From the NCBI GenBank assembly GCA_937920585.1, contig CAKZSB010000108.1, positions 1-64,000 on the forward strand: DNA of 64,000 bases, read 5' to 3'. The notes beneath the pieces are model-generated. The model did no database searches and had not been told where the DNA came from. It saw only the letters and a list, made by a program, of their open reading frames with translations. The position numbers and the translations under genes were made by a program. Below, piece by piece: positions 1-64,000 of the stretch (its first letter is position 1; every line of letters begins with the position of its first letter). This DNA is from an uncultured Granulosicoccaceae bacterium (GTDB lineage Bacteria > Pseudomonadota > Gammaproteobacteria > Granulosicoccales > Granulosicoccaceae).

Positions 1-1140
1 GTGAATACCGACTCGCCCGCCTTCGGTGGTGTACTTGACTGCGTTGTCGAGCAGATTGGTAATGGCCTGCGCCAGCAAATGCCGATTGCCGTAGAAAACC
101 GGATTGGTCTCGATGTTTTCGACGAACACCAGCCCGGCATCTTCTGCCACAGCGCCATACAATTCGGCCAGTTCAGCCGCCAGATCGCCAATGGCAACGT
201 GCTGCCACTCTGTTTTATCCAGCCCAGCTTCAAGGCGCGCGATACTGAGCATGGCATTGAAGGTTTGAATCATGCCGTCTGCTTCACCGATGGAGGACTC
301 GATTGTGTCCCGGTATTCGTCGTCCGAGCGGTGTTCGAGCAGGGTAACCTCAAGGCGATTGCGTAGTCGTGTTAGCGGGCTGCGTAAATCGTGCGCCACA
401 TTGTTGGTGACCTGCTGCATGCTTTCCATCAAGTCTTCGATTCGCGTAAGCATCTGGTTGATCTTCACCGCTATCGCGTCGAATTCATCGCGGCGATCGG
501 TCACCGGGATGCGGCGTGACATCGCGCCGTTCATTATTTCACCTGCGGTTTTGTCGACACTAGCGATCCGGCGCAGCACACTGGCGCTCATGACGATACC
601 GCCGCCCAGTGCAAACAGAAGGGTGATCATGGTGGCGCCGACAACCAGCGTGAAGGTGTAGTCGAGGAGTGCCTTTTCGTCACTGGTTTCGTGCCCGATC
701 GTCAGTTTCAATCCATCTGAAAATTGCGTTTGAGCGACGCGAACCGGCAAGTTGGCGCGGGGGCTGTCAGCGGGCAGATCCACTACTTCAGCCATGGGTT
801 TCGTGCTGTGGGTGCGTACCGATTTTATCCGCAGCGGCCATTCGTGGTCGGTGCTGTCGGTGATTTCGCTGCCTTCGCTTTCCAGAAAGTAGAAGCGCCC
901 GTAGGTGTCGACGCGATTGCGTTGTTGAATGGCGTCGAGTAGTTCGTTCAATGCGCCAGAGGTGTAGAGATTGACGAGAAAGTCGGTTTCAAGCCGCAGG
1001 CGAGCATCGACCTGAGATTCGATTTCATCGCGCAGCGACCAATAGATAAAGCCCAGTGTCACGGCGGAAAACAGGCTGAATAAAGCAGCGTAGACAATGG
1101 TTAGTCTAAACGCTGTTGTGCTGAACAAGCGTATATTCAC
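1..1140 (-). CDS. Sensor histidine kinase, C-terminus cut off by window edge
   Basis: Reading the minus strand from a GTG at 1140 gives 380 residues with no stop before the edge. TM helix 1 is at about 13-35, followed by a periplasmic loop of about 125 residues. TM helix 2 is at about 162-186, followed by a HAMP linker. The H-box VAHDLRSPLTRLR puts the phospho-accepting His at 250, and the N-box NLLDNAVKY at about 362-370 starts the ATPase domain. The G-boxes lie outside the window. It follows the response regulator at 1228-1902 on the same strand, so it should be its partner kinase in the inner membrane. In this frame the only plausible start after the upstream in-frame stop near 1180 is the GTG, and its ribosome site is weak. 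The stimulus cannot be told from the sequence. Confidence 0.9.
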   Translation of the reverse strand, partial: MNIRLFSTTAFRLTIVYAALFSLFSAVTLGFIYWSLRDEIESQVDARLRLETDFLVNLYTSGALNELLDAIQQRNRVDTYGRFYFLESEGSEITDSTDHEWPLRIKSVRTHSTKPMAEVVDLPADSPRANLPVRVAQTQFSDGLKLTIGHETSDEKALLDYTFTLVVGATMITLLFALGGGIVMSASVLRRIASVDKTAGEIMNGAMSRRIPVTDRRDEFDAIAVKINQMLTRIEDLMESMQQVTNNVAHDLRSPLTRLRNRLEVTLLEHRSDDEYRDTIESSIGEADGMIQTFNAMLSIARLEAGLDKTEWQHVAIGDLAAELAELYGAVAEDAGLVFVENIETNPVFYGNRHLLAQAITNLLDNAVKYTTEGGRVGIH

Positions 1141-1194
1141 TAGGCGACCGACAGGCGATAGGGCAGAGGGGGCGAGTAGTCAGAGTCGCTTGGA

Positions 1195-1221
1195 GGCGCA
1201 ACAGAGAAGCTCTGTTGCGCC
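1195..1221. other. Perfect 12-bp hairpin between response regulator and kinase
   Basis: GGCGCAACAGAG at 1195-1206 pairs perfectly with CTCTGTTGCGCC at 1210-1221 across a 3-nt loop. It lies 6 nt past the response-regulator stop (1228) and about 55 nt ahead of the kinase GTG. No T-run follows on either strand, so it is not a standard intrinsic terminator. It could protect mRNA ends or lower kinase expression relative to the regulator (inference). Confidence 0.7.
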
Positions 1222-1227
1222 GGAGCG

Positions 1228-1902
1228 TCAGCCTTCAACCAGTTTGTAACCGGCGCCGCGAACGGTATGCAGCAAAGGTTGCTCGAAATCCTTGTCGATT
1301 TTACTTCTGAGACGACTGATCTGTACGTCGATGACATTGGTTTGCGGGTCAAAGTGGTAATCCCAAACGTTCTCCAGCAACATGCTGCGAGTGACAACCT
1401 GGCCGGTGTGGCGCATGAGGTATTCCAGCAATCTGAATTCACGTGGTTGCAGATTGATGTTGATACCGGCGCGGGTGACCTTGTGTTTGAGCAGATCCAG
1501 AGTCAGATCTGCGACTCGCAGGGTGGTAACTGCATTTTCGGGTTGGGCACGTCGCGAGAGCGCCTGCAATCGTGCGTGCAGTTCGTTGAGCGAGTAGGGC
1601 TTGGTGAGGTAGTCATCACCGCCAGCCCGCAAGCCGGTCACTCGTTCGTCAACGTCGTCCAGCGCGCTGAGAATCAGCACCGGCGTGTTGTCGCCGCCGC
1701 GGCGAAGATCTTCGATCATCGAGAGGCCGTCTTTGCGGGGCATCATGCGATCGATCACCATCGCATCGTAGGCGTTGGTTTTGGCGTAGCTCAGGCCGGA
1801 CTCGCCGTCATCGGCGTGATCGACCGCGTGACCAATTTCGTTCAAACCTTTGACGAGATAACTCGCCGCTTCAATATCGTCTTCGACCAGTAATATGCGC
1901 AT
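1228..1902 (-). CDS. OmpR/PhoB-family response regulator
   Basis: This is a 224-residue two-domain transcription regulator. The receiver domain has the acidic pair in LLVEDD, phospho-acceptor Asp51 (VIDRMMPRKDG), the switch Ser79 and Lys101 (LTKPYS). The winged-helix DNA-binding domain, from about residue 128 on, contains LQPREFRLLEYLMRH and ends in HTVRGAGYKL, which is typical of OmpR-type output domains. The frame is open much further upstream, but the family always begins with MRILLVEDD, so ATG 1902 is the start. The next gene in the same direction is the sensor kinase that should phosphorylate it. Target genes are unknown. Confidence 0.95.
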   Translation of the reverse strand: MRILLVEDDIEAASYLVKGLNEIGHAVDHADDGESGLSYAKTNAYDAMVIDRMMPRKDGLSMIEDLRRGGDNTPVLILSALDDVDERVTGLRAGGDDYLTKPYSLNELHARLQALSRRAQPENAVTTLRVADLTLDLLKHKVTRAGININLQPREFRLLEYLMRHTGQVVTRSMLLENVWDYHFDPQTNVIDVQISRLRSKIDKDFEQPLLHTVRGAGYKLVEG

Positions 1903-2427
1903 TTTTTGACTCGTACTAAAGTTGCAACCCATCGCGAAAGTAACAGCACGCGAGCAAATTGGGTGTACGAAGTAGACTGGCGGCGTCCAAATGAGTGACG
2001 CGCAATCCCGTCTTTGTTGGCGTTGCACGGCGCTTGTTGCTGTGCACTCCCTCGGAACTGATGGCTCTGAGCACGAATACCAACGCGAATCGGCGGTGCG
2101 CTCGAACCGGCGGTAATCATCCCACATTGCGACGCAGTTCGCTACGGTACAACAATGCTTCCGGCTGTTGGCGAGAGCCTGTAATCTCGCTCGTTTGGTT
2201 TCTTTTTCGCAGGCGTTGTTCTCCTTGCGACACTTGATTGGTACGGGCTGTAGTAGATGTGGCGTCTTTGTGGTGAATGGCCTTTCATCGGCCCGGATTG
2301 GGTCTTTCGCACCGGTTGGCGGCCGACAAAATGTTGCCAAATTTTAATTTTCTCAACCAGCTGATGCGGTGCGATTGCATTCGGATAATGCGCCGGTAAG
2401 CTGCTCAAAATCCTGGAGTAAAATATT
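1903..2427. other. 525-bp intergenic region between divergent genes
   Basis: This stretch separates the minus-strand two-component operon from the plus-strand methyltransferase, so promoters for both should lie here. I see no credible coding frame, RNA gene or repeat. The open frames through it lack family-like sequence or ribosome sites. Confidence 0.5.
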
Positions 2428-3024
2428 GTGACATTGCCTTTTTCCAGCTCTGCCGATCGGAACAAACAATCGATTGGCGACGCACTTGAACACTGGTTCG
2501 AGCGCGCTTCGACAGTTGTCGAGATTGGCAGTGGCACCGGTCAGCATGCGGTGTATTTCAGCGCCCGTTTTGCCAGCCTGAAATGGTGTCCCACAGATCG
2601 CCGGGAGAACCTTGCAGCTATTCAGCAACGCATTGACGAGGCCTCGGCCAGCAATATTGCAAGCGTGATCGAACTTGATGTCGCTGACGGCAGGCAGCTA
2701 CCGGCCGGGCCATTCGATATGGCGTATTCTGCCAACACCGCCCACATCATGAGTGAAGCCGAGGTGGAGCAGATGTTTGTTGTGGTTGGCGGATTGCTCG
2801 GTATAGACGGGATCTTTGCCCTGTATGGCCCATTTCATTACGGCGGCGAGCATACTGCCGAGAGCAATCGGGAATTCGATCGTATGCTCAGGCAGCAGGC
2901 GGCGCATATGGGCGTGCGAGACAAACACAGGCTCGATGATTTTGCCCGGGCTGCGGGGTTGCGCAGCCTGGAGGATATCGAAATGCCCAGTAACAACCGA
3001 CTGGTTCTGTGGCAGCGAGGCTAA
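2428..3024 (+). CDS. DUF938 family SAM-dependent methyltransferase
   Basis: The 198-residue protein has the class I methyltransferase motif I VVEIGSGTGQHAVYF at about residues 30-44, an acidic motif (CPTDRRE) at the end of the second strand, and a later SANTAHIMS segment. This pattern belongs to DUF938, the bacterial relatives of METTL26, whose substrate is unknown. The start is GTG 2428 with GGAG about 10 nt upstream; full family length supports it. The gene stands alone and converges on glpK, with only 9 bp between the two stop codons. Confidence 0.88.
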   Translation: MTLPFSSSADRNKQSIGDALEHWFERASTVVEIGSGTGQHAVYFSARFASLKWCPTDRRENLAAIQQRIDEASASNIASVIELDVADGRQLPAGPFDMAYSANTAHIMSEAEVEQMFVVVGGLLGIDGIFALYGPFHYGGEHTAESNREFDRMLRQQAAHMGVRDKHRLDDFARAAGLRSLEDIEMPSNNRLVLWQRG

Positions 3025-3041
3025 CCAAACGGTTTAGCTTT
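3020..3041. terminator. Weak hairpin spanning the convergent stops of DUF938 gene and glpK
   Basis: GCTAACC at 3020-3026 pairs with GGTTTAGC at 3031-3038 with one bulged T, followed by TTT on the plus strand. It covers both stop codons, so the two genes may share it as a terminator. The stem is short and the T-run is only three bases, so the call is weak. Confidence 0.35.
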
Positions 3042-4545
3042 CCCGCTTGTTGGTGCTGGCAGCGTAATGCTGCACGCCAGAGACGGCATTGCGCCACGCA
3101 GCCAGTAGCTGATCGCGTTCGTTTGCGCCCAGCGTCGGCGTGAATTCGCGATCGAGTTGCCAGTTCGATTTGAGATCGTCGACATCGCGATACACCCCAG
3201 CCTGCAAACCAGCCAGGTACGCCGCGCCCAGCGCGGTAGTCTCGGTTTGAACCGGGCGCTGGACGGGAATATTGAGCACATTCGCAAGGAACTGACAAAG
3301 CCAGTTGTTGGCGACCATGCCGCCATCAACCCGAACCCGCGTGGGTGTGACGCCATCAGATGCCATCGCCGCAAACAGGTCGCCAGTCTGATAGGCGACT
3401 GATTCAAGCGTTGCGCGCACAAGCTGTGCCACACCGGTATCGCGGGTGAGTCCGAATAATGCACCTCTGGCATCCGGATTCCAGTGTGGCGCGCCGAGCC
3501 CGGTGAAGGCCGGCACCAGATAGACCCCGGCGTTGTCTGCCAGAGCAGACGACATGTCTTCTGTTTGTTGCGCAGAATCAATGACTTTCAGGCCGTCGCG
3601 TAGCCATTGCACAGCAGCACCAGCGACGAAAATGGAGCCTTCGGTGGCGTAAGTGGTTTCACCATTGAGCCGGTAGGCGATCGTGGTAAGCAGTTTACTG
3701 CTCGAGGCCAGGGCTTCTGAGCCTGTGTTCAGCAATACAAAACAACCCGTGCCGTAAGTGCTTTTGATTGTGCCGGGCTCAAGGCAATTCTGGCCGAAGG
3801 TTGCCGCTTGCTGGTCGCCTGCAATGCCGCCGATGGTGAGTGTTTTGCCCAGATGTTCTTTTTCGATCTGGCCAAAGTTGTGCGAACTGTCGTGCACCTG
3901 CGGGAGCATCGAGGCCGGAATTTCCAGAATTCGCAGCAGCTCTTCGTCCCATTTGTTTTTGTGGATGTTATAGATCAGTGTTCGAGATGCGTTGGTCGCA
4001 TCGGTTGCATGGACTTTGCCGTTGCTGAAACGCCACAGCAGATAGGTATCCATTGTGCCGAATGCCAGTTCGCCGCGTTCCGCCAGATCGCGCGCGCCGT
4101 CGACGTTATCCAGGATCCAGCGAATCTTGGTGCCCGAAAAGTAGGGGTCGAGCAGCAGCCCGGTGCGGGCCGCAAAGGTAGGCTCGTAGCCTGAGGATTT
4201 CAGTGTGTCGCAAAATTCAGCAGTGCGCCGATCCTGCCAGACAATCGCGTTGTAAAGCGGCTCGCCTGTCGTTCTGTTCCATACCAGCGTGGTTTCGCGC
4301 TGATTGGTGATTCCAGCGGCGGCAATTTCAGCCGATTGCTGCCCGGCGGCCGCCACCGCCTCGCGACATACGGTCAGAGTGGTGTCCCAAATCTCCTGAG
4401 GATCGTGCTCCACCCAGCCCGGTTGCGGAAATATCTGGCGGAACTCGCGCTGCGAGGTAAATGCCGACGTACCATCCTTTTCGAACAGGATGGCGCGCGA
4501 GCTGGTGGTACCCTGGTCGATGCTCAGAATAAACGTGCTGGCCAT
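3034..4545 (-). CDS. glpK: Glycerol kinase
   Basis: The 503-residue FGGY-family kinase phosphorylates glycerol to glycerol-3-phosphate in the cytoplasm. The N-terminal phosphate-binding loop is [14 protein letters not shown]. The glycerol-binding segment near [12 protein letters not shown] and the C-terminal family signature from about residue 410 ([18 protein letters not shown]) are intact. Length matches the usual 495-505 residues. No glpF, glpD or glpR lies next to it, so uptake and oxidation genes must be elsewhere. It is a single-gene unit that diverges from the DegQ gene. Confidence 0.97.
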
Positions 4546-4637
4546 TGGCGGATCTGGGTTGCGAACGAACCCACAATTTAACCCGGTGGGTTCAGTTTGT
4601 CATTGCCGAAGAACCGCGATAGGTCAATCGCAGATTG

Positions 4638-4643
4638 TATAAT
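4638..4643 (+). promoter_or_regulatory. Candidate -10 box TATAAT upstream of the degQ-like gene
   Basis: A perfect TATAAT lies 42 nt before the preferred ATG of the protease. No good -35 hexamer is present at 16-18 bp, so an activator or an alternative sigma factor may be needed, or the match may be chance. Confidence 0.4.
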
Positions 4644-4685
4644 TGGCGATTGAATTGGTCCCCGTTGCTCTGTCGGAAATCCCCT

Positions 4686-6047
4686 ATGCGTCAAGTCCCC
4701 AAGCGCCTGATCGGAATAAGCGTGGTCGTTGTTGCCGCAGCCTGGTTGTCGCTGGCCCGGGGCGGCGCCATCCCCGCCTTGATCGACGGCCAGCCGCTTC
4801 CCAGTCTGGCACCGATGCTCGATGCCGCCACACCTGCCGTTGTCAATATCTCCACCAGCGGGACGGTACAGGCAGCGCGCGATCCGTTTTTTGAAGATCC
4901 TTTCTTTCGACAATTTTTCGATTTGCCCCAACGCCAGCGCCAGCGCCGCACCCAGAGTCTGGGCTCAGGCGTCATCGTCGATGCTGACAACGGAACGATT
5001 ATCACGAATCATCACGTGATAGCGGATGCGCGCGAAATCATGGTCACTCTGACGGATGGCCGTGAGTTCGAGGCCGAATTGATCGGTCAGGATCCGGTTG
5101 CCGATATCGCGGTGGTCAGGATCGATGCAAGCGGGCTCTCGCAACTGGACTGGGCCAATTCGGATGTTTTGCGGGTTGGCGATTTTGTGGTGGCGATCGG
5201 CAACCCTTTCGGTCTGGGCCAAACTGTGACATCCGGTATTGTGTCTGCGCTGGGTCGCAGCGGGCTCGGCATAGAGGAAGTCGAGGATTTCATTCAGACC
5301 GATGCGTCGATCAATCCCGGTAACTCAGGTGGTGCGCTGGTCAATCTGCGTGGTGAGCTGGTCGGCATCAATACCGCTATTGTCGGGCCTGGCGGTGGCA
5401 ACGTGGGTATTGGCTTTGCGATACCCGCGAATATGGCGCAGCAGCTGCTACAGCAGATTCTGGCTACCGGAGAGGTGCGACGCGGCCGAGTGGGAATATC
5501 GGTGCAAGAGCTTACACCCGAGTTACAGGAGGTGTTTGGCGTTAAGCGCGGTGTTGTGATTGCGGCGGTTGAAGCCGGGTCGCCAGCTGAGGCCAGCGGC
5601 CTGAAGCGTGGTGACGTGCTGGTGGAAATCGGCAAACGCAAGGTGCAAAACGTTAGTGATGTGCGCAATGCGATTGGATTGCTGCAGATCGACCAAAGTA
5701 TCGATGTGTTCTTTTATCGCAACAAGCAACTCTACGAAACCAGCGTGCAGGTGCGGGAGACCGATAACAGTACCGTTGCCGGTGCGGTGCTCGCCCCGCA
5801 TCTTGGCGGTGCCACTTTCGAAAACGCGCAGACCAGCTCAGGTCGTCTCTATGTGGTGGTTTCAGCCATTGAGCAGGGCAGTGCGATGGCCAGTCGGGGG
5901 CTGTTGTCGGGGGATATTATATTGTCGGCCAATCGCATAGCCGTATCCGATGTCGACGAGCTTGCGATGGCGGTTTCCCGTGACATGACATCGACACTGT
6001 TCAAAGTGCAGCGGGGCAATGTGAGCCGTTTTCTGCTGATTGAATGA
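4686..6047 (+). CDS. degQ: Periplasmic serine endoprotease, DegP/DegQ (HtrA) family
   Basis: The 453-residue trypsin-like protease should degrade or refold damaged envelope proteins. From ATG 4686 there is a signal sequence or anchor at about 7-25. The catalytic triad is His110 (TNHHV), Asp140 (VADIAVVRI) and Ser214 (PGNSGGAL). Two PDZ domains follow (about residues 265-350 and 375-450). The LA loop is short, as in DegQ rather than DegP. A TTG 51 nt further upstream would extend the frame but overlaps the -10 box and spoils the signal peptide. No rseA/mucD genes adjoin it. Confidence 0.93.
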   Translation: MRQVPKRLIGISVVVVAAAWLSLARGGAIPALIDGQPLPSLAPMLDAATPAVVNISTSGTVQAARDPFFEDPFFRQFFDLPQRQRQRRTQSLGSGVIVDADNGTIITNHHVIADAREIMVTLTDGREFEAELIGQDPVADIAVVRIDASGLSQLDWANSDVLRVGDFVVAIGNPFGLGQTVTSGIVSALGRSGLGIEEVEDFIQTDASINPGNSGGALVNLRGELVGINTAIVGPGGGNVGIGFAIPANMAQQLLQQILATGEVRRGRVGISVQELTPELQEVFGVKRGVVIAAVEAGSPAEASGLKRGDVLVEIGKRKVQNVSDVRNAIGLLQIDQSIDVFFYRNKQLYETSVQVRETDNSTVAGAVLAPHLGGATFENAQTSSGRLYVVVSAIEQGSAMASRGLLSGDIILSANRIAVSDVDELAMAVSRDMTSTLFKVQRGNVSRFLLIE

Positions 6048-6105
6048 GGAGGGTTGCCCCTTCGAGGCATCCAGCGCCGTCGAGCGCGATCTCGCACGAC
6101 AGGCG

Positions 6106-6552
6106 CTAGTGGCTGGAGTATCCAGCAGTATTCTTTTCGACCCAGCGACTCGACTGATTTGTGAGTGTTTCTTTTTTCCAGAATGGCGCACGCGACTTGA
6201 GTGCCTCCATCAAGTGGCGGCAGGCCTCGAACGCTGCAGCGCGGTGAGCTGACCAGCAGGCCACCAGAACAATCGGCTCGCCTGGCTCGATGTCACCCAC
6301 ACGGTGAATCAGCAGTACATCCTGCAACGGCCATTGTTGATGTGCATCATCTATAATGGCTTGCAACTGCGATTCGGTCATGCCGGGGTAGTGTTCCAGC
6401 GTCATCGACTGAACGCCGTCGCCTTCGTTGAAATCCCGCATGGTTCCGACGAAAGTTGCGGTTGCGCCGAATGAACCTGGCTGCATGCGATCCTGATGCG
6501 CCTGCAATGCCTGCCATGGTTTGAATCCGTGATGGCAAATTTCGAGTGCCAT
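6106..6552 (-). CDS. moaE: Molybdopterin synthase catalytic subunit MoaE
   Basis: The 148-residue protein transfers sulfur from MoaD onto precursor Z to make molybdopterin. The family motif FVGTMRDFNEGD carries Arg39, and HRAAAFEACRHLMEALK and APFWKKE carry Lys119 and Lys126, the positions of the E. coli catalytic residues. It follows moaD after 3 bp on the same strand, so the two synthase subunits are co-translated. Its end converges on the DegQ gene. Confidence 0.97.
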   Translation of the reverse strand: MALEICHHGFKPWQALQAHQDRMQPGSFGATATFVGTMRDFNEGDGVQSMTLEHYPGMTESQLQAIIDDAHQQWPLQDVLLIHRVGDIEPGEPIVLVACWSAHRAAAFEACRHLMEALKSRAPFWKKETLTNQSSRWVEKNTAGYSSH

Positions 6553-6555
6553 GTT

Positions 6556-6789
6556 TCAGCCTCCGGTCACAGGTGGAAAAAAGGCCACTTCGTCGCCATC
6601 GCTGATGCCTGCTGCTTCGTTAGTATGCTCAAGATTGACCGCACACAACGTGTTTTCGGGCATCGGTTTGTCGCCTGCGATCGCCTGCCAGACGTCGGCC
6701 ACTGTTTCGATATTTTCGATCGGGATTTCGGTTTCGTTGAGATCGAGATATTCGCGCATGCTGGCGAAGAGTTTGACTTTAACTGGCAT
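6556..6789 (-). CDS. moaD: Molybdopterin synthase sulfur carrier subunit MoaD
   Basis: The 77-residue ubiquitin-fold protein ends in the required Gly-Gly (PPVTGG), which is adenylated and thiocarboxylated by MoeB. The start at ATG 6789 gives the family N-terminus [15 protein letters not shown]. An in-frame start 48 nt upstream would add residues unlike any MoaD. moaE follows directly; moaC is divergent with about 90 bp between start codons, a space that must hold both promoters. Confidence 0.95.
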
Positions 6790-6881
6790 ATTTTCATTAT
6801 GCACGCACTGACGGATGCTACCAAGCGTCTTTGTCATATTATCCGCAAGGCCTTGCCGCCGCTATCCCGATGGAGAATCGA

Positions 6882-7364
6882 ATGACCGAGCTGACGCACT
6901 TCAATAACCGCGGCGAGGCGCACATGGTCGATGTGGGCGACAAGGATGTCACTCACCGGGTTGCCATCGCCAGCGGCCAGATCAACATGAAGGCCGAAAC
7001 GCTGGCAATGATCATCGGCGGCGGACACAAAAAGGGGGATGTGCTGGGGATTGCCCGGGTGGCGGGAATCATGGGCTCAAAGCGCACCAGTGATTTGATA
7101 CCGCTTTGCCATCCCATCGGTCTTACGCGAGTGGAAGTTGACTTTCAGATTGACGAAGCCGCCTGTTGTGTGCATGCGCAAACCCGTGCCGAAACCCGTT
7201 CGCAGACCGGCGTCGAGATGGAGGCGCTTACAGCCCTGCAGGTGGCCTTGCTCACCATCTACGATATGTGCAAGGCGATCGATCGGGGCATGCAAATCAA
7301 TAATGTGGGTTTGCTGGAAAAAAGCGGTGGAAAATCGGGCCATTGGCGGGTAACAGATAACTGA
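6882..7364 (+). CDS. moaC: Cyclic pyranopterin monophosphate synthase MoaC
   Basis: The 160-residue enzyme converts the MoaA product to cyclic pyranopterin monophosphate. Every E. coli active-site position is kept at the same number when the start is ATG 6882: Lys51, His77 (LCHPIG), Glu112 (GVEME), Asp128 and Lys131 (DMCKAID). GGAG at 6872 is well spaced for this ATG; upstream in-frame starts are not supported. moaA and moaB are not in the window. Confidence 0.97.
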
Positions 7365-7498
7365 TATCGACATTTCCATTAGTTATCGGTTTAAACGCGA
7401 GCCCAGCTGTTGCACAATAGCGGACATTACCAGAATGCAATCACCGCAAACTTCACCGCTAGCATGTACCTGATTGGCAGGGCCTTTCGCGTCTCCAG

Positions 7499-10021
7499 AT
7501 GAAACTGTATCAACGTCTTACACTGGTGATGCTAGTGATCGCTGCGTGCGTGCTGCTCGGCTCTGCGCTGGTGTTTCACAATCAGGATATGGCTCACTAT
7601 CGCGATCGAATCCAGCAGCTGATGCTGGATAGAACGGGCCGCGATCTGCAAATCCGTGGCGATATCAGGGCGATGCTGTTCCCAAGTGTCGGGCTGTCCC
7701 TTCGCGATGTCTGGATAGCCAATGCAGCGGGTTTCGAGGCGGATTCCTTTGCCCAGATCGAACATGCCAGGTTGCGCGTTGACCTGCTGCCGCTGCTCGG
7801 TGGCGACGTGGTCATCAATCGCCTCGAAATGCGTGGTGCCAGTCTGAACCTGCAGCGCGATCCGGAGGGGCGTAGCAACTGGGCTGATCTGATGGAGCAG
7901 ACATCGCTGGTTGAGGCGCGCAGCGACGAAGATATCCTGCAGGAGATCGAGGCGGCTGCGCCGGTGGCGGGCTTGCTATCGGTTGGTGAGCTATACGTCG
8001 TCGGTGGGCAGGTGAACTGGGTTGATCAGCAAAAAGATCAACATGCCGAGCTGCAGAATCTGTCTGTCAAATCAGGCCGCATAGCCTTGCTCGAACCTTT
8101 TGATCTCGCGGTTGAATTCGACGTGACACCTGATGATGGCGCCTTTTCAACCAGCGTATCCGCCAAGGGTTTAGTGGATTTTGATTTGCAGCAAAATCGA
8201 TTGTTTCTGGACCTCGCGCGGTTACAGACCACCACTAATCTGGCCGACCGGCCGACCAGCCATTTGGGGGCTTCTTTGTCCGGGCAAATGGTGGCAGACA
8301 TCGCCGCGCAAACGCTGGAAATGCGTGCGCTCGAGGGCGAGCTGGCCGATATCCCGCTGAGCGGCGAGCTTTACATCACCCAAATGTTTGCCGAGCCTGC
8401 ATTATTCGGCGAGCTTCAGGCGGTCGGTATTGATGGCGCCAATTTACTGGTTGACCTGGGCGTGCGTCTGCCTGCCGGCTTTGATGGCAATCTGCTGCGA
8501 AAGGCCAATATCGATGCTCGTTTGCAGTACAGCGCAGGAGAGTTGGCGCTCTCGGAGGTTGTGTTTGAATCGGGTGGCATAACCCTTCACGGGGACTTGC
8601 TGGCGGCCAACCTTTTATCGTCACCCGTCTATAGTGGCACATTGCGCAGCGAACGATTTGATGCCCGGCCTTGGGTTGCGGTGCTCGGCTTGCAACTGCC
8701 CGGTGATCAGGAACTTTTTGAAAATGTGCAGTTTCAAAGTCAAATTCGCCAGTCGGGGCAACTCCTCGCCCTGAACAAGCTGCAGCTCCAACTCGATGCA
8801 ATGCAAGTCAGTGGAGACATCGAGATAGCGGATATCCAGTCGACAGTGCGGCCGCTCAACTTTGAGTTGCAAATCAATGAGCTGGATATCGATCGATATC
8901 GGCAGATCAATCTGCTGGAAGATGACGAGCCGGCGTGGCCGGCATCCGATGCGCTGGCAGAGTTAATTGATGCATTGCCGTCGTTCGATGTGCAAGGGCA
9001 GATGAATTTCGATCTGTTGCGAATAGCCGGAATTGAGCTCAGTAATGTCAAGCTGCCGGTGGTGATCGGAAAAGATCGAATTGAAGTTAAAGAGGCCATC
9101 GGCACATTGTATTCAGGCTCTGTTTTCGCCTCAGTGGGCCTCGATTCAAGCCTGGATCCGCCGCGTGGATCTGCCACCATCAATCTCAACGGTTTCGAGC
9201 TTGGGCCACTGTTGCGCGATCATCACCGTGACGATAACCCGCTGTTGTCGGGCACCGGCAATATCAACATCGATTTGCACGGGCGAGGTGCTCGTCTGGA
9301 GGAGATGATCGACGGTACCAGTGGCGCGCTGTCGCTTAAATTTACGAACGGCTCGTTGTACTTTGTCAGTGTTATCGATGAACTCCGGCGCGCGCGCAGC
9401 GAGCTCATTGGTCGATCGGAACTCGACGATCTGACCAACCAGACGACATACACCGAGCTGAATCTGTCCGCTGTGTTCGAGGATCGGCAGTTGCTCAGCG
9501 AAGATTTGTCGCTAACTACACCCCTGATGCGAATTACCGGGCTGGGTGAAGTTGATTTCTCCGACGCGCAGCTGGATCTGGCGCTTACCGGGACGCTCAC
9601 CACCAGCACAGGTCTGGGCAACGATGACCTGGTAATCCTCAACGGGTTGCAGCTGCCACTGCGGCTGCGCGGTGATGTAGCGGCGTTGCGGGATAACTTT
9701 AGCGGGCTGAGCAAGAGCGAACTGCGCGCGAGCCTGGGCGATGCATTGATGCAACGACGTGAGGAAATTATCCAGCAGGATCGCGAGTCCCAAGCGCGCC
9801 GTGAAGCGCTGCGCGAGTCCGAACTGGAATCCGGCATGCAGCGCGAGCGCGATTCTGTCGAATCGAAAATGGTCAACGAAGTTCCGACCGCTTCCTCATC
9901 GAACCGGGCTGCAATCGGAGAAGACGAATTTCGGCGGGCTCTTGAAGATGGCAAGGCGCGATTTGGCAATGACCTCAGTGAAGAGACAAGGCGCGAACTG
10001 TCCAATCTGATCGATGATTGA
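7499..10021 (+). CDS. AsmA-family inner-membrane protein
   Basis: The 840-residue protein has one N-terminal transmembrane helix (about 7-27) followed by a long periplasmic region with the AsmA layout: an N-terminal domain with [10 protein letters not shown] and [12 protein letters not shown], and a C-terminal AsmA_2-type domain from about residue 520 ([28 protein letters not shown]-like [14 protein letters not shown]). These proteins are bridge-like and are linked to lipid transport and outer-membrane assembly. The last 80 residues are charged and probably helical. It overlaps mutY by 8 bp, as in many gammaproteobacteria, so the two share a transcript. Confidence 0.92.
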
Positions 10022-11099
10022 ACCGATCGTAAGCGCAGTTGCTGATCCTGCCGGTTTTGCCGAAAAGGTACTGCACTGGTTTGATCGCCATGGTCGCAAG
10101 AACCTTCCCTGGCAACGCAATGCGACACCCTATCGGGTCTGGGTATCCGAGATCATGTTGCAGCAGACTCAGGTGACCACCGTCATACCCTACTTTGAAC
10201 GGTTCGTGACCCGTTTTCCCGATGTCTACGCGCTGGCTCGCGCCAGTCAGGACCAGGTGCTCGAACACTGGTCCGGCCTCGGCTACTACGCTCGGGCGCG
10301 CAACCTACACGCTGCCGCGAAAGTGGTTGTCGACAACCATGACGGGCAATTCCCGCCAACCGTAGAAGGCTTGGTGGCGTTGCCGGGTATCGGCCGTTCA
10401 ACCGCTGGTGCGATCGTCAGTCTTGCGGGTGGCAGCTATGCACCGATCCTGGATGGCAACGTAAAACGGGTGTTGTGCCGGGTGCAATGCGTCGATGGCT
10501 GGCCCGGGCAGACAGCGGTGCAAAAAGAGTTGTGGGCGCTGTCCGAGGCGGTCACTCCAGCCAGCAGGACCGGCGAGTTCAACCAGGCCATGATGGATCT
10601 GGGCGCCACGCTTTGCACGCGTTCTTCACCGGCGTGTGGTCAATGTCCGCTGCAGGCAGGGTGCAGAGCCAGGGCGTCGGGCGATCCAACTCGCTGGCCC
10701 TTCAAAAAACCAAAAGTCAGCAAACCGGAGCGCCAGGCCTGGATGCTGATTGCCTGCGACAGCGATCTCGGCATTCTGCTCTATCACAGGCCGCCAGCCG
10801 GTCTTTGGGGTGGCTTGTGGGCGTTGCCAGAGTACCAGTCCCTGCAGGCGCTGCTGGAAGCTGCCGGACAATTTGCTCGTTTCTCCGATGATGCCATACA
10901 ACAATGGGATGTCGTTCGACACTCGTTTACGCATTTCGATTTAAACATCCATCCGGTATACATAGACTTGAACGCCAACACTTCCTGCACCATCATGGAT
11001 GGCGACGAAATCGTTTGGTACAGCGGCGGCGCATTGCCAGGTGGCGTAGCCGCGCCCGTTGCCAAACTGCTGAACACCGCCACCGAATCAATGTTTTAA
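10014..11099 (+). CDS. mutY: A/G-specific adenine DNA glycosylase MutY
   Basis: The 361-residue base-excision enzyme removes adenine mispaired with 8-oxoguanine. Catalytic Glu46 sits in [10 protein letters not shown]. The helix-hairpin-helix has [12 protein letters not shown] and Asp147 ([10 protein letters not shown]). The 4Fe-4S cysteines are C201, C208, C211 and C217 (C-X6-C-X2-C-X5-C). The C-terminal NUDIX-like 8-oxoG recognition domain begins near residue 240. It overlaps the asmA-like gene and is followed after 10 bp by yggX, the usual neighbour. Confidence 0.97.
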
Positions 11100-11109
11100 G
11101 GAGCCACCA

Positions 11110-11382
11110 ATGGCACGAATGGTCAACTGCGTAAAACTGGGCTGTGAAGCCGAAGGCCTCGATCGGCCTACCTATCCCGGGGATCTGGGTAAGAAGATCT
11201 GGCAGAGCGTATCGAAAGAAGCGTGGCAGGGATGGCTTGGACACCAGACGATGCTTATCAACGAGTACCGCCTGACACCCGTTGACCCCAAAGCGCGAAA
11301 ATTCCTCGAAGAGGAAATGGACAAGTACTTTTTTGGTGGCGGCTCCGCCATGCCGGACGGCTTCGTGCCCGAGGGTGGTTGA
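11110..11382 (+). CDS. yggX: Fe(2+)-trafficking / oxidative damage protection protein YggX
   Basis: The 90-residue protein begins [11 protein letters not shown] and contains the family blocks YPGDLGKKI and [18 protein letters not shown]. YggX supports iron-sulfur cluster repair and lies downstream of mutY in many gammaproteobacteria, itself a 4Fe-4S enzyme. AAGGAG lies just before the ATG. It is the last gene of the asmA-mutY-yggX unit. Confidence 0.96.
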
Positions 11383-11445
11383 GCCGGCTTGTCAGTCAGT
11401 AATCACGAAACTTGTCGTGGCGGTGGCAAAAACGCATAGTCGGGC

Positions 11446-11474
11446 TTGACTCGAACCGCCGCAGTAGGTCTAAT
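11446..11474 (+). promoter_or_regulatory. Sigma-70 promoter of tRNA-Phe
   Basis: TTGACT at 11446 and TCTAAT at 11469 are separated by 17 bp, each one mismatch from consensus. The bases after the -10 (ACGCGGC) are GC-rich, like the discriminator of stringently controlled stable-RNA promoters. The predicted start near 11481 leaves a leader of about 48 nt before the tRNA. Confidence 0.7.
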
Positions 11475-11528
11475 ACGCGGCTTGATTTACCGTCAGACCG
11501 CAACGGGCTGACGAGCGTTGTACATGAT

Positions 11529-11604
11529 GGCCAGGTAGCTCAGTCGGTAGAGCAGGGGACTGAAAATCCCCGTGTCGGCAGTTCGATTCTGTCCCTGGCC
11601 ACCA
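11529..11604 (+). tRNA. tRNA-Phe (GAA)
   Basis: A full 76-nt cloverleaf. The acceptor stem GGCCAGG pairs with CCTGGCC, the D-arm is GCTC/GAGC, the anticodon stem is GGGGA/TCCCC with loop CTGAAAA (anticodon GAA), and the T-loop is TTCGATT. The 3' CCA is encoded. It lies in the spacer after yggX. Confidence 0.98.
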
Positions 11605-11747
11605 TTTCCTGAAGTCATCGTCTTCGCGTCTGCCCGGCGCGTCGCCTCAAATATTTTGCCACCTGCCCTCGGGTCATTGCTGATACCGGAAACGCGCACC
11701 TGCGTCCAGTGGCGTAGAATCGAGTCGGTCCTCAACCCGGCAATGGC

Positions 11748-12422
11748 ATGACAAGCGAAGACGCTCAAAGCAAATACAACCTGCAAATAATTCCCGTTAC
11801 CGCGTTGCAGCAAAACGCGATGATCTTCTGGTCTGGCGAGTCAATGCAAGGCGTATTGATTGATCCGGGTGGCGAGGTTGATCGTTTGCTTGCAGCAGTG
11901 GAAGAGCTGGGCATATCAATTGTGCAGATCTGGCTGACGCATGGCCACATCGATCATGTGGGTGGCGCCGCGCTGGCACGTCGGCGTCTGGCATGTGAAA
12001 TAGTAGGTCCACATAAAGATGATCAGTGGCTGCTTGACGAGCTGGCGCCCGGAAAATACGGCATCGACGAGGCTGAACCTTTTACGCCTGACCGCTATCT
12101 TGAAGATGGCGATACAGTGACGCTCGACGGTCTGGCATTTCAGGTACTGCACTGTCCCGGTCACTCACCGGGGCATGTGGTGTTTTATCAGCCTGAACTG
12201 GCCTTTGTTTTCATCGGTGATGTGCTGTTCAAAGGCTCGATAGGTCGCACTGACTTGCCGCGAGGTGATCACGCGCAGCTAATCGACTCTATCGTCTCAA
12301 AACTATGGCCGTTGCCGCGTAACGTTCAGTTTGTACCTGGCCATGGCCCCGCTTCCACTTTTGATGAAGAGCGGCGCAACAATGCCTACGTAGCGGATTC
12401 CATTCTAAATCCCGATAGTTGA
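11748..12422 (+). CDS. Metallo-beta-lactamase-fold hydrolase, glyoxalase II-like
   Basis: The 224-residue protein has the zinc motif THGHIDH (His65, His67, Asp69, His70), His139 in CPGHSPGH, Asp158 (FIGDVLF) and His199 (PGHGP). This is the full set for a binuclear metal site of the glyoxalase II / YcbL subgroup. It lacks the C-terminal glutathione-binding domain of GloB, so it is best called a YcbL-type thioesterase-like hydrolase of uncertain substrate. The gene is single. Confidence 0.9.
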   Translation: MTSEDAQSKYNLQIIPVTALQQNAMIFWSGESMQGVLIDPGGEVDRLLAAVEELGISIVQIWLTHGHIDHVGGAALARRRLACEIVGPHKDDQWLLDELAPGKYGIDEAEPFTPDRYLEDGDTVTLDGLAFQVLHCPGHSPGHVVFYQPELAFVFIGDVLFKGSIGRTDLPRGDHAQLIDSIVSKLWPLPRNVQFVPGHGPASTFDEERRNNAYVADSILNPDS

Positions 12423-12434
12423 GAATTACGCGCC

Positions 12435-12454
12435 GGTTGGCTCGCCCAACTTTT
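12435..12454 (+). terminator. Candidate intrinsic terminator after the hydrolase gene
   Basis: GTTGG at 12436-12440 pairs with CCAAC at 12446-12450 over a 5-nt loop and is followed by TTTT. The stem is short, so it may be only partly efficient. Confidence 0.4.
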
Positions 12455-12511
12455 AGTGCCGAATCGTGCGACCGTGACCGTCAGCTGCATTGTCGTGTAA
12501 ACCTTACACAG

Positions 12512-13129
12512 CTACACCAGTCCACCCTGCTTACCGGTTCGGTTGCTGGCTTCCATTAGATCAGCGATGTGTCTGGCGTCAGCAAGCTGTGAGATTTTAT
12601 GTGGCGGGTGTTTTTCGAAGACGGTGATGCTCGTATTTTCGAAGTGCTCGGGTAGTGGCTGGTCGAGTTGCAGATGTCGAGCGACAATCTCCTTGATGAC
12701 CAGCCCATGGCTCACAACGGCAAGTGTCTGCGCGCTGCCTGCGGCGAACTCCAAAATTGACGCGAAAGCAATTGCTACTCTTCGCCGGAATTGCGTCCAC
12801 GATTCACCATTCGGAGGCGAGTAATTGCTGGCCATCGGATTGACGGACAATTCGCTGTAGCGCTTGCCGCGCAGATCGCCAAAATTGCGTTCGTGCAGTA
12901 GCGTGGAGAATTGCACCGGCAACTGTAACGCCAGTGCGATCGCCTCAGCCGTTTGGGCAGCTCGCTTCATATCACTGCTGAAAATAGTATCTACGCCGGA
13001 CCCCCGAAGGCTGTTAGCCAGATGGGCAGCCTGCTGCTCGCCAAGTTCACTTAGCGGCGTGTCAGGTGGTTGCAGGGTCTTGGAACGATTGAGGTTGGTC
13101 TCGCCGTGGCGGATCAGGATTATGGTCAT
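12512..13129 (-). CDS. Histidine phosphatase family protein (phosphoglycerate-mutase-like)
   Basis: The 205-residue protein begins MTIILIRHGETNLNRSK with the catalytic RHG. It keeps the later acid (LLHERNFGDLRGKRY) and the second His in VVSHGLVIKEI. It could be an alpha-ribazole phosphatase (CobC-like), phosphoserine phosphatase or broad-range phosphatase; no cobalamin genes adjoin it, so the substrate stays open. Confidence 0.9.
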   Translation of the reverse strand: MTIILIRHGETNLNRSKTLQPPDTPLSELGEQQAAHLANSLRGSGVDTIFSSDMKRAAQTAEAIALALQLPVQFSTLLHERNFGDLRGKRYSELSVNPMASNYSPPNGESWTQFRRRVAIAFASILEFAAGSAQTLAVVSHGLVIKEIVARHLQLDQPLPEHFENTSITVFEKHPPHKISQLADARHIADLMEASNRTGKQGGLV

Positions 13130-13514
13130 TGAGAATGATCCAGCAGGTTTAGCCAGCGGCAGAAGTTGAGCTTACAAGGACATGAGTAAAATTGAACGGA
13201 ACTCCTGACGCACTGTTGCAATGGCTGTGGGCATCGTATCCTGCGCTGCGCCGGCCGGCATAAAACATCGCAGGCCCGGCTTGTAACATTGCGCAACGTC
13301 CAGAAAACCGGAATCATGCGAAATTTGTCGCGATCCGCGCGGTGACTGGTCAGGGAATTGGCGACATCCACCAACAATCGTGTAACATTCCTGCATGGTG
13401 TGGTGTGGGACTATAATGCGCCTGTCCCTCATCATGGGCTGCCGGCAGGGAGGTGTGTCAGTCTTAGGTGAATAATGGTGAGATCCGAGATAACAAGATT
13501 ACTAGATTTCCTTA
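13130..13514. other. 385-bp intergenic region between divergent genes
   Basis: The region lies between the histidine phosphatase (minus) and the SH3 protein gene (plus). Apart from a perfect TATAAT at 13412 I see no coding frame with a ribosome site, no RNA gene and no repeat. Confidence 0.5.
13412..13417 (+). promoter_or_regulatory. Candidate -10 box of the SH3-protein gene
   Basis: TATAAT at 13412-13417 with TTCCTG 18 bp upstream as a weak -35. A start near 13424 would give a leader of about 90 nt, part of which is AT-rich. Confidence 0.45.
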
Positions 13515-14150
13515 ATGCGTACAGTCAACGATTTTCCCGATATTGATCCGAGCGACCTCGTCGATTCAGTCAATACGCAACAACCCGCGAGATTCAGCAA
13601 ATGGGCTTTGGGTGCCGCATTTGCCCTTGGGATACCGCTGGTAGCGTTTGCGTTGGTGCTCGGCAGTCTGCCGGAGATGTCTCCTGCCGAGATAGTGCAG
13701 ATGGAAGGCTATGCCGGACGCGCACAGGCATCGTCCGGGCAAGAGGTCGCACAAGCATCAGAACAGGCAGCTTTGCAGGAAGTTGAAATCGAAGGCTTTG
13801 AATTGGCTCCGGCTGATCCCGTAGAGCCTGTTGTCAGCGCAGTCGTTGAAGACAGCAGTTTTCGAGAAATAGCCGCCGCGACACAAGCGGTCGAGAAATC
13901 ACTGAATGCTGCCGTGACGGCACCGGATACAGAAAACTATCCCGTTCTTCAGGTGAAAAAACAATACAGCAATGTGCGCTCTGGCCCCTCCACCGGCGAC
14001 TCGATCATTACTTCACTCGAGGTGGGTAGTACGGTCACTGTGTTCAACCGCAGTGGTAACTGGCTGCAGGTCGGTTTAAATGATGGATCTGCAGTAACCG
14101 GCTACATTCACAAGTCGTTACTTGGGATAGTCTCGCCCGGCGCGAACTGA
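13515..14150 (+). CDS. Membrane-anchored protein with C-terminal bacterial SH3 domain
   Basis: The 211-residue protein has a cytoplasmic N-terminus of about 30 residues, a single transmembrane helix at about 32-50 (LGAAFALGIPLVAFALVLG), an acidic alanine-rich linker, and a C-terminal SH3b domain at about 148-207 (SNVRSGPSTGDSII, GNWLQVGL). SH3b domains bind peptidoglycan or peptides outside the membrane. No clear ribosome site precedes the ATG. It has no hydrolase domain, so a tethering or sensing role in the periplasm is inferred. Confidence 0.85.
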   Translation: MRTVNDFPDIDPSDLVDSVNTQQPARFSKWALGAAFALGIPLVAFALVLGSLPEMSPAEIVQMEGYAGRAQASSGQEVAQASEQAALQEVEIEGFELAPADPVEPVVSAVVEDSSFREIAAATQAVEKSLNAAVTAPDTENYPVLQVKKQYSNVRSGPSTGDSIITSLEVGSTVTVFNRSGNWLQVGLNDGSAVTGYIHKSLLGIVSPGAN

Positions 14151-14165
14151 CGCTGCAGTTCGCGC
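14140..14165. other. Perfect 10-bp hairpin over the SH3-gene stop codon
   Basis: GCGCGAACTG at 14140-14149 pairs with CAGTTCGCGC at 14156-14165 across a 6-nt loop. The TGA stop lies in the left arm and loop. No T-run follows, so it is either a Rho-dependent or mRNA-end structure, or a stop for the convergent gene at 14192. Confidence 0.6.
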
Positions 14166-14191
14166 ATTGCCGCATCGCTGAGATTTGTCTC

Positions 14192-14914
14192 CTAGCTGCG
14201 TACCAGCATCCACCTCTCGCTGGATACGAACAAGCCGTTCATAAACAGCTGGTGATCTACCGTCAGTTGATCGTCAAGTAAATTTATCACCTTGATCTCA
14301 TGAATCAGGCGTGAGCTGTTCACTTTATTGTCACACGGCGTATCCGATCCCGCGTAGAGTGCATCTACGCAAGTTGCACGGTAGGGAAACCGTATCACGT
14401 CTTCGAAGATGGGATCTCGCGGATCGCCATTGCGCACTCTATATTTGTGATCGAACTTTATACTGGTGGGAGACAGGAACTCTATCGAGTAGTTTCGCCA
14501 CTTGGGAGCGTTGCGTCGCTTCAACTCAGGCGCAAGGTAAAGTCTGGTCAGTTTGACGCTGCGTTTGTCTGATTTTTCTGCTTCCAGCTTCAGCGCGCCG
14601 TTGTACTTGTGAATCACCTCGGCATCTATCTTGTAATGTGCCGTCTCGGCAGTACTGTTCGAGTAATGACCGGTACAGTTCACTGCCGAAGACTGCCCTC
14701 GCCATTTTCCGCCGAGGAGTTCGGCAAGCTCGAAAACCCTCTCTACAGGTTCGTCGTTCAATGCGCGACCGGTATCCAGATGAAAATAGGTTTCAGCGTT
14801 TTGCGTGTAACCGTCTGCATAGGTGTTGCAGGCGTGGACAGTATCCGCGGAAAAGCTCTGTGTGCTGAAAAGTAAAGCAGTTGAGGCAAGTGCCAAAGGC
14901 CAGATTCTAGTCAT
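14192..14914 (-). CDS. Secreted protein of unknown function
   Basis: The 240-residue protein begins MTRIWPLALASTALLF with a signal peptide ending near SFSA. ATG 14914 is preferred because AAGGAAG lies 8 nt before it, within the extra sequence that an upstream GTG would add. The mature part has five cysteines and is rich in predicted beta strands (charged and hydrophobic alternation, KYRVRNGDPRDPIFEDV). It probably acts in the periplasm or outer membrane. I do not recognise the family; it converges on the SH3-protein gene. Confidence 0.75.
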   Translation of the reverse strand: MTRIWPLALASTALLFSTQSFSADTVHACNTYADGYTQNAETYFHLDTGRALNDEPVERVFELAELLGGKWRGQSSAVNCTGHYSNSTAETAHYKIDAEVIHKYNGALKLEAEKSDKRSVKLTRLYLAPELKRRNAPKWRNYSIEFLSPTSIKFDHKYRVRNGDPRDPIFEDVIRFPYRATCVDALYAGSDTPCDNKVNSSRLIHEIKVINLLDDQLTVDHQLFMNGLFVSSERWMLVRS

Positions 14915-15246
14915 TAGCCGAACTTCCTTCACCGGGAGGGTGGGGTGGTTGGGCTAGGGACCATACCTCGATCGGTAGCGATGTGTTCTGAACGTGTTAT
15001 CACAACCATCTTTCGTGCTGTGAAAGCATTCACGTTAGGGTGATTCGAACAGCCACGCTACTATTGCATGATTTTCCAAAATGTGGAATTACGTCAAGGC
15101 CGCCGTTTGCGAATTGGTCTAGCATGACAGCGCTGCGTGCGCTAATGGCGCAAAACGCGGTAGCAAGCAGAACCGGGTGGCCCTCACTTTGGCGGTATGC
15201 GGTGAAATGTTACCTACCAATTGTATCCGGCTTGGGAGAACACCCA
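14915..15246. other. 332-bp intergenic region between divergent genes
   Basis: I see no convincing gene, RNA or repeat here. The plus frame is open from 15040 into the next gene, but the sequence before ATG 15247 has no ribosome site or family-like features. Confidence 0.45.
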
Positions 15247-15510
15247 ATGAGCAATGAATTTCTAGAACGGCTAAAGAATGGTTCTTTAACGCAAATCGAT
15301 CAACACTGCGAGATGCGCAACGACCTGGCTCCGGCGGCAAATCGACTGGCCCGTGGTGTTGCGGTTGGCGATGACTGGAAAGACTGGGAGCTTGCGCCTG
15401 AGTGGTCTGCCGAGAGCAGTCTCAAACAGAAAACTGATGAGCAACTTATTGGCGGGGCAAGTGCTGACAAACTACGTGGCGCGATTAACATGCTGGAACG
15501 GAGCGAGTAA
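15247..15510 (+). CDS. Small hypothetical protein, 87 residues
   Basis: The small soluble protein begins MSNEFLERLKNGS and is acidic (WKDWELAPEWSAES). It ends with a helical segment ASADKLRGAINMLERSE. GGAG lies about 9 nt before ATG 15247, and a strong terminator follows 30 nt after the stop, which supports a real transcription unit. No domain, signal peptide or membrane segment is seen, and I do not recognise the family. Confidence 0.65.
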   Translation: MSNEFLERLKNGSLTQIDQHCEMRNDLAPAANRLARGVAVGDDWKDWELAPEWSAESSLKQKTDEQLIGGASADKLRGAINMLERSE

Positions 15511-15540
15511 CGCCGCAGCACTGATTTGCGTGCAAACAAA

Positions 15541-15565
15541 AACGCCGGCTGATGCCGGCGTTTTT
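15541..15565. terminator. Bidirectional intrinsic terminator between convergent genes
   Basis: CGCCGGC at 15543-15549 pairs with GCCGGCG at 15554-15560 around TGAT, followed by TTTTT on the plus strand. The A-run before it gives a T-run on the minus strand. It can serve both the 87-residue gene and the coiled-coil gene. Confidence 0.9.
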
Positions 15566-15585
15566 ACTGTTACCTTAAGGTGGTG

Positions 15586-16848
15586 TTAACCCGACTTTCG
15601 CAAGCGGGCAGCATTGACTGCTGACGAACGATCGATCTGGGCTCGCACTTTCACATCGCTTACCTCTGGAATCTCGGGCAGCTGCTCTGCCTTCTGACGC
15701 TCTGCCTCAAGCATCGATTCGAGTTCGACAATTCGCGCCAGCAAGCTCTGTCCTGCCATGCGACGCTCTTCGGAAAGCAGCATTTCCAGCTTACTTATTC
15801 GGGCTCGAAGTTCGGCTTCCAGTGACTGATAGTCGGCCAACTGTTCGCTGAGATCCACACCCTTTGCAGTGGCATCTGCCAGGTCTGCAGTTTTCAGATT
15901 TAACTCTGCCTGCAGGCCGGCAATCTCTTTCTCCAGCCCGGCGCGCGCATTGTCATGTGCATCACCTTGTATGGCCATCGCGTTCTGCAGGTCTGCCAGT
16001 TGTTGCTTTGCGCCAGAGGCTTTGTCCTTTGCGGACGCAACAGCTCGCTCAGAGTCTGCCAGTTTCTGGCGCGTGTCGGCTTCAGCCTTGCGCAGTGCGT
16101 CAAAGTCACGTTGCAGATCGCCGTACTTGCGCTCATTCTCGGTGCGGGCGGTGTTTGCCTCCATCGCGGCGAATTTCTGCTTTTCTCGAGCATCGTTAAG
16201 CTCGGCTGCTCTTTGCTCAAGTGAGTTGATCTTTTGCTGTGCATCGGCCTGTGCATCGGCCAAAGCTTTTTGAAGATCTGCAATCTCGCGACGCAAAGCG
16301 GCTATATCATTCTGCGCGGCTGAGTTTTGCTGCTCGAGCTTAGCCTTTTCGGCCTGTTGTGCGGCGATCTCACGATTCAGTGCGTCCAGTCTGGCAGTAG
16401 CCTGTGCCAGTCGTTCGTCTGCATGCGCCAGCTGAGCATCTTTCTCAGCGATGCTGCTCTGGGCCGAGTTGTCGGCCAGGCGCAGCGCGTTGATGTCTTG
16501 CATCAGGCCAGTCTTGTCGGCCTGTGCCCGGGCTGACGCCGCCATGCTGTCCTTGATTTGCTGCTCGAGTTCGCGCTGGTGTCGCTCAGCTTCAGCAGCC
16601 GATTGATTGCGGTCGCTCAGCTCGCGGCGCAGTGCTGCGATATCAGCATCCTGCCGATCAAGATCATCGTGGGCTTGTGCAAGTGCATCTTTGATTGGCG
16701 GAATCGACTGTTCCGAGCGGCGCAGTCTCTGTCGCAACATTGACTCCGCTTTGGCTGCTTTGAAGCGCCGTAGCAACCAGCCGAAAATTCCGCTGAGTAT
16801 TGAGGCAACTGCCAACAGTGCCAGTACCTGGGTGATGAGATATATCAT
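15586..16848 (-). CDS. Membrane-anchored long coiled-coil protein
   Basis: The 420-residue protein has one N-terminal transmembrane helix (about 4-26, then RRFKAAK) followed by continuous coiled coil from about 30 to 385, rich in Ala, Glu, Gln, Lys and Arg (for example LAQATARLDALNREIAAQQ). The last 30 residues are less helical (PEIPEVSDVKVRAQI). The basic residues after the helix place the coil in the cytoplasm. It lies 27 bp after the BON/OmpA gene, so both are probably co-transcribed. A scaffold or spacer role next to the envelope is inferred; coiled coils carry little family signal. Confidence 0.8.
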   Translation of the reverse strand: MIYLITQVLALLAVASILSGIFGWLLRRFKAAKAESMLRQRLRRSEQSIPPIKDALAQAHDDLDRQDADIAALRRELSDRNQSAAEAERHQRELEQQIKDSMAASARAQADKTGLMQDINALRLADNSAQSSIAEKDAQLAHADERLAQATARLDALNREIAAQQAEKAKLEQQNSAAQNDIAALRREIADLQKALADAQADAQQKINSLEQRAAELNDAREKQKFAAMEANTARTENERKYGDLQRDFDALRKAEADTRQKLADSERAVASAKDKASGAKQQLADLQNAMAIQGDAHDNARAGLEKEIAGLQAELNLKTADLADATAKGVDLSEQLADYQSLEAELRARISKLEMLLSEERRMAGQSLLARIVELESMLEAERQKAEQLPEIPEVSDVKVRAQIDRSSAVNAARLRKSG

Positions 16849-16875
16849 ATTTGGTGGCTCCTGGGAGTTCGCTGT

Positions 16876-17988
16876 TTAGTCGGCAGAGTTGGTAGAGATA
16901 ACAGATTCATCGGCGCTTGCAGACGCAGGTTCAGTTGACAGGTGTATTTCAACCCGGCGATTTCTGGCTCGTCCTTCAACTGATTCGTTGCTGGCAACAG
17001 GTCTGAACTCGCCGTATCCGAATGCTGCGACAAGCTCCTCGGAGATGCCCAGATCAGTCAGGTGGCCACGAACGGTGTCAGAACGTCGCTCACTCAATCC
17101 CTGGTTGTAACCTTCACCACCAGTCACATCGGCATGGCCTTCGACCAGCACCTGGCTGATCTGGTTAACACATACGCCATTGACGACCGATGCTACAGCG
17201 TTGAGTTTGCCGTGGTACTGCTCTTCGATGTTGTAGTGATCAACTTTATAATTGAGCGTGCTGTTCTGCATGGTGTTGAAAATCGCTTCGCGGCATTCAT
17301 GGGTCACATGGAGATACGGATCAACAGTGATGTTGAGCATCACTTCAAGTGGTTCCAGCACCGGGCTGCGGGTGTCGATCAACTGCTCGATGGCGGTGCG
17401 GCGGTCGGTGTCGCTGACTACGCCTTTAAGAATGAAAAACTTGTCAGTGATGTGCAGATCGCCTTTGCTCAGCTGGGTAAGCGCGGCGATACCGGTCTCA
17501 ACTTTCTGCGGGCTGAAGGCTAGTGGCTCGGCACCAGTCTCTATTCCATCGCGAGCAATCGTGGTATCGAGAGGCAGGGCAGCAGGTATTGCGTCGAGTA
17601 AATCGAGAACTTCTTCGCTATCGACGATACCTGTAAGTTTGAGGTCACCTTCTGTGTAACGACCCTTGAAGTCAAAGGTGCGTTCCGGAAGTGGTTCGGG
17701 CGGGATGACCACATCAATAAGGTTGGCCGTTTTGCGTACGCCCCAAACGTTGTCCGCAATCTGCTCGATTTCGGTGGATTTCTCGTCCGACTCAACCGTG
17801 CCGAGAAGTGTGACGTCTCTACCGTCAACATCTATAGACACGTCGGGCTGGTATTTGGCTAAAACGATGTTGGAGCGTTGGGCTATATCTTGTTCTATTC
17901 TATCGGTATAGACGGTCGCGCCTACCCAGTAGACGATCCCCAAGAGTAAACCCAAAACCGCGAGTGATAGTAATCGCATATTATTCAA
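16876..17988 (-). CDS. Membrane-anchored BON- and OmpA-domain protein (ArfA/OmpATb-like layout)
   Basis: The 370-residue protein has an N-terminal transmembrane anchor (about 4-25). A BON domain follows at about 45-105 (VSIDVDGRDVTLLGTV), then a second BON-like segment around 175-240. The OmpA_C peptidoglycan-binding domain is at about 275-355, with VLVEGHADVTG, LSERRSDTVRGHL, FGYGEFRPVASN and GRARNRRVEI. The same order (helix, BON, OmpA) is known from mycobacterial ArfA. It heads a two-gene unit with the coiled-coil protein. It should link the inner membrane to the cell wall (inference). Confidence 0.9.
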   Translation of the reverse strand: MNNMRLLSLAVLGLLLGIVYWVGATVYTDRIEQDIAQRSNIVLAKYQPDVSIDVDGRDVTLLGTVESDEKSTEIEQIADNVWGVRKTANLIDVVIPPEPLPERTFDFKGRYTEGDLKLTGIVDSEEVLDLLDAIPAALPLDTTIARDGIETGAEPLAFSPQKVETGIAALTQLSKGDLHITDKFFILKGVVSDTDRRTAIEQLIDTRSPVLEPLEVMLNITVDPYLHVTHECREAIFNTMQNSTLNYKVDHYNIEEQYHGKLNAVASVVNGVCVNQISQVLVEGHADVTGGEGYNQGLSERRSDTVRGHLTDLGISEELVAAFGYGEFRPVASNESVEGRARNRRVEIHLSTEPASASADESVISTNSAD

Positions 17989-18235
17989 CCGACTATGTAG
18001 GTATGTTTAAGTACTGGCTCTACATACGTAACGGTTGGCTGGTTGAATCCTTTATCGACCCCGAGATAAATTGGCGCACTCCAGCGCCAGTAGCTTCAAC
18101 TTGCTTGCTGACGTGCCTGAATAGTGTTTTAAAAACAGCAGCTTGATTTTGTTTGTGACACCTGCAACTACTATCGATTTTGTGGTCTGTTCAGTCGTGA
18201 TTATTGTGGTTAGCCGGTATTTTGGCGTCAAATCG

Positions 18236-18451
18236 TCAACTGTTCATTGATATGACTACTTTAACCAGCAGTGCAATCAGCAACAGAAAAATAATGGTGC
18301 CGATGACCCCGGCAATAATAAAATGAGATGCCTTGCCATTAGAGAAATCACGCTCTCTATTGGCATTCGACTGGACTCCAAATGCAGCCGCCGCGACACT
18401 CTTGATTGTGCTCAGCAAACCGGTACCTGTCGGTTGTGATTGCTCGCTCAT
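18236..18451 (-). CDS. DUF2970 family small membrane protein
   Basis: The 71-residue protein begins MSEQSQPTGTGLLS. It has the family core KSVAAAAFGVQSNANRERDF followed by a single transmembrane helix near the C-terminus (FIIAGVIGTIIFLLLIALLV). The frame extends 17 codons upstream, but ATG 18451 fits the family. Function is unknown. The direction is shared with the OmpA/BON gene 250 bp downstream. Confidence 0.88.
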   Translation of the reverse strand: MSEQSQPTGTGLLSTIKSVAAAAFGVQSNANRERDFSNGKASHFIIAGVIGTIIFLLLIALLVKVVISMNS

Positions 18452-18580
18452 GCGAATTTCTCCGGTGGGGTGAACATTTGCGCGGGTTACGCTAAAAGCC
18501 ATTTCCTGTTAAGAACTGTGTGCGATAACCGGATAGGTCTGATGGGTACTTGTAAACAGGGTAGTTATACTCATACTATA

Positions 18581-18586
18581 TATAAT
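18581..18586 (+). promoter_or_regulatory. Candidate -10 box of the mlaA-like gene
   Basis: A perfect TATAAT in an AT-rich stretch (TACTATATATAATG). No good -35 is seen at the right spacing. A start near 18593 fits a short leader before ATG 18614. Confidence 0.5.
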
Positions 18587-18613
18587 GACTGAAAAAACAA
18601 CAGGATGGATGCT

Positions 18614-19459
18614 ATGAGGCGTCTCTGTACAGCGCTGTTGGTACTATTGCTGCCATTGACTGTAACGGCCGGTGATACACAAGTTGCCGATCCAGGCGTG
18701 GCAAATGATGAAGCCGTCTGGGATCCACTCGAGAAGTACAATCGCTGGATGTTTGGTCTCAATCGACAGATTGACGACATTGCACTTAAACCGGCGGCCG
18801 AAAAGTATCGCGAGTATGCGCCTGATCTTCTCAAACTGGGGATCCGAAACTTTTTTAGCAACATTGATGACATTGGCGTGCTGGCAAACTCCACGTTGCA
18901 GGGAAAAATGGATCAGGCACTCGACGATTCTGCTCGACTGGCGATCAATACACTAGTCGGGATTGGCGGGGTAATTGATGTAGCCACCATGCTCGATTTT
19001 GAAAAAAGTAACGAAGATTTTGGCCAGACTTTTGGCTACTGGGGTGTGCCGGAAGGGCCTTACATTGTGCTGCCATTGTTGGGGCCGCGAACATTGCGCA
19101 GTGCTACTGGTACTGCACTGGACACCTGGCTTCAGGTTGAAGCCCTGGGTGCAGTGAGCGAAGCCTCTGCCGGTCAGGATTTGGTCACAGAGCTTATGGC
19201 CATGAAGCTGATCGATGAGCGAGAGCAACTTCTGGCAAAATCGGCACTGCTGGATCAGGCTGCGCTCGATCCCTACACCTTCACTCGCGATGCCTATCTG
19301 GCCTACCGTCGCTGTCTGGTAGAAGATTGCGACAAGATTGACTATGTGCCGAATACCGTTGAGGAAAATGAAGGGTCATCCGGGGCCGAGCCACTGTCTG
19401 ATGGAATTCCGGCGTTGCCTCGTCAGGATGAAATTGATCTGCTCGACGAACTGGATTGA
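18614..19459 (+). CDS. mlaA: MlaA/VacJ-family outer-membrane lipid-asymmetry protein, without lipobox
   Basis: The 281-residue protein has the family blocks DPLEKYNRWMFGLNRQID, the NFFSNIDD region, and FGYWGVPEGPYIVLPLLGP. MlaA removes stray phospholipids from the outer leaflet with MlaFEDBC. ATG 18614 is chosen because AGGA lies 8 nt before it; an ATG 9 nt upstream is also possible. The signal peptide ends VTAGDTQ and has no lipobox cysteine, while E. coli MlaA is a lipoprotein. No mla transporter genes are nearby. A NUDIX gene overlaps its stop. Confidence 0.92.
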   Translation: MRRLCTALLVLLLPLTVTAGDTQVADPGVANDEAVWDPLEKYNRWMFGLNRQIDDIALKPAAEKYREYAPDLLKLGIRNFFSNIDDIGVLANSTLQGKMDQALDDSARLAINTLVGIGGVIDVATMLDFEKSNEDFGQTFGYWGVPEGPYIVLPLLGPRTLRSATGTALDTWLQVEALGAVSEASAGQDLVTELMAMKLIDEREQLLAKSALLDQAALDPYTFTRDAYLAYRRCLVEDCDKIDYVPNTVEENEGSSGAEPLSDGIPALPRQDEIDLLDELD

Positions 19460-19878
19460 ACAGCGTCCGGCAAAATCAGGAACCCATTGAAGTTTGTGCA
19501 GCAGCGCTTTGTCGCAACGGCAGGCTGCTTGCACTGCGTCGTTCCGCCGAGCAAGTGATGGCTGGTTACTGGGAACTGCCGGGTGGCAAACGGGAGGCTG
19601 GCGAGAGTAATGCCCAGTGCCTTCAGCGCGAACTGAAGGAAGAGCTGTCAATTTACATGGAACCAGGAGAATATCTTGGCTGCCACCGCTATGCCTATCC
19701 GGACAAGACGATCAGTCTGTCTGTATTTTTGGTCACGCAATGGAGCGGCGACTTGCACCTCTCGGTGCACGACAGGCAGCGTTGGTTAGCCCCGCATCAG
19801 TTTAGTGAACTGCAGTGGGCACCAGCAGATATTGCACACCTTCCCGAGATTGAACGTCGATTGAGCACTGGCTCCTGA
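19456..19878 (+). CDS. NUDIX hydrolase, MutT-like 8-oxo-dGTP diphosphatase
   Basis: The 140-residue protein has the NUDIX box G-X5-E-X7-RELKEELSI (about residues 42-64). The usual Gly near its end is Ser, but the metal-binding glutamates are all kept. VCAAALCRNGRLLALRR and GYWELPGGKREAGE match the MutT/8-oxo-dGTPase group, which cleanses oxidised GTP or dGTP. The start is a TTG overlapping the mlaA stop, so the two are translationally coupled; no later Met is placed well. Confidence 0.88.
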   Translation: MNSVRQNQEPIEVCAAALCRNGRLLALRRSAEQVMAGYWELPGGKREAGESNAQCLQRELKEELSIYMEPGEYLGCHRYAYPDKTISLSVFLVTQWSGDLHLSVHDRQRWLAPHQFSELQWAPADIAHLPEIERRLSTGS

Positions 19879-19936
19879 CTTTGTTCATCTACACGTCCAG
19901 CCCACAAGTCTTTCATCGTGGTGAGCTGGTATGTTT

Positions 19937-21787
19937 TTACTCTGGTGTCGATTCGTCGTCATGTAGTGCCAGAAATCCCTTCGTCTGCCTTGCCCAAAGA
20001 CTGGCGTAAAGACCGTTTGCGGCGATTAGTGAGTCGTGCGTTCCCTGTTCAACAATCTGCCCCTGATCCATGATTACCAATCGATCCATTGCGGCGATTG
20101 TGGATAGACGATGTGCGATTGCTATAACAGTCTTGCCCTGCATCAGCGAGTAGAGGCTGGCCTGTATTGCTGCTTCTACTTCTGAATCGAGGGCTGAAGT
20201 CGCTTCATCCAGTACCAGTATTGATGCGTCTTTCAGCAGTACGCGTGCAATGGCAATGCGTTGGCGCTGGCCACCGGACAGTTTAACCCCCCGCTCACCG
20301 ACCTGGGCCTCGTAGCCGATGCCACCCTTCGGGTCGCTGAGTTGCGTAATGAAATCGTGTGCCTCTGCTTGTTTGGCCGCATCGATCATTTGCGTATCGG
20401 TCGCACTGGCATTGCCGTAAAGGATGTTTTCTCTGACCGTGCGGTGGAGCAGCGAAGTATCCTGGGTGACCACGCCAATGCTTGCTCTGACACTATCCTG
20501 AGTTACCTCGCGAATGTCCTGATCGTCAATCAGGATTCTGCCTGCCTCAACATCGTGAAAACGCAGCAACAGGTTGACCAGTGTCGATTTGCCTGCGCCG
20601 GATCGGCCAACCAGGCCCACTTTTTCTCCTGGCTGTATAACGAGATCCAGATTTTGCAGCACGCGTTGCTGATTGCCATAATTAAAGCCGACAGCATCGA
20701 ATTGAATGCGGCCCTGGCTGACTTGCAACGAGCTTGCGTTAGCCTGATCCAGGATATCTCGGGGCTGGGCAAGGGTTGCTGCGCCATCCACAGTGGTGCC
20801 CAGATGTTCAAATAGTGCAGATACTTCCCACATGATCCAGTGAGACATTCCATTGAGTCGCAAGGCGAGGCTGATCGCAATAGCAATTGCGCCTACGCTG
20901 ATTGACTCATTCATCCATAGCGCAATGGAAATCGCGGTAATCGAAAAAATCAGCAGGTAGTTGAGTGCTTCCACACACAGGGTGATGCCGGACGACAACC
21001 GCATTTGGCGGTGTACGGTGTGCAGAAACTCCTGCATGCCGTTTCTTGCGTAATCAGCTTCGCGCTGAGAGTGGGAGAATAGTTTTACCGTTGATATGTT
21101 CGTGTAGCTGTCGACGATACGGCCTGTCATCAGGGAGCGTGCGTCTGCCTGCTCGGCCGATACGCGTTTGAGCCTTGGCACGAAGTACAATTGAACCATC
21201 ACATAGAAAATCAGCCACACCAGCATTGGCACCATTAGCCATGTGCTGGCCTGCCATACCATCAATAGCATTGCAGTAAAATAGACCAGCACATAGACGA
21301 ATACATCCAGCAGCTTCATCACTGCCTCGCGAATCGACAGTGATGTTTGCATTACCTTAGTGGCAATTCTGCCGGCAAAGTCATTCTGGAAAAATGAAAC
21401 ACTCTGTTTGAGCAAATAACGGTGGGCAGCCCAGCGGATCGCCATCGGGTAGTTGCCAAGCAATGTCTGGTGTGTGATCAGGGTGTGTAACACGGCGAGA
21501 ATCGGCATCGCCACCAGCAGTACAACCGACATCGCCAACAGGGTATCTCCCTCATCGGCCAGAAGCGTATCGGGGTTCTTGTCCACCAGCCAGTCAACCA
21601 GTTGCCCCAGAAAGCCGAACAGCATCACTTCCAGTGCGGCCAGCGCGGCGGTGCAAATGGCCATTGCGAGCAGCGGCCACTCCATGCCTTTAGTGTAGTG
21701 CCGGATAAAGGGTCCGAGACCGGCAGGAGGCTGCTCCGGTTCTGTCTCCGGGAAGGCCGAGACCAGATTTTCAAAAAAATTGAGCAT
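19937..21787 (-). CDS. ABC exporter, fused permease and ATPase (MsbA/multidrug type)
   Basis: The 616-residue half-transporter has six transmembrane helices in about residues 30-330, then a nucleotide-binding domain. Walker A is GRSGAGKST, the signature is LSGGQRQRIAIAR, and Walker B with D-loop is ILVLDEATSALD. The H-loop is in IAIAHRLST. It works as a dimer in the inner membrane. Substrates of this group include lipids and drugs; none can be deduced. It is the only gene of its unit, and tRNA-Pro starts divergently upstream. Confidence 0.93.
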   Translation of the reverse strand: MLNFFENLVSAFPETEPEQPPAGLGPFIRHYTKGMEWPLLAMAICTAALAALEVMLFGFLGQLVDWLVDKNPDTLLADEGDTLLAMSVVLLVAMPILAVLHTLITHQTLLGNYPMAIRWAAHRYLLKQSVSFFQNDFAGRIATKVMQTSLSIREAVMKLLDVFVYVLVYFTAMLLMVWQASTWLMVPMLVWLIFYVMVQLYFVPRLKRVSAEQADARSLMTGRIVDSYTNISTVKLFSHSQREADYARNGMQEFLHTVHRQMRLSSGITLCVEALNYLLIFSITAISIALWMNESISVGAIAIAISLALRLNGMSHWIMWEVSALFEHLGTTVDGAATLAQPRDILDQANASSLQVSQGRIQFDAVGFNYGNQQRVLQNLDLVIQPGEKVGLVGRSGAGKSTLVNLLLRFHDVEAGRILIDDQDIREVTQDSVRASIGVVTQDTSLLHRTVRENILYGNASATDTQMIDAAKQAEAHDFITQLSDPKGGIGYEAQVGERGVKLSGGQRQRIAIARVLLKDASILVLDEATSALDSEVEAAIQASLYSLMQGKTVIAIAHRLSTIAAMDRLVIMDQGQIVEQGTHDSLIAANGLYASLWARQTKGFLALHDDESTPE

Positions 21788-21893
21788 TGTCGGGTGCGAT
21801 CGATAGAGTGTGAAGGCTGTTCGGGTTGAGGCACGGTCGAGCGAGCACTTCGCAATCGGTGCGATCTGGCTGCATCAAATTACCCTGTCGGGC

Positions 21894-21923
21894 TTGCGTG
21901 TTCGGGAAAACCTCTGCTAAAGT
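21894..21923 (+). promoter_or_regulatory. Candidate promoter of tRNA-Pro
   Basis: TTGCGT at 21894 and TAAAGT at 21918 are 18 bp apart, and TGC just before the -10 gives an extended -10 motif. The start would lie almost at the tRNA 5' end (21934). Confidence 0.5.
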
Positions 21924-21933
21924 TCGCGGTTAT

Positions 21934-22010
<77 letters not shown>

Positions 22011-22055
22011 ACCTTGATAAACCCCGTTACCTCTCCATTACCCCATTCGACGTCG

Positions 22056-22304
22056 TTAGTGGAGATGCTCCGGGCTCTGCTCGTGATTGCTGTCGTTAAC
22101 CTGCACGATGGCACTGGCCAGCATATTGACCATACAGATCGAGCAGTCGAAGTTCGCCGTTACAATTTCTCCCATCAGGTTGCCATCCTCCATTGCGCCC
22201 TGGGGGAATTCTGCCACAACCATCACCCTGGCTTCCGGATCATCAATCGCCTCCAGCAACTGCTCCAGTGCGTCGGAAATTCTTTTCTGCTGAGCGTCGG
22301 TCAT
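22056..22304 (-). CDS. Small hypothetical protein with a CxxC pair, 82 residues
   Basis: The protein begins [20 protein letters not shown] with a helical N-terminal half. A Cys-X2-Cys pair ([10 protein letters not shown]) at about 54-57 could bind metal or act in redox chemistry. ACAGGACGACA before the ATG gives a good ribosome site. It has no signal peptide. I do not recognise the family. It lies between tRNA-Pro and the divergent methyltransferase-like gene. Confidence 0.65.
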
Positions 22305-22486
22305 TGTCGTCCTGTGTTTTTAGTAGGGCAGGTATGCTGGCCGAACAATATCACAGGCCTCCACTCAGATGCGTCGAGCGAGCAGGCATCGAGTTCGGGA
22401 TACCTCGAGCGCAGTAATGGCAAACATTTACTATAGGTACGGTAAAATGTTGCTGTCCAAATACATCCCATTGAGAGGTACTGTGC

Positions 22487-23620
22487 ATGTCGGAGTCGAC
22501 TGAGAGCAGTCAGGAGCCGTTTCGTTTTTTTGATAACCGCGAAAAGTATTTGCTCTTCGTCACCACTACCAGTGAAAAATGGGCTATCGCCAAACGAATA
22601 AATGAAGAACTTGAGCGCCTGAAACCGCGCCCGCCGGCAATGAGAATCTTTGATGCGGGCATGGGGGATGCCACGGTCCTGTCGCATGTATTGCGGGCAA
22701 TGCACCATCAATTTCCCGATATCCCTTTTCTGGTGGCGGGCAAGGAAATCAGTATGGAGGATGTCAGGCTGGGGTTGGAGAAAATGGCCGACCGTTTTGC
22801 CGAACATCCTCAAATGGTGCTTGTTGTCACTAACATGCGCTATGTCGAAGCCCCGGAACTCTATCCACAGCAGGCCGATGACCAGCGATCGCTGAAGCGA
22901 TGGGACATTCCGTTAAAAGGCAACACCGCCAAGCATTTTGATGCGCAGCTGCGCGATCTAACTGAAATATTGCGTGATGGCTGGCAAACTCGCGCCAGCG
23001 AGAAAACCGGCAATCCGCTGTACGTACACCCTTCCATGATCGTGCTCTATCGCGAGGATCAGGAGTTCGTGCTCGATTCGGTAATTCCAGATCATGGGCC
23101 GATGAAAGAAGGCTATGATCTGGTGTTGTGCGCGCAGCCTTATCGTTCCCGTCAGCCTGCGGATGTCAAGGTCCGAACCGTGGTTGCGCCGCTAGCAAGG
23201 AGCCTGGCGCCGAATGGTCGAATGGTGGTGGTGCAGTCCACTGGTTATGACCCGGGTATGGAGATAATCCGTAACATATGGCCTGAGGAAAATCCGTTTC
23301 GTACCCCGCGACACGACATCATTGAAGCGCTGAAAGCCCATCTTGATGAGGGCGGTGAGCTGTCCTGTAGTGGCTATGCTGATGAGGGATCGTTGTTCAA
23401 GTACCACTTGCATGCGTTACCCGAGGAGCTCTCGCACATTGGCACGTCCACTTTGCTGGCAGCCTGGAATGCAGCGGTTTACGTGGCGCAAATCGAGGAT
23501 CATCGAATTGCAGATGTCATGAGTCGGGCAGAGTACCTTGATGCTACCCGTGCTGTACTTGAGAAACACGGTGGGCTTTGGTTCCTGAATGAGTCGTTTA
23601 TCGTCACGCGCGACTGCTAG
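22487..23620 (+). CDS. Methyltransferase-like protein of unknown substrate
   Basis: The 377-residue protein has a class I SAM-binding loop, RIFDAGMGDATVLSHVL, at about residues 53-69. An acidic strand follows (AGKEISMEDVRLGLEKM). Later segments such as YDLVLCAQPYRSR and LAPNGRMVVVQSTGYDPG fit the fourth and fifth strands of the fold. Insertions of about 100 residues in the middle (PLYVHPSMIVLYREDQEF) are not typical. The family name is not clear to me. GAGGTACTGTGC precedes the ATG. It converges on the HAD phosphatase. Confidence 0.8.
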   Translation: MSESTESSQEPFRFFDNREKYLLFVTTTSEKWAIAKRINEELERLKPRPPAMRIFDAGMGDATVLSHVLRAMHHQFPDIPFLVAGKEISMEDVRLGLEKMADRFAEHPQMVLVVTNMRYVEAPELYPQQADDQRSLKRWDIPLKGNTAKHFDAQLRDLTEILRDGWQTRASEKTGNPLYVHPSMIVLYREDQEFVLDSVIPDHGPMKEGYDLVLCAQPYRSRQPADVKVRTVVAPLARSLAPNGRMVVVQSTGYDPGMEIIRNIWPEENPFRTPRHDIIEALKAHLDEGGELSCSGYADEGSLFKYHLHALPEELSHIGTSTLLAAWNAAVYVAQIEDHRIADVMSRAEYLDATRAVLEKHGGLWFLNESFIVTRDC

Positions 23621-23654
23621 TGGACCACATAAAAAATAAACGCGCGTGTTTACA

Positions 23655-24254
23655 CTAGTCATCCAATAGTCTGGCTAGTGTGTCGTAGCTGTCTACAGCA
23701 AAGTCAGTTGATGCCGGCCAGCTATAGCTTGCCTCGGTATCGAAGTGGACCGTCGCGACATTGGCTCTTTTTCCTGCTTCCAGATCGAAAAGATAGTCGC
23801 CAACCATAACAGTAGCGTTTGCTGAAGCTTGCCAGCGATCCATAAGCAGAAGAATTCCGGCAGGATCAGGTTTGGGCGAGCAGTCATCTCTGGCCAGCAC
23901 TGCACTGTCGTCAAAAAAACGTGCCAGATCGGCGGCTGCCAGCGTGGCATGCGCAATGTCGCCTGCGTTGCGGGTTAAAATGCCGAGTTGGCAATTGCGT
24001 TGTTGCAGCCGGGCTAGAAATTCTGCCGCTCCCGGCTGTGCAACACCGCTGGCTGCGAGATCCATCTCAAGGGCATGGAGTTTTGCGTGAGTTTTTTTAG
24101 CCGCGTTGTCCGGCATGGCAGCGATTGCCTCCAGAATCGGCTGACCTTCGTCAATATTCAGTTCTGCCCGGATCGCGTCAAAATCGTGCACCGGTACAGT
24201 CAGAGTGCCGTCCATATCGAAGATCCAGTGCGTGTGGTGCGCGAGTGTTGTCAT
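23655..24254 (-). CDS. HAD-superfamily phosphatase (subfamily IA)
   Basis: The 199-residue enzyme begins near WIFDMDGTLTV, which has the nucleophile and acid aspartates of the DxD motif. Motif II is LGILTRNAGD, and motif IV is VMVGDYLFDLEAGKRAN. A helical cap between motifs I and II places it in subfamily IA, like phosphoglycolate phosphatases and 5'-nucleotidases. The substrate is not deducible. Confidence 0.88.
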   Translation of the reverse strand: MTTLAHHTHWIFDMDGTLTVPVHDFDAIRAELNIDEGQPILEAIAAMPDNAAKKTHAKLHALEMDLAASGVAQPGAAEFLARLQQRNCQLGILTRNAGDIAHATLAAADLARFFDDSAVLARDDCSPKPDPAGILLLMDRWQASANATVMVGDYLFDLEAGKRANVATVHFDTEASYSWPASTDFAVDSYDTLARLLDD

Positions 24255-24423
24255 TTCGGTACTCGATTGTGAGGATTGTTGCAGCTGATGTGCGGGGAAT
24301 AGCCGCGCCTGATCAGCTGTTTTAGTGCGTTCCGGATGCGCGGCAGTGCAATGGTATTTCGCGTGCAGTGAAGGCGCAATTGGGTATAGTAGGTGACCTT
24401 ACCATCGGTGTGAAATTTAAGTC

Positions 24424-25386
24424 ATGACCCTGAACATTGGCATCATTGGCACTGGCCGAATTGCCCATACACAGCTTGCCCCGGCACTTGAGCAGGTGCA
24501 GGGTGCTCGTCTTTGGAGTGTGTTGAGCCGCGAAACTGCGAGGGCAGCAGAATTCGCCGCACAGCACGGTGCGCGCGCGCCGGTAAATGCCTATGAATCG
24601 CTCGATTCCATGCTGGAGGATCCCAGCCTGGACGGTGTAATCATTGCCACCCCTGATGCATTGCATGCCAGCCAGGCGATCGCCGCTGCAAGGGCGGGAA
24701 AGCATATTTTGCTTGAAAAACCAATGGCGACGACAGCTGAAGACGCGCGAGAAATAACCGACGTCTGCAAACACGAAAAAGTTGAACTTGGTCTTGCCTA
24801 TCACCTGCGCTGGCATAACGGGCACAGGAAAATTGCATCGATGCTACACGACGGTGTGCTCGGCGAGCCACGTTATGCGCGAGCCCTTTGGACCTGGCAG
24901 GCGGAGGACAACAGCAACTGGCGGGCACATGAAACGCTGGGTCGCTGGTGGAGTCTGGCCGGCGTGGGTACGCACTGCATCGATTTGATGCGCTGGATGC
25001 TGTTGCCGGTGTGTGGCGAGGTGACTCGGCTGGGCAGCGTGGTCGACAAAAGTACCTATGGCGGTCCGCACGATGAAACGGCAAGCGTGTCGCTGCAGTT
25101 TGGCGATAAGGCAATCGCCGACATCACTACGTCGGTGATGTTTTCAGCAACCTCGCGATTCGAGCTTCATTGCACGCAGGCATCAGTCATTGCAGAGGGC
25201 ACGCTCGGTCCGGACGGTGGCGGTACGATCACAATAAACAACGCGCCGCTCGACTTCGAGGTTAAAAACCCCTATGTGGGTGAAGTGCAGAATTTTGTTG
25301 ATGCTATCGAGGGGCGCGATCGTATAGCGGTTCCCGGTGTAGAAGGGCGACGCAACGTAGAGCTATTGCTAAAGGCCGCTCGGTGA
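24424..25386 (+). CDS. Gfo/Idh/MocA-family NAD(P)-dependent oxidoreductase
   Basis: The 320-residue protein has a Rossmann motif GIIGTGRIAHTQLAP at the N-terminus and the conserved LLEKPMA with the substrate-side Lys at about residue 100. A C-terminal alpha/beta domain contains GVGTHCIDLMRWML. The family oxidises or reduces sugars, inositols or related compounds. It lies 40 bp before an inositol-monophosphatase-like gene, so the two may act on the same polyol or sugar phosphate (inference). Confidence 0.9.
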   Translation: MTLNIGIIGTGRIAHTQLAPALEQVQGARLWSVLSRETARAAEFAAQHGARAPVNAYESLDSMLEDPSLDGVIIATPDALHASQAIAAARAGKHILLEKPMATTAEDAREITDVCKHEKVELGLAYHLRWHNGHRKIASMLHDGVLGEPRYARALWTWQAEDNSNWRAHETLGRWWSLAGVGTHCIDLMRWMLLPVCGEVTRLGSVVDKSTYGGPHDETASVSLQFGDKAIADITTSVMFSATSRFELHCTQASVIAEGTLGPDGGGTITINNAPLDFEVKNPYVGEVQNFVDAIEGRDRIAVPGVEGRRNVELLLKAAR

Positions 25387-25426
25387 TATCGCACGTTGAT
25401 CGACGTTACCCTGGAATAATCCGCTC

Positions 25427-26236
25427 ATGATGGACTTGCAGAGCAGGCTTTCAACAGCACTTGATATTGCCAATCGTGGTGCTGCGTTAGCGCGAGAGCA
25501 TTTTGATCGGTTCGATGAATTGAAAGTCGAGAGTAAGGGTTTGCAGGATTTTGTCTCGCAGGCCGATCGCGAAGTTGAACAGCTAATACGCGAAGCTTTG
25601 CAGGAGGCATTTCCAGACGATGGCATCATCGGCGAGGAGTTTGATGATGTGGCGGCCAGGAACGAGTTCGTGTGGGTGATTGATCCAATTGATGGCACGG
25701 CAAATTTTGTCAGCGGAATTCCCCACTGGTGTGTTGTGCTGGCTGGCACTTACCAGTCACGCGCTGTGGTTGCTGTTATCGTTGACCCTTGCGCCGGTGA
25801 AGTCTGGACAGCAATTCGCGGTCAGGGTGCGATGCTCAACGGCAGGGCGTTGCAGGTATCCCGGTCAGTCAGTTTGTCTGTGGGGTCGGTGGGTGTGGGT
25901 TATAGCAAGCGACAGCCGGTATCGAAGGTCGTTGCAGTGATAGATCGGTTGGTTAATGAGGGCGGGGTGTTCTTTCGAAGTGCATCGGGTGCGTTGATGC
26001 TGGCTTACGTGGCGGCTGGCCGGTTGATTGGTTACGTGGAGCCACACATGCACCCGTGGGACTGTGTTGCGGCACTTCTGCTAATAGAAGAGGCGGGTGG
26101 GCAGATACAGCAATTTGAGCCACAGGAAATGCTTGAGTACGGCGGGCAGATCATCGCGGCGTCTCCCGGCGTTTACGATGCGTTGCACAAGATGGCCCGA
26201 GAGTGTTTTGGACCACCATCTGGCAATACTGCTTAG
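25427..26236 (+). CDS. Inositol monophosphatase family phosphatase
   Basis: The 269-residue magnesium phosphatase has the metal motif IGEEF with the distant acid, the family signature WVIDPIDGTANFVSG at about 82-96, and the C-terminal motif HPWDCVAALLLIEEAGG. The family includes SuhB, CysQ and histidinol-phosphate phosphatases; the sequence could fit any of these. Two ATGs in a row stand at the start. It follows the Gfo/Idh/MocA gene closely and converges on nucleoside hydrolase. Confidence 0.9.
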   Translation: MMDLQSRLSTALDIANRGAALAREHFDRFDELKVESKGLQDFVSQADREVEQLIREALQEAFPDDGIIGEEFDDVAARNEFVWVIDPIDGTANFVSGIPHWCVVLAGTYQSRAVVAVIVDPCAGEVWTAIRGQGAMLNGRALQVSRSVSLSVGSVGVGYSKRQPVSKVVAVIDRLVNEGGVFFRSASGALMLAYVAAGRLIGYVEPHMHPWDCVAALLLIEEAGGQIQQFEPQEMLEYGGQIIAASPGVYDALHKMARECFGPPSGNTA

Positions 26237-26281
26237 TGCGTGCCGAAAAGGCTGCACCCGCAAAGGTTATCTATCGCTGCA

Positions 26282-27199
26282 CTATTGCAGTCCACCAGTG
26301 ATTTTCAGGTAATCCTCAAGCAGGCTATCCACATCTACCGCAGTCGCGTAGCGCTTGTTGCCAGGTTTGTCGGCAATGGCGGTGGTGCGGCCAATTTCCT
26401 CACCTTCGGTGGTGACGCTGAAGTTGGACGTGCGGGTGGTGTACCACTGCGGATTGGCGGCATAACAGATAGCCAGTAGATCGTGCGGACAACAGCCGTT
26501 AAATCCGTTGCGAGACTGGTAGAAATCGACGTAGAACTGTGAGGCGTCGCGAAGGAATCCTCCGCATTGAGGGGATTGCTGTGCCAGTGTATCCAGAAAT
26601 TCCGGGCTGAAGATAACCTGGTGTGTGACGTCCAGGCCGTGCAGCGTCACAGGCCACTTAGCGTCAAGCACCTGCTTTGCCGCGTGTGGATCGTTCCAGA
26701 TATTTGCCTCGGCATAGGGCGATACGTTTCCCGCGACCTCGACAGCTCCACCCATGATGATAACTTCGGCCGCAAGCTCGGCTATATCCGGTGCCAGTTG
26801 CAGTGCCTGTGCGATGTTGGTAAGCGGACCAATGGGTATCAAACTGACCTCTCCCGGGTGCTGACGCACGATTTCCACGATCAGTTCTGCCGCTGAACGC
26901 GAATCTGCCTGGCGGGCGGGGGGCGGCAGATCAACATTGCCAAATCCGTTTTTTCCGTGCACGAAATCGGCAACCGGATGAGGTTTAATCTGCAATGGTT
27001 GATGCTCACCCTGTGCAACGAGCGCCGTCGACCCTGTCAATTCGCATAATTGAAGTGCATTTTGCGTCGCGAGCTCAACCGATACATTGCCGAATATAGT
27101 AGTGAGCGCCAGTAGCTCAAGTTGTGGGTGGGCCATTGCGTAGCACAGCGCCTGGGCGTCATCTATACCCGGATCTGTATCGATAATAATTTTCTTCAT
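26282..27199 (-). CDS. Inosine-uridine-preferring nucleoside hydrolase family protein
   Basis: The 305-residue enzyme has the N-terminal calcium-binding motif IIIDTDPGIDDAQA, the conserved IPIGPLTNIAQAL block and the IIMGGAVEVAGN segment. The C-terminal active-site region has CPHDLLAICYAANP. It should split ribonucleosides to base plus ribose for purine or pyrimidine salvage. Length matches family members (about 310). It has no nucleoside transporter beside it, only a NUDIX gene upstream on the same strand. Confidence 0.93.
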   Translation of the reverse strand: MKKIIIDTDPGIDDAQALCYAMAHPQLELLALTTIFGNVSVELATQNALQLCELTGSTALVAQGEHQPLQIKPHPVADFVHGKNGFGNVDLPPPARQADSRSAAELIVEIVRQHPGEVSLIPIGPLTNIAQALQLAPDIAELAAEVIIMGGAVEVAGNVSPYAEANIWNDPHAAKQVLDAKWPVTLHGLDVTHQVIFSPEFLDTLAQQSPQCGGFLRDASQFYVDFYQSRNGFNGCCPHDLLAICYAANPQWYTTRTSNFSVTTEGEEIGRTTAIADKPGNKRYATAVDVDSLLEDYLKITGGLQ

Positions 27200-27283
27200 G
27201 GGCGAGTCTTTTTCGGGTTGCCTGCGTTGAGTTGACTGCTGCGATTATTAAGGTGGGGATTGTGTCATGTATCTATGCGTACA

Positions 27284-27853
27284 CTATAGCTGCAGGTCGT
27301 ATCGGTTCATCAGAATATCGTTTTGCAATCGCAATAGCGCAGCCAGCGTGATGCAGTCGGTGACTGATCCATCGGCGGCCATTTCAAATGCTTCGTCGAG
27401 TGGCAGGCGGCGGATCGCCAGATCTTCGGTTTCATCGGGTGTTGCCTTGCCAGCGCTTAATCCGGTCGCGAGAAATACATGGCCCGATTCGTTGGTCACT
27501 GAATTGGATGTGTGGACTTTCATCAGGTGTTGCCAGTGGCGGGCGACCAGGCCGGTCTCTTCCCTGAGTTCGCGTTTGGCGCCATCCAGAGGGTCATCGT
27601 CCAGCGGCGAGCCACCCATCGGAATTTCCCAGGAGTATTCATCAATGGCGTAGCGGTACTGACCGACCAGCCAGGTGTAGCGTTGCGAATCGACCGGGAT
27701 GATGCCAATAGCCAGTCCCTTGAACTCGACAACGCCATAGATACCGCGGCCTCCGCCTGGATTTATCACATCGTCTTCGCGTACAGAGATCCAGGGATTG
27801 TCGTAGACGGGGCTTGTACCCAGAGTGCGCCAGGGGTTGTCTTGCTTACTCAT
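27284..27853 (-). CDS. NUDIX hydrolase, ADP-ribose-pyrophosphatase-like
   Basis: The 189-residue protein begins MSKQDNPWRTLGTSPVYDNPW at the preferred ATG 27853; an ATG 21 nt upstream is also open. The NUDIX box reads G-X5-D-X7-RELREETGL: the first Glu is replaced by Asp while the catalytic REUXEE part is kept. The N-terminal strand swap region and the length fit the ADP-ribose pyrophosphatase or GDP-mannose group. It lies 84 bp ahead of the nucleoside hydrolase on the same strand. Confidence 0.87.
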   Translation of the reverse strand: MSKQDNPWRTLGTSPVYDNPWISVREDDVINPGGGRGIYGVVEFKGLAIGIIPVDSQRYTWLVGQYRYAIDEYSWEIPMGGSPLDDDPLDGAKRELREETGLVARHWQHLMKVHTSNSVTNESGHVFLATGLSAGKATPDETEDLAIRRLPLDEAFEMAADGSVTDCITLAALLRLQNDILMNRYDLQL

Positions 27854-27937
27854 GCCAAATGCTGCCGACAACAAATTGCGTTGCCCGCTCGGCGGGTCGT
27901 GTAAAGTTCGGCGTCGCTTTCATCGTGTGGTTGCTGC

Positions 27938-29122
27938 ATGCGTTTCACCTGGTTTGGACTTTACTGCGGATTGATGCTGAGCATTTCGGCTTTTTCAACC
28001 GATATTCTGTTGCCTGCTTTACTCGATATGAGTCGGGATCTTGGGGTGTCAGCACAACAGCTTCAAATGTCTGTTCCAGCTTACATGGTTGGCCTGGGGC
28101 TTGCGCATCCATTGTTTGGCGTGCTGGCCGATCGGATCGGGCGTAAACAGGCAATCTTCGTTGGCCTCGCGCTATATATGCTGGGTACCATCGTAATGGC
28201 TTTGTCGAGTCAGATAGGGGCTATTCTCGCCGCGCGGGTGTTGCAGGGCTTTGGGGCTGCTGCAGCACCAGTCGTTTGCAGGGCGATGATACGTGATCGA
28301 TTCAGGGGTAAAGATCTGGCGCAGAACATGGCGATTGCCAGTATGTTTTTTGCCCTGGGTCCGATGATAGCGCCGCTGTTGGGACACGTGATAAATCAGT
28401 TTGCCGGATGGCGTGCGTTGTATGGATTTTTGTTGCTGTTCAGCATGATTATGTTCTGGGCGACTGCCAGGCAAGCAGAAACACTGCCGCAGGGGCAGAG
28501 ACGCAAGATTGAATGGCGCTCGATTCGGGCAGATGCGGCAGCGATTTTTAGCAACCGGCAGTCGCGTTACTTCATTATCGCCTCGGCTTTTTGCTCCGCA
28601 ACGATTCTCTCGTTTCTGACACAGGCGCCTATTGTTTACGAGCGTGATCTGGGAGCCAGTAGTGGCCTGTTTGCGAAGATGTTTGCGATATCTGCCACGG
28701 GTATCATCATCGGGCAGATAATCAATCACCGTTTGATTGCGCTTATTGGTGCGCTGCGCAGCGCGCTGGCTGCATCGATGTTGATTGCTCTAACCGCCAT
28801 AACTATTCTGGTGGCCAGTCTGACCGGCGCGCTGACTCTGATCGGGCTGAGCGCGATGATGTTCGTTTTTAATATGGCCTATTTAATCGTCTACTCAAAT
28901 TTCGTCAGCCTGGCGCTCGACCCTCACGGTGAGCGCGCCGGTTTGGCCGCCGCGCTGTTCGGGCTGGTTGGATACATTGGCGGATCGCTGCTCGCTGCAT
29001 CGATCGCATGGCTAAGCCACGGGCAGCTCAAGGGCTGGTCGATAGGATTTGCGGTACTCGCGGTAATAATTCTTTTCAGTTGTTTGCATTGGCAGCGCGG
29101 TGTTACGCCTGCCAATGGCTGA
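27938..29122 (+). CDS. MFS drug-resistance transporter, Bcr/CflA family
   Basis: The 394-residue protein has 12 predicted transmembrane helices. The motif between helices 2 and 3 is GVLADRIGRKQ, and LQGFGAAAAPVVCRAMIRD is the antiporter motif of helix 4-5 typical of Bcr/CflA. It should export small drugs or metabolites using the proton gradient. It overlaps the end of the nitroreductase gene by 20 bp in convergent orientation. Confidence 0.92.
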   Translation: MRFTWFGLYCGLMLSISAFSTDILLPALLDMSRDLGVSAQQLQMSVPAYMVGLGLAHPLFGVLADRIGRKQAIFVGLALYMLGTIVMALSSQIGAILAARVLQGFGAAAAPVVCRAMIRDRFRGKDLAQNMAIASMFFALGPMIAPLLGHVINQFAGWRALYGFLLLFSMIMFWATARQAETLPQGQRRKIEWRSIRADAAAIFSNRQSRYFIIASAFCSATILSFLTQAPIVYERDLGASSGLFAKMFAISATGIIIGQIINHRLIALIGALRSALAASMLIALTAITILVASLTGALTLIGLSAMMFVFNMAYLIVYSNFVSLALDPHGERAGLAAALFGLVGYIGGSLLAASIAWLSHGQLKGWSIGFAVLAVIILFSCLHWQRGVTPANG

Positions 29123-29693
29123 TTTTGCTTTCCGGGTCGGGTCGGGCGCGCTCCGTGGGAGGCTCGCTCTTGGCACCGATGTAGATAAATCCGGCGACCT
29201 GGTCCTGTTGTGGTTTACCTCCGAGCGCGCGAATGATGTCGACGTCATAGGTGAGCCACTCGGTGATCCATTGTGCGGCGTAGTCCAGTGCCTGAGCGGC
29301 ATTGAGAAGCTGCATGCACACCGCGGCACTCGATAGCTGCTGTTCCCAGAGTGGAATTTTGTGCGGCACAGTGGGCGTACACAACACGGCAATGACGCAG
29401 CCGGCACGTTGCAGGCGCGACGCTTCAACTTCCTCGATCACGTCGGAGAAAGGTTGATTGTCAGCCGCTGCACGGCGCCGGGCGGCAGGTACCACCACCT
29501 CTTCACCAAATTTGCGGCGCATTTCACCACTGATAACGACAATCTGCCATGGCTGCACGTTCGAATGGTCTGGAACTCGCAAACCGCAGTTTAGAATCGT
29601 TTGGAGGTCGGAAGGGCTGGGCGCCTGGTCGATCATTTTCTTGGCGACGACGGAGCGACGTTGCTGCAGGAACTGAATAGTGGTGTTTGGCAT
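29103..29693 (-). CDS. Nitroreductase-family FMN oxidoreductase
   Basis: The 196-residue flavoprotein begins MPNTTIQFLQQRRSV, with the FMN-binding arginine pair in QRRSV. LRVPDHSNVQPWQIVVI and the late DYAAQWITEWL / GFIYIGAKSEPP segments match the YdjA-like nitroreductases. AGGT precedes the chosen ATG 29693; the frame is open 117 nt further. Its natural substrate is unknown. It ends within the MFS gene. Confidence 0.9.
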   Translation of the reverse strand: MPNTTIQFLQQRRSVVAKKMIDQAPSPSDLQTILNCGLRVPDHSNVQPWQIVVISGEMRRKFGEEVVVPAARRRAAADNQPFSDVIEEVEASRLQRAGCVIAVLCTPTVPHKIPLWEQQLSSAAVCMQLLNAAQALDYAAQWITEWLTYDVDIIRALGGKPQQDQVAGFIYIGAKSEPPTERARPDPESKISHWQA

Positions 29694-29980
29694 GTGACCT
29701 ATCGTTAAATTTGCTGTTTGCGGTGGCCGTACGGTTGGTATTGTACCTTTGTGGGATGTTGAGTGGCGCATCAGGGCAGGTTGAAGGTTTGAGGTGTGCC
29801 AGAATGCCAATCGACAACAGCCAGTTACAGTCTCGAAATTTCCGCATCCGGCGTTGATTTGCGGCTTATTACCGATCTTAATTCGCGGTGCGGCTACAGC
29901 GCAGTCGTGCGTGGTTTGGTCTGGAGAATCAGGGCCTAAATGGTCTGCTCCAAAATGAAAAGTGATATCAGGCAGATGTG
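29694..29980. other. 287-bp intergenic region between divergent units
   Basis: The region lies between the nitroreductase start and the short open frame at 29981. It probably carries the nitroreductase promoter. I see no gene, RNA or repeat in it. Confidence 0.45.
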
Positions 29981-30145
29981 ATGGACAAAATAAAAAATAG
30001 TGAAACCAAAGTGGCTCGCCCTGTCAGAGCGAAGCCTCTCAATAGTCGTGAGCGCTTGCCCCGAAAGCTCTGGCTGAATTCTAACAAACCCGTTCGGGCA
30101 GAGAACGATGAGGAAAACTCCTCGTTCGTGCGTGGCTACAACTAG
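29981..30145 (+). CDS. Possible small basic protein, 54 residues
   Basis: ATG 29981 opens a 54-residue frame beginning MDKIKNSETKVARPVRAKPL and ending SSFVRGYN. It is lysine- and arginine-rich in the first half and acidic later (ENDEENSS), and looks disordered. AGG lies about 8 nt before the ATG. The codons look ordinary for the region. It is short and of unknown family, so it may be a chance frame. Confidence 0.4.
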   Translation: MDKIKNSETKVARPVRAKPLNSRERLPRKLWLNSNKPVRAENDEENSSFVRGYN

Positions 30146-30272
30146 TTTCTGGGTATTGCAGGCAATTCGACTTAGCTGCCTGTAATGCGCACGGCTGCGT
30201 GATTCCGGGCTGGTCGATGAGTTCGTACTTACGGTGCTCTAGTTGAGCAGCAGCAAGTGGTCGCTGTCTTCA

Positions 30273-30764
30273 ATGGGGAACGACTGGACACCCGTTCATC
30301 ATGCCACGCTGGTGTTTGTGCGTTCGGGTGATGAAGTGCTGCTCATTCGCAAAAAGCGCGGCCTGGGTGCAGGCAAGATTAACGGCCCCGGTGGCAAGCT
30401 TGACGCCGGTGAAACTGCTCTGCAGTGCGCGGTGCGTGAGGTGCAGGAAGAGCTGTGCATCACGCCATTAAATCTGGTTCCCCACGGGGAGCTGAAATTT
30501 CAGTTTCTCGATGATTATGCCATTCACGTGCATGTGTTTGTCGCTTCAGCATACGAAGGAACACCTACCGAAACTGATGAGGCATTACCACTATGGTTCG
30601 AAATGCGCGCTATCCCATATGATGAGATGTGGGCAGATGATGAAATCTGGTTGCCGCGCGTGCTGGCGGGAGCGATAGTGTCGGGTAGTTTTGTCTTCGA
30701 TGGCGATCGCATGCTCGAACATCAGGTCGAGTACTCGGATGAAGCAACCGGGTTACGTCACTGA
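30273..30764 (+). CDS. NUDIX hydrolase, MTH1-like oxidised purine nucleotide diphosphatase
   Basis: The 163-residue protein from ATG 30273 has the NUDIX box G-X5-E-X7-REVQEELCI, with the family Gly replaced by Cys and all metal ligands kept. KINGPGGKLDAGE and the following LKFQFLDDYAIHVHVF resemble MTH1-type enzymes that remove 8-oxo-dGTP and 2-hydroxy-dATP. A TTG at 30243 would add ten residues; neither start has a clear ribosome site. Confidence 0.87.
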   Translation: MGNDWTPVHHATLVFVRSGDEVLLIRKKRGLGAGKINGPGGKLDAGETALQCAVREVQEELCITPLNLVPHGELKFQFLDDYAIHVHVFVASAYEGTPTETDEALPLWFEMRAIPYDEMWADDEIWLPRVLAGAIVSGSFVFDGDRMLEHQVEYSDEATGLRH

Positions 30765-30779
30765 ATTCGGTTGCTGGCG

Positions 30780-31475
30780 CTAATCTGTTTTCGGCGTATC
30801 GACGCTGGTGGATTCTGCGTTAGCCAGGTAGGCATCCAGTTCAGCCAATCGCGTCGGTGTGCCGATATCAAACCAGGGTCCGCGGTGTACCGATCCCGCC
30901 AACAGGCGGCGATCAATCAAATCTTTCAGCACCTCACGCAGTGGCCGAAACCCCGGTGCCAGATCCCTGAACACGCACGGGTGAAATAGTCCCACACCGG
31001 AATAGGTGAAGCGCGGGCCGTTTTTGAGTGAGATTCGGTTCTGATCGAGGCAAAAATCTCCATTCGGGTGATGGGGAGGATTCTCTACCAACAACAAATG
31101 GCCGACAGCGGGCGGTTCCAGTGTCAGTGATTCGAAGTGCAGGCTGGCCCAGATATCTGCGCTGACCAGTAAAAATGGTTGCTCGCCCAGCAGATCAATC
31201 GCATTGACGATGCCGCCGGCAGTCTCCAGCGCAGTGTGCTCGTGGCTATAGACAATTTCCAGATCGTAGCGGGCGCCGGTGCCGAGTTGCTCGACGATCT
31301 TTTGCGCCTGCCAGCAGGTGTTAATGACTACACGGCGCACGCCGGCGCGGGATAGCGCCGCCAGGTGATACTCGATCAGGCTCTGTCCGCCAGCCTTCAA
31401 TAGTGGTTTCGCAGTGTGATCGGTGAGTGGTCGCATCCGTTCCCCTCTCCCTGCTGCCAATAGCATTGCAATCAT
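30780..31475 (-). CDS. murU: N-acetylmuramate alpha-1-phosphate uridylyltransferase MurU
   Basis: The 231-residue nucleotidyltransferase begins AMLLAAGRGERMRPLTDHTAKPLL, the family pyrophosphorylase signature, and has the LLVSADIWA strand with the metal-binding Asp. MurU converts MurNAc-1-P to UDP-MurNAc in the recycling route that bypasses de novo synthesis. It overlaps the kinase gene by 4 bp, the arrangement seen with amgK in Pseudomonas. This supports the specific assignment over a general sugar nucleotidyltransferase. Confidence 0.9.
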   Translation of the reverse strand: MIAMLLAAGRGERMRPLTDHTAKPLLKAGGQSLIEYHLAALSRAGVRRVVINTCWQAQKIVEQLGTGARYDLEIVYSHEHTALETAGGIVNAIDLLGEQPFLLVSADIWASLHFESLTLEPPAVGHLLLVENPPHHPNGDFCLDQNRISLKNGPRFTYSGVGLFHPCVFRDLAPGFRPLREVLKDLIDRRLLAGSVHRGPWFDIGTPTRLAELDAYLANAESTSVDTPKTD

Positions 31476-32473
31476 GACGGATGCAGTTCGTCGAGCATCA
31501 CACCGAGGCGTGTTAGTTCCGGGTAACGAGGAATGATTCTACGGATGTGGCGTAAAACCAGCGGCAGATCGGCGAGATACTGTGCCCTGCCGTCGCGGTA
31601 CCAGAGTCTTGCAAAAATACCCAGTACCTTCAGATGTCGCTGCATGCCGCTAATATCAAACCAGCGTCGATATTCTTCTGAGGCGACCTCAAACGGAAGT
31701 TGACGACGATGCCACTGACAAAAATGCTCAACGAATTCCTCGGGCCATTCAAAGTAGCAGTCACGCAACAGCGAAACCACATCGTAGGTGACGGGCCCGA
31801 GGACAGCATCCTGAAAATCCAGAATGCCCGGCGCCTGGCTATTGGTCAGCATAAGATTACGGCTGTGATAATCGCGATGTACGAAGCAGTGTGGTTGTTC
31901 AGCAAAAATGTGCCGGCAAAGTTCGACCACTTCGGTGAATACTGTTTCCTGCTGTTGGCTTAGTTTTTTGTTTAGATGGTGTTCCACGTACCAGCTGCGA
32001 AAGAGGCCGAGCTCCGTTGTGATCAGCTCGTCGTTGTAGCCGGGTAGTGATCCGCTATCAGCCTGGTTCTGGATGGCTGACAGAGCAGTCATGGCAGTTT
32101 CGTAGATTGTGTATCGGGACTCCATACTTCGATGCGTTTGGGTTATTGCGTGCAGGTAATGCGAGCTGCCAAAGTCTTCCAGCACAACGAACCCTTCGGT
32201 TTCGCAATAATGGAATATTTTCGGCACATTGGCACCGATACCACTGAGTCGCTGATTGATTTCCAAAAAACGCTGTATTGAATTGGTCGCGGGCGGATCG
32301 TCCATCACAATCAGGCTTGCATCGGCGTGCTTTATTCGATAATAGCGCCGGGTACTGGCGTCGGCACTGGCTGTCTGCAATGATTTCGAATCCAGAGACC
32401 TGGTCTGCAGCCAGGTTTGAAGCGCTTGAAATCTGTCGTCTCTAACAGAATTGTATGAAGAATCGGGTGTCAC
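31472..32473 (-). CDS. amgK: N-acetylmuramate/N-acetylglucosamine kinase AmgK
   Basis: The aminoglycoside-phosphotransferase-fold kinase makes MurNAc-1-P for MurU. ADASTRRYYRI near the N-terminus is the typical AmgK block, the catalytic loop is FVHRDYHSRNLML, and the metal motif is ILDFQDAVLGP. The start is uncertain: GTG 32473 gives 333 residues, near the usual length, while the frame is open to 32593 with a Cys-rich extension that looks untranslated. Together with MurU it would give MurNAc recycling and partial fosfomycin tolerance (known for the pair in Pseudomonas). lptD, often divergent from amgK, is not here. Confidence 0.88.
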   Translation of the reverse strand: MTPDSSYNSVRDDRFQALQTWLQTRSLDSKSLQTASADASTRRYYRIKHADASLIVMDDPPATNSIQRFLEINQRLSGIGANVPKIFHYCETEGFVVLEDFGSSHYLHAITQTHRSMESRYTIYETAMTALSAIQNQADSGSLPGYNDELITTELGLFRSWYVEHHLNKKLSQQQETVFTEVVELCRHIFAEQPHCFVHRDYHSRNLMLTNSQAPGILDFQDAVLGPVTYDVVSLLRDCYFEWPEEFVEHFCQWHRRQLPFEVASEEYRRWFDISGMQRHLKVLGIFARLWYRDGRAQYLADLPLVLRHIRRIIPRYPELTRLGVMLDELHPS

Positions 32474-32667
32474 TTGAGTATCGGTAGCGTGAAGAGTCCG
32501 GTACGATTGTAACAGTGCTGGTTCACCGCGAAACCGGCGCATCGCTTCCGCTGCCCAACACGCACACAAGCAGCAACTGTCATATAAAAACATCTCCCGA
32601 CGCGGGAGTGTTCAGTTGTCGCCGGGACTGCGGATCTGATTACCAGGTTCAATCGAACGGAAATTCC

Positions 32668-33267
32668 ATGTACAGAAAATTACCTGTCTTTTTACTAGTC
32701 GGACTGGCTGCAAGTTATCAGAGCCAGGCTGCGGGGTTTGATTTATCCTTTAGCAATGAAACGGCAAATGTCGAGATTTTCAGCCCGGTCAGTCGTCTGA
32801 CAGACGAAGGTGGCCAATTGACATTGGGGCTTTTCTACAATGAACTGGACGACGTACTGCTGCACGGGAAGATACTGGCCGTTGGCACGCAGACACACGC
32901 CAGAATTCCGTATCAGCTTTCATTTGGCGCGAAGGTCTACTTTGGACAGCTGGAAGATGTTGATCCTGATCCGGGGTCGAACGTCGATGCCGACGTCGGT
33001 GCGGTAGCCATTGGTGGATCGATCAGCATTCAGTATCCGTCTGTATACAATCCGGTCGATCTGTCGGTCGAGGGATATTTCACGCCCGGCATTACAACCT
33101 TCGGCGATACGGAAACTCTGGTAGAGATCGGTGCGCGTTTGTCTGTTGAGATAGTGCCGCAGGCAAAGGCTTTTGTGGGATACCGTCTGCTCGAAGTCGA
33201 TGATGAGAACAATCGAACCGTTGAGCTGGACGACAACATTCATTTTGGAATCAGGCTGCAGTTCTAG
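32668..33267 (+). CDS. YfaZ-family outer-membrane beta-barrel protein
   Basis: The 199-residue protein begins MYRKLPVFLLVGLAAS with a signal peptide ending SQAAG. The mature part is built of alternating strands (FDLSFSNETANVEIF, ISIQYPSVYNPVDLSVEGYF) and ends with an aromatic HFGIRLQF, the outer-membrane insertion signal. It resembles YfaZ, whose function is unknown. GGAA lies 6-9 nt before the ATG. Confidence 0.85.
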   Translation: MYRKLPVFLLVGLAASYQSQAAGFDLSFSNETANVEIFSPVSRLTDEGGQLTLGLFYNELDDVLLHGKILAVGTQTHARIPYQLSFGAKVYFGQLEDVDPDPGSNVDADVGAVAIGGSISIQYPSVYNPVDLSVEGYFTPGITTFGDTETLVEIGARLSVEIVPQAKAFVGYRLLEVDDENNRTVELDDNIHFGIRLQF

Positions 33268-33285
33268 GCTCCACAGCAGAACGGC

Positions 33286-34071
33286 ATGGAAAATATAGCC
33301 AGGCTGCTCAAAGTCATGGCTACCCTGCGCGACCCGGAAAAGGGTTGTGCATGGGATATAGAGCAGACGTTTGCCACCATTGCGCCGTATACAGTGGAGG
33401 AAGCCTATGAAGTGGCCGATGCGATTCAGCGCGACGATATGGATGACTTGCGCGATGAACTCGGTGACTTGCTGTTACAGGTAGTTTTTCACTCACAGAT
33501 GGCAAAGGATGCCGGGATATTTGATTTTGAAGCTGTGGCGGGAGGCATTTGCGAAAAGATGATCCGAAGACACCCGCATGTGTTTTCGGATTTGCAATTT
33601 GATTCCATGGCTCAGCAGAAAGCCCATTGGGAAATGCTAAAGGCAGAGGAGCGTGAGAAAAAAGGCAGTGCCTCTGATAGCTCTGCGCTGGATGGAGTAG
33701 CTATCACTTTACCCGCCATGGTGCGTGCTGAAAAGCTCCAGAAGCGCGCCGCTCGCGTTGGATTCGACTGGCCTGACTCTAACGGCGTATTCGACAAACT
33801 TGCTGAAGAAGTGCAAGAGCTGCGTGAAGCGATTACTGCGGGTGATCAGGGTGCTATGCAGGAAGAGTTGGGAGACCTGCTCTTCACTGTTGTCAATTTG
33901 TCCAGGCATTTGGACATGTCGCCTGATGCGGCTCTGCAGCACTCAACGGCGAAATTTGAACGCCGGTTTCGCCATGTGGAAAACTCGCTGGCAGATGATG
34001 GTCGCAAGGTAGAAAACACCGATTCGGACAGCCTCGAACAATATTGGCAGCAAGCCAAGAAAAGTGAATGA
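33286..34071 (+). CDS. mazG: Nucleoside triphosphate pyrophosphohydrolase MazG
   Basis: The 261-residue enzyme has two tandem MazG domains. The first has LRDPEKGCAWDIEQTF and the EEAYEV / DELGDLLLQVVFHSQ helix motif; the second repeats EEVQELREAI and EELGDLLFTVVNLSRH. It hydrolyses NTPs and dNTPs and, in E. coli, limits growth-arrest effects. Length equals E. coli MazG (263). No mazEF or relA lies next to it. Confidence 0.95.
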   Translation: MENIARLLKVMATLRDPEKGCAWDIEQTFATIAPYTVEEAYEVADAIQRDDMDDLRDELGDLLLQVVFHSQMAKDAGIFDFEAVAGGICEKMIRRHPHVFSDLQFDSMAQQKAHWEMLKAEEREKKGSASDSSALDGVAITLPAMVRAEKLQKRAARVGFDWPDSNGVFDKLAEEVQELREAITAGDQGAMQEELGDLLFTVVNLSRHLDMSPDAALQHSTAKFERRFRHVENSLADDGRKVENTDSDSLEQYWQQAKKSE

Positions 34072-34098
34072 TGTGCGTTTGATAGCGGGAATATTGTT

Positions 34099-34740
34099 AT
34101 GGATCTGATTCTTAAAGCTATCATCTGTTTTTCGGCTCTGTCGCTCTTTGGTTGTGCTTTGTCGAGTCAGCCAAAGCGCCCGGATAATCCAGGAATAGCG
34201 ACTTTGGAGTTGCCAATCACAATGGATCTGGTTTCGGTGAATGGCCAGGCGATGAGTACGTATAGAGCACGTGGCAATCCCCACTATCACACCTTGGCGC
34301 CAGGCCAGCATCAACTAGAGGTGGGTTATACCGAGTACTGGGGCAATCCGCTGGCCGGTGAACTGGTTCGCAGTGATGTTTATGTGATTAACCTGACAGT
34401 GCAACCTGATACCGTCTATCAGCTAGAGCATACCAGTCCCGGTGCAAAGCGAATAATCAACGCAAGCCGATTCCTGAGCAGTTTTGGCGTTTGGGCGCTA
34501 GAGCAAAGGTCCGGACAACGGACGGACGGCGTCTTTAGTAGAAAATACACCGGGTTGCTGGGGCTACTGAAAGGCCCGTCCGCTGGCGCAACTGACGCAG
34601 CGGAGTCCACAACAGAGCAGGTGGGCACAATCGACCGTGCTGAGTCTGTCTACGCACTGGATCAGCTGAAACTCTGGTGGCAGCGTGCGAGTAAAAAAGA
34701 ACGCGGTGAGTTCCTGATTTGGAGTACTGGTAGTAACTAG
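34099..34740 (+). CDS. Lipoprotein resembling DUF2057 (YccT family)
   Basis: The 213-residue protein begins MDLILKAIICFSALSLFGC, with Cys19 as lipidation site and no Asp at position +2, so sorting to the outer membrane is expected. The mature part has the DUF2057-like sequence ATLELPITMDLVSVNGQAM and APGQHQLEVGYTEYW, giving beta-rich periplasmic folds. The later region contains a low-complexity stretch (GPSAGATDAAESTTEQ) and a helical C-terminus. The function is unknown. mazG lies 27 bp upstream. Confidence 0.72.
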   Translation: MDLILKAIICFSALSLFGCALSSQPKRPDNPGIATLELPITMDLVSVNGQAMSTYRARGNPHYHTLAPGQHQLEVGYTEYWGNPLAGELVRSDVYVINLTVQPDTVYQLEHTSPGAKRIINASRFLSSFGVWALEQRSGQRTDGVFSRKYTGLLGLLKGPSAGATDAAESTTEQVGTIDRAESVYALDQLKLWWQRASKKERGEFLIWSTGSN

Positions 34741-34876
34741 TGCTTTGACAATATTAAAAGTTGGGATACAGCGAGTGGAGGAGTGGTCAGCGCAAGGCGC
34801 GCGATTGAGGAATAGTTGTTCTATTGTGAGTGAGCGCAACGCCGCGATGGCAGCTTATACGCTCGCCCGCAGGGGA

Positions 34877-34944
34877 TGGCATTTGATGTGCCGCACTCCA
34901 GGTGTGATAGCTGAACTAAGCCCTAACCGGCACATCAAAGGCCA
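34877..34944. repeat. Long imperfect palindrome, 17-bp arms
   Basis: TGGCATTTGATGTGCCG at 34877-34893 and CGGCACATCAAAGGCCA at 34928-34944 are inverted repeats with one mismatch, spaced by 34 nt. A transcript through it would form a large hairpin. There is no T-run, transposase gene or recognisable repeat family, so its origin is open. It lies in the 286-bp spacer before the BASS transporter gene. Confidence 0.65.
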
Positions 34945-34983
34945 TACTGTATTCCAATTCTTAGTGTTGTCAGAGCACTAACC

Positions 34984-35025
34984 ATGGCCGCGGACTCACC
35001 ACTACTGGCTCCGCGGGCAGCTTAA
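34984..35025 (+). promoter_or_regulatory. Possible 13-codon leader frame with hairpin
   Basis: ATG 34984 opens MAADSPLLAPRAA, ending in TAA one base before the GTG start of the transporter. CCGCGGA at 34988 pairs with TCCGCGG at 35010 around a 15-nt loop within it. The placement suggests translational coupling, but no amino-acid run or terminator is seen, so the call is weak. Confidence 0.3.
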
Positions 35026-35026
35026 G

Positions 35027-35932
35027 GTGAGTCCGAATCGACAGCTGGCTTTTCTGGCAGGATCAATATTCCTTGGTATAGCGTTCCCGTCACTGGCAGC
35101 GTTCTGCAAGCCGCTTCTGCTGCCGATGGTGTTTTTGCTTTTTGTGTTTGCCATACTGCAGATCAGTTTCGGTGATGCGGCCGTTGCTGCGTTCAAAGGT
35201 TCTACAGTCTGGATTATTCTGGCGTGGCAGCTTGTTGCATTGCCGCTGCTCGCATTGTTGGTCTTTGGTAAATTTCTGCAAAATGAACTTTTGGTCTTTG
35301 GAGTAGTGGCGCTTTGTTCCTGTGCCATTACCGCCACAACTGCGTTATCCCGCATGCTCGGCCTGAACGATGCGATGGCGTTGGTGGTGGGTTTGATTGG
35401 CAGCTTGCTGATGCCGGTGCCGCTCTATTTGTTCATGCACTACGGGCTGGGGTTGCAGGCGATCCTCGATCCGTTAAATTACCTGTATCGGGTGTTGTTA
35501 TTTATCGTGGTGCCTTTTCTGCTTGTCTATATTCTGCGGCGGCTGGTTAGCGAGCAGCAGGACGCGACGATACGGCAACATGTTTCTTCTGTTGTGATAG
35601 GGCTGTTGGTAGTATTCGGCCTGGCGGTGATGGACGGTGTGCAGGCTCTGCTGATAGAAAATCCAAAAGTCGTATTATTCTACGTTGGCTTTTCCTTTGC
35701 GTTGAGCATTGGGGTTCAACTTATCACCCGATACGCGCTTGCATTTCTGGGGGCGCGTGATGCATCAACTGCGGCAATATTATGCGCCTACCGCAATGTA
35801 GGTGTAATAGCTGCAATAGCGGGTGATTCGCTGGGTAATAACTTCCTGATATTTCTGGGGTTGTGGCAACTGCCTATGTATACGTTGCCTGTGATATTGC
35901 GTCGCTTTTATCAGCCGGAGCAAACACCGTAG
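35027..35932 (+). CDS. Bile-acid:sodium symporter-like (BASS) membrane transporter
   Basis: The 301-residue protein has about 10 hydrophobic helices, in two inverted halves. PMVFLLFVFAILQISFGD and the paired CSCAITATTALSRMLGLND and CAYRNVGVIAAIAGDSLGNN regions resemble the crossing-helix segments of BASS and related (AEC, arsenite) carriers. It should move organic anions or similar solutes with sodium or protons. The GTG start is uncertain because the ribosome site is weak. Confidence 0.75.
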   Translation: MSPNRQLAFLAGSIFLGIAFPSLAAFCKPLLLPMVFLLFVFAILQISFGDAAVAAFKGSTVWIILAWQLVALPLLALLVFGKFLQNELLVFGVVALCSCAITATTALSRMLGLNDAMALVVGLIGSLLMPVPLYLFMHYGLGLQAILDPLNYLYRVLLFIVVPFLLVYILRRLVSEQQDATIRQHVSSVVIGLLVVFGLAVMDGVQALLIENPKVVLFYVGFSFALSIGVQLITRYALAFLGARDASTAAILCAYRNVGVIAAIAGDSLGNNFLIFLGLWQLPMYTLPVILRRFYQPEQTP

Positions 35933-35951
35933 TGTCAATTTTGGAATGTGT

Positions 35952-36383
35952 TCAGGTTGCCAGGCGCTGAAGATTTTCCATATAGGCCAGTTCATCCGGT
36001 TCGGATTGGTCGCGTTGGGCCCGCCAAAGTGACTCGCCAAGGCATTCCATCATTTGATGTTCCATTTCGTGGCCGTCACGGTATTTTAATAGCAGCTTTC
36101 GGGTCAGATCTCTAATCCCTGCGGGACGGTCGCTGGCGACCTGTTCCCTTAGTGCGATATGCATACCCATGTGTAGAAAGGGATTGCTCTGTCCGTGCTC
36201 GGGATGATATTCGGAAGCCAATGCGGCGGTGCCGCTTTCAAGTAGTGGGTGGTATTCAGGGTGGTCTCTGATGACATCGGCGATGATTTCTTCAAGTGGC
36301 TCGAGTGCGAGTCGCTGGTTGGCCTTGTTCCACACATCGAGATACTGTTGACGCAGTTTATCGCGGTCGTTAGAAAATATCAT
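35952..36383 (-). CDS. DUF1841 family protein
   Basis: The 143-residue soluble protein begins MIFSNDRDKLRQQYLDVWNK. It carries the family segments EIIADVIRDHPEYHPLLE and NPFLHMGMHIALREQV. The function is unknown. It lies 10 bp after rnfE, the usual spot for genes ending the rnf operon. Confidence 0.9.
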   Translation of the reverse strand: MIFSNDRDKLRQQYLDVWNKANQRLALEPLEEIIADVIRDHPEYHPLLESGTAALASEYHPEHGQSNPFLHMGMHIALREQVASDRPAGIRDLTRKLLLKYRDGHEMEHQMMECLGESLWRAQRDQSEPDELAYMENLQRLAT

Positions 36384-36392
36384 TTGTTCTTC

Positions 36393-37070
36393 TCAGCGGT
36401 TTGCTTGCGATTGATCGATCAGATTTTTAACTGCCAGTAGTAGCCCGAGAATGATAAATGCGCCCGGGGGCAAAATGGCTAAAAGCAGCCCGGAATAGTT
36501 TGCACCGAAATCCAGTGTCCATCCGGCAGCGTGTGGTCCGAATAGCAGCTCTGCACCACTTAGTAGTGTGCCGGATCCTATCAGCTCGCGCAGGCCGCCC
36601 AGTATGCACAGCACCGCTGCAAATCCCGCTCCGGTTGCGATGCCATCCACTACAGATGGCAGTACGGGATTGCGTGATGCGAATATCTCGGCGCGTGCGA
36701 TGATGGCGCAATTGGTGATAATCAATGGAATGAATATGCCAAGGGAAAGATGAATTTCATGAAAGAAGGCCTGCATCATCAAATCCGTTATGGTGACAAT
36801 ACCCGCGATAATAAGTACATAGGCAGGGATTCTTATTTCCCTTATCAAAAAGTGTCGACTCGCAGAAACGAGTGCGTTTGATAGTGTTACCGTGATAATA
36901 GTGGCGAAGGCGAGACCGATGCTGTTGACCAGTGTATTGCTAACTGCCAGTAGCGGACACAAACCAAGCATCTGTACAAGTGCCGGGTTATCTTGCCACA
37001 ATTGGCTGTGAAAAAATTTTTCCGGCGAGGGGCGTTTGCTTGTGGCCGAATCAATCTGTTGGTCAATCAC
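36393..37070 (-). CDS. rnfE: Rnf electron transport complex subunit RnfE
   Basis: The 225-residue integral membrane subunit has about six helices, paired in fold with RnfA. LVQMLGLCPLLAVSNTLVNSIG and IITNCAIIARAEIFASRN are the family markers. With RnfA it flanks the membrane part that couples electron transfer from NADH to ferredoxin with ion movement. Its start overlaps the end of rnfG by 4 bp. Confidence 0.95.
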   Translation of the reverse strand: MIDQQIDSATSKRPSPEKFFHSQLWQDNPALVQMLGLCPLLAVSNTLVNSIGLAFATIITVTLSNALVSASRHFLIREIRIPAYVLIIAGIVTITDLMMQAFFHEIHLSLGIFIPLIITNCAIIARAEIFASRNPVLPSVVDGIATGAGFAAVLCILGGLRELIGSGTLLSGAELLFGPHAAGWTLDFGANYSGLLLAILPPGAFIILGLLLAVKNLIDQSQANR

Positions 37071-37699
37071 GGCTTTGTGTCCTTAAAAAGGATATCGAAA
37101 TGCTCCGTTGCGGTTACGAGTGTGTCGTGTACTGTTTTTACCACAGCTCGTGGCGTGACAGTAGCACCGGTGAATTGATCGAACTCGCCACCATCTTTCC
37201 TGACCGACCACATGGGAAGTGAAGGTCGCTCGAGTGATTTGCCGGTGAATGTGGTAATCCAGTCGGACTTTCGATGGTCGATGTCGTCACCGAGGCCCGG
37301 TGTTTCAAGATGCCGTGTTACTCGCACACCGGCGATCGACAGATCCTTTTTTATCGCTATCAGCATTTCTATACGTCCGTTGTACCCGTCATTGGCGTAG
37401 GTATCAACGATCACCGCTTGAATACCATCGGGCCCGGTAAGCGGATATGCCTTTAGAGGGCCGCGGGCCGGATCAGTGAATTCTATCGAGTGGCTGAACG
37501 GGTTGTTGTCGGTGCCATCGGGAAATAGCTGTAATAGCAATTGTTGTTGCCGGAGCTGTTCATTGGCAATGATCTGCTCGTGCGTAACCCATTTTGTTGC
37601 CGCCAGCAAAAGAGAGATAAGCAAGGCTATGACTGTCAGCGTCAGTGCATGGGAGTTGCCGAGACGGAATTGCGATGAATCTATTTGCGCCATCGCCAT
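37067..37699 (-). CDS. rnfG: Rnf electron transport complex subunit RnfG (covalent FMN)
   Basis: The 210-residue subunit has one N-terminal transmembrane helix (about 17-37), then a periplasmic FMN domain. The FMN-attachment motif is FTGATVTPRAVV, with the flavin on the Thr of TGAT; ETPGLGD marks the other side of the domain. Two close ATGs (37699 and 37693) could start it; the frame is open further upstream within rnfD, but that sequence does not look like RnfG. Overlaps rnfD by 19 bp. Confidence 0.93.
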   Translation of the reverse strand: MAMAQIDSSQFRLGNSHALTLTVIALLISLLLAATKWVTHEQIIANEQLRQQQLLLQLFPDGTDNNPFSHSIEFTDPARGPLKAYPLTGPDGIQAVIVDTYANDGYNGRIEMLIAIKKDLSIAGVRVTRHLETPGLGDDIDHRKSDWITTFTGKSLERPSLPMWSVRKDGGEFDQFTGATVTPRAVVKTVHDTLVTATEHFDILFKDTKP

Positions 37700-38655
37700 G
37701 GTTCCAGGTAATCGAGTACAGGGACGGTGCAATTCATCAGTAACACAGCGAATGCTACAGCGTCGGGATAGCCGCCGAAGGTTCGAATAAGCCAGATCAG
37801 TAAACCGATTCCAGCGCCGTAGATCAGTCGGCCGGTGTTGCCCGCGGCAGCACTGACCGGGTCCGTTGCGATAAAAAATGCGCCGAGCATGGTGGCGCCA
37901 GCGAGCAAGTGCACGGAGAGGCCAGCAGCATTCGGATTGATCGCCTGTTCGATTAGCGCACACAGTGACAGGGTTGCGAGTAGTGACACCGGGATGTGCC
38001 AGTTGATCAGGCGAAGCCGCAGCAGCACCGCACCGCCGCAAAGGAACGCGATATTGGTCCAGCGTTCCAGGCCAATGGTAATGTGCTGGCCAGCCGTCCC
38101 TGTCGATGTACGTGCAGTGTCGAGAGTTGTAGCGCCAGTCAGGCTATCCCAGTGGGTGTATTCGACCAGGCCACCATTGGCGATGATATTGATCGTCTGG
38201 ATAATGCCGAAGTCAAACGATTGTGGCAGCGTCGGCCACAGGCTCAGATCGCGCGGGAATGACACCAGCACAGCCGCATAGCCAACCATTGCCGGATTGA
38301 ATATGTTGTTTCCCAGGCCGCCATAGATATGCTTGGCCAACAAAATGGCGATAGCCGCAGCAATGATCGGAATCCAGAGGTTGACCAGAGGCGGCAGGCA
38401 CAGACCGATGAGTAAGCCTGTCAACAACGCCGAATGATCACCCATTGTCTCCCTGACAGGTTTGTTCCGCAGTACGCAAACAATGTACTCGAACAGCATC
38501 GCTGCAGCGGCTGCGACCAGCAAGTTGGCCAGTCCTCCCCAGCCCGTCAGATAGATATGGATGACGGTACCGGGCACCAGTGCGGCTATCACCAAGAGCA
38601 TGATCGTGTTGACCGTCAATGGCCCGGTTCGGAATGGCTTGTTTACGGGCTCCAT
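37681..38655 (-). CDS. rnfD: Rnf electron transport complex subunit RnfD
   Basis: The 324-residue membrane subunit has about nine helices. The covalent FMN threonine is in SLTGATTLDTAR at about 170-180; NIFNPAMVGYAAVLVSFP and FIATDPVSAAAGNTGRLIYG are strong family motifs. It passes electrons inside the membrane between RnfC/B and RnfG. It starts 1 bp inside rnfC. Confidence 0.96.
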   Translation of the reverse strand: MEPVNKPFRTGPLTVNTIMLLVIAALVPGTVIHIYLTGWGGLANLLVAAAAAMLFEYIVCVLRNKPVRETMGDHSALLTGLLIGLCLPPLVNLWIPIIAAAIAILLAKHIYGGLGNNIFNPAMVGYAAVLVSFPRDLSLWPTLPQSFDFGIIQTINIIANGGLVEYTHWDSLTGATTLDTARTSTGTAGQHITIGLERWTNIAFLCGGAVLLRLRLINWHIPVSLLATLSLCALIEQAINPNAAGLSVHLLAGATMLGAFFIATDPVSAAAGNTGRLIYGAGIGLLIWLIRTFGGYPDAVAFAVLLMNCTVPVLDYLEPWRWRK

Positions 38656-40169
38656 TATGGCGGCGGGGGCGTGTTGTCGGTTTTTGGCTTTTTACTGCGG
38701 CGACGCAAGGCCGATTCAAGTAGCTGCTTGCGTGGATCAGCAGAAGGTGTCGACTGTTTTGTACGCTGTGTCAGTGCGGCTTGCTTGCGTGCAAGCTTCG
38801 CCTGGCTCTCGGCACTTTGGCGCTCCAGGCGGTTTTGTCTGGCAGCGAAGCGCTGCTTCGCGCGCTCTGCCGCCTGTATCTGTAACGTTTGTTGATGGAT
38901 TGCCTGCATGGCCTGTTGAAATGTACGGGTCAATGGAATACCACTAGGGCAAACAGTGTCACAACAACCGCATTCAATGCAGCGATCCAGTTGATGTCTG
39001 GCCAGTTGTTTTGCATCCAGCGGTTCCGAATGAGTCAGCAGTTGCTGTGGCTGCAGCGACGCCGGACAAACATCCGCGCAGAGCCCGCAACGAATACAGT
39101 CGTTTTGCGTCGTGGCTTCGGGATTCAGAATGACACAGTTGCTCGCAGGGCTTATGGTCGCGGTTCTGCGGGAAGGCAAATTTTCAGTGATGAGGCCGCT
39201 GTAGGCAACAGACTGCAAAGTTGTATCAGAGCCCTGCACTAAATGATTGAGTGGCGTTCCGAACCGGATATGAAGATTTTGAATAGCACCTGTTGTTGGT
39301 TTGTGAACGGTAGTGACTCTGGAAAACAATGGCTCACCCCGGTCGATTAGTTGGGCGATTGCAATGCAAGTGGCAACATTGAAGCTGATCAGACCCAGTG
39401 CGGTCGGGTGCGTATTTTCAGGCACGGGAATTTCGCTGGCAGAGGCAAATAGATATCGCTCGTATCCTACCGGGTAGTCGGCAGCGACTTTGCAGATAGA
39501 GCTGTTCTCAACAGGGTTTTTTTCAAGTGCATTCTGAACCGCGGTGTGAATGGCTGGCTCATCGTTCTTTATCGCGATGATTACTTTTTGTGCGTTGCAT
39601 GCGTGTGCTGCGATGCCAATGCCACGGATCGCCGCTGACGCTTGCTCTAGTAATAGTGCGCGGTCGCAGAGAATAGCCGGATCGCATTCGACTGCATTGA
39701 CCAGCAGCACGCTGGCGGGCTTTGATTCCAGTGCTGCGATTTTTCCGGCCACGGGAAAACAGGCGCCCCCCAGCCCGACCAGGCCGTTGTGATGGAACAG
39801 TTGCTGGAGTTGAACACTCGACATCGAGCGGAATTTATCTCCGATAGCTTGTTTGAAGCGTCGGCTGTCATACCCGTCGGTGGCGATTTCTATTGTTGTA
39901 TGGCCTTCGCTATCGGTTTGTTTGCAGGTGATAGTTCCAGAGCTGCCGGCGTGAATCGACGCCGGGCCATCGGCGATGGCAGCAACGAGTGTTTGCCCCG
40001 TGTGGACATGTTCGTCGGTATTAACAACAATGTTGTGTCGGCTGCCGGGTGCTATCCGGTATTGCAGTGTCGGCGGTAGTTCACGTGTAGTGATTGGCGT
40101 GGCTGGCCGCAAGGCTCGATCGACACGTGCCTGATAACTTCGAATCGATTTCGTTGCGCGAGTGTTCAA
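38655..40169 (-). CDS. rnfC: Rnf electron transport complex subunit RnfC (NADH-binding)
   Basis: The 504-residue peripheral subunit has the NADH/FMN domain with [12 protein letters not shown], and two 4Fe-4S motifs [12 protein letters not shown] (about 380) and [12 protein letters not shown] (about 420). The C-terminal 90 residues are Ala-, Gln- and Lys-rich coil, variable among RnfC proteins. RnfC takes electrons from NADH. It is the longest reading frame of the rnf cluster. Confidence 0.96.
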
Positions 40170-40684
40170 GAGGTTGCGGTGCTAGCAGGGGGCAGCGCTG
40201 ACGGGCGCATTTCAATGCAATCGACAGGGCAGGGCGGCAGGCAGAGTTCGCAACCAGTGCAGTGATCGATGAGTATCGTATGCATCAATTTTGCGCTGCC
40301 GATTATTGCATCGACCGGACATGCGTGTATGCAGAGCGTGCAACCGATGCAGTCTTCTTCAATGATGTAGGCGAGCGCTGGTGGTTTTTGCTCGCCGAAC
40401 TCGGTATTGAGCGCTACAACTTTACGACCTAACAGGTTGGCCAGGTCTGAAATGGTTTGCTCTCCGCCCGGTGGGCATTGATTGATTTCGGCGTCGCCGC
40501 GGGCAATTGCCATGGCATAGGGACGACAGCCGGGGTAACCACATTGGGCGCACTGGGTTTGAGGCAACAGCTCGTCGATTTTTTCGACTATGGATTCGGT
40601 ATTGGATGGAAACCATTTCGATGCGATGCCAAGCAGTGCGCCGATCGCAAGAGCAAGTGCAGTGACTACGACGATGCCGCTCAT
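40166..40684 (-). CDS. rnfB: Rnf electron transport complex subunit RnfB
   Basis: The 172-residue iron-sulfur subunit has an N-terminal membrane helix. A 4Fe-4S motif follows, [13 protein letters not shown] plus a later Cys in NQCPPGG. Two ferredoxin clusters are [12 protein letters not shown] and [12 protein letters not shown]. It donates to or receives from ferredoxin. The C-terminus is slightly shorter than in E. coli RsxB (192). It overlaps rnfC by 4 bp and is separated from rnfA by an 86-bp gap. Confidence 0.96.
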
Positions 40685-40770
40685 CTATTCGGTTTCCGCC
40701 TTACACCAATCGATGTGAAGGGCGAAAGCTGTCGCTCTGACTGTTTGATTGCACATGCGATTTCAGCCTG

Positions 40771-41349
40771 CTAATTGCCAAAGCCTGCAAACCCCATAAA
40801 CGCCAGAGACATAATGCCGGCGCTGACCATAGCGATCGCATGGCCACGAAAAACAGCTGGCACGTCGGCATTATCAATTCTCTCTCTGATGGCTGCAAAT
40901 AGTACCAGTACGAGTGTAAAGCCGATCGCGGCACCAAAGCCGTACACGGCAGCCTGCAGGAACGTGTGCTGCTTGCGGGCGCTCAGCAGGGCGACGCCAA
41001 GCACAGCGCAGTTAGTTGTGATCAGTGGCAGAAAGATACCTAATACGCTTTGCAACACCGGGCTCGTTTTGCGTATGAACATCTCGGTAAATTGTACAAG
41101 CCCGGCAATGATTAATATAAAACTGATAAGCCGCAGGTATTCAAGTTCGAGCGGTTTCAGAATAAAGCTATCGAGCAGGAAGCTGCAAATCGATGCCAGT
41201 GTAAGCACGAATGTAGTGGCCAGGCCCATGCCGAGGGCTGTTTCAAGCTTGCCTGAAACGCCCATGAAAGGGCAAAGGCCCAGAAACTGGGCCAGTACGA
41301 AGTTGTTGACCAGAATAGTGCCAACAAGCAATAGCAAGAGCTCGTTCAC
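40771..41349 (-). CDS. rnfA: Rnf electron transport complex subunit RnfA
   Basis: The 192-residue membrane subunit has six helices with [20 protein letters not shown] and [13 protein letters not shown], the conserved cysteines in its two halves that hold the 2Fe-2S site between RnfA and RnfE. It lies 7 bp downstream of metG, so it is transcribed from that promoter. Confidence 0.96.
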
Positions 41350-41356
41350 ACCTGAT

Positions 41357-43381
41357 TTATTTTACCCGCATGCCCGCCAGTGCTCCTTCGTCCGGGGACA
41401 ATACAAAGAGATCACTGCCTCCGGGGCCTGCTGCCAGTACCATCCCTTCAGACATGCCAAAACGCATTTTCCGTGGCTTGAGATTCGCGACCATCACGGT
41501 TTGGCGTCCGACCAGCTGCTCCGGTTGGTAGGCGGATTTTATGCCTGCAAATACATTGCGGGTTTCACCGCCGAGATCGAGCGTTAGTTGCAGGAGTTTA
41601 TCTGCGCCCTTGACGTGTTCAGCCGATGTGATGGTGGCTACGCGCAAATCGATGCGTGCGAATTGTTCGTAGTCTATCTCCTCGCTGATCGGGTCTTCTG
41701 CCAACGGCCCGGTGACAGGTGCTGCAGTCTCTTCAAGATCCTGCTTCGACGCCTCGACAATAGCGGCAATACTGGCGGGCTCGATTCTGCTGATCATCGG
41801 TTTGAATTTGCCGATTGTGTGACTCGTCAGCGGGCTTGCACTATCGCTCCAGTTATATGGTTCAACCTGTAAAAAGGCCTCGGTTTTCTCGGCGATGGTT
41901 GGCAGCACGGGTTTCAGGTAGATCACCAGGTTTTTGAACAGGTTTATTCCCAGTGTGCAGATCTGTTGAACCTGTTGCTCCTGACCCTCTTGTTTGATCA
42001 GAGTCCAGGGGGCGTTTTCAGCGATGTACTGGTTGGCGTCGTCGGCCAGTGCGACGATCTCGCGCATGGCCCGGCCGAATTCCCGATTTTCGTAGTGCGT
42101 AGCAATAGACTCGGCGGCATGGGCGGATTGCTCGAACAAATTGGTCTGTGGTAATGACGCGGCGAGCTGTCCGTCGAAGCGCGAAGTAATGAAACCCGCA
42201 CATCGGCTCGCGATATTGATGATTTTTCCGACCAGGTCGGAATTGACCCGGGCAACGAAATCTTCCAGGTTGAGGTCGATATCTTCCACCTTGTTATTAA
42301 GCTTGGTGGCAAAGTAATAACGCAGATATTCAGGTGGCAGGTTATCGAGATAGGTGCGGGCCTTGATAAAGGTGCCGCGCGATTTCGACATCTTCGCACC
42401 ATCGACAGTAAGGAAGCCGTGGCAGAACACTGCGCTGGGTTTTCGGTGACCGGATCCGTGGAGTACCGCTGGCCAGAACAGCGTATGAAAATACGCGATG
42501 TCTTTGCCGATGAAATGGTAAAGCTCGGAAGTGGAATCACTGGCCCAGTGGTGGTCAAAAGCGGCCTGATCCTCACCGACGTAGTGCAGATGGCTGCCCA
42601 TGTAGCCGATCGGTGCGTCCATCCATACGTAAAAATACTTGCCCGGTGCATCCGGGATTTCGAATCCCCAGTAAGGCTTGTTTCGTGAGATGTCCCAGTC
42701 TTGAAGGCCGTCTTCGAACCATTCCTTGAGCTTGTTGCTGATTTCCGGCTGCAACTGGTCACCCTGTGTCCATTCGCGCAGCATGTCCTCGAAATGACCG
42801 AGCTTGAAGAAGAATTGCTCGGAGTCACGTTTTTCGGGCGCCGCACCGGAAACCACTGAAACCGGATTGATCAGGTCAGTGGCATCGTAGGTGGAGCTGC
42901 AATGTTCGCAGGCGTCTCCATACTGCTCTGCTGTGCCGCACTTGGGGCATTCTCCCTTGACGAAGCGATCGGGCAGGAACATGCCGGCTTCGGGGTCGTA
43001 GAGTTGTTCGATGGTGCGCGATTCGATATGCCCTGCTTCCCGCAGGCGCTGGTAAATCAGTTCGGCGCACTGGCGGTTCTCGGGCGAGTGGGTGGTGTGG
43101 AAGTTGTCGAAGCTGAGCTGGAAATCGATGAAGTCCTGTTCGTGTTCGGCCTTCATGGCATCGATCAGTTGCTGTGGCTCGATGCCATCGCGCTGAGCGG
43201 CCAGCATGATCGGTGTGCCGTGAGCATCAGAAGCCCACATCCATATCGCCTTGTTGCCGCGCACGCGCTGAAAACGCGTCCAGATGTCCGTCTGGATGTA
43301 TTCCAGCATATGGCCAAGATGGATAGAGCCATTAGCGTAGGGCAGTGCGCTGGTGATGAGAATATCGCGTGGCGTTGTCAT
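41357..43381 (-). CDS. metG: Methionyl-tRNA synthetase
   Basis: The 674-residue class I synthetase has the HIGH-type motif ANGSIHLGH, the zinc knuckle CPKCGT...CEHC at about 140-160, the KMSKS motif at about 335, and a C-terminal tRNA-binding OB domain from about 570 ([20 protein letters not shown]) for dimerisation. It is full length. It heads the metG-rnfABCDGE-DUF1841 unit and diverges from apbC, as in Pseudomonas. Confidence 0.98.
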
Positions 43382-43411
43382 GGGTGGCGTGAACGAGCAA
43401 ATTGAACGGTG

Positions 43412-43443
43412 ATTATAGCGGCTTGCCTGATTGCGGATATCAA
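43412..43443 (-). promoter_or_regulatory. Candidate promoter of the metG-rnf unit
   Basis: On the minus strand TTGATA (43443-43438) and a perfect TATAAT (43417-43412) lie 20 bp apart, a spacing longer than optimal. It is 30 bp before the metG ATG, so the position is right and strength is likely to be moderate. Confidence 0.45.
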
Positions 43444-43537
43444 TGCTTTAAGGCCGCGCTCGCTACTGTGTCGTGTAGCAGTGATGTATCATTGCTCACT
43501 TTACATTGCTAGCGCATACAGGCGCACGGGAACAACG

Positions 43538-44629
43538 ATGGGTGATACCCAAAAAGCAGCGATAGAGAGCGCCTTGTCGGCCTTCACTGATAAATACCTC
43601 GGCAAGAATCTGGTTGAGAGCAAGTGCCTTCGAGGTATCGAGATCGAAAATGGCAAGGCCACACTGGAAGTGGTGATGGGCTACCCGTGCAGCGGCTACG
43701 CCGATGAAATGCGCGCTGCCATCACGCCTTTGGTGAAAGCGGTTGATGGTATCGATGAGGTTGTGGTCGATATCAGCAGCCGCGTTATTGCGCACTCGGT
43801 GCAGCACGGCGTAAAGCGGCTGGAGAACGTCAAGAATATTATCGCTGTGGCCTCTGGCAAAGGTGGTGTTGGTAAGTCAACTACATCGGCCAATCTGGCC
43901 CTGGCGCTGGCGGCAGAAGGTGCGACGGTCGGCCTGCTCGATGCAGATATCTACGGCCCCAGCCAGCCGCGCATGATGGGGCTGTCTGGTCAGCCGGAAT
44001 CGGTCGATGGCAATAGTCTGGAGCCAATGAGAAATTATGGTGTTGAGACTATGTCAATCGGTTATCTCATCGATGAAGAGACGCCGATGATATGGCGTGG
44101 ACCGATGGTGACCCAGGCGCTCGAACAGCTTCTCAACGACACCAACTGGAAAGATCTGGATTATTTGATTATCGATCTGCCGCCTGGCACCGGTGATACA
44201 CAGCTGACGCTGTCGCAGAAAGTGCCGGTCAGCGGCGCGATCATTGTTACTACTCCGCAGGATATTGCGCTACTCGATGCACGCAAAGGATTGAAAATGT
44301 TCGAGAAAGTTGAAATTCCTATTCTCGGCATCGTGGAGAACATGAGCACCCATATTTGCAGTGAGTGTGGGCACGAAGAGCATATATTCGGCGCGGGTGG
44401 CGGTGGCCGCATGGCAGAGGAGTCAGGCGTTGAATTGTTGGGCTCGTTGCCTTTGGATATATCAATCAGAAAGCAGGCGGATGGTGGCATGCCCTCCGTA
44501 GTCAGCCATCCCGACAGCGCGATTTCCCACGCCTATCGCGACATCGCTCGCAAGGCGGCGGCACGGCTGGCTGCTCAGGCAAAGGACTACAGCGCCAAGT
44601 TCCCGAACATCGTGATTCAGTCAACCTGA
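43538..44629 (+). CDS. apbC: Iron-sulfur cluster carrier protein ApbC/Mrp
   Basis: The 363-residue P-loop ATPase has an N-terminal MIP18-type domain (about 5-85), the deviant Walker [28 protein letters not shown], and the cluster-binding Cys pair CSECG in [13 protein letters not shown] near residue 270. GGGA lies 8 nt before ATG 43538; a longer frame upstream has no family sequence. It delivers 4Fe-4S clusters and overlaps dcd by 1 bp. Confidence 0.95.
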
Positions 44630-45201
44630 TGTCGATCAAGTCTGATCGATGGATCCGACGAATGGCCGAGCGCGACCGCATGATCGAGCCGTTCGAGCCG
44701 GTTCAGGTGCGCGGGGCAAATGAGGGTGAATCCAAGCTTATTTCCTATGGCACCTCGAGCTATGGCTACGATGTGCGTTGTGCAGATGAGTTCAAGATTT
44801 TCACCAACATCAATCATGCGATTGTCGATCCAAAAAACTTCGATACAGACAGCTTCGTCGATGTAGTCGGTGACGTTTGCATTATTCCGCCCAACTCGTT
44901 CGCGCTCGCTCGCACGGTTGAGTATTTTCGGATTCCGCGCAGCGTGCTGACCGTATGTTTGGGAAAATCCACCTACGCGCGCTGCGGGATCATTGTCAAT
45001 GTGACGCCGCTGGAGCCGGAGTGGGAGGGTCACGTGACGCTGGAATTTTCCAATACCACGCCACTGCCCGCCAAGGTTTACGCGAACGAGGGGGTGGCCC
45101 AGATGCTGTTTTTTGAATCCGACGAGATCTGCGAGACAAGCTATGCAGATCGGGCGGGCAAGTACCAGGGCCAGCGCGGCGTGACTTTGCCCAAGACCTG
45201 A
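44629..45201 (+). CDS. dcd: dCTP deaminase
   Basis: The 190-residue enzyme deaminates dCTP to dUTP, the main source of dUMP for thymidylate synthesis in gammaproteobacteria. Family motifs [27 protein letters not shown] and [16 protein letters not shown] (catalytic Glu) are intact. ATG overlaps the apbC stop (ATGA), so the two genes are translationally coupled. Confidence 0.97.
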
Positions 45202-45204
45202 GGA

Positions 45205-45921
45205 TTAGCAGCGAATAGTAAGCTGCGGCCAGTTGCGCGCTGCAGCGATGGATTGCAGGGGCGAATCGGCGTTAACGGTAACCGGATTATCGACCAGCTC
45301 CAGCATGGGTAAGTCGTTGATCGAGTCGCTGTAGAACCAGCTTTGTGCGAGATTGTGGTCACGCTGGGCCAGCCACTGCTCGAGCCGGACAACTTTGCCC
45401 TCGCGAAAACTTGCCGTGCCGCTCAATATGCCGGTCGGACGATCGCTGTCCCATTCCACTTCTGTGGCGATAAAATCATCGATCGGTAATGCCGAGATCG
45501 AACACCGGGCAAGAAAGTCGACAGTGGCCGTGATTACCAGTAGATAATCCCCGCGCTGGCGGTGGTGTTGCAGCAGATCCAGCGCCGCCGGCGCTATTCT
45601 GTGGGGCACGACGTCGCGTGTGAATGACGTCAGTAGCTCCCGAAGCCTGGGGGTTGATAGATGGTTCAGGGCGTCGACCAATGCCTCGACGTATTCGCCT
45701 GGATCCAGCGTACCGCCGTCATAGGCGGTGTTTTGCTCGTGGTAGCGCTGTTCGAAGGTTGCTCTGTCGATCACGCCCTGGTCGCACAGGTGGCTATGCC
45801 ACAGATAGTCTGTGTCGCCGTCGAGTAGCGTGTGGTCGAGGTCGAAGATGGCGAGAGGCAAGCGAAACTCCGGGTGCAGAAAGCGCTGGCGGGTGTCTGA
45901 ATCATGCACGATTGCCGCCAA
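45205..45921 (-). CDS. HAD-superfamily phosphatase, subfamily IB (SerB-like)
   Basis: The 238-residue protein has motif I AIFDLDHTLLDGD at about 24-36, motif II LLVITATVDF, the lysine in the FREGKVVRL segment, and motif IV WFYSDSINDLPML. Subfamily IB enzymes of this type include phosphoserine- and histidinol-phosphate phosphatases. It lies back-to-back with rppH, a pairing that is common in Pseudomonas. The actual substrate is unknown. Confidence 0.9.
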   Translation of the reverse strand: MAAIVHDSDTRQRFLHPEFRLPLAIFDLDHTLLDGDTDYLWHSHLCDQGVIDRATFEQRYHEQNTAYDGGTLDPGEYVEALVDALNHLSTPRLRELLTSFTRDVVPHRIAPAALDLLQHHRQRGDYLLVITATVDFLARCSISALPIDDFIATEVEWDSDRPTGILSGTASFREGKVVRLEQWLAQRDHNLAQSWFYSDSINDLPMLELVDNPVTVNADSPLQSIAAARNWPQLTIRC

Positions 45922-46030
45922 TATGTGGAACGATTTTAGCTGTGGGTCGCCGGTATGAGCGTTGCTGATTTGATGCGACGCTGTGAATGTGGAAAAATCG
46001 ACCGCATTAGAAAATTAAGATGATACCGGC

Positions 46031-46522
46031 ATGATTGATTCTGATGGATTCAGACCGAATGTGGGTATCGTTCTCAGCAACAGGCAAGGCCAGGTTTTCT
46101 GGGCGAGACGCGCCGGAAAAGACTCATGGCAGTTCCCACAGGGTGGTATTAAGCGTTACGAAACGCCGCAGCAGGCGATGTACCGGGAACTGTTCGAGGA
46201 AACCGGACTGTGCGAGAGCGATGTTCGAATAATGGGCTGTACACGTAACTGGCTTAGATACAGGCTTCCGTCGCGCTATGTACGCAAGCACCAGAGCCCC
46301 GTTTGCATCGGGCAAAAGCAGATCTGGTACATGTTGCGCCTGGTGGGAGATGAAGCCAATGTGCAACTCGACAAAAGCGGATCACCCGAATTCGACAGCT
46401 GGCGCTGGGTTGACTACTGGTTGCCGCTGCGCAAAGTGATCTTCTTCAAGCGCGATGTCTACCGAGGCGCGCTCGAAGAGTTGGCTCCACTGCTCTTTCC
46501 CGAGGAGCGGCAGGGCGTCTGA
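46031..46522 (+). CDS. rppH: RNA pyrophosphohydrolase RppH
   Basis: The 163-residue NUDIX enzyme removes pyrophosphate from 5'-triphosphate mRNA to start RNase E decay. It begins [15 protein letters not shown], has the NUDIX box G-X5-E-X7-RELFEETGL, and ends its core with [24 protein letters not shown], all as in E. coli RppH. Convergent to hemJ with a 1-bp gap. Confidence 0.97.
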
Positions 46523-46523
46523 G

Positions 46524-46952
46524 TCAGAATGGTTTGACTACCGCCAGGATGACGATTGCCAGCAATGCCAGCACCGGCGCTTCATTGAACCATCGATACC
46601 AGACGTGCCCGTGCTGGTTTTCGTCTGAGGCGAAATTGCGCAATAGCCGCCCGCACCATCCGTGATAGCCATATAGTGCGAACACCAGCACAAGCTTAAC
46701 CTGCAGCCAGTGCATATGGGCGAGCGCCTCGAGTGGATATTGCGCAATCAGCAGTACGCCCAGCACCATCACAACAACTGCGCTGGGTGTCATGATGCCG
46801 CGATAGAGTTTGCGTTCCATCACCTTGAAACGGTCGCGGCTGACCTGGTCCTCGGCCATCGCGTGATAAACAAATAGCCGCGGCAGGTAGAAAAGCCCGG
46901 CAAACCACGTGACCACAGCCACAATGTGCAGTGCCTTCAGCCACAGTATCAT
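46524..46952 (-). CDS. hemJ: Protoporphyrinogen oxidase HemJ (UPF0093)
   Basis: The 142-residue membrane protein has four helices and the HemJ signature KALHIVAVVTWFAGLFYLPR, with the conserved His and Lys sites, and LQVKLVLVFALYGYHGW. It oxidises protoporphyrinogen IX in heme synthesis where HemG and HemY are absent. The next gene upstream encodes the TlpA-like protein. Confidence 0.93.
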   Translation of the reverse strand: MILWLKALHIVAVVTWFAGLFYLPRLFVYHAMAEDQVSRDRFKVMERKLYRGIMTPSAVVVMVLGVLLIAQYPLEALAHMHWLQVKLVLVFALYGYHGWCGRLLRNFASDENQHGHVWYRWFNEAPVLALLAIVILAVVKPF

Positions 46953-46983
46953 CGCGTAGTGCCAGCCTTTCGGAGTTTGCCGC

Positions 46984-47499
46984 TTACCGTGTAGCCAATT
47001 GCACGGCGTTGAGTGTCTTGTGCACGGTATTGACCACCTCAGCGTGATCGAGCCTGCCGGTATGGCGCCAGATTATCTTGCCGCTGTCGTCCAGCAGAAA
47101 GCTTGTTGGCGTGAACCGAACGCCGGGAAATGCGTCGGCGATCTTGCCATTTTCATCATAGGCGATCTGGTATTCGATAGCACGGCTGTCGATCATTGTC
47201 CTGATGTCTTCCAGCTCGTCGTACTGCATGGAAATCGCCAGTATTTCAAGATCAGCTCTGTCGAACTGGTCATGTAGTGCGCTCAGCACGGGAATGTCTC
47301 TCGCGCAAATCGAACAGCTGGTGGACCAAAAGCTCAGTAGCGTTGCCTTGCTTGTGGGCTTGTTGATGTCGAAGTTATGACCATCGAGTGAGTTCATCGT
47401 CAAGGATGTTGCGGCACTGACTCCCTTTTCAGTGTTGGTGTTCATCACAGCAGCGACAGCGATCAATGCCGCAAGCAAATAGGGAATTCGGATATTCAA
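46984..47499 (-). CDS. TlpA/ResA-family thioredoxin-like protein
   Basis: The 171-residue protein has an N-terminal signal or anchor (MNIRIPYLLAALIAVA), then a thioredoxin fold with active-site CSIC in FWSTSCSICARDIPVL and the cis-proline in RFTPTSFLLDDSG. It acts in the periplasm, probably as a reductant for cytochrome or membrane-protein cysteines. It sits 31 bp upstream of hemJ in the same direction, consistent with a heme/cytochrome context. Confidence 0.9.
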   Translation of the reverse strand: MNIRIPYLLAALIAVAAVMNTNTEKGVSAATSLTMNSLDGHNFDINKPTSKATLLSFWSTSCSICARDIPVLSALHDQFDRADLEILAISMQYDELEDIRTMIDSRAIEYQIAYDENGKIADAFPGVRFTPTSFLLDDSGKIIWRHTGRLDHAEVVNTVHKTLNAVQLATR

Positions 47500-47530
47500 G
47501 CGAGCTGGTCCGGAGGAGAAATCGGAGTCG

Positions 47531-47536
47531 ATTATA
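47531..47536 (-). promoter_or_regulatory. Candidate -10 box upstream of the TlpA-like gene
   Basis: TATAAT reads on the minus strand 31 nt before the ATG at 47499. No good -35 is visible at 16-18 bp, so it is a weak candidate. Confidence 0.35.
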
Positions 47537-47695
47537 GGGCCAGCAGCATACGGGCCAGATTGCGATCAATTAACGCTGTGATTACAGACACATCGGGGGC
47601 AATTACACAGGGTTTTACTAAAGTTTCGAATTGTTCTTGCCGTCCAGACTAAGAGAGGCACGAATTCGGCGAATAATTAGAAAGTGGAGATTTCG

Positions 47696-48238
47696 ATGAA
47701 ACGAACCCTGGTCAGCACTTTGGTACTGACGGCGGCCATGTGCGGTCAGGCAGTAAATGGTGGAACACTCGACTTTTTGCAGCAAACGGACAGCAAGAAT
47801 ATTTATCTGGGTTTCCAGTTGTACAACGGAGATCTGGATGGCGTGGATGGCGTGGGTCAGGATATGAGTGTTCTCAACGCTACCCTGGGTTACTCGCTTG
47901 TGGGCGGTATCTCCATAGAGGCACGTTTGGGGGCCGGGAGCGACCAGTTGGATAGTTTGATCCAGGATCCCGTGTCGAGTTACATGGCCGGTCTGGTGCG
48001 TTATCACTACACATGGAACAGCAACATCATGGTCTATGCCGGTGCCGGTTTGGCCGTTCGCGGCCATAGCAGCGTGATTGATGTGGACGATCAGCAATTT
48101 GGTGCCGCAGTGTCTTTTGGTTTGAATCTCTTCGGCAATGACAACACCGCGGTAAACCTTGAGTACTTTGCCATCAGTGGAGATGAGCGTTACAGCTCGA
48201 TCGGAATCGGCGTTCACCACTACTTCGGTAAGTACTAG
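47696..48238 (+). CDS. Outer-membrane beta-barrel protein, porin/OmpA-like
   Basis: The 180-residue protein has a signal peptide (MKRTLVSTLVLTAAMCGQAVNGG) and a mature part of about eight amphipathic strands (NIYLGFQLYNGD, YSLVGGISIEARLG, SYMAGLVRYHYTW, GIGVHHYFGKY). The final aromatic residue favours Bam-dependent insertion. GTGGAG lies before ATG 47696; a GTG 12 nt upstream falls on that ribosome site. It lies 58 bp before the Ig-repeat lipoprotein gene in the same direction. Confidence 0.82.
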   Translation: MKRTLVSTLVLTAAMCGQAVNGGTLDFLQQTDSKNIYLGFQLYNGDLDGVDGVGQDMSVLNATLGYSLVGGISIEARLGAGSDQLDSLIQDPVSSYMAGLVRYHYTWNSNIMVYAGAGLAVRGHSSVIDVDDQQFGAAVSFGLNLFGNDNTAVNLEYFAISGDERYSSIGIGVHHYFGKY

Positions 48239-48296
48239 TGAGTTGCAAAATTAATATGCGACAGCCTGATGCTGGAAGTTTTTTGAGGGGATCACA

Positions 48297-50864
48297 ATGA
48301 AAAGAGCAATAGCGGTTGCCTTGTTGGTCAGCGTGTGGCTTGGTGGCTGCTCGAGCCGCGAGGACAAATCAGTTACCACAACTGATACCGGCGCTACCAC
48401 GACAGATACGTCCACCACTGGCACGGACTCTGGCACTGATAGCGGCACAGGTGGCGATGGTACAACCACAGGTGACGGCGCGTCAGCTGTACCGGTTGGT
48501 CAGATAAGGGTTGTCGGTGATTCGGCCACATTGCTTACGGGTGGAAGCCGATCAGTGCTAATCACAGCACTGGTGACTGATAGCGCGAATCGGGCACTGA
48601 CCGAACGAACTGTCACGTTCTCATCGCAGCAGGGTGTGCTGCAGAATGTACGCGGAACAACAGACGAAGCGGGCTCTGCCACAGTGGAGCTTAATCTTGC
48701 CGGTGATTTGCGGAATCAGAACATCGAGATTTTTGCCGAGTCGGATGATGTGTCCGGTTCCACAACGGTAGCAGCCTTTGGCAGTGGCATGACGCTGGAG
48801 GGAGCTTCCGAAATTGTTAGCGGCGAGCAGGGCGAAATCGTAGTAACACTGTTGGCAGGTGATGGAACTGGCATACCGAACGAGTGGGTCAACATCTCTT
48901 CGCAGGCGGGCAACCAGATTTCGTTTGCATCACAGGTGACCGATCCGAACGGGCAGATTTCATTGATGGTTGGCAGTGATGCCGGCGACGATGTCATTTC
49001 GTTCACGGCACTTGAGCAGACTGTCAGTGCCCAGCACCAGTTGTCGGTTGTCGAATCTGTTCAGTCGGTATCGACACCGATCAAGATAAGAGTTATCAGC
49101 AACGCATCGGTTATCGAAACAGGGGGAAGTGATACGGCGACTATCACAGCACTGGTGACTGATGAAGACAATCGCGTTATAGAAGGTCATCAGGTTGAAT
49201 TTGCCTCCACAGGTGGCGTGTTACAAAACATCGTAAGCAGCACCAGCGCTGCTGGTCAGGCCACGGCCGAGCTGAATCTTGCGGGTGATTATCGCAATCA
49301 GGTGATTACTGTTACTGCGGACTCGGGTGGTCAGATTGGCAGTGTTCAGATTGGAGCCAGTGGCAGTAATGTGTCAGTGGCCGGTCCTACTGCGCTGGTA
49401 GGTGGTAACACTGCGGATCTCACTATCACTTTGACCAGTGGCAATGGTCAGCCAATATCCAATCATGTACTGCAGGTTTCTTCGCAGGCGGGAAATGCAA
49501 TTTCCCCGTCTACTGTGGTGACCGATTCCAGCGGTAAGGCTGTTATAACCGTTGGCAGTACTGAAGGCGATGACACGATTGTTGTCAGCGCACTTGAAGG
49601 AACAGCCACTTTCGAGCATGGGATAAACGTAGCAGATGACATACTGACTGTTAACACCCCGGTGGTTGGTGACGAGCTTATAGTCGGTGAGGACACCCCT
49701 GTTGAAATTCTCTGGACAAGCAATGGTGTACCGGTTAGCGGTCGCGACTTGAATTTGAGTATAACGGCGGGCGAATTGAGCGATACCACCGTAACGACCA
49801 ACGGTAGCGGAATCGCTACACTGACAGTAACCTCAGTAAGCTCAGGTCCTGCGACAATAGCAATAGAAGATGCTGCAGATGCTGACCCTGCGACTCAGGT
49901 TGATGTGGAATTCGTAGCCACAGATGTCAATTCGGTCTCTACCAGTGCTGCTCCGGCAAGCGTCGGTACCGGCAGCGAAAGTGTTATTTCCGCAGTGGTT
50001 ACCGATAGCGCTGGCAACCCTGTGAAAGGCGTAGTGGTCACGTTCTTCAGTGATGATCTGAAAGGTGGCAATCTTTCTCCGGTCGCAGCGCTCACAGACG
50101 GAGACGGTAGAGCCAGAGTGACGTTCACAGCTGGTGCCCAGCCCAGTGAAGTCGATGAAATTGTTATTTCTGCGCGAGCGATAGATGACGATTCCGATGT
50201 AGTCGATTCCGTCGACATGACTATCACCGAGCGGCAGCTGAATGTGATTGTGGGCCTTGCAGGATCGATCGTCGAGGCGGATGCAGATACGCGCTATATA
50301 CGCTCGGGCGTTGTGCAGGTAACTGATGGCTCCGGCACGCCGGTACCGGATGCGACTATCGCTGTTACGGCTGTACCGGTGTGGTATGCGCTTGGGGAGT
50401 TTGTTCGTGTCGACACCGATGACAACAACGTAGCGGACCAATGGGACTTGCTGGAGATCAATATCCATCGTTGCCGCGCCGAAGATTTGAACGGAAATCG
50501 TGTTCTCGATACCGGTGAAGATGACAATGGGAACGGAGAACTCGATCCGCAGGATCCGGCTCTGATTCAGGCAGATAATGGCAACACGCCAACCGTGGTC
50601 GGTGGTTCAATCACCACTGATGCAAATGGTGTTGGATTCTTCAGCCTGGCGTATCCTCAGAGCCACGCGGGATGGTCGATGGTTGAAATTACTGCTCGTG
50701 CACAGGCCCTCGGTGCTGAATCGACGGCAGTGATTGAACAGGATCTGGCGTGGGCTGCCAGCGATGTTCAAAACGTGGATGTTTCACCACCCAACCAGTA
50801 TAGCCCGCACGGCACATTGGCCCCCGGGCAGATAGTCAACTGTGTGGAGTATGAGGAGTATTGA
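48297..50864 (+). CDS. Large Ig-like repeat lipoprotein
   Basis: The 855-residue protein has a lipobox VWLGGC with Cys18. A Thr/Asp/Gly-rich low-complexity spacer spans about 25-62. Ig-like (Big_1/invasin type) domains follow: two duplicated units at about 70-260 and 264-454 (each with the marker ITALVTD and ELNLAGD), a third near 460-550 and a fourth near 555-650. The C-terminal part has calcium-type loops DTDDNNVADQWD and DLNGNRVLDTGEDDNGNG, and two Cys. It is probably surface-exposed on the outer membrane. The function is unknown; invasin or adhesin activity is only suggested by the fold. Confidence 0.9.
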   Translation: MKRAIAVALLVSVWLGGCSSREDKSVTTTDTGATTTDTSTTGTDSGTDSGTGGDGTTTGDGASAVPVGQIRVVGDSATLLTGGSRSVLITALVTDSANRALTERTVTFSSQQGVLQNVRGTTDEAGSATVELNLAGDLRNQNIEIFAESDDVSGSTTVAAFGSGMTLEGASEIVSGEQGEIVVTLLAGDGTGIPNEWVNISSQAGNQISFASQVTDPNGQISLMVGSDAGDDVISFTALEQTVSAQHQLSVVESVQSVSTPIKIRVISNASVIETGGSDTATITALVTDEDNRVIEGHQVEFASTGGVLQNIVSSTSAAGQATAELNLAGDYRNQVITVTADSGGQIGSVQIGASGSNVSVAGPTALVGGNTADLTITLTSGNGQPISNHVLQVSSQAGNAISPSTVVTDSSGKAVITVGSTEGDDTIVVSALEGTATFEHGINVADDILTVNTPVVGDELIVGEDTPVEILWTSNGVPVSGRDLNLSITAGELSDTTVTTNGSGIATLTVTSVSSGPATIAIEDAADADPATQVDVEFVATDVNSVSTSAAPASVGTGSESVISAVVTDSAGNPVKGVVVTFFSDDLKGGNLSPVAALTDGDGRARVTFTAGAQPSEVDEIVISARAIDDDSDVVDSVDMTITERQLNVIVGLAGSIVEADADTRYIRSGVVQVTDGSGTPVPDATIAVTAVPVWYALGEFVRVDTDDNNVADQWDLLEINIHRCRAEDLNGNRVLDTGEDDNGNGELDPQDPALIQADNGNTPTVVGGSITTDANGVGFFSLAYPQSHAGWSMVEITARAQALGAESTAVIEQDLAWAASDVQNVDVSPPNQYSPHGTLAPGQIVNCVEYEEY
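48504..49658 (+). repeat. Tandem duplication of a ~190-residue Ig unit
   Basis: Residues 70-260 and 264-454 align throughout (IRVVGDSATLLTGGS with IRVISNASVIETGGS; SSQAGNQISFASQVTD with SSQAGNAISPSTVVTD). The copies differ at many positions in DNA, so the duplication is old rather than recent. Confidence 0.85.
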
Positions 50865-50900
50865 TAATCTAACTGTTGTCAGTTAGAGCCGGTATAAAGA

Positions 50901-50925
50901 AGCCCCGCAGTGCGGGGCTTTTTTT
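50901..50925. terminator. Strong intrinsic terminator after the Ig lipoprotein gene
   Basis: AGCCCCG at 50901-50907 pairs with CGGGGCT at 50913-50919 and is followed by TTTTTT on the plus strand. On the minus strand the hairpin is followed by TTCTTTAT, so it may also end the DUF1840 transcript. Confidence 0.92.
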
Positions 50926-50927
50926 GC

Positions 50928-51224
50928 CTACTGTGTTTGCCACATGACGTAGCCGCCCGCTGCGATGTTCTTTTTCATTAGTTCGATCAGTGGCAAGGCT
51001 CGTGTCCTGAGGCTAACCGGTGCATCGCCATCGTCGTCGTTGTGTGGAGGTTCCTGCAGCTGGGACAGTGCGTCTTCCAGCCTGGTGAGTGCAGCTGGCA
51101 AATCTTCGGCCTGGAGTGCGCCTTCCAGATTGCCGCTGAGATCCATCATTCTGAATAATTTCTTCGCCACGTCGCCGAACATCACTACATCGACGCCGTG
51201 TTCGCCTTTAATTTCTACGAGCAT
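50928..51224 (-). CDS. DUF1840 family protein
   Basis: The 98-residue protein begins MLVEIKGEHGVDVVMFGDVAKKLFRMM and ends with MKKNIAAGGYVMW, the family pattern. It is cytoplasmic and small; the function is unknown. It is monocistronic and ends at the shared terminator. Confidence 0.9.
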   Translation of the reverse strand: MLVEIKGEHGVDVVMFGDVAKKLFRMMDLSGNLEGALQAEDLPAALTRLEDALSQLQEPPHNDDDGDAPVSLRTRALPLIELMKKNIAAGGYVMWQTQ

Positions 51225-51402
51225 TGTTACTCAGGCTTAGGTGGGTGGCCGGGAATGGTAGCACAAGCCAGCGACAGTCCCGGCAGTGAGACGAAATCAC
51301 GGCGCCAAAAATGAAACAAAACGGAGCCATGGTGTCACAATCAATACAGTTAGCCGCGCCTAACGCGTTACTGATTCAATTGGTGTGAATTTTTGTGGCG
51401 AA

Positions 51403-51512
51403 CTGTCAAATCACAATGATAGAATAAAGCTATTGAGAATAAAGGCTTGCGCGAAGCGTGGGCGAGTACCGATTGGGGGTGGGGCAACGCGATGTCGTTG
51501 CCCCTTTTTTTT
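51403..51512 (+). ncRNA. Candidate small RNA, plus strand between two minus-strand genes
   Basis: A strong plus-strand terminator at 51481-51512 has no gene before it on that strand: the flanking genes (DUF1840, aminotransferase) both read minus. The AT-rich stretch AGAATAAAGCTATTGAGAAT at 51421 could hold the promoter, and GCTTGCGCGAAGC at 51444-51456 can form a small hairpin. A transcript of roughly 70-80 nt is implied. I do not recognise a known family. Confidence 0.45.
51481..51512 (+). terminator. Strong plus-strand intrinsic terminator without an upstream gene
   Basis: GGGGCAACG at 51481-51489 pairs with CGTTGCCCC at 51496-51504 (9 bp, 6-nt loop), followed by eight Ts. No T-run follows on the minus strand, so it works in plus direction only. 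Confidence 0.88.
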
Positions 51513-51515
51513 GCC

Positions 51516-52721
51516 TTATCCGCCAAGCGTCTTTACCAGCCGTCGCATCGCCTCAACGAGCGTTGATTCTGAAGCGAGAAAGCATATACGTAGAAACCCT
51601 GTGCCGCCCAGTCCGAATGCACTGCCCGGGGCGACTCCAACGTTCGCACTATCGACCAGCCGTTTTGCAAGTGCTACGCAATCGGGTTCTCCCTCGACTC
51701 GGAAAAATAGATAAAACGCCCCGGCAGGCGGGGTAAATACAACGCTTGATACCCTGGCGAGTTCGCGACTAACAATCTCCCTGCCGGCGGTTGCACGGGC
51801 GATTTGTTCCTTGAGTAGCTCGTCACCCTGTTCTGCTGCGGCGACACACCCGCGTTGAAGAAATTCGGGAACACCGGAGGTGTTGTACTGAACCAGATTT
51901 TCAAATACCTGGCCAAGTGATGGCGGGATTACGACCCAGCCTACGCGCCAACCTGTCATGGCCCAGTTTTTCGAAAAGCTGTTGCAGACTATCAGTTGAT
52001 CATCTTCTGAGCAGATTTGTAAAAACGAACTGATCGCGCGTTTTTCGTAGCTGAATTTTCCATAGACCTCATCAGATAAAATCCACAGACCTCTGGCACG
52101 AGCGAAGTCTCTGAGCGCAAGCATTTGTTCTTCAGACATCATCCATCCGCTGGGGTTGCCGGGGCTGTTGATGTAAATCGCCTTTGTCTTTGCGTTGCAT
52201 AGACTCACCAGTTCATCCATGTCGAGTGTCCAGCCCTGATCGCTTTGGCGCAGGGGTACGGAGCGCGCCGTTGCCTGTTGCATGTGAACGCACGCATAAA
52301 TGTTTGGCCAAACGGGTGAAACGACAACGACCTCATCTCCAGCTCCAACCGTGGCCTGCAGTGCTTCCATCATTCCCTGCATGCCCGAGCCCGTGACAAT
52401 TATTCTTTCCGGCCCTGTTTGCACCTGAAAGTGTCGCTGGTAGTAGTCCGCCAGCGCTTGTCTCAAAGGGGGAATACCACGCTGCCAGGTGTAATAGGTT
52501 TGCCCGTCGTTCAAAGCCTGGGTTGCTGCATCGCAAATGAATGATGCGGTTGGCTGGTCGCCTTCACCCACCCACAGCGGTATGAGGTCTTTCTTTTCAC
52601 GACCGTAGTTGACCAGTTCGATAATGCCGGACTCTGGCAGAGATGCGGCGGCCGGGCGCAGGGTGTCACGAACCTTGTCGGGCAGGCTGACAGAAGTTCC
52701 TGGTATGTGGGTGTTATCCAA
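51516..52721 (-). CDS. Class I/II PLP-dependent aminotransferase
   Basis: The 401-residue fold type I enzyme has the aminotransferase motifs: YYTWQRGIPPLRQALADYY (N-terminal), INSPGNPSG, the Asp of WILSDEVYGKF, the PLP-lysine in NSFSKNWAMTGWRVGW, and the C-terminal Arg in FLRICFLAS. This group covers aspartate, alanine and arginine:pyruvate (AruH-like) transaminases. The substrate is not fixed by sequence. Gene order after a D-arginine-dehydrogenase-like gene and argC hints at arginine. A 76-bp gap with a hairpin separates it from that gene. Confidence 0.9.
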   Translation of the reverse strand: MDNTHIPGTSVSLPDKVRDTLRPAAASLPESGIIELVNYGREKKDLIPLWVGEGDQPTASFICDAATQALNDGQTYYTWQRGIPPLRQALADYYQRHFQVQTGPERIIVTGSGMQGMMEALQATVGAGDEVVVVSPVWPNIYACVHMQQATARSVPLRQSDQGWTLDMDELVSLCNAKTKAIYINSPGNPSGWMMSEEQMLALRDFARARGLWILSDEVYGKFSYEKRAISSFLQICSEDDQLIVCNSFSKNWAMTGWRVGWVVIPPSLGQVFENLVQYNTSGVPEFLQRGCVAAAEQGDELLKEQIARATAGREIVSRELARVSSVVFTPPAGAFYLFFRVEGEPDCVALAKRLVDSANVGVAPGSAFGLGGTGFLRICFLASESTLVEAMRRLVKTLGG

Positions 52722-52757
52722 TTGGCTATACCATCGGTTAGAAGAAAAGGTAGCGAA

Positions 52758-52787
52758 GTCTCAGCCGGGCGATAACCTCGCTGAGAC
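52758..52787 (-). other. Hairpin between DauA-like and aminotransferase genes
   Basis: GTCTCAGC at 52758-52765 pairs with GCTGAGAC at 52780-52787 across 14 nt; on the minus strand it is followed by TTCGCTACCTTTTC. It may act as a weak terminator or attenuator that partly separates the aminotransferase from the upstream genes. Confidence 0.5.
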
Positions 52788-52797
52788 GCTAGCTGTG

Positions 52798-53901
52798 TTA
52801 GGTTGTGTCGAACCTGCACGGTGTCAGCTCATTGGCAATGTGCTGGTATTGCTCCTGATCGCTTTCGAATTCCTGTTTAATTAGTCCGCTGGCGAGTGTC
52901 GCCATCGCGGCAGATGTCTGAATGCCATATCCGCCTTGACCAGCCAGCCAGAAAAAGCCCTCGGTGTTGTTGTCGAATCCGACGACGGGTGCGCCATCTG
53001 TGGCGAATGTGCGCAAGCCTGCCCAGCTATGATCAATTTTGGTTATCTCATAGTCGATCAGTTTTTGAAATCGATCAATTCCAACCGCTACATCAATGTC
53101 ATCCGGCCAGGCATCGTGTGGTTCCACAGGTGATTCGTCGGCAGGTGAAATCAATAGCGAGCCGCCAAACGGAATGCAGTAAAAATCCTCAACCGCATTA
53201 AATAGAAGAGGCCAGCTATTCATAGCGGGAATCTTGTAGGGAACCAATGCGGCCGTGCGGCGTTTGGGCTGAAGTCCGAGGGGTGAGATACCGGCCAGTG
53301 CTGCGATACTGTCTGCCCAGGCCCCGGCTGCGTTGACAATAATCGGGGCGGAGAATGTCTCGTTGCCTGTGGACACTACCCAGTTTCGGCCTTTCCTGGT
53401 TATAGCGATCACTCGGGAATTGCAGGCAACACTTGCGTTATTGTCTTTGAGCTGGCGAATATAGGCCTGGTGGAGAAGGTCGACATCGATATTGACCAGT
53501 CCTTCCGTATACCAGATGGACTCGACCAGTTCTGTTTTGAGCAAGCTGACTTTTGCTTTTGCCTCTGCCTTGCTGAGCTGAACCATCTCGCGCGTGCTCT
53601 CTTCGGGCGCGGCATCTGATTCAGTGGTGCCAAGAATCATTTGCCCCCTGGGGCTTGTAAATTGCTGATCCGAGAAATCGGCAGGTGGCGTATTTAACGT
53701 GGGTCCCGACAGGGCGGTGAGTGCCTGAATTACCGGTGGGCCGTAGAAGGGTGCCCATGTAGCAGCTGAGCGCCCTGTGGCGTGATATCCCGGTTGGGAT
53801 TCCTGTTCCAGCACTACGACTGAGTAGTGCTTGGCGAGTGACGCGGCGACGGACGTGCCCGCAATGCCTGCCCCGATAACTATTACTTCGCGTTGTGGCA
53901 T
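52798..53901 (-). CDS. FAD-dependent D-amino-acid dehydrogenase, D-arginine-dehydrogenase-like
   Basis: The 367-residue DAO-family flavoprotein has the FAD motif VIGAGIAGTSVAASLA at the N-terminus, GYHATGRSAATWAPFYG as in DauA, the second FAD segment VNAAGAWADSIAALAG, and the C-terminal LAGQGGYGIQTSAAMA. DauA oxidises D-arginine to 2-ketoarginine. The match to DauA is by motif only, so a D-amino-acid or related oxidase with other specificity is possible. It lies 21 bp downstream of argC on the same strand. Confidence 0.85.
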   Translation of the reverse strand: MPQREVIVIGAGIAGTSVAASLAKHYSVVVLEQESQPGYHATGRSAATWAPFYGPPVIQALTALSGPTLNTPPADFSDQQFTSPRGQMILGTTESDAAPEESTREMVQLSKAEAKAKVSLLKTELVESIWYTEGLVNIDVDLLHQAYIRQLKDNNASVACNSRVIAITRKGRNWVVSTGNETFSAPIIVNAAGAWADSIAALAGISPLGLQPKRRTAALVPYKIPAMNSWPLLFNAVEDFYCIPFGGSLLISPADESPVEPHDAWPDDIDVAVGIDRFQKLIDYEITKIDHSWAGLRTFATDGAPVVGFDNNTEGFFWLAGQGGYGIQTSAAMATLASGLIKQEFESDQEQYQHIANELTPCRFDTT

Positions 53902-53922
53902 TGCCGTTTTCTGCCAAAAAAA

Positions 53923-54966
53923 CTATGGAAAAAGTGCTAGTTGCTGGAGGCCAATATGCTCAGCCTGGTTTGTCATGATGTTGAAATTTTGCAGTGCCTG
54001 TCCGGCAGATCCTTTCACTAGATTGTCCAGTGCTGCGATCAATATGACACGACCGGGAATTCGGTCCTCATAGGCTTTGAGGACGACCCGGTTCGAGCCA
54101 CGTACATGCTGTGTTTGCGGATAGATATCGTCTGGCGATAGATAGATGAATGGCTCGTCCTTGTAGTATGAGTTCAGGTAGTCGTTACAGTCTTTTGCTG
54201 TGGCACCATTGGCGAGTCGTGCATAGCAGGTAACCAATTCCCCACGGCTCATGGGTATGAGATGTGGCGTGAAATTTACCAGTACCGGGCGACTTGCGGC
54301 CTTTGAGAGTTCCTGTTCAATTTCCGGTGCGTGGCGATGCTGTGCTACAGCGTAAGGGCTTAATCCTTCACCTGCCTCTGCGAACAATGTGTTCTGTTTC
54401 AGTGCGCGTCCCGCACCGGTTACACCCGACTTGGCATCGATAATTAAATCTTCCGTTTCGATCAGGGGTTTACCTATGAGAGGTAACAACAGTGTGAGTA
54501 CCGCTGTTGGATAGCAACCCGGACAGGCGACCAGCCTGGCGTCAGCTATTTCTTTTCGATAGTGTTCACTCAATCCGTACACAGCCTGCTTTTGCAATTC
54601 AATAGCAGCGTGTGGGTTGCCGTAGGTTGATTCATAGAGTGCCGGATCGCGAAGCCTGAAGTCTGCCGACATGTCGATTACTCGAACCTTCTCGGGCAAA
54701 TCGCGAATAAATTGTTGGCTGGTGGCATGGGGCAGGCCGCATATGGCGATATCGATCTTATCCCAGTCGACTTCTTCATTACGAGTAAGGGCTGGCAAGC
54801 CCATTTGTGCGAAGTGGGGAAACACTGTGCCGATTGATTTTCCCGCATGTGAATGAGCGGTGAGCGCGGCTATTTCTATCGAGGGGTGGCAAACCGCCAG
54901 GCGAATCAGATCGGCACCGGTGTAACCTGACGCACCTACCACTGCGATTTGTATTTTTTTCTGCAT
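53923..54966 (-). CDS. argC: N-acetyl-gamma-glutamyl-phosphate reductase
   Basis: The 347-residue enzyme performs the third step of arginine synthesis. The NADP motif is VAVVGASGYTGADLIRL-like (VVGASGYTGADLIR), the catalytic Cys sits in VACPGCYPTAVLTLL, and the C-terminal NLVKGSAGQALQNFNIM is typical. Other arg genes are absent from the window. It lies 35 bp downstream of the DUF4864 gene. Confidence 0.97.
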   Translation of the reverse strand: MQKKIQIAVVGASGYTGADLIRLAVCHPSIEIAALTAHSHAGKSIGTVFPHFAQMGLPALTRNEEVDWDKIDIAICGLPHATSQQFIRDLPEKVRVIDMSADFRLRDPALYESTYGNPHAAIELQKQAVYGLSEHYRKEIADARLVACPGCYPTAVLTLLLPLIGKPLIETEDLIIDAKSGVTGAGRALKQNTLFAEAGEGLSPYAVAQHRHAPEIEQELSKAASRPVLVNFTPHLIPMSRGELVTCYARLANGATAKDCNDYLNSYYKDEPFIYLSPDDIYPQTQHVRGSNRVVLKAYEDRIPGRVILIAALDNLVKGSAGQALQNFNIMTNQAEHIGLQQLALFP

Positions 54967-55001
54967 GTCTGAATTTGAAAGAAGTCGTTAGCGATCAATT
55001 G

Positions 55002-55448
55002 TTAAGCGGAGTTGCCCGGTTGTTCTATTCGAAAAACCGCATCTGTCATCCAACACCCTTCGCAGTTGTGCAAATTTTGGCGTGACAGGTCAAATTGATA
55101 CCAGTAGACATCGCCGTTTTTATCGACCAGTGAGGCGCCCACAGAAGCTTTGCCATCGTTGGATTTAAGTATTTCCACATCGGCACTGAAGTGGTTGAGC
55201 ATCGGGCTGTATTGCGGATTGTCGAACAGCTTTGAAAATCTGCTCAATGGTCCGGTTTGCGATTTGTTGGCGGGGGATGCAAATCGAAATGTTGCCTCTA
55301 TCCCTTCGCCGTCACGATTCTGCTTCAACGCATCGAGCTGGTATTTTACGACTTCAGTTGGTTGCAGACCCGGGTCTGGATACAGGTCATTTGCCAGTGA
55401 CAGCAACGGGAACAGTGTACAAATGATTGCAAGAATGGTTTTTGGCAT
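55002..55448 (-). CDS. Secreted DUF4864-family protein
   Basis: The 148-residue protein has a signal peptide (MPKTILAIICTLFPLLSLAN), then a small domain with EVVKYQLDALKQNRDGEGIE and FRFASPANKSQTGPLSRF, the DUF4864 pattern. It is expected in the periplasm; the function is unknown. It lies between the dehydrogenase and argC in one direction. Confidence 0.8.
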   Translation of the reverse strand: MPKTILAIICTLFPLLSLANDLYPDPGLQPTEVVKYQLDALKQNRDGEGIEATFRFASPANKSQTGPLSRFSKLFDNPQYSPMLNHFSADVEILKSNDGKASVGASLVDKNGDVYWYQFDLSRQNLHNCEGCWMTDAVFRIEQPGNSA

Positions 55449-55463
55449 GTTGCTGGTTCTGTA

Positions 55464-56300
55464 TTAGTCTGATGGATAGGCAGGCAGCTTGCGGAGCGCT
55501 TCAAGTAGTGCATCGTCGAAGTCATCTGTGTCGGATGCGGCCGCCTCGAGGGCACATTTGACATCCTTTTCAATGATGCCGATGGTGTTGCCCGGGTCGT
55601 AGGTCTGGCTGGCCCAGGAGATTCGCTCCAGGTTATCGCCATACCAGGTAGCCCCTGAACTCGCACTCATGATTTTCTTCAACACGGCGGTGTCGAGGCC
55701 AGCGACGCGAGCGCGGGCCAGTGATCTTCTTACGGCGACGACACTGCAGGCGGCGACATAATTGTTCAGCACTTTGGCCATCATGCCACTGCCGAGCGGG
55801 CCCACGTGAGTGATTTTCTCCCCAAGCGCCTGAAAAATTGGCATCAGGCGCTTGATGTCAGCCTCGGCTCCCCCGAGCATGTAACTAAGGGTTGCCTGTT
55901 CTGCCGCATGTGGTGCGCCGGACATTGGCGCGTCGACGATTGCAATGCTTAAGGGTAATCGCTGGCGCAGATCATGGATCACGTCAGGCGCCACAGTGGA
56001 GCTCACAATCAGGGTTTTCGGCCCGCTGCCATCGGCGTATACGCATTGATGATCGAACAACAATTCGTGTATCTGGTGTTTGTCGCGGACCACGACCATC
56101 AGGATGTCTGCCCGACTGATGTCGCGTGAATCGGACAGCATCAGTGGTTTGATTGTCGCGTTGACCGATGTTACGTCAAAGCCATCGGCACTGAAGCCGG
56201 CTTTGTGTAGTGCCGCCAGCATCGGCGCACCCATTTCGCCGCAGCCGGCAACGGTGATGTGTGAGGCAAAGCTCGTTTGGGAAGTGTGAGTGCGCGCCAT
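55464..56300 (-). CDS. 3-hydroxyisobutyrate-dehydrogenase-family oxidoreductase
   Basis: The 278-residue protein has the Rossmann motif ITVAGCGEMGAPML, the SSTVAPD loop, DAPMSGAPHAAEQATLSYMLGG, and the catalytic Lys in KVLNNYVAA near residue 170. These fit beta-hydroxyacid dehydrogenases acting on 3-hydroxyisobutyrate, tartronate semialdehyde or similar. ATG 56300 is preferred over an upstream Met with a non-family extension. It heads the run toward argC. Confidence 0.9.
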   Translation of the reverse strand: MARTHTSQTSFASHITVAGCGEMGAPMLAALHKAGFSADGFDVTSVNATIKPLMLSDSRDISRADILMVVVRDKHQIHELLFDHQCVYADGSGPKTLIVSSTVAPDVIHDLRQRLPLSIAIVDAPMSGAPHAAEQATLSYMLGGAEADIKRLMPIFQALGEKITHVGPLGSGMMAKVLNNYVAACSVVAVRRSLARARVAGLDTAVLKKIMSASSGATWYGDNLERISWASQTYDPGNTIGIIEKDVKCALEAAASDTDDFDDALLEALRKLPAYPSD

Positions 56301-56339
56301 ATATGACGCAAGTGTGCAGCGCCATGCCGTTTGACGCAA

Positions 56340-56360
56340 GACCCCTGACGGGCAGGGGTC
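56340..56360. terminator. Hairpin between the PilY1-like gene and the dehydrogenase
   Basis: GACCCCTG at 56340-56347 pairs with CAGGGGTC at 56353-56360 (8 bp, 5-nt loop). It lies 46 nt past the PilY1 stop on the minus strand but only a short T-stretch follows, so termination is plausible rather than strong. Confidence 0.5.
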
Positions 56361-56406
56361 TGGTTACTGCGGCGAGGTTAGGTCGGGCGTATGACCTTCA
56401 GCGAAG

Positions 56407-59232
56407 CTAGAATTCGCCCTGTTCAGTCCAGTACACGCGTTGCAGCATTTTTCCGAAGTCGAGTTCAGGCAAGGTTTCGTTACCTGCCAGCATGCTGTTT
56501 TCTTCGCCAAAGAACGGTACGGGCTGTGGCGGAATACCAGGTCGGTCGAGAACGATGAAGCGAGTGTCTTTGCTTCGATTGCCGTCTTCATCGGTGTACA
56601 CCGGCGTGCCGTCCAGCACATTGACCGCGTAGGCGCGTCCGCTGCCAATCGCAGCGCCGCAAACCGTGGCTGGCGCAAGCGGCAGATAGGTTGAAAAGAC
56701 GACCTGATTATTGATCGTAATTGACGGCGAGAGATTTTTTTCGCCGGATTCTTCGAGTTCCAGACGCCAGCCCGCCGCGTCATCGAGAGACTGACGTGCG
56801 ATCGAGCGTTGAGACGCGTTACCCTCAGCAATGATGTTGCTGGTGGCGTTGAACAGGTCGTCCTCTTTGATCGTGCGATAAGTGAGTGAGTCGAGGATGC
56901 CGTAACCGAGGCCCGCCTGAGATGCGACCGGTTGGCGAATCATGTAGAACTGATTTTTAACCGTTGTTTCGAGTGGATCGGCGCGATTGCCGGAGCCGAT
57001 CGAAATGGACAGGAAGCGCTCGCCGTGATCATTGATCAGGGAAATATCCGGCTGATAAAAGAACTTGCGGTTGGTCTCGGCAGTATCACCCGCGAGGTCG
57101 GCAATGGTGCCACCTGTTGCTATGTCTTGCCTGGTGGCCGCATTTGGATTGATATCAAAGCGATGGACTTGACCGCCCAGATCTGAAATGTAAATTTGGT
57201 CGATGATCTGATCACCGTTGAGATCAATCACTGACGGATCTGACGGTATGCTGTAGATCATGTCTGGCAACGTGAGCTCGGATGTCGGGCTTGAGCTCGC
57301 CTCCCAGATCAAGTCACCGGTGGTCGCGTTGACGATAAAAACCGCGTTGCCGGTAGTGTCTGCCGAGCGGGTGGTTTTGTTGTCTTGTGCCGTATCGTAT
57401 CCGCCGGCGAAAACCAGCACATCCGTCACCGCACCGTTCAGGCGAATTTTGCCCAGCACAGGCTTCGACCAGCTCTGGCCGAGTTTGGTAAAGTCGCCGC
57501 TGCCGCCTTCTATGGTCCACAGATGCTTAGGGTTGTTCTTGTCTGTGACGTCAAGTGCGTAGTAGTTGTCACCACCGCGGCGCATGCCCGCATACAGATA
57601 CACATGCTCACCCAGATTCGATTCTATTTCCCGGTTGCGATTGCCGTCGTTGCGCCAGACAGTGATGTCCCCGTCCATGCCGTAGGGCTTGGGACTTGAC
57701 GGCTGATTGTCCATTGAAATTTTAAGCTTCTGCAGCAGTGCGCGGGGAACAAAAGAAAAAACCTCGCTACCGGTCTCGGTGTCGATCGCGTGCAGGTAGC
57801 CTTGATTCGTGCCGAAGAAAACAACAGATTCGGGGTTGGCTGCAGTGCCGCCATAGTTCACGATGGTCGGCCTGGAATGCAGGGGATCACCGATCTGGTT
57901 GCGCGTGTCCGTTGAGACATCATCATTGTCCTCATCCAACACGTCGACCCCGCGTGCCCATTGCAGGATCTTCTGTCTTTCAGTGCCGTCGGGTGCGTCT
58001 AGATCGGCCGCGCTGATCAGATTATTATTTTCATGCACCAGGTTGCTCGCTGCCATCAGCGAACTGCTGACGCCGTTATAAGTGACAACCTTTCGACCGA
58101 TGTGGTTGAGTTGCTCTGCGGCTCCACCCCTGGCGATTTTGTCGCCGTCGACTGTAGTTGACCAGCCACTCTGTGCTGTGGGTTTGATGCTGCCTGTCGC
58201 TGGATCAATTACAGGCTCGGCGGTCGCGCTAAAGTCGCGTAACAAAGGCGGGTTACCGGTGAATTTATAGCGTTTCAGGTTGCCGCGCCAGCGTGGGTTG
58301 CTGGATGGCTGGAACAACGTAAGGTAAATGTCTTCCCGGTTGGTGAGCGGTGAGAACTGATCGACGGTGATCGCAGGTGCAGCAAAGGAGTTATCCTGGC
58401 TGCGGATATCGTTCAGAATGCCGGCAAACGCGGCGACCAGATCGTTTGCCGACGCAGCCTCGTGAAACGTGCCGGCGCCGTTTGTGTTAGAGGCAATGTC
58501 TTTGAGCCATTGGGTCGTGAAATTGAACCCGATCGCATGGGTTTTAACACTGTTGGTGCCCGACACGGATGCCAGATCCGTCGTGGCCAGGTGCCGCGCC
58601 ACTTCGATGGCGCATTTGCCCCCTTCACCGTATTCAGTGTTTAGGCACGTGCCGATGTCACCGCTAATTGCAGTAACCGCATCGTTGTCTGTAGAGGGCA
58701 CGCCGTCGGTCAGCAGAATGATGTGGTTTGACTGGCATTCGTGGGTAATAGGGGAGCTGTAGTTGCTCGCGCCATTGAGGCTTGTTCCGCGAAATGGTGC
58801 GCCACCGCTGAAGTAGCGGTATCCCTCATAAAGTGCGGCAGCGGTTGGCGTGCCACCACTGGCATTGATTGATTGTACGGAGGCTTTCAGCGCAGTCTTG
58901 GTGGTATTGACATCGCCGACCGGTTGCAGAAGTTGAATTCCGCCGTTGGAAGACCTGCCGGTGAACTGCATAAGCCCTACATTGACGTTGGTGAGGTTGT
59001 CCAAAACGAGATCGATGGCAGTTTTCATTCGATCGAGGCGTGTGATCGTACCGCCGTCCTTTTTGGACATTGAGCCTGATGCATCCAGTATCAGCATCAG
59101 ATTCGGAGGATAGTCACCGCCGAAAAAAACGTCCGTGTCGTCTGCAACACTGCTGCCACTGATGCTGGTCAGCAACGTTGCGAAGCCTAGCAGCAGGCCT
59201 TTGCAACAGGTATGTGCAGATGCTTTCGCCAT
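56407..59232 (-). CDS. PilY1/PilC-like protein with von Willebrand A domain
   Basis: The 941-residue protein has a signal peptide (to about residue 30), then a VWA domain at about 40-290 with the MIDAS motif LMLILDASGSMS. A C-terminal PilC-type beta-propeller runs from about 400, with repeats such as VVFFGTNQGYLHAIDTETG and DLGGQVHRFDINP. DLNGDQIID and DEDNDDVSTD look like calcium loops. PilY1 proteins sit at the tip of type IV pili in adhesion and surface sensing. No pilin or assembly genes are nearby. Its own ribosome site is ordinary. Confidence 0.9.
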   Translation of the reverse strand: MAKASAHTCCKGLLLGFATLLTSISGSSVADDTDVFFGGDYPPNLMLILDASGSMSKKDGGTITRLDRMKTAIDLVLDNLTNVNVGLMQFTGRSSNGGIQLLQPVGDVNTTKTALKASVQSINASGGTPTAAALYEGYRYFSGGAPFRGTSLNGASNYSSPITHECQSNHIILLTDGVPSTDNDAVTAISGDIGTCLNTEYGEGGKCAIEVARHLATTDLASVSGTNSVKTHAIGFNFTTQWLKDIASNTNGAGTFHEAASANDLVAAFAGILNDIRSQDNSFAAPAITVDQFSPLTNREDIYLTLFQPSSNPRWRGNLKRYKFTGNPPLLRDFSATAEPVIDPATGSIKPTAQSGWSTTVDGDKIARGGAAEQLNHIGRKVVTYNGVSSSLMAASNLVHENNNLISAADLDAPDGTERQKILQWARGVDVLDEDNDDVSTDTRNQIGDPLHSRPTIVNYGGTAANPESVVFFGTNQGYLHAIDTETGSEVFSFVPRALLQKLKISMDNQPSSPKPYGMDGDITVWRNDGNRNREIESNLGEHVYLYAGMRRGGDNYYALDVTDKNNPKHLWTIEGGSGDFTKLGQSWSKPVLGKIRLNGAVTDVLVFAGGYDTAQDNKTTRSADTTGNAVFIVNATTGDLIWEASSSPTSELTLPDMIYSIPSDPSVIDLNGDQIIDQIYISDLGGQVHRFDINPNAATRQDIATGGTIADLAGDTAETNRKFFYQPDISLINDHGERFLSISIGSGNRADPLETTVKNQFYMIRQPVASQAGLGYGILDSLTYRTIKEDDLFNATSNIIAEGNASQRSIARQSLDDAAGWRLELEESGEKNLSPSITINNQVVFSTYLPLAPATVCGAAIGSGRAYAVNVLDGTPVYTDEDGNRSKDTRFIVLDRPGIPPQPVPFFGEENSMLAGNETLPELDFGKMLQRVYWTEQGEF

Positions 59233-59423
59233 TTGAGTAGTTCCCCGTGCCCGCAGTCGTGTACAAAAATAAAGCCGTCAGAGTGCTTAGAGCTCGATGT
59301 TGAACCTGTGAACAGGCCAAATACGTATCGAACAGTGCTCGCTTCGTACCGGTATAGCGGCATGACGAAAGCGTTCTTTACTACAGCAGAGCGGGGTTGC
59401 GTGTAGCGGAGTGACTACTAATT

Positions 59424-59444
59424 ACCCGGCCAGTGCGGCCGGGT
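59424..59444. terminator. Hairpin after ggt
   Basis: ACCCGGCC at 59424-59431 pairs with GGCCGGGT at 59437-59444. It follows the ggt stop (59466) on the minus strand. The following bases AATTAG are only weakly T-rich. The remaining sequence of the 233-bp spacer (59233-59465) shows nothing else. Confidence 0.45.
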
Positions 59445-59465
59445 CAATTCGGGCAGAAGAATACG

Positions 59466-61190
59466 CTACTGACCTGCGGCGATTCCCTCGCGCCGAGAAT
59501 CTGCACCACCGATCAACTGACCCTCTTTGATCATGATTGCGTGCAGTCCGGAGGTCAGACCTCGCACCTTGATTTTGTGTCCCAGGCTCTCAAGCGCAGC
59601 CGTCAGTTCAGTTGCGCTTGTGCCTTCTTCCAAATCGGTTGCCCCGTTACGATTGACTACATGAGGCATGTCGACAGCGGCCTGCGGGTTCATGTTCCAG
59701 TCAAGCATGGCGATAACCGACTGTGTGACGTAGTTGATGATACGCGATCCGCCCGGTGACCCTGTCAGGATGTACGGTTTTTCGTCCTGGAAGACAATAG
59801 TAGGCGACATGGAGGAGCGTGGACGTTTGCCTGCCTCCACCCGATTTGCGATTGGATTCCCGTCTTTTTCCGGGCGGCGGGAGAAATCGGTCAGTTCATT
59901 GTTTAGCAGAAAGCCACCAGTCATGACGCGTGACCCAAAGCCGGTTTCGATTGTGGTTGTCATTGAAATCATATCGCCGTGTTGATCGACGATCGAAAAG
60001 TGCGAGGTGCCTGCACGTTCCGGCTGAGTGTCGGGCGCCCACAGGCTGGCGCTTTTTTCGGGTGGTGATCCGGCATCGGCCTTCTCCATCGCACTATCCG
60101 GTCTAATCAGCTTTGCGCGTTTTGACAGGTATTCACGGTCGAGCAAACCTTCCACGGGCATGTCGACGAAATCGGCATCTGCCATGTACATGCCTCGGTC
60201 CGCATAAGCAAGTTTCGCGGCCTCGATATAGTGGTGCCATGCGATTGCTGAAGGCCCCCATGCCGGCAGATCAAATTCCGATAGGACGGTCAGAATCTGC
60301 CCCATGGTCAATCCGCCGGATGTAGGAGGTCCCATGCCGCAAATCTGATAAGCACGATACGCAAAACAAACAGGGTCTCTTTCGATTACTTCATAGGCCG
60401 CCAGATCATCCATCGTCAATTCACCCGTATTGATCTCTGTCTGCACTGCTGCAACGATGCTTTCGGCGATACCTCCATTATAAAAGGGGGCTGAGCCCTG
60501 AATTGCTATCTGTCGGAGTGTGTCGGCAAACTCCGGATTTTTAAGGTAGGTCCCGGCAGTCTTTGCCGAACCATCGGCGTTGAAAAAATACGCTTTGGTG
60601 GTATCGAAAAGGTCGAGTTTTTTCTCCTTTGCCGCAGCAATGGAGCTGGCTAGTCGTGGTGATACCCGGAAACCAGCCTCAGCGAGGACGATCGCAGGTA
60701 CGAACAGCTTTCGCCATTCCTGATTGCCGTGTTGCCCGTGTGCTGTTTCCAGTAGTTTCAGTGTGCCCGGCACACCGACAGATCTGCCGCCGACCACTGC
60801 GTCCCACCAACCAACGGGCTCTCCCTCGGCATTCAGCCAGTAGTCGGGCGTAGCCGTTAGCGGTGCTTTCTCCCGGCCATCGTAGGTGAGCAGTTTTTTT
60901 TCTGACTGATCCCAGTAGAGCATAAACGCACCGCCACCAATACCGGACGACTGGGGTTCAACAAGATTAAGAACAGTCTGCACGACCACTGCCGCATCCG
61001 CAGCTGTGCCACCCGCGGCGAGGATTTTTAGCCCTTCGTTTACGGCAATCGGGTTGGCGGCAGAAATCATGTAATTCTCTGCCACGACTGGCGCACGGGC
61101 AGAGCCTGTGGAGCTTGATTGACTGCTGTCTGCGTGGACGTTTGAACCAAACGCAAGCAGCATCGCAATGGCGGTGGTTTTTATTTGCAC
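59466..61190 (-). CDS. ggt: Gamma-glutamyltransferase
   Basis: The 574-residue periplasmic Ntn hydrolase splits glutathione and other gamma-glutamyl compounds. It autocleaves before the Thr in ERAGTSHFSIVDQHGD (about residue 395), the catalytic nucleophile. Other markers are GIGGGAFMLY near the N-terminus, DFSRRPE, RPRSSMSPT and GSPGGSRIIN. GTG 61190 has a perfect GGAGG five nucleotides upstream and begins a signal peptide (VQIKTTAIAMLLAFGSNVHA); the longer frame to 61247 does not fit. It is monocistronic. Confidence 0.95.
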   Translation of the reverse strand: MQIKTTAIAMLLAFGSNVHADSSQSSSTGSARAPVVAENYMISAANPIAVNEGLKILAAGGTAADAAVVVQTVLNLVEPQSSGIGGGAFMLYWDQSEKKLLTYDGREKAPLTATPDYWLNAEGEPVGWWDAVVGGRSVGVPGTLKLLETAHGQHGNQEWRKLFVPAIVLAEAGFRVSPRLASSIAAAKEKKLDLFDTTKAYFFNADGSAKTAGTYLKNPEFADTLRQIAIQGSAPFYNGGIAESIVAAVQTEINTGELTMDDLAAYEVIERDPVCFAYRAYQICGMGPPTSGGLTMGQILTVLSEFDLPAWGPSAIAWHHYIEAAKLAYADRGMYMADADFVDMPVEGLLDREYLSKRAKLIRPDSAMEKADAGSPPEKSASLWAPDTQPERAGTSHFSIVDQHGDMISMTTTIETGFGSRVMTGGFLLNNELTDFSRRPEKDGNPIANRVEAGKRPRSSMSPTIVFQDEKPYILTGSPGGSRIINYVTQSVIAMLDWNMNPQAAVDMPHVVNRNGATDLEEGTSATELTAALESLGHKIKVRGLTSGLHAIMIKEGQLIGGADSRREGIAAGQ

Positions 61191-61402
61191 GGTAGCCTCC
61201 GGGATATTGGACGGGAGTAGTCTCTCGCCAGGCGAACACGCTATCATAATTACCGCGCCTGTGGCAGCGTTCCCCGCCCGGCGATATGCCGCGTGGTTCT
61301 TGCTCGGCTTGTCGGTTTAAGCGATATCGGCTGTATACAGCAACGCCATTTACGGGTAGATTTTAGCGACTCCGTAACTTAGCTCTCGGGACTTTACCTT
61401 TA

Positions 61403-62122
61403 GTGGATATCAGGTCTTTTTATCAGCGCGAAAATGACGAAATCTGGTTTCGGCGTTCCGATGCCAGTCAATTCGCCAAATCGGTTGCCAATGATTTTAA
61501 TCCGATTCACGATCCGGATGCGCGGCGATTCTGCGTGCCCGGAGACCTGCTCTTTGCCAGCACTTTGGCAATGTGTGGGATCAGTGCAGAAATGGCTTTT
61601 GACTTTCAGCTCATGGTGGATGAAACCGATCGCCTGACCGTACACGAAACACAGTCAAGTGTCAGATGGCTCGATGGCGATAACAAGGTTTATCTGGAGG
61701 TCACGCGTGACGGGATGCATAGTGCCGATGCCGGTGTTGTGGCGGCGATTGTAGAGGCCTATGTCAAATTTTCCGGTCAGACTTTTCCCTTTGTACTGGT
61801 CGATCTCATGAAATCTGAAAATGTGATGATCAATCCGGCGCGGCCGCTGGTGATGTATAAAAGTATGGCCTTGAGTTTGAACAGGCTCGACGTGCAATCG
61901 GTAGAATTGCGTTTGCGCGACGCCAGTTTGACTGGAAGCGGTAAAAAGGGAGAGGTAACCCTTGCGTTTGATTTATACGAAGCGGGTGAGTTGTTTGGGA
62001 CTGGCGACAAGAAAATGTTGCTCGGTGGCCTGCGACCCTACGATCAGGACGTTATTGACGAACTGGTAGCAGACTATAATCGTATAAAGTACGCCTTCGG
62101 TGAGGCGGAAAGTCTCGCTTGA
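61403..62122 (+). CDS. DUF3581 family protein
   Basis: The 239-residue soluble protein has NDFNPIHDPDARRFCVPGDLLFAS, resembling the hydratase motif of MaoC/hotdog folds, and later VMYKSMALSLNRL and DYNRIKYAFGE. The family occurs in marine gammaproteobacteria and has no assigned function. The start is GTG 61403 without a strong ribosome site. The next gene, 74 bp downstream in the same direction, encodes a membrane protein. Confidence 0.85.
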   Translation: MDIRSFYQRENDEIWFRRSDASQFAKSVANDFNPIHDPDARRFCVPGDLLFASTLAMCGISAEMAFDFQLMVDETDRLTVHETQSSVRWLDGDNKVYLEVTRDGMHSADAGVVAAIVEAYVKFSGQTFPFVLVDLMKSENVMINPARPLVMYKSMALSLNRLDVQSVELRLRDASLTGSGKKGEVTLAFDLYEAGELFGTGDKKMLLGGLRPYDQDVIDELVADYNRIKYAFGEAESLA

Positions 62123-62196
62123 TCACTAATCTGCCTGTGCTGGAATATCGGGAATTTTTCTTCTTAAAGTTTGTTGTTGCGTAGCCTAGTTTCTGC

Positions 62197-63531
62197 ATGC
62201 TGCCAATCTGGAAATTGAACGCCGGCCTGCGCCGGGCTTTGGGCGGTGTGCTGATCGCGTTGATGATTAGCGCCGTGATTGTAGGCGATTTGTTTTTCGG
62301 CACGACGGGCCGCTCTGCCATGTTCGCAGGGTTGTTTGCCTGGCTGGCAGCACTTTGCCTGATTGCAGAAATTACATCTGCACAGCGGATCGTGATTTAT
62401 ATCATTGCCGGTATTGGTGTGGCGTTGATAGCGCTGGCGTTGTCTCGCGATGCCGCGGTAAATTTCAATGCGATCATCGGCGGCAACGCGCGTTTGTTAT
62501 CGATGATCGCGGCTGTCGGGTTTTTGCGTTTGGTGGCGATACCTCCGGGCAGCGATGTTATCGGTTCGATCAGAGGTTGGGGAGCCTACGTTAAAACCGT
62601 GCTGGGAGTGAGTCTGTTTGGGTCAGTGATTAATATCTCCGCACCAATCCTGGTCGCGGACAGGCTATCGGTTGGCGGTGTGCTCAACCGTTTCTCGTCG
62701 CAATCTATAACCCGGGTGTTTTCCGGATGCTCGGCATGGTCGCCATTCTATGGAGGAATGGCAGCGGTGCTTACCTACGTGCCCGGCGCTGAGTTGATAT
62801 TTCTCATGCCGGTTTGTCTGCCATTCGCGCTGGTGGGTTTGATGGTGGTGTTATTGGAGGCGCGAACGAGATATCGCAAAGAAGTTGCCGACTTTGAGGG
62901 GTATCCCTTAGGGATCGAGAATCTGTGGATCCCGCTGTTCCTGGCCATAGCAGTAGTGTCTCTTAGCCTGTTGCTGAGTGAGATTTCGATTCTGACCGCC
63001 ATCGCCAGTGCAGCCCTGCTGGTCACTGCTACCATGCTGATGGTGCGCAGCGGGCCAGAATCAGCAATGAAAGCGTTATCCAGTCATGTCATCAACGGCT
63101 TGCCTGGTATGGTCAACGAATTGTTGCTGTTTTTGTCTGCGGGGATCATAGCGGCAGGGCTTGCAGGCCTTATCAGTACCGGGTTGCTGGTGCTGCCGGC
63201 AATGAACTTCAATTCGTTTGTCGCATTTGCGATTTTGGGTGGGGTTCTTGCGTTGGCGTGTCTGGGCGTGCACCCGCTGATCATCGTGTCGGGCGGGACA
63301 CCGATTTTGTTGGCGCTCGATCCGTCTCCGAACCTTTTGGCAGTGGTGTACCTATTGGCCTGGAGTCTGGGTACCAGTGCGAGCCCGCTGTCGGGAACAC
63401 ATTTGGTTTTCCAGGGTAGATATGGCGTGCCTAGTTGGCAGGCAGCAGTCTGGAATTGGCCCTATGTTGCTGTTATGTATGCTTTTTCTCTGCCGTTTCT
63501 ATTAGCCGTTGAGTGGCTGGTGACTCGGTAG
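62197..63531 (+). CDS. Integral membrane protein, ion-transporter-superfamily-like
   Basis: The 444-residue protein has about 11-12 hydrophobic helices. Pairs of Gly/Ser/Pro-rich segments recur in the two halves: SGCSAWSPFYGGMAAVL at about 175-190 and LGTSASPLSGTHLVFQG at about 390-405, as in the inverted repeats of DASS/TRAP-type carriers. A transporter for anions or metals is likely, but the family is not certain. ATG 62197 has a weak ribosome site. Confidence 0.7.
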   Translation: MLPIWKLNAGLRRALGGVLIALMISAVIVGDLFFGTTGRSAMFAGLFAWLAALCLIAEITSAQRIVIYIIAGIGVALIALALSRDAAVNFNAIIGGNARLLSMIAAVGFLRLVAIPPGSDVIGSIRGWGAYVKTVLGVSLFGSVINISAPILVADRLSVGGVLNRFSSQSITRVFSGCSAWSPFYGGMAAVLTYVPGAELIFLMPVCLPFALVGLMVVLLEARTRYRKEVADFEGYPLGIENLWIPLFLAIAVVSLSLLLSEISILTAIASAALLVTATMLMVRSGPESAMKALSSHVINGLPGMVNELLLFLSAGIIAAGLAGLISTGLLVLPAMNFNSFVAFAILGGVLALACLGVHPLIIVSGGTPILLALDPSPNLLAVVYLLAWSLGTSASPLSGTHLVFQGRYGVPSWQAAVWNWPYVAVMYAFSLPFLLAVEWLVTR

Positions 63532-63535
63532 GAGC

Positions 63536-64000
63536 TCAGCGACCCTGCCACTGGCGTTTAGGGCCGGTGTCGAGGTGGACGAAGTCGGAGGTGGGATAGT
63601 AGCCAACCCCGCCAACGCCCAGATGTACACCAATGTCGCGAATATTTTCGGACTTAACACCTGGCATACGGAGATCAATCGCGCGGCCCCGCATGTGGTA
63701 GCTGTTCTTCGCTACGCCTGAGGATCTTTTCGCCAACATTTGATTGGTCTTCGGAGAGCGATAACCGGATATCACGTGAATCGGGTTTGAGTTACCGATT
63801 TTCTGGCTCGCGAGGTAGAGAATACTGAGCAGCCGAGGGTCCATGAATTTCACCTCGCCAGTACGATGATCTCGTAGTAACCAATTGATTTCTCTAAGGC
63901 TTTGGGGGTCGTAGTGCCCTTCGGCCCAAAACACCGTCGATAGCTTTTCATTGGTGTGAAGGTTGTGCAACGACACGCTCAGTTCTGGTCGTTTAGCCAC
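63536..64000 (-). CDS. YcbK/DUF882-type M15 peptidase, N-terminus cut off by window edge
   Basis: The 154 residues end at a stop at 63536 and read on to the window edge at 64000, where a GTG happens to fall; a Tat or Sec signal should lie upstream. LHNLHTNEKLSTVFW and INWLLRDHRTGEV open the domain, HVISGYRSPKTNQML and NSYHMRGRAIDLRMPG hold the zinc-binding His and Asp, and DFVHLDTG the last His. This is the YcbK family of murein-acting M15 peptidases in the periplasm. Confidence 0.92.
   Translation of the reverse strand: MAKRPELSVSLHNLHTNEKLSTVFWAEGHYDPQSLREINWLLRDHRTGEVKFMDPRLLSILYLASQKIGNSNPIHVISGYRSPKTNQMLAKRSSGVAKNSYHMRGRAIDLRMPGVKSENIRDIGVHLGVGGVGYYPTSDFVHLDTGPKRQWQGR

Follow-up and report, generated by a model that had tools for sequence, protein, structure and literature searches.

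Does the adjacency of a BON/OmpA protein and a membrane-anchored coiled-coil protein, observed at one locus of an uncultured Granulosicoccaceae bacterium, reflect a functional unit, and what might such a unit do? The locus lies within a stretch of 64,000 nucleotides (hereafter the window), for which a first-pass annotation made from the sequence alone had proposed that the two products could span from the cell wall to the cytoplasm. We find that the pairing is real and widespread, not local, and we favor its reading as a two-gene envelope anchor reaching from wall to cytoplasm, to which we assign a probability of about 0.55. Both genes are present where they had been placed (16876-17979 and 15586-16848, reverse strand), with the following features:

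16876..17979, reverse strand: gene 1, encoding the 367-aa BON/OmpA anchor (TTG at 17988 as an alternative start)
17908..17976, reverse strand: N-terminal membrane helix of gene 1, residues ~2-24 (the modelled helix reaches residue 39)
17710..17841, reverse strand: first BON domain, modelled at residues 47-90 and matched by Pfam BON at 32-91 (PF04972, 3.4e-10)
17536..17673, reverse strand: predicted BON-type unit 2, residues 103-148 (E-E-H-E in the model; without Pfam match)
17323..17514, reverse strand: predicted BON-type unit 3, residues 156-219 (H-E-E-H-E in the model; without Pfam match)
16957..17250, reverse strand: OmpA_C peptidoglycan-binding-type domain, residues 244-341 (PF00691, 2.1e-15; Pal/OmpA folds)
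16858..16862, reverse strand: AGGAG, ribosome-binding-type site of gene 2, read from the sequence, within the 27-bp gap
15586..16848, reverse strand: gene 2, encoding a 420-aa membrane protein of one helix and a long coil
16762..16848, reverse strand: conserved membrane head of gene 2, residues 1-29, MxYLIxQ...LLxxA...GWxxR (alignments A3 and A6)
15682..16758, reverse strand: heptad-patterned coil of gene 2, residues 31-389 (heptad power and model)
15589..15861, reverse strand: conserved C-terminal block of gene 2, residues 330-420, common to a separate 231-262-aa protein
15538..15565, no strand assigned: perfect 12-bp inverted repeat AAAAACGCCGGC TGAT GCCGGCGTTTTT located 3' of gene 2, terminator-like on both strands

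The upper end of gene 1 was initially set at 17988, where a TTG may serve as the start; an in-frame ATG at 17979 is the other candidate. Pfam recovers an OmpA domain and a single BON domain, in agreement with the helix, BON and OmpA_C of the originally described order, which had included one further BON-like unit. The AlphaFold2 model (20 homologous sequences; mean pLDDT 85, pTM 0.49) comprises a long first helix, three beta-beta-alpha-beta units (residues 47-90, 103-148 and 172-219) and an OmpA fold; given these three units, the protein probably possesses three BON-type domains, not two. Structure comparison with VIA-align matches Pal/OmpA folds to the OmpA domain with Z-scores of up to 17.4, in alignments that cover mainly residues 220-351 and hence barely test the BON units.

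Between the stop of gene 1, at 16876, and the gene 2 ATG, at 16848, lie 27 bp; the AGGAG precedes this ATG by 9 nt. Pfam returns nothing over its cut-off for gene 2, whose single membrane helix with a G-W motif is followed by ~360 helical residues with a heptad pattern, thus bearing out the earlier description of a one-helix protein with a coil of about 350 residues, encoded 27 bp downstream. At period 3.5, its heptad power reaches 0.572, whereas shuffled sequences give 0.153 +/- 0.042 and none of 2000 scored as high. The corresponding model is of modest confidence (8 sequences; pLDDT 71, pTM 0.22) and predicts long helices at residues 2-128 and 136-389 and a disordered tail. The inverted repeat downstream was spotted by eye and is absent from the list of the automated scan.

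A search of 95 relatives recovered 22 full-length close homologues of gene 1, in the window's genome and the genus g4, distributed over two loci (A and B); the next matches are much weaker (E 6e-20). A coil gene lies directly 3' of the anchor gene in all 22 (12 at locus A, including the window, and 10 at locus B), the gap being 16-27 bp wide for the former locus and 2 bp for the latter. Locus A was not seen in three of the 15 g1/g4 genomes (G013, G031 and G033), two of which are 77-80% complete. The anchor of the sister genera is only 235-248 aa long at 19 of 20 loci, the exception (L131) being 654 aa; the one short version tested has one BON and an OmpA domain by Pfam. A head-bearing coil gene is next at 20/20 of these loci, of which L124-L131 were chosen for a known coil hit and the other 12 by their BON hit alone, and the head profile A3, built from g1/g4 sequences only, also matches all 20 partners. 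Larger anchors (492-977 aa) are paired at 17 of 21 loci; three of the unpaired ones are cut by contig ends and the fourth is the Rhizobium case considered below. The window's genome itself codes for six BON/OmpA and membrane-coil pairs (on contigs C108, C291, C420, C146, C244 and C2), differing in the lengths and tails of their coils. Anchor and partner co-vary at both loci (r = 0.81 at A and 0.82 at B; 0/2000 permutations as high), a correlation also expected from shared ancestry.

In all, we collected 87 distinct pairs, that is, 105 rows less 18 second copies of loci counted elsewhere (L165-L182, recognized by genome and identity). The gap measures -4 to 28 bp in 96 of the 105 rows, which fits co-translation of the pair, and the partner ranges from 159 to 1415 aa among the 87.

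Beyond the family, a profile of the BON region finds matches in 60/369 gammaproteobacterial genomes at E <= 1e-5 and in 110/398 genomes of the phylum, many of the weaker ones being short and perhaps not BON/OmpA anchors. Among the matches listed, a contig scan uncovered pairs in a Methylothermaceae MAG (L183), Leucothrix (L186 and, from L. pacifica JCM 18388, L231) and Thermopetrobacter (L204), the partner adjoining the anchor at 4/4 of these loci, with the two genes 343 bp apart in Thermopetrobacter. The heads of these four, together with 18 from the family, constitute the head profile A6; consequently, it is tested independently only by a set of 34 outside-family gammaproteobacterial loci, drawn from 37 hits at E <= 2.1e-10 after three short ones were left out. 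A partner with a head at E < 1e-3 is found at 24 of the 34, in 12 families. The 10 without a clear partner comprise two with weak matches (L300, L303), five with another gene or none (L295, L297, L298, L299, L304) and three at or near a contig edge (L288, L305, L306). In another class of the phylum, a partner with a head at E < 1e-3 or an HhH domain occurs at 11 of 20 loci (L341-L360), three of these partners lying 177-343 bp off and L359 being apparently, from its proteins, the same locus as L204; of the remainder, two have a short three-helix protein and seven have none, one of them being contig-cut. As to the form of the partner in this class, it is down to a three-helix protein of ~100 aa in L342 and L343, and is a helix with a short coil in L355-L357 (ORFs of 108-136 aa). 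Among 402 records of a plasmid collection, one, a Rhizobium lusitanum megaplasmid, covers 80% of gene 1; there, 11 bp past the BON/OmpA gene, lies a gene for a membrane protein with two HhH units as judged by eye.

Thus, the expectation that the coil gene would stand beside the OmpA/BON gene in most relatives is borne out (22/22, 20/20, 17/21 and 24/34), and at least 13 families of the sampled gammaproteobacteria have the pair, as do named alphaproteobacteria. These counts bear directly on the proposal that two unrelated envelope genes have stayed together by operon inertia. The neighbors of locus A are indeed also conserved; however, loci A and B and the loci of other families repeat the adjacency amid different surroundings, and a head-bearing next gene was found at 0/57 control OmpA loci without a BON-profile hit (42 of which had any next ORF, the other 15 having none within 400 bp), leaving inertia as a highly improbable explanation. 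The first-pass annotation had not recognized the pairing as a described system, and in agreement with this, we found none of this kind in the accessible literature, which excludes most subscription journals.

At locus A, the anchor ORF stays within 357-402 aa, whereas the uncut coil protein can be as short as 420 or as long as 1415 aa, which would correspond to coils of ~49 to 197 nm (at 0.1485 nm per residue, less ~90 residues of head and tail, if unbroken). We considered tandem repeats as the source of this change in coil length and rejected them, given that positions 15000-18500 of the window hold only one 12-bp repeat. The same lengths weigh on the alternative in which gene 1 encodes a stress protein or pore of the ArfA kind and the coil protein regulates it instead of acting as a mechanical partner. 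The likeness to mycobacterial ArfA, noted at the outset, stands at the level of fold: the best Foldseek hit of gene 1 is Rv0899/ArfA (2l26; E 1.5e-11, TM-score 0.30/0.41), in a superposition that is loose across the two domains (rmsd 14.9). It does not extend to the curated sequence model, as the NCBIfam ArfA profile (NF051434) matches gene 1 weakly, at 38.6 bits against a cut-off of 81; likewise, none of 10 matches from the window's own genome exceeds that cut-off, and a search of the control genomes with this model yielded no ArfA over it. A steady anchor with a coil of variable length fits a spacer better than a regulator, and we regard the ArfA-like alternative as distinctly improbable.

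The anchor reading places the working parts of the two proteins on opposite sides of the inner membrane. The partner has a GW motif within its first 60 residues in 83 of the 87 pairs, and K/R content is higher on the C-terminal side of the membrane helix than on its N-terminal side in 87/87, by which the coil should be cytoplasmic. Accordingly, the topology first envisaged for the coil does not look reversed, but net charge supports a C-in arrangement in only 76 of 105 rows (18 duplicates included). On the anchor side, a clear N-terminal hydrophobic stretch is seen in 80/87 proteins; an N-in orientation is favored by net charge in 84 of 105 rows but by K/R count in only 42 of 87. The window's gene 1 shows V-G-A before T, making a cleaved signal peptide possible; by eye, several homologues do not have such a site. 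We infer the periplasmic placing of gene 1 from the roles of BON and OmpA domains in other proteins. Of the elements by which we define the pair, that of the window has a partner directly downstream on the same strand, with a GW-bearing helix and K/R after it, and lacks the helix-hairpin-helix end that many but not all members possess.

What the coil would hold is best approached from its far end, where the window differs from many other members. Its partner does not end in a helix-hairpin-helix (HhH) domain; no remnant of one is visible by eye after gene 2 in the three own-strand frames of 15281-15600, and the HhH profile is missing from all g1/g4 partners of loci A and B. What it does have is the C-terminal block, which also ends a separate protein of 231-262 aa (L072-L083) that by eye has no membrane helix. 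At E <= 1e-5, the block profile finds 4 of 369 genomes of the class, namely the window's and three of f52, the nearest outside-family relatives by score. In the latter, the coil carries the same block (E ~1e-28) followed by an HhH domain, and the pair coexists with a separate block protein in 3/3 genomes. Since these nearest outside orthologues have the block and then the HhH, the simplest history is probably that the HhH was lost in the window's line and the block kept. Across 48 genomes of the family, pair and block protein occur jointly in 10, the pair only in 2, the block only in 2 and neither in 34, a pattern partly explained by one shared clade. The f52 block protein is 272 aa long in L377, and its open frame spans 253 aa at L378 and 328 aa at L379.

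HhH ends are frequent elsewhere: 16 sister-genus partners, picked by eye, have a common HhH-type end in a gap-free alignment (where tested, Pfam HHH_5 matches these ends only below its cut-off), and among the 34 outside-family loci, 11 match the HhH profile at E < 1e-5. Three partners given to Pfam (L186, L278 and L285) each contain DUF4332, a tandem-HhH domain, as their end; by eye, the L291 and L294 partners end in plain coil without an HhH. HhH folds often bind nucleic acid, so one could envisage a coil that binds the chromosome through its HhH end and links nucleoid and wall. Weaker Pfam and PDB matches of the module to the HhH of DNA polymerase IV, NusA and RadA, and the DUF4332/HHH_5 of the L278 and L186 partners, point in this direction, and the block proteins, with their Lys-rich tails, would be consistent with it. 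Against it, the partner HhH also matches the C-terminal extensions of NuoE, the ribosomal proteins L21 and S2 and the phasin PhaH, along with PDB entries for a complex I chain (9wqv) and the reaction-centre protein-O (8yy9). Since the module recurs in such proteins, it is not DNA-specific and we do not claim DNA binding for it; further, the window's copy is without an HhH, and the accessible text of the work on protein-O calls the role of these domains obscure (PMC12079452). We therefore consider a wall-to-DNA tether quite unlikely.

The same distribution suggests an alternative in which the pair is a scaffold with swappable cargo, the HhH being a tag read by another protein and different pairs holding different cargoes. 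It would account for the six pairs with differing tails in a single genome, for the recurrence of the module on NuoE, L21, S2 and PhaH and for partners without an HhH in other families, but the gene neighborhoods give no hint of a cargo; we regard this alternative as rather unlikely. In the window, the nearest neighbors code for SH3, DUF2970 and MlaA proteins (by Pfam) and for MutT-like and ABC transporter-like proteins (by eye). The surroundings of locus A, of locus B and of the block-protein loci are housekeeping genes, a different set in each of the three, and offer no functional clue. Two genes of the window without Pfam matches, at 14192-14932 (reverse strand) and 15040-15510 (forward strand), are conserved next to locus A across related genomes (clusters c14 and c6). 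At g4 loci, the block protein is often near an AMP-binding enzyme and RapA. In the sister genera (L124-L143), the pair is often flanked on both sides: immediately upstream by a gene for a further protein with a weak membrane head and an HhH-like end, and immediately downstream by an alpha/beta hydrolase gene and genes of ABC transporters.

Returning to the favored two-gene anchor, we propose that the first helix of gene 1 would hold it in the inner membrane, its BON-type and OmpA domains lying in the periplasm, where the latter would grip the wall. The gene 2 protein would sit beside it via its one helix, the membrane helices being the likely point of contact, and its long coiled coil would reach into the cytoplasm. 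In many relatives, the HhH at the end of the coil may constitute the cargo-holding end; in the window's version, which has no such end, the remaining block perhaps joins the separate block-bearing protein. The pair would thereby keep some object of the cytoplasm in place, or at a distance, with respect to the wall. The two genes with their domains, the conserved adjacency, the K/R pattern of the coil protein, the shared block and the HhH of relatives are observed; we infer the contact of the two proteins, wall binding in this instance, the cargo and the positioning role. A broader version of this reading, which we consider doubtful, holds that such pairs form a widespread and undescribed class of tethers: BON/OmpA would clamp the wall, a coil of pair-specific length (roughly 50-200 nm at locus A, if unbroken) would span the distance, a swappable HhH or block end would hold the cargo, possibly the nucleoid, and several pairs would set different distances from the wall. 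Were the complex real, the cell wall would be coupled mechanically and directly, across the inner membrane, to the deep cytoplasm, and the two genes would offer a handle on the placement of things inside a bacterial cell. The change in coil length between close relatives makes the idea of a ruler or spacer directly testable, while the pair offers a genetic setting for an HhH module whose role is described as obscure in the accessible part of its source (PMC12079452). Relative to the first-pass annotation, what is new is the multi-copy family, the HhH of cytoplasmic type in many relatives and its absence from the window's copy.

Several known systems share individual elements of this pair. A phage or defense origin was considered and rejected: the PHROGs and PADLOC matches of gene 1 span only its OmpA part (as does that to PADLOC ZorB, at 2.2e-11), and gene 2 has weak ones, mostly to the coil (best 1.5e-6 and 1e-4). 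The T6SS anchors TagL and TagP share the OmpA fold with gene 1, TagL (7bba) being among the Foldseek hits; however, T6SS OmpA anchors lie in T6SS loci, whereas the nearest neighbors of gene 1 in the window are of other kinds. In Acinetobacter baumannii and Paraburkholderia (L308, L309), genes for OmpA proteins with a BON-like region by profile lie beside T6SS-like genes (by eye) and have no coil; for these reasons, we treat them as a different thing and reject a T6SS anchor as the identity of the pair. The reaction-centre protein-O of Dinoroseobacter shibae (8yy9) combines an N-terminal membrane segment with the C-terminal HhH module of many partners; unlike them, it has a two-helix hairpin as its membrane part and belongs to a photosynthetic complex, and its description, in the part accessible, mentions no BON/OmpA pair (PMC12079452).

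The architecture of the anchor is itself already known: 'BON + BON + OmpA', the domain order of gene 1, is cluster 7 in Table 1 of the DolP paper, recorded mainly from alpha-, beta- and actinobacteria with 9 gamma organisms, and the accessible text of that paper makes no mention of a neighboring coil gene (PMC7806268). ArfA (OmpATb/Rv0899) of Mycobacterium tuberculosis resembles gene 1 in its membrane helix, BON-type middle and OmpA_C end, and differs in that the sequence of gene 1 falls under the curated ArfA cut-off. The partners of ArfA in its operon, ArfB and ArfC, are small membrane proteins. Finally, the MotB/ZorB stators, like gene 1, couple a membrane helix to a wall-gripping OmpA domain. 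Unlike gene 1, they are without BON domains; moreover, their partner is the multi-helix MotA/ZorA channel, whereas that of the window is a single-helix coil.
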